From Desulfosoma sp. (GTDB taxonomy: Bacteria; Desulfobacterota; Syntrophobacteria; Syntrophobacterales; DSM-9756): a DNA stretch of 11,875 nucleotides. The DNA lies in contig JBBFKY010000018.1 in NCBI GenBank assembly GCA_037481875.1, positions 1 through 11,875 of the forward strand, in the 5' to 3' direction. The translations under genes and the position numbers were made by a program. The notes below the pieces were generated by a model that was given only the letters and a program-made list of their open reading frames with translations, was not told the origin of the DNA and did no database searches. The first letter of the stretch is position 1. Each line of letters begins with the position of its first letter. Below, piece after piece: positions 1 through 11,875 of the stretch.

Positions 1-30
1 GTCATTGAGTCATTTGGTCATTGAGTCATG
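1..30. repeat. 8-bp tandem repeat (GAGTCATT type), copy 1
   Basis: At least four units of an 8-bp repeat, GAGTCATT and variants (TGGTCATT, GAGTCATG), open the window and continue off its left edge. The array lies just downstream of the transposase gene, at the same place as longer arrays in the other three copies. Confidence 0.8.
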
Positions 31-54
31 AACTTGCAACGACTCCCTTTTGCC

Positions 55-1381
55 TCAACCTGGGCAAAATTTGAGAAAGACGCTCCGAAGCGCTTGAAAG
101 GCGGGGCAATGCCGACCAAACTGGAGCTTAAGCCGACGACCGCTTCGGATCACGCGCTCTACCAGAGAGATCAGTTCCTGGATCACGGTCTTGATGCGAC
201 GCCGCTTGGCCCGATGCCTTACGGGCGAAAAACGGCCCAGGAGCCCGTTTTGCCCCAGGATGCGCAAGATGTTGTCAGCCAGTCCGCCCAGGGTCAACTC
301 CGGAGCCTTGGGAGCAAACTTTCTAGAGGGCAATCGCTCCAAGTCCAGATCGGACTTGATCTCACCGTGAAACGGCTCACTCAGACCTCGCTTCTAGTAC
401 AACTAAATCCCTTGATCCTCATCGATGGAAAGAGACGTCCACCAACCCTCCAGCGTGATATCGGGCTGGATCAGCATTTGTCCCTTGGCATCCGATATTC
501 GCTCGGTGACCCGGATCACCAGGCGAAACCGATAGCTTTCCCCTCCATAGTGTCGTGTCACCCATGTGCTGAGGATCGCCACTTTCTTGCCGGGCCGGGG
601 CTCCGTCACACGGCCCTCCCTGAAGGCCCGATCACGCCAAGAAAGGCGGTCCGCCCCGCGTGGATTCCATTGGATGATGAAGTTCACCTTAGGGTGTCGG
701 CGAAGCTCCACAAGCGTTTCCAGAGCATCGTGAGCCGAGTCCGTTCGCACCAGCAGGGGCCTTTGGGTAACCTTACGAGCACGCCCCAGCATCTTGCGCA
801 CAAACCCCACAAATCCGTTCTGGGAATGCTGAGACCCCGGGCGAAGCTCTATGCCCAGACACCATCCCTCCTGGCGGAGGTAGGCCGCAATCGGAGCGTA
901 TCCCTCCTCGTTCTGGTACGTCCGCGACACCCCTTCTTTCTTTGTGTCGGAATTGTCCAGGCAGAAAACATCCAGGTCCAAAGCCACATCCCCCGTGGAA
1001 AGAGCCGTTACGGGAACCTGGGTCCTCTCGAGCAGTTCAACGCCTGCGGCGTCGGCAAGACGTTCGAAAACTCTCGCGTGCTTGTCGAAGCGCTGTCGCA
1101 AGGTTTCCTGCGAAGGGACCTTTTGGAATTCCAGAGCCTCTTAGAACCCGTCATCGCCGGCAACCCCCCTCGGCGGCTTCAACGTCGCTTTTCCTGGGAC
1201 ACAAAAGCCCCAAAGAGGTCTTGCCCACATCCGCGTGAGAGATCACCGCCCGTTCCGCAACTTCCCTTTCCAACCATTCGCAGAGGTCCCTGCTGCCGTT
1301 GATCAGATGGCCCACAAGAACCACGCCCGGGTGCCCGCTGTAGAAGGCCTTCGAAGATTGTTCACTCTCCATTATTTTCAT
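55..1381 (-). pseudogene. IS1380-family transposase, near full length, interrupted
   Basis: This is a DDE transposase of the IS1380 family, which would cut and join the ends of its own element. Reading down the minus strand from ATG 1381, the N-terminal part (GHPGVVLVGHLI, then GKTSLGLLCPRKSD) is followed by the DNSDTKKEG block (about 930-960), the VRTDSAHDAL block (about 727-752), the Y-2-R-3-E-6-K signature (355-399) and a C-terminal tail ending at TGA 55-57. Without lesions it would be about 441 residues, normal for the family. Four lesions are visible. A run of six C at 1164-1169, against five in copy 3, shifts the frame. A TAA at 1141-1143 stands where copy 3 has CAA. Two TAG codons lie at 403-405 and 394-396. 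The C-terminal frame is intact here but shifted by one base in copies 2-4. No clear ribosome binding site precedes ATG 1381; ATG 1372 is an alternative start. Confidence 0.88.
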
Positions 1382-1416
1382 GAGTGCAGCTGCCGGGTGA
1401 AATTGTGACAAGAGAT

Positions 1417-1445
1417 CCTATAGCACAAAAGCGAATGAGCCTCAA
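1417..1445 (-). promoter_or_regulatory. Probable transposase promoter
   Basis: On the minus strand, TTGAGG (1445-1440) and TATAGG (1422-1417) are separated by 17 bases. This is a good sigma-70 geometry just inside the left inverted repeat and about 35 bases upstream of the transposase ATG. It is a sequence match only. Confidence 0.5.
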
Positions 1446-1486
1446 TACGATACCTGCGGCATGATACTGTTATGTATAGACACAAT

Positions 1487-1500
1487 CTCACGGATTAAGG
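1487..1500 (-). repeat. Left terminal inverted repeat of IS copy 1
   Basis: Read outward-in on the minus strand the end is CCTTAATCCGTGAG. It matches the right ends of copies 2 and 4 (CCTGAATCCGTGAG) at 13 of 14 positions. This pairing sets the outer limit of the element on the transposase-start side. Confidence 0.8.
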
Positions 1501-1660
1501 TGTGGCCATAGATGGAGAACGATTATTGGCGAGGGGGTGATAGCAGAAAGAAAAGTGAAAAAATGGGTCGATCGAGATAGGATGAGGTGGATAGTTAATC
1601 GAAAATACTCCACTTTGAATTTGTGAATCGGCTAATATCTAAAGAAAGGGGGGTAATCAA

Positions 1661-2371
1661 ATGGTCAACATTATCAAAACCAAAGTCTTTATGTTTATTG
1701 TGCTTGTATTGCTCATGTTCATGAATGGGAACGCGTTTGCTATATCTGGAACGTTTAGTGGGATTTTTACTGACCCAGTCTTAAATCCCACGCGTGACCA
1801 ACCCCATAATACTGGGATAGGTACGAATGCAATAACCTGGGGGAATGATCATCCTACAAATAATGATCCTGTCCTTAATGTCGGAGCCCTTACTTTTTTC
1901 GGTGCTGACTTCGATACGTCTGTGGGGGAGTCATTTGTTATGGGATACTTATGGTTTAGAAACGCCTCCACCGCGTGGGGAGAAATTGACCAAATTACCT
2001 TAACATTAGATACCGGGACTGTCGATCCGAACGATTATAGCAATCTTCAATTCCCATTGAGAATTGGATTAGGTCATACCCCGAACGGAGGTATAAACCC
2101 GTATATAGACGCGGACTACATCTATTTCCCGGATTATCCTGAATTCGGAAGCTTCCGTGTTTTTGAGGGAAACTCAACCTCAGTGGAACTTCTAGGAGTC
2201 TTTGGTTCGTTGACTTTCTTAGGCTTCGGCGCAGTAGAAAACCCAAATCTAGGATTTTTGAATCCGAGCACCCAGCCTAATCTTGTGCCGGAACCCACCA
2301 CGATGCTCCTACTTGGGTCTGGGTTGTTGGGATTGGTAGGCTATAGGAGGAAGAAGTTCTTTAGAAAATAG
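1661..2371 (+). CDS. PEP-CTERM sorting domain protein
   Basis: This is a secreted protein of 236 residues with a C-terminal exosortase sorting signal. Residues 1-27 form a signal peptide: a short basic start, a hydrophobic stretch rich in V, L, M and F, and a cleavage site after NAFA. The middle is a low-charge, glycine-, asparagine- and aromatic-rich surface domain that I do not recognise. From residue 209 comes VPEPTTMLLLGSGLLGLVGY and then a basic RRKK tail: the PEP motif, one membrane segment and a positive anchor, as expected for EpsH/exosortase substrates linked to exopolysaccharide. ATG 1661 follows a strong AAAGGGGGG ribosome binding site at about 9 bases. It ends with TAG and is followed directly by a hairpin terminator. 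No exosortase gene is in the window. It sits between IS copies 1 and 2 and appears intact. Confidence 0.9.
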   Translation: MVNIIKTKVFMFIVLVLLMFMNGNAFAISGTFSGIFTDPVLNPTRDQPHNTGIGTNAITWGNDHPTNNDPVLNVGALTFFGADFDTSVGESFVMGYLWFRNASTAWGEIDQITLTLDTGTVDPNDYSNLQFPLRIGLGHTPNGGINPYIDADYIYFPDYPEFGSFRVFEGNSTSVELLGVFGSLTFLGFGAVENPNLGFLNPSTQPNLVPEPTTMLLLGSGLLGLVGYRRKKFFRK

Positions 2372-2396
2372 AACGAATATTATATCGGAGGAGGGA

Positions 2397-2429
2397 AAAG
2401 GCAGGGCCATTATTCTTGGTCCTACCTTT
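2397..2429 (+). terminator. Hairpin terminator of the PEP-CTERM gene, cut at its 3' side by the IS
   Basis: The arms AAAGGCAGGGCC (2397-2408) and GGTCCTACCTTT (2418-2429) pair over 12 positions with one mismatch and one G-U pair. The loop is nine bases. The right inverted repeat of IS copy 2 begins at the next base, so any native U-rich tail is displaced. Confidence 0.65.
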
Positions 2430-2520
2430 CCTGAATCCGTGAGGTGTGGTGGAGCGAGCTAAGGTGTGGGCGTGGTGACCCCGTTTTGAGCAGTCGACGA
2501 TGCCCTGTTTCAGCCATTTG

Positions 2521-2586
2521 CCCGAATCATCAGCTCTCAAGTGGCAGAAAAGTGCTCATGAGTGGAATCATTGAGCTGTTTTCGGG
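2521..2586. other. Imperfect hairpin in the IS right end, copy 2
   Basis: CCCGAA and CAGCTC (2521-2536) can pair with GAGCTG and TTCGGG (2573-2586). Smaller inner pairs CTCA/TGAG and GGCA/TGCT are also possible. The same structure occurs exactly in copy 3 (4852-4917) and in weaker form in copy 4. It may be a structured 3' untranslated region of the transposase transcript or a transposase binding site; the role is not known. Confidence 0.35.
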
Positions 2587-2670
2587 TATACTTCGCCCCC
2601 GTTCAACGTGAAAAAAGAATAGATCCAGGCTCTTGCAACGACTTCCTTTTGCCTTACCCAGGGGAAAAAT

Positions 2671-2710
2671 GAGTCATTAAGTCATTAAGTCATTGAGTCA
2701 TTGAGTCATG
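2671..2710. repeat. 8-bp tandem repeat, copy 2 (5 units)
   Basis: Five units of RAGTCATT (GAGTCATT or AAGTCATT, the last ending in G) lie between two imperfect direct repeats of about 43 bp. Both direct repeats start with CTTGCA and end with AAAATKTGAG-like sequence (about 2632-2675 and 2714-2756). Confidence 0.85.
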
Positions 2711-2726
2711 AACTTGCAGAGACTTG

Positions 2727-3421
2727 TTATTGTCTTGCCCTGGGCAAAATTTGAGAAAGACACTCCGAAACGCTTGAAAGGCGGGACAATGCCGACCAAA
2801 CTGGAGCTTCAGCCGACGACCGCTTCGGATCACGCGCCCTGCCAGAAAGATCAGTTCCTGGATCACGGTCTCTACGCGACGCCGCTTGGCCCGATTCGAG
2901 CGGGCGAAAATGGGCGAGGAGCCCGTTTTGCCTCAGGATGCGCAAGAGGTTTTCAGCCGGTCCGCCCAGGGTCCACACCAGAGCATCTGCGGCCAACTTT
3001 CCAGAGGGCTATCGCTCCAAGTCCAGATCGGACTTGATCTCACCGTGAAACGGCTCACTCAGACCTCGCTTCTAGTACAACTAAATCCCTTGATCATCAT
3101 CGATAGAAAGAGACGTCCACCAACCCTCCAGCGAGATATCGGGCTGGATCAGCATTTGTCCCTTGGCATCCGATATTCTCTCGGTGACCCGGATCACCAG
3201 GCGAAACCGATAGCTTTCCCCTCCATAGTGTCGTGTCACCCATGTGCTGAGGATCGCCACTTTCTTGCCGGGCCGAGGCTCCGTCACACGGCCCTCCCTG
3301 AAGGCCTGATCACGCCAAGAAAGGCGGTCCGCCCCGCGTGGATTCCATTGGATGATGAAGTGCACCTTAGGGTGTCGGCGAAGCTTCAGAAGCGTTTCCA
3401 GAGCATTGTGGGCCGAGTCCG
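2727..3421 (-). pseudogene. IS1380 transposase, C-terminal half (copy 2)
   Basis: On the minus strand the reading frame opens at the DSAHNALE segment and runs intact to TAG at 3081-3083. It resumes in the same frame after a second TAG at 3072-3074 into the E...K block and the ADALVWTLGG tail. One base is missing in the tail relative to copy 1, so the natural C-terminus is lost. The DNSDTKKEG block is absent, so this remnant cannot encode an active transposase. Protein differences from copy 1 in the shared region are few. The C-terminal limit is approximate because of the frame shift. Confidence 0.8.
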
Positions 3422-3467
3422 GTGTTACCCCTAAAATCAAGAAGCCGCCATGATGAGGAGGAAAGTA

Positions 3468-4301
3468 ATGGAAAGAAAAAAAAGAGTAATTTTGATGTTG
3501 GGCGTTTTTGTATTTGCTTTTTGCGGAATTGCCTTTGCAAAGAAAGATGAAAAAGGCTGCAAAGACCATCCTATGTTTACAAGGATGGACAATTTTTACA
3601 TTTTATCCTGTCAGGAACACAAATTCGCTGAAGCAGATTTCAGAGATGAAAACGGAAAAGAGGTAAAAGTGGAGGGCAAATTTTATAAAATAGATTACCA
3701 CATAGAAGAAGGGGTTACGCCTCCTTCTGGATTACAGGTTCTCAGAAACTTCGAAAATGCCATTAAGAAGATAGGAGGAGTCAAAGTATTTCAGAAAGTT
3801 GATGATATTTGGTTGAAACTCGATAAAGAGGGGAAGACCTTTTATGTCCATGTGAGATCCCCATTTGGCGACCAGTATTATCTTACGATTGTTGAGGAAG
3901 AGGCGATGGTCCAGGAGGTTGTGGCGGACGCAAAGAGCCTGATGAGCGATATTCAGGCAAAGGGCAGTGCTTCAGTTTATGGAATCTATTTTGACTTCGA
4001 TAAGGCTGATATCAAACCTGAGTCCGAACCAGCCATCAAAGAGATCGCAAAACTTCTTCAGGAGAATAAAGATGTGAAACTCTATGTGGTTGGACATACC
4101 GATAATGTTGGAACTATAGATTACAATATTAAGCTTTCAAAGGCAAGGGCAGATGCTGTGACCAAGGAGCTTGTGACAAAATACAAGATCTCTGCTGACA
4201 GGCTTAAGGCTTACGGAGTGGGGTCCCTTGCACCTGTGGCCACGAACAAGACCGATGAAGGGCGCGCAAAGAACCGCCGCGTGGAACTCGTGGAGCAATA
4301 G
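3468..4301 (+). CDS. OmpA-family outer membrane/periplasmic peptidoglycan-binding protein
   Basis: The protein has 277 residues. A signal peptide (residues 1-24, ending GIAFA) is followed by an N-terminal domain of about 140 residues of the kind found in OmpA-like proteins of Deltaproteobacteria (DHPMFTRMDNFYI, ANAIKKIGG-like segment, DIWLKL). The C-terminal OmpA/MotB domain spans about 171-277: YGIYFDFDKADIKPES, then VVGHTDNVG, SKARADAV, YGVGSLAPVA and a final NRRVELV. The Asp of GHTDNVG and the Arg of NRRVE are the usual peptidoglycan-contact residues. The start chosen is ATG 3468, because GAGGAGG lies 7-13 bases upstream; an in-frame ATG at 3450 has no such site. The gene ends with TAG. 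The truncated end of IS copy 2 lies only 47 bases upstream, so the native promoter is probably gone or replaced. The NHL gene follows 131 bases downstream on the same strand. Confidence 0.9.
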   Translation: MERKKRVILMLGVFVFAFCGIAFAKKDEKGCKDHPMFTRMDNFYILSCQEHKFAEADFRDENGKEVKVEGKFYKIDYHIEEGVTPPSGLQVLRNFENAIKKIGGVKVFQKVDDIWLKLDKEGKTFYVHVRSPFGDQYYLTIVEEEAMVQEVVADAKSLMSDIQAKGSASVYGIYFDFDKADIKPESEPAIKEIAKLLQENKDVKLYVVGHTDNVGTIDYNIKLSKARADAVTKELVTKYKISADRLKAYGVGSLAPVATNKTDEGRAKNRRVELVEQ

Positions 4302-4432
4302 GGGAAATTAGTGAGAGGCTGTTTGGGAGGAGGAATACACGGCTCTGAAATGCTCTAAATACCACGGATAACAGAGAGACGTTTAAGACGAAGATGACGG
4401 GAAAGGGCCAGTCCACGGTGCGGGGTTAAGAG

Positions 4433-4760
4433 ATGAGAAAAGCAATTACGTAGACGCTATTGAGTCTCTTGGCAATATTTTCCGCGCTGCCGCAAGTCCT
4501 CGGGAAAAATAACCCTTCCAAGGTCACGATGGTGGAGGTGGTAAGGGCAAAATTTGGTTCGGGTCCCAATGACATTGGGGTAATTACTCCATCTGAAGCG
4601 AATCCAGAAGGTCCCATGAGTTTTGCTCTTGGTGCAAACGGAGAGATCTTTATTCTCGATCAGACAAACTCCCGCATCCAAGTGTTTAAAGGCGGGAAAA
4701 GAATAAGAACAATTTCTATGCCATTAAAAACATTATGGGACATTGATGTTTTGTCTGATG
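4433..4760 (+). pseudogene. NHL/six-bladed beta-propeller secreted protein, TAG in signal peptide, 3' end lost
   Basis: From ATG 4433 the frame reads MRKAIT, then TAG at 4451-4453, then TLLSLLAIFSALPQVLG, a clear signal peptide if the stop is ignored. After it come RAKFGSGPNDIGV and the propeller-like segment GPMSFALGANGEIFILD, with NSRIQVFKGGKR and TISMP. This matches the first blade of NHL-type proteins that begin with an EGPMSFAV-like motif. The frame then runs into the right inverted repeat of IS copy 3 at 4761, so most of the propeller is missing. A TTG at 4460 could start translation after the TAG but has no visible ribosome binding site. It is most likely a pseudogene. Confidence 0.7.
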
Positions 4761-4851
4761 CCAGAATCCGTGAGGTGTGTTGGATCGAGCTGAGTTGCGG
4801 GCGCGGTGACCCCGCTTTGAATCGTCGACGATGCCCTGTTTCAGCCATTTG

Positions 4852-4917
4852 CCCGAATCATCAGCTCTCAAGTGGCAGAAAAGTGCTCATGAGTGGAATC
4901 ATTGAGCTGTTTTCGGG
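4852..4917. other. Imperfect hairpin in the IS right end, copy 3
   Basis: Arms CCCGAA/CAGCTC and GAGCTG/TTCGGG as in copy 2, with identical sequence. See the copy 2 entry for possible roles. Confidence 0.33.
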
Positions 4918-5001
4918 TATACTTCGCCCCCGTTCAACGTGAAAAAAGAATAGATCCAGGCTCTTGCAACGACTTCCTTTTGCCTTACCCAGGGGAAAAA
5001 T

Positions 5002-5073
5002 GAGTCATTAAGTCATTAAGTCATTGAGTCATTGAGTCATTGAGTCATTGAGTCATTAAGTCATTGAGTCATG
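5002..5073. repeat. 8-bp tandem repeat, copy 3 (9 units)
   Basis: Nine RAGTCATT units: six of seven inner G-type units are perfect GAGTCATT, three are AAGTCATT, and the last ends in G. This is the longest array of the four. Confidence 0.85.
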
Positions 5074-5089
5074 GACTTGCAGAGACTTG

Positions 5090-5812
5090 TTATTGTCTTG
5101 CCCTGGGCGAAAATTGAGAAAGACATTCCGAAGCGCTTGAAAGGCGGGACAATGCCGACCAAACTGGAGCTTCAGCCGACGACCGCTTCGGATCACGCGC
5201 CCTGCCAGAAAGATCAGTTCCTGGATCACGGTCTCTACGCGACGCCACTTGGCCCGATTCGAGCGGGCGAAAATGGGCGAGGAGCCCGTTTTGCCCCAGA
5301 ATGCGCAAGAGGTTGTCAGCCAGTCCGCCCAGGGTCAACACCAGAGCCTTGGGAGCAAACTTTCCAGAGGGCAATCGCTCCAAGTCCAGATCGGACTTGA
5401 TCTCACCGTGAAACGGCTCACTCAGACCTCGCTTCTAGTACAACTAAATCCCTTGATCCTCATCGATGGAAAGAGACGTCCACCAACCCTCCAGCGTGAT
5501 ATCGGGCTGGATCCGCCTACGTCCCTTGGCATCCAATATTCTCTCGGCGACCCGGATCACCAGCCGAAACCGAGAATTTTCCTCTCCATGGTCTCGTGTC
5601 ACCCACGCACGGGAACCTGGGTCCTTTCAAGCAGTTCAACGCCGGCGGCGCCGGCAAGACGTTCGAAAAATCTCGCGTGCTTTTCGAAGCGCTGTCGCAA
5701 GGTTTCCTGCGAAGGGACCTTTTGGATGTCCAGAGCCTCTTGGAAGCCGTCATCGCCGACAACCCCCTCGGCGGCTTCAAAGTCGCTCTTCCCCAGACAT
5801 AAAAGCCCCACA
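5090..5812 (-). pseudogene. IS1380 transposase with internal deletion (copy 3)
   Basis: The N-terminal piece GLLCLGKSDFEAAEG through LRQRFEKHARFFERLAG and LLERTQVPV is uninterrupted, with five C in the run where copy 1 has six, and CAA (Q) where copy 1 has TAA. It therefore shows the ancestral sequence of that region. The deletion then removes both the DNSDTKKEG and VRTDSAH blocks and shifts the frame. The remaining C-terminal part carries the same two TAG codons (5444-5446 and 5435-5437) and the Y-R-E-K block. It cannot be an active transposase. Confidence 0.8.
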
Positions 5813-6174
5813 ACCAATATCAATGGAAGACAATACAGTAGAGTTTTCACAACAAAGTAAATTTTTTCAATGGACTGCCAAGGACGTCTAACATCTTGCA
5901 TCTGTTTTTTCTTGACACGCAACTACGCCATCCCGTACTCATCATCTATCTGAAAGTAAATGCGTATCCTCTCGCGTATATCCTCGTCACGGGTTTCCTT
6001 GAATTCTTGGACCCCGATATCTCGATGAAGTCGCCTGGTATGAAAAGGAAAGACAGCAGAAACCAGCCTGTGCGATGATGTTCTGCTGACGTTGCGTTTG
6101 TCGCATGGTTCTCAACCGCCGTCTGTGTTATGGCGGCCGCTGCCCGCATCGGCATATGACAGGAGGAATGGATC
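5813..6174. other. Intergenic region between IS copy 3 and the ATPase gene
   Basis: About 360 bases without a gene I can support. A TTGACA at 5913-5918 is followed 18 bases later by TACTCA, a possible but weak promoter about 250 bases before the ATPase. The ATPase ribosome binding site AGGAGG is at 6161-6166. No inverted repeat, RNA gene or clear gene remnant was recognised. Confidence 0.4.
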
Positions 6175-9066
6175 ATGGATTGGTACCGGCGGGACATCGA
6201 TACGGTGCTTTCGGAACTGGGCACCTCGGAGCACGGCCTGAAAGAAGAAGAGGCAAGGGAGCGTCTGAGCCGCTTTGGTCCGAACAAGCTGGCCGAGGTG
6301 GAGCGGATCAGCCTGATAAAGATCATCCTTCACCAGTTCAAGAGCCCTCTCATCTACATTCTGCTCATCGCGGCGGTGGTCACGTTTCTCCTGGAGGAAT
6401 ACAAGGACACCGGGGTCATCGCCGCCGTCCTGATCCTCAATGCCTTCATCGGATTCGTTCAGGAGCTCAAGGCTGAAAAACAGGTCCAGGCCTTGAAGAG
6501 CATGGTGGTGGCCAAGGCTCGGGTGCTCCGGGACGGGAAAGAGGTCGAAATCAACGGCGAGGCGCTGGTTCCCGGGGATATCGTGCTCCTGGCATCCGGC
6601 GGGCGGGTGCCGGCGGATGTCCGTCTGATAAAGACCATCGAACTCAAAGCGGACGAAGCCTTGCTCACCGGGGAGTCCGTCCCGGCTGAAAAGAAGAGTG
6701 AAACCATCCCCGATGACAACCTCACGCCCGGCGATCAGCGCAACATGGCCTTTATGGGCACGGTGATCGTCAACGGACGGGGCAAGGGGGTCGTGGTGGC
6801 CACTGGCTCCAGGACGGTTCTGGGCGGTATCGCCAAAGACGTCAAGGAGATACGGGTGGCGCAGTCTCCGCTGCAGGAGCGGATTGACCGTTTTGCCCGC
6901 GCCATCGGCATCATCGTCCTGGTGGCCGCGACGCTTCTCTTTCTGGTCGGCATCCTGGTGGGCATAGATGCCGTGGACATGTTCATGACAGCCGTGGCGG
7001 CCACGGTGGCCACCATCCCCGAGGGGCTTCCCATTGTGGTCACTATCGCCCTGGCCATCGGAGTGGCGCGCATGGCGCAGCGCAACGCCATTATTCGGAA
7101 GCTTCCGGCCGTCGAGACGCTGGGCAGCACGACGGTGATCTGTTCCGACAAGACCGGCACCCTCACGCGCAACGAAATGACGGTCAAGCAGGCCTACGAC
7201 GGGCAAACCCTCTACGAGTTTACCGGCACCGGCTACAACCCAGAGGGTGGAATCCTCAAAGATGGGGAGGTCGTGGACCTGGCCGGTGCGGAGCAGCTTC
7301 AGTTGATCCTCAGGATCGGACTGCTCTGCAATGAATCCCGCGTGTACGAGGAGGGCGGTGAGTACCGGGTGGACGGGGACCCCACGGAGGGGGCGCTTAT
7401 CGTTTCGGCCATGAAGGCCGGTATGGACCCCGAGCGGGAGCGGGAGGCCTTCCCTCAACTGGCAATCATTCCGTTTGAATCCGACCGTGGGTACATGGCC
7501 ACCCTGCACCGGGCGGACCGTCGCAACCTGATTTTTGTCAAGGGGGCTCCCGAGAAGCTATTGGACCTGTGCACCCAAGGCCGAACGGAAGTCTCGGCGG
7601 AATTCTCGCGAACGGCCGAGGAATTCGGGCGCCAGGGGCTGCGTGTTTTGGGCATGGCCTGCAAGGAAGTCCCGGCCGATCAAACGGACATGACCATGGC
7701 AGACCTGAAATCCGATCTCGTGTTCGTCGGATTGCAGGGGATGATCGACCCTCCCCGGCCGGAGGCCATCGAAGCCGTTGCGGGCTGCAGGGATGCGGGG
7801 ATTCGGGTGGTGATGATCACCGGGGACCATGCCGTCACCGCCCTGGCCATCGCCAGGAAGCTCGGCATCGCACCGGAAGAGGAGGCGGTGGAGGATCTGA
7901 CGTCCAAGCCGGTGGATACACTGAGCGACGAGGAGATCCTCGAACTGTTCCAAGAATTGGTGACAGCTTTGGCCGTGCGTTCGGGACTGGTATCTCGCGA
8001 GGCCGAAAGCGCCACCGCTAAGCGTGTGCAGGCCATGAGCAACCCGGAATTCCTGGGGTTGCTCAAGGGCGTTCTGGCTTCGCTGGTCAAGAGGGCCGGA
8101 CCCGAAGGGGCCGTGCGGAACGTGCTTTCCGGCAAGGAAATCGAGACCATGAGCGACGACGACCTCTACCATTTGGTCCAGAAGGTCTCCGTGTACGCCC
8201 GCGTCTCGCCACAGCACAAGCTGCGCATCACCCGGCAGCTCATCAAACGTGGCGAAATCGTGGCCATGACGGGAGACGGCGTCAACGACGCCCCGGCCCT
8301 CAAGGCGGCCCACATTGGGGTGGCCATGGGCAGGAGCGGTACCGACGTGGCCAAGGAAGCCTCGGACATGGTCATCGCCGATGACAACTTCGCCAGCATC
8401 TATCGGGCCGTGGAGCTGGGAAGGGTCGTGTTCGACAACATTCGCAAGGTCACTTTCTTCCTGATTCCGACCGGTATAGCCGCCATCATCACCATCCTGG
8501 CCACCGTGATGCTCGGCTTGCCGCTTCCCTACCTGCCGGCGCAGCTGCTCTGGATCAACATCGTCACCAACGGCCTGCAGGATGTGGCGCTCGCTTTCGA
8601 GCCGGGAGAAAAAGACGTCCTCAAGCGGCCGCCGCGGCCTCCTCGATCCGGCATTTTCAACCGCCTCATGGTGGAGCGCACCATCATCGTGGCCCTGCTG
8701 ATCTCGGCGGGGGTCATCTACGAATTCATCCACGACCTGAATCGGGGCGCCTCCCTCGAGAAGGCCCGGACCATGGCCGTGACCCTCACGGTTTTCTTCC
8801 AGTTCTTCCAGGCTTTCAACAGCCGGTCCGAGTTGCAGTCGCTTTTCACGATGAATCCCTTGGGCAACCCGTTCCTTTTCTTCGGCACCCTTGCCGCCTT
8901 TGGCGCGCACCTTGCCGCCATTTATCACCCGGCCCTGCAGTGGCTCTTCGGCATGGTGCCCATCACTCTCGAGGAATGGATGCGGATCGCCCTTCTCTCC
9001 TTCACCGTCGTGGTGGTGGTGGAAATCGACAAACTCGTGCGCAGAATCATCGCCGGCCAACGGTGA
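6175..9066 (+). CDS. P2-type cation-transporting ATPase with an internal duplication
   Basis: This is a 963-residue inner-membrane ATP-driven cation pump of the SERCA/PMR1-like P-type class. In order: the N-terminal cation ATPase domain (1-50), M1-M2 (about 58-97), the actuator domain with TGES at 165-168, M3-M4 with IPEGLP at 281-286, the phosphorylation site DKTGTLT with Asp325, the nucleotide domain with KGAPE at 456-460, TGD at 549-551, TGDGVNDAP at 699-707, and M5-M10 from about 755. The M6 segment reads NIVTNGLQDVALAFEP. The position of the second SERCA M6 acidic ligand is Asn, with Asp three residues on, so Ca2+ specificity is not certain. Residues about 571-645 are extra relative to the family and resemble the next segment (see findings). 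ATG 6175 has AGGAGG eight bases upstream. There is no partner gene; a hairpin about 100 bases downstream could end the transcript. Confidence 0.93.
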   Translation: MDWYRRDIDTVLSELGTSEHGLKEEEARERLSRFGPNKLAEVERISLIKIILHQFKSPLIYILLIAAVVTFLLEEYKDTGVIAAVLILNAFIGFVQELKAEKQVQALKSMVVAKARVLRDGKEVEINGEALVPGDIVLLASGGRVPADVRLIKTIELKADEALLTGESVPAEKKSETIPDDNLTPGDQRNMAFMGTVIVNGRGKGVVVATGSRTVLGGIAKDVKEIRVAQSPLQERIDRFARAIGIIVLVAATLLFLVGILVGIDAVDMFMTAVAATVATIPEGLPIVVTIALAIGVARMAQRNAIIRKLPAVETLGSTTVICSDKTGTLTRNEMTVKQAYDGQTLYEFTGTGYNPEGGILKDGEVVDLAGAEQLQLILRIGLLCNESRVYEEGGEYRVDGDPTEGALIVSAMKAGMDPEREREAFPQLAIIPFESDRGYMATLHRADRRNLIFVKGAPEKLLDLCTQGRTEVSAEFSRTAEEFGRQGLRVLGMACKEVPADQTDMTMADLKSDLVFVGLQGMIDPPRPEAIEAVAGCRDAGIRVVMITGDHAVTALAIARKLGIAPEEEAVEDLTSKPVDTLSDEEILELFQELVTALAVRSGLVSREAESATAKRVQAMSNPEFLGLLKGVLASLVKRAGPEGAVRNVLSGKEIETMSDDDLYHLVQKVSVYARVSPQHKLRITRQLIKRGEIVAMTGDGVNDAPALKAAHIGVAMGRSGTDVAKEASDMVIADDNFASIYRAVELGRVVFDNIRKVTFFLIPTGIAAIITILATVMLGLPLPYLPAQLLWINIVTNGLQDVALAFEPGEKDVLKRPPRPPRSGIFNRLMVERTIIVALLISAGVIYEFIHDLNRGASLEKARTMAVTLTVFFQFFQAFNSRSELQSLFTMNPLGNPFLFFGTLAAFGAHLAAIYHPALQWLFGMVPITLEEWMRIALLSFTVVVVVEIDKLVRRIIAGQR

Positions 9067-9162
9067 CGGTCTCTCGTGAATGGGAAAGCGGGATGGGGCG
9101 GGCCGTAGGTACAGGCTCATCGTTCAATGCCGGCGCGGGGAGAGTGGCGTGTGAATGCAGGC

Positions 9163-9180
9163 ATCGGGCTTGAGCCCGAT
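9163..9180. terminator. Short perfect hairpin between convergent genes
   Basis: ATCGGGC (9163-9169) and GCCCGAT (9174-9180) form a perfect seven-base stem with a four-base loop; the stem can be read as eight pairs. It sits between the ATPase and the convergent glgP remnant. There is no T run on either side, so terminator function is uncertain. Confidence 0.45.
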
Positions 9181-9185
9181 TCATC

Positions 9186-9705
9186 TCAGCGGATGAAATA
9201 GCCATCCGGAACGTATTCCTGCACCATCCTCTGAGTGTTGAAAAACGACCCGTTGATGGTGCTGCGATACATCATCATCTCGATGAAGCGCTCGCGGTTT
9301 CCGTATTAATGGGGAACGATGTGCTTTTCCGGTTTTTCGTAGAGCGACGGTGTATCCTGGGCTCAGAGCATCCTGACCCCGCCCATGCCCAGGATCACCT
9401 TAAGGGAAATCCGGTAGTGCTCGCCCCCGCCATAAAGAGACTGGCTCAGTCCGCGATCCCACTCGGCGTTCTTTGGTAGATCGGCGTCCAGAAAATAGAT
9501 GGAGACCGTGAAACCTCCGACGCCCGTGACATCGTAGCGCCAACTCCACAGATGAACGGTTCGCCTTCCACAAGGATCGAAGCCCGCGGTGAGCATGCCT
9601 CAAACAACCCTTCGACGGCCTATGCCGCTGGAGCTTCCACCTGCCAATCGTCCTGTTCGAGCCTTTGACGAAAGTAACCCTTGCGCTACAGGAGCGTTAC
9701 GGCCC
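9186..9705 (-). pseudogene. glgP: Alpha-glucan (glycogen/starch) phosphorylase remnant
   Basis: Three pieces of one gene can be read in order on the minus strand. The first (about 9705-9560) reads AVTLL, TAG, RKGYFRQRLEQDDWQVE, then TAG and AVEGLFEACSPR. It matches the family's LLYRKGYFRQRLD...WPVE block with Tyr and Trp codons changed to TAG (9686-9688, 9620-9622). After a frameshift comes VHLWSWRYDVTGVGGF, then SIYFLDADLPKNAEWDR and LYGGGEHYR...LGMGGVRML, the region before the family's active site. After TGA 9363-9365 the frame joins directly to the C-terminal end: SLYEKPEKHIVPH, TAA, YGNRERFIEMMMY, NGSFFNTQRMVQEYV, ending at TGA 9186-9188. Several hundred residues, with the catalytic and pyridoxal-phosphate region, are missing. 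The intact enzyme releases glucose-1-phosphate from glycogen; this remnant cannot. Confidence 0.75.
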
Positions 9706-9739
9706 GGCGCAGTCGGGCACCCAGGCGATAGGTCCGGTG

Positions 9740-10039
9740 GCATCGTGGAAACGTCCTTCTGTCACAGAAGTCCCCCGGGCTCCTTCCTCAAAAAAGAAAG
9801 AAGCGGCATGGTCAGCAATAATCCAGTTCTGGCGGAATGGAATGGGACAGGTGACGACACGTTCATTATCGAGAGATACTGGACGGTTCAAGGGGGTTCT
9901 TCGCCTTGTCTTTTGGACAATTTGGCACCTTGTGCTTGAATGGGCAAAGGCGACGAGAACGGTACCGTCTCGCCGTGTCGATTGGGTCTGTCACCAGATA
10001 ACCGAGGACCTCTGCCGACGGCTGTCCACTATGAGTCAT
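9740..10039 (-). pseudogene. NotI-type restriction endonuclease, N-terminal fragment (integron cassette remnant)
   Basis: ATG 10039 lies 28 bases inside the cassette boundary set by attC at 10062-10120, with AAGGAAG upstream. The frame reads RRYRSRRLCPFKHKVPNC with a downstream KDKAKNPL and stops at TAA 9866-9868. A one-base shift continues it as DNERVVTCPIPFRQNWIIA, then AASFFFEEG and TEGRFHDATG. This order (CPF...C, a CSI-like segment, TCPxRFRxNWxIAxxAAxFFF, LTExRLND) is my recollection of NotI-family endonucleases, which cut 8-bp GC-rich sites. The catalytic part and the cassette's own attC are missing. At about 9705-9740 the sequence joins the phosphorylase remnant. The family call comes from memory of conserved motifs only. 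Confidence 0.5.
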
Positions 10040-10061
10040 GTGAATGCTTCCTTGTCCAACG

Positions 10062-10120
10062 TCCTAACGCCTGAATCAAGCCGCGCCGCAAAACGGCGTC
10101 GGCTTGAATGTTTTTTAGGC
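10062..10120 (-). other. attC: Integron attC recombination site (distal to the methyltransferase gene)
   Basis: Minus-strand site of 59 bp: it starts GCCTAAA (10120-10114) and ends GTTAGGA (10068-10062), near the RYYYAAC and GTTRRRY boxes. Inside, CAAGCCG pairs with CGGCTTG and CGCCG with CGGCG around a TTTTG loop, with one unpaired A between the stems, as in extrahelical-base attC hairpins. It closely resembles the attC sites of aadA-type cassettes. It follows the methyltransferase stop codon by 45 bases. Confidence 0.85.
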
Positions 10121-10959
10121 ATAACTGGATTTTCGCTATTTTCCGGGTCACCCGATAGTCTTTCATCACAGCTGCATCAGTGCAAATACACCCCAGCCCA
10201 GGTATTCACGCGTATAAGTGACGTAGCGCACTGGTTCCGAGGTCAATTTATCTCTGACGTCTTTCGCAAGTTCGTCGTCGGGATTCGCCCCAAGCCATTG
10301 TCGCATGGTGAGCCATTTGGCCGCCTCGTATCGGTCCCAGCTATCTTGGTCGGCTAAAACCATTTCAACGACGTCGTAGCCAAGGCGACCGAAAAACGCT
10401 AAAAGTTCCGGAAGTGTGAAAAAGTCGGAGATTGAGTCGGCTAGGCACCCTTTGGCAACGTCTTCCGTTGGTGGCAACTTCCGCCAGTAGGGCTCGCCGA
10501 TGAGGATGATCCCTCCGATGCGGAGGCTCTGCGCCAGAAGCTCGATAGTTCCGGAGACTCCTCCACCGATCCATGTGGCGCCGATACAGGCTGCCACATC
10601 GACCTTCTCGTCAGCGACGTAGCCCGTAGCATCGCCATGGATGAACTTGACTTGGTCAGCCACGCCGAGTTCTTCAGCGCGGAGTTTTGCTTGTTCGGTG
10701 AACAACCGGCTCATGTCGATACCAGTGCCGACGATGCCATAATCGCGTGCCCAGGTACACAGCATCTCCCCCGAACCGCTGCCGAGGTCGAGCATCCGGG
10801 TTCCCCTTTCCAAACGTAGTGCAGCGCCGAGAGTGGCAAGCTTTTCGGGTGAGAACGGGTTATGGATGCGGTGAGCACGTTCGATGACGTTGAAGATCCG
10901 TGGAATGTCCAATGCAGAAAATCTCCTTACGGGGGTGAATAGATTCGGTCACTGCCTAA
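10068..10959 (-). mobile_element. Integron gene cassette carrying a methyltransferase
   Basis: The cassette is delimited by the G/TT cleavage points of two attC sites, between 10960 and 10959 and between 10068 and 10067. It is 892 bp with one gene and one attC in the same orientation, the standard cassette form. No integrase, attI or Pc promoter is seen in the window. Confidence 0.8.
10166..10912 (-). CDS. Class I SAM-dependent methyltransferase (cassette gene)
   Basis: The protein has 248 residues and is probably cytoplasmic. It is a Rossmann-fold methyltransferase. Motif I is RMLDLGSGSGEML (residues about 39-51); an acidic GTGIDMS follows at the end of strand 2; FIHGDATGYV and DVAACIGATWIGGG form the motif II/III region; and GGIILIGEPYW is the post-strand 4/5 segment. 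A C-terminal helical part (LPELLAFFGRLGYDVVEM, RYEAAKWLTMRQWL) could bind substrate. The substrate is not predictable; small-molecule methylation (UbiE/Methyltransf_11-like) seems likelier than DNA, as no DPPY-type motif is present. The start is TTG 10912, with AAGGAG at 10928-10923 ten bases upstream. I see no better ATG. Expression would normally come from an integron Pc promoter, which is not in the window. Confidence 0.85.
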   Translation of the reverse strand: MDIPRIFNVIERAHRIHNPFSPEKLATLGAALRLERGTRMLDLGSGSGEMLCTWARDYGIVGTGIDMSRLFTEQAKLRAEELGVADQVKFIHGDATGYVADEKVDVAACIGATWIGGGVSGTIELLAQSLRIGGIILIGEPYWRKLPPTEDVAKGCLADSISDFFTLPELLAFFGRLGYDVVEMVLADQDSWDRYEAAKWLTMRQWLGANPDDELAKDVRDKLTSEPVRYVTYTREYLGWGVFALMQL

Positions 10960-11011
10960 CGAATGCGTTCACGCGCCGGCGTAGCCGGTGGCGTCGAACC
11001 GGTTGTCAGGC
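10954..11011 (-). other. attC: Integron attC recombination site (between membrane-protein and methyltransferase cassettes)
   Basis: Minus-strand 58-bp site starting GCCTGAC (11011-11005) and ending GTTAGGC (10960-10954), a perfect GTTRRRY. Inside, GTTCGACGC pairs with GCGTGAAC with one extrahelical G, and CCGGC/GCCGG forms the inner stem around TAC. The TGA of the upstream cassette gene lies inside the first box. Confidence 0.85.
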
Positions 11012-11331
11012 GTTTTCCTCTGCAAACTTGCCATGAAGTTCAAATGCCGCTTCAGTCGCACGTACCCATGCCCAGAGCACGATACGCGCAAGAGATGTTT
11101 GAGCTGCCTTCGGATATTACACCCGCTTTATTCAAGAAGGTGGTGATTGCTATGATGCTGGCGAGAATCAATAACAAAACTTCGGCTGCTCGTGCTTTCC
11201 ATCCCACTAGTATGAGCGCCGGGACTGCGATTAAGACTGCATCGATGATCAGTGAAGGGGCAATAAATACTCCAATTCCTCCTTGAATCCCTGCAACAAC
11301 AAAGAACCCGATTGACGTGTCTTTTATCACT
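11006..11331 (-). pseudogene. Small membrane protein from an integron cassette, 5' end lost and frameshifted
   Basis: On the minus strand the native frame begins at the IS junction with VIKDTSIGFFVVAGIQGG and continues through three hydrophobic stretches (GVFIAPSLIIDAVLIAVPAL, then VLLLILASIIAITTF). It ends ...NKAGVISEG before a one-base shift at about 11105-11115. In the new frame the protein continues QTSLARIVLWAWVRATEAAF and ELHGKFAEENA, to TGA 11008-11006, a natural-looking amphipathic C-terminus. IS copy 4 has removed the start and replaced it with inverted-repeat sequence. The family is unknown to me; small membrane proteins are common in integron cassettes. The 11-base spacing to the methyltransferase attC shows it was a cassette gene. 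Confidence 0.65.
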
Positions 11332-11572
11332 CCTGAATCCGTGAGGTGTGGTGGAGCGAACTGAGCTGTGGACATGATGACACCGTTTTGAGCAGTTGAC
11401 GATGCCCTGTTTCTGCCAATCGCACGAGTCATTGACTCTCCAGTAGCAGAAAAGTGGTCATGACTGGGATCATTGAGCTGTTTTCGGGCATACCTCGCCC
11501 CCGTTCAACATGAACATAAAGTAGATCCAGGCTCTTGCAAAGACTCCCTTTTGCCTCACCCGGGGGAAAAAT

Positions 11573-11628
11573 GAGTCATTAAGTCATGAAGTCATTACGT
11601 CATTGAGTCATTGAGTCATTGAGTCATG
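11573..11628. repeat. 8-bp tandem repeat, copy 4 (7 units)
   Basis: Seven units of RAGTCATT with variants ACGTCATT and two units ending in G. Confidence 0.85.
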
Positions 11629-11644
11629 AACTTGCAGAGACTTG

Positions 11645-11875
11645 TTATTGTCTTGCCCTGGGCAAAATTTGAGAAAGACGATCCTAAACGCTTGAAAGGC
11701 GGGACAATGCCGACCAAACTGGAGCTTCAGCCGACGACCGCTTCGGATCACGCGCCCTGCCAGATAGATCAGTTCCTGGATCACGGTCTTGATGCGACGC
11801 CGTTTGGCCCGATTCGAGCTGGCGAAAAACGGCCCAAGAGCCCGTTTTGCCCCAGGATGCGCAAGATGTTGTAAG
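11645..11875 (-). pseudogene. IS1380 transposase, C-terminal tail (copy 4, partial)
   Basis: The minus strand encodes the tail of the transposase (GLLGRFSP, then a one-base loss relative to copy 1, with KTVIQELI-type sequence in another frame). The frame shift is at the same place as in copies 2 and 3, so it predates their spread or was shared by conversion. The limits are approximate and the gene continues beyond the window. Confidence 0.6.

Follow-up and report, generated by a model that had tools for sequence, protein, structure and literature searches.

Three copies of an IS1380-type insertion sequence on a single contig of a Desulfosoma draft genome carry two in-frame amber codons, nine bases apart, inside the catalytic block of the transposase. 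Such a pair, identical from copy to copy, raises the question of whether UAG is read through in this gene or whether the copies are simply broken in the same way. We addressed this question within the window (the whole stretch of DNA analyzed, 11,875 nucleotides and corresponding to contig C18), in the remainder of the genome, and across related genomes. The three elements are very probably decayed (pseudogene) IS1380 copies in which an amber-bearing stretch derived from one ancestor is shared by three neighbors, and in which the TAGs act as ordinary stops. Our literature search returned nothing that directly addresses stop codons in IS1380 transposases.

Identity and state of the IS1380 copies

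The first search of the genome for this element returned 19 matching places. Its assignment to the IS1380 family draws on profile matches, the catalytic signature, and the element ends. The copy on contig C11 scored 248 bits against NF033539, the NCBIfam model of the IS1380 transposase (cut-off 180), while the fragment of copy 1 lying upstream of the ambers matched PF13701 (DDE_Tnp_1_4) with 41.9 bits (cut-off 34.7, E 5e-11). The Y-2-R-3-E-6-K signature is found as YEKRGLSELFHGVIK in the C11 copy and as Y*KRGLSEPFHGEIK in the window copies, and the copies are bounded by the terminal repeats CCTGAATCCGTGAG and CCTTAATCCGTGAG. In the related genome G005, two copies with CCTGAATCCGTGAG at either end sit between direct repeats of 6 bp (GATATA and TAGTTC). 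Target duplications of the IS1380 family measure 4–5 bp, i.e., those of the two G005 copies are slightly longer. Four copies lie in the window and none is complete (0/4; Table 1): relative to the family, the window copies differ by the stops in the catalytic block and by truncation or deletion.

Table 1 IS1380 features in the 11,875-nucleotide window.
Feature	Position	Strand	Remarks
IS1380 copy 1	1..1500	-	Left end cut by contig start; 1487-1500 is a terminal repeat (minus strand, CCTTAATCCGTGAG)
Copy 1 transposase fragment upstream of first amber	406..1101	-	PF13701 match
TAG site 1, copy 1	403..405	-	CGG/Arg in other copies of the same genome; TGG/Trp in G005
TAG site 2, copy 1	394..396	-	GAA/Glu in other copies of the same genome; GAG in G005 and G006
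IS1380 copy 2	2430..3421	-	Left terminal repeat at 2430-2443
TAG site 1, copy 2	3081..3083	-	In-frame
TAG site 2, copy 2	3072..3074	-	In-frame
Additional TAG private to copy 2	3009..3011	-	Compared copies have TTG or CTG (Leu) here
IS1380 copy 3	4761..5810	-	Left terminal repeat at 4761-4774; right end missing
TAG site 1, copy 3	5444..5446	-	In-frame
TAG site 2, copy 3	5435..5437	-	In-frame
IS1380 copy 4	11332..11875	-	Only the left end is present, with its terminal repeat at 11332-11345; contig stops short of the amber sites

A single origin of the amber pair, and sense codons elsewhere

The amber pair was confirmed in all three copies, where the minus-strand frame reads GI-TAG-LY-TAG-KRGLSEPFHGEIK, and the signature described earlier as surviving around the stops does so (Y-*K-R-GLS-E-PFHGEI-K). 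The 19-mer TTTAGTTGTACTAGAAGCG, which includes both TAGs, is identical in the three copies. Outside these three sites it had no match in the genome at ≤2 mismatches, and it was absent from 58 related genomes at ≤1 mismatch. At five window positions the three copies share a base (405 T, 404 A, 396 T, 388 A, and 374 C) that occurs in no other copy of this genome covering the position; among relatives, the sole recurrence is 405 T in G005. Because these states are, within the genome, private to the three copies, the amber block has one origin rather than reflecting chance, and the three copies carry the same two stops since one broken ancestral stretch is common to them.

We then compared the codons at both sites across genomic copies and relatives, the check proposed in the preliminary description. 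Two copies of the same genome, on C11 (462 aa) and C14 (410 aa), are open through the site, and both read RLYEKRGLSE. CGG and GAA were found at sites 1 and 2, respectively, in L002, L004, L006, L008, and L011, with CGG also in L003; all remaining copies of this genome covering the sites have CGG at site 1 and GAA at site 2. Two 461-aa copies in G005 have TGG and GAG, and no stop was seen at either site among the relatives aligned across it. Instead of the conserved in-frame TAG expected among homologs under recoding, every other aligned copy or relative has sense codons. (A scan of genome contigs returned one distant relative only.) From these codons, TAG replaced CGG or TGG at site 1 and GAA or GAG at site 2. 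The earlier suggestion of a defective element was right, but not the CAG-to-TAG changes proposed with it.

Each amber lies one or two ordinary substitutions away from the codons of relatives. On this ground, and because the private changes of copy 1 are not clustered at the site (a maximum of 4 per 36 nt; P 0.92 by permutation), we rejected a mutational hotspot or single multi-base event as the source of both TAGs.

Further lesions in the amber-bearing copies

The gene of copy 1 stays open over 232 codons upstream of the ambers; further upstream of this fragment it is interrupted by a TAA together with a change of frame. Copy 2, besides its private TAG, lacks the 5′ part of the gene, as its homology to copy 1 stops near 3421. 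Relative to copy 1, ~0.4 kb is deleted from the interior of copy 3, between 5605 and 5609. The lesions are independent in each copy, and we infer that the amber-bearing copies are inactive.

Comparing dN/dS on either side of the TAGs, with relaxation downstream as the anticipated mark of dead copies, proved less decisive. Downstream of the ambers, dN/dS was <1 (0.10–0.70 against the intact copies or G005), although these estimates include only 5 to 13 nonsynonymous changes. Values were <1 on both sides and overlapped, with small counts, a contribution from divergence that preceded the ambers, and too much noise to tell relaxed selection apart from purifying selection. As a counterpoint to decay, the downstream frame is still recognizable and its dN/dS is <1, as readthrough would also give; the 232-codon open frame upstream in copy 1 counts on the same side.

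UAG decoding capacity of the genome

The preliminary description had offered, as one option, that UAG readthrough, suppression, or pyrrolysine-type recoding controls transposition; a product ending at the first TAG would in that case act as an inhibitor. In favor of this are two TAGs placed close together within the catalytic block and shared unchanged by three copies, a frame kept downstream, and the occurrence of pyrrolysine systems in the same bacterial family. We therefore searched the genome for the components of pyrrolysine decoding (pylTSn/pylSc and MttB) and for an amber suppressor tRNA, the latter through a family search followed by ARAGORN anticodon calls on the matched stretches. 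No CTA-anticodon tRNA was present among the 44 tRNA genes found in this genome, a list without some expected members, e.g., Ile-GAT and Ala-TGC, and the draft is thus not fully complete. PylS had no match over the cut-off, and none at E 1e-20; weak matches to its C-terminal part are, judged by sequence, threonyl- and lysyl-tRNA synthetases. PylSn and MttB likewise had no match in the genome, and RF1 was found above its cut-off.

Two relatives from the same family, G004 and G007, served as positive control: both have PylS, PylSn, tRNA-Pyl(cta), and MttB with one in-frame TAG, and their tRNA-Pyl(cta) was recovered by the same program (L102 and L103). Since the same searches find a pyrrolysine system in these genomes, one would have been detected here. 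The resemblance to pyrrolysine decoding thus extends to the in-frame TAGs and to a system existing in relatives, but its components were not found in the genome carrying the ambers, and the IS copies of the pyl-bearing relatives themselves (L076 and L087) read ALYEKRGLSE, i.e., UAG-decoding relatives use sense codons at these transposase positions. Readthrough is also unnecessary where uninterrupted copies exist, and the TAG-bearing copies have additional truncating lesions. Decoding of the pair by pyrrolysine or a suppressor was therefore rejected, and recoding as a control of transposition is extremely improbable. We give equally little credence to a variant in which the amber block came from a host with pyrrolysine decoding or amber suppression, where its TAGs could be translated, and became dead on transfer to the present genome.

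Ordinary transposon decay is instead favored because the intact copies have ordinary codons and no readthrough machinery was detected. Uninterrupted copies with sense codons, in a genome where neither pyl genes nor a suppressor tRNA were found, are what the preliminary description had named as the mark of simply dead copies, except that the codons are CGG and GAA rather than CAG. Possible UAG recoding of this transposase can thus be closed, as the stops sit in decayed copies.

The pyl loci of the control genomes are L102 and L115 on contig C25 of G004, and L103, L114, L116, and L117 on contigs C53, C55, and C98 of G007. In G007, whose estimated contamination is 8%, pylS and pylSn have identical scores on three contigs, so this genome perhaps holds three copies of each.

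Mosaic copies and the sharing of the amber block

Over 291 nt (411–701), copy 1 shows no difference from the C14 copy, compared to 158 differences in 1498 sites overall (permutation 0/2000), and these two copies show 9/60 differences in 361–420. Copy 1 likewise matches the C11 copy without a difference over 295 nt (581–875; permutation 0/2000). Beyond these tracts it diverges sharply. The three window copies display ≤1/60 differences among themselves in 361–420, and up to 13/60 outside the amber block. Such a mosaic would be the expected outcome of exchange among repeat copies, and it supports the gene conversion option raised for this locus. Given this mosaic structure, recombination (gene conversion) or local duplication among decayed copies most likely explains how the amber block came to be shared.

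Alternatively, one amber-bearing defective element may have transposed three times in trans through an intact transposase and decayed afterwards. The genome does have uninterrupted transposase copies, and a separate left terminal repeat with different flanks is present in both copy 2 and copy 3. However, near-identity is confined to the amber block, with up to 13/60 differences elsewhere, which is not the appearance of copies simply descended as whole units from one element, and we consider three transpositions in trans unlikely; spread by exchange or duplication appears the better account. The identity of the block could also be partly an assembly artefact, with repeat copies merged or chimeric in the draft genome. 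The copies are indeed mosaics, and C18 (11.9 kb) starts and stops inside IS copies, and several other contigs end in the element; yet near the block copy 2 has bases of its own that neither copy 1 nor copy 3 shares (427, 418, and 332 in copy 1 numbering), so this is not a plain collapse, and we regard an artefact as improbable.

Under the preferred reading, i.e., decayed copies sharing one ancestral amber stretch, two nonsense changes nine bases apart would have arisen in one ancestral copy or segment, each through one or two substitutions. The stretch would then have passed to three neighboring copies by local duplication or transposition together with recombination (gene conversion), each copy meanwhile decaying further and independently. 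Exchange among repeat copies can in this way make one pair of nonsense mutations appear conserved.

Genomic surroundings

Contig ends lie inside this IS at both ends of the window (1–1500 and 11332–11875) and also on C5, C7, C9, C11, C14, and C15. With so many contig ends falling within its copies, the element probably caused the assembly to break there. An 8-bp tandem repeat of variable length (TGAGTCAT/TAAGTCAT) lies inside the IS, in the gap separating the transposase gene from the left terminal repeat (window 1–29, 2672–2709, 5001–5072, and 11572–11627). A 24-base pattern derived from it had 158 matches in this genome and 0 in seven related genomes, IS-bearing ones included. The neighboring genes encode a P-type cation ATPase (6175–9066), a PEP-CTERM protein (1661–2371), an OmpA-domain protein (3450–4301), and a methyltransferase (10166–10912); the PEP-CTERM and OmpA genes both terminate in TAG, as previously noted.
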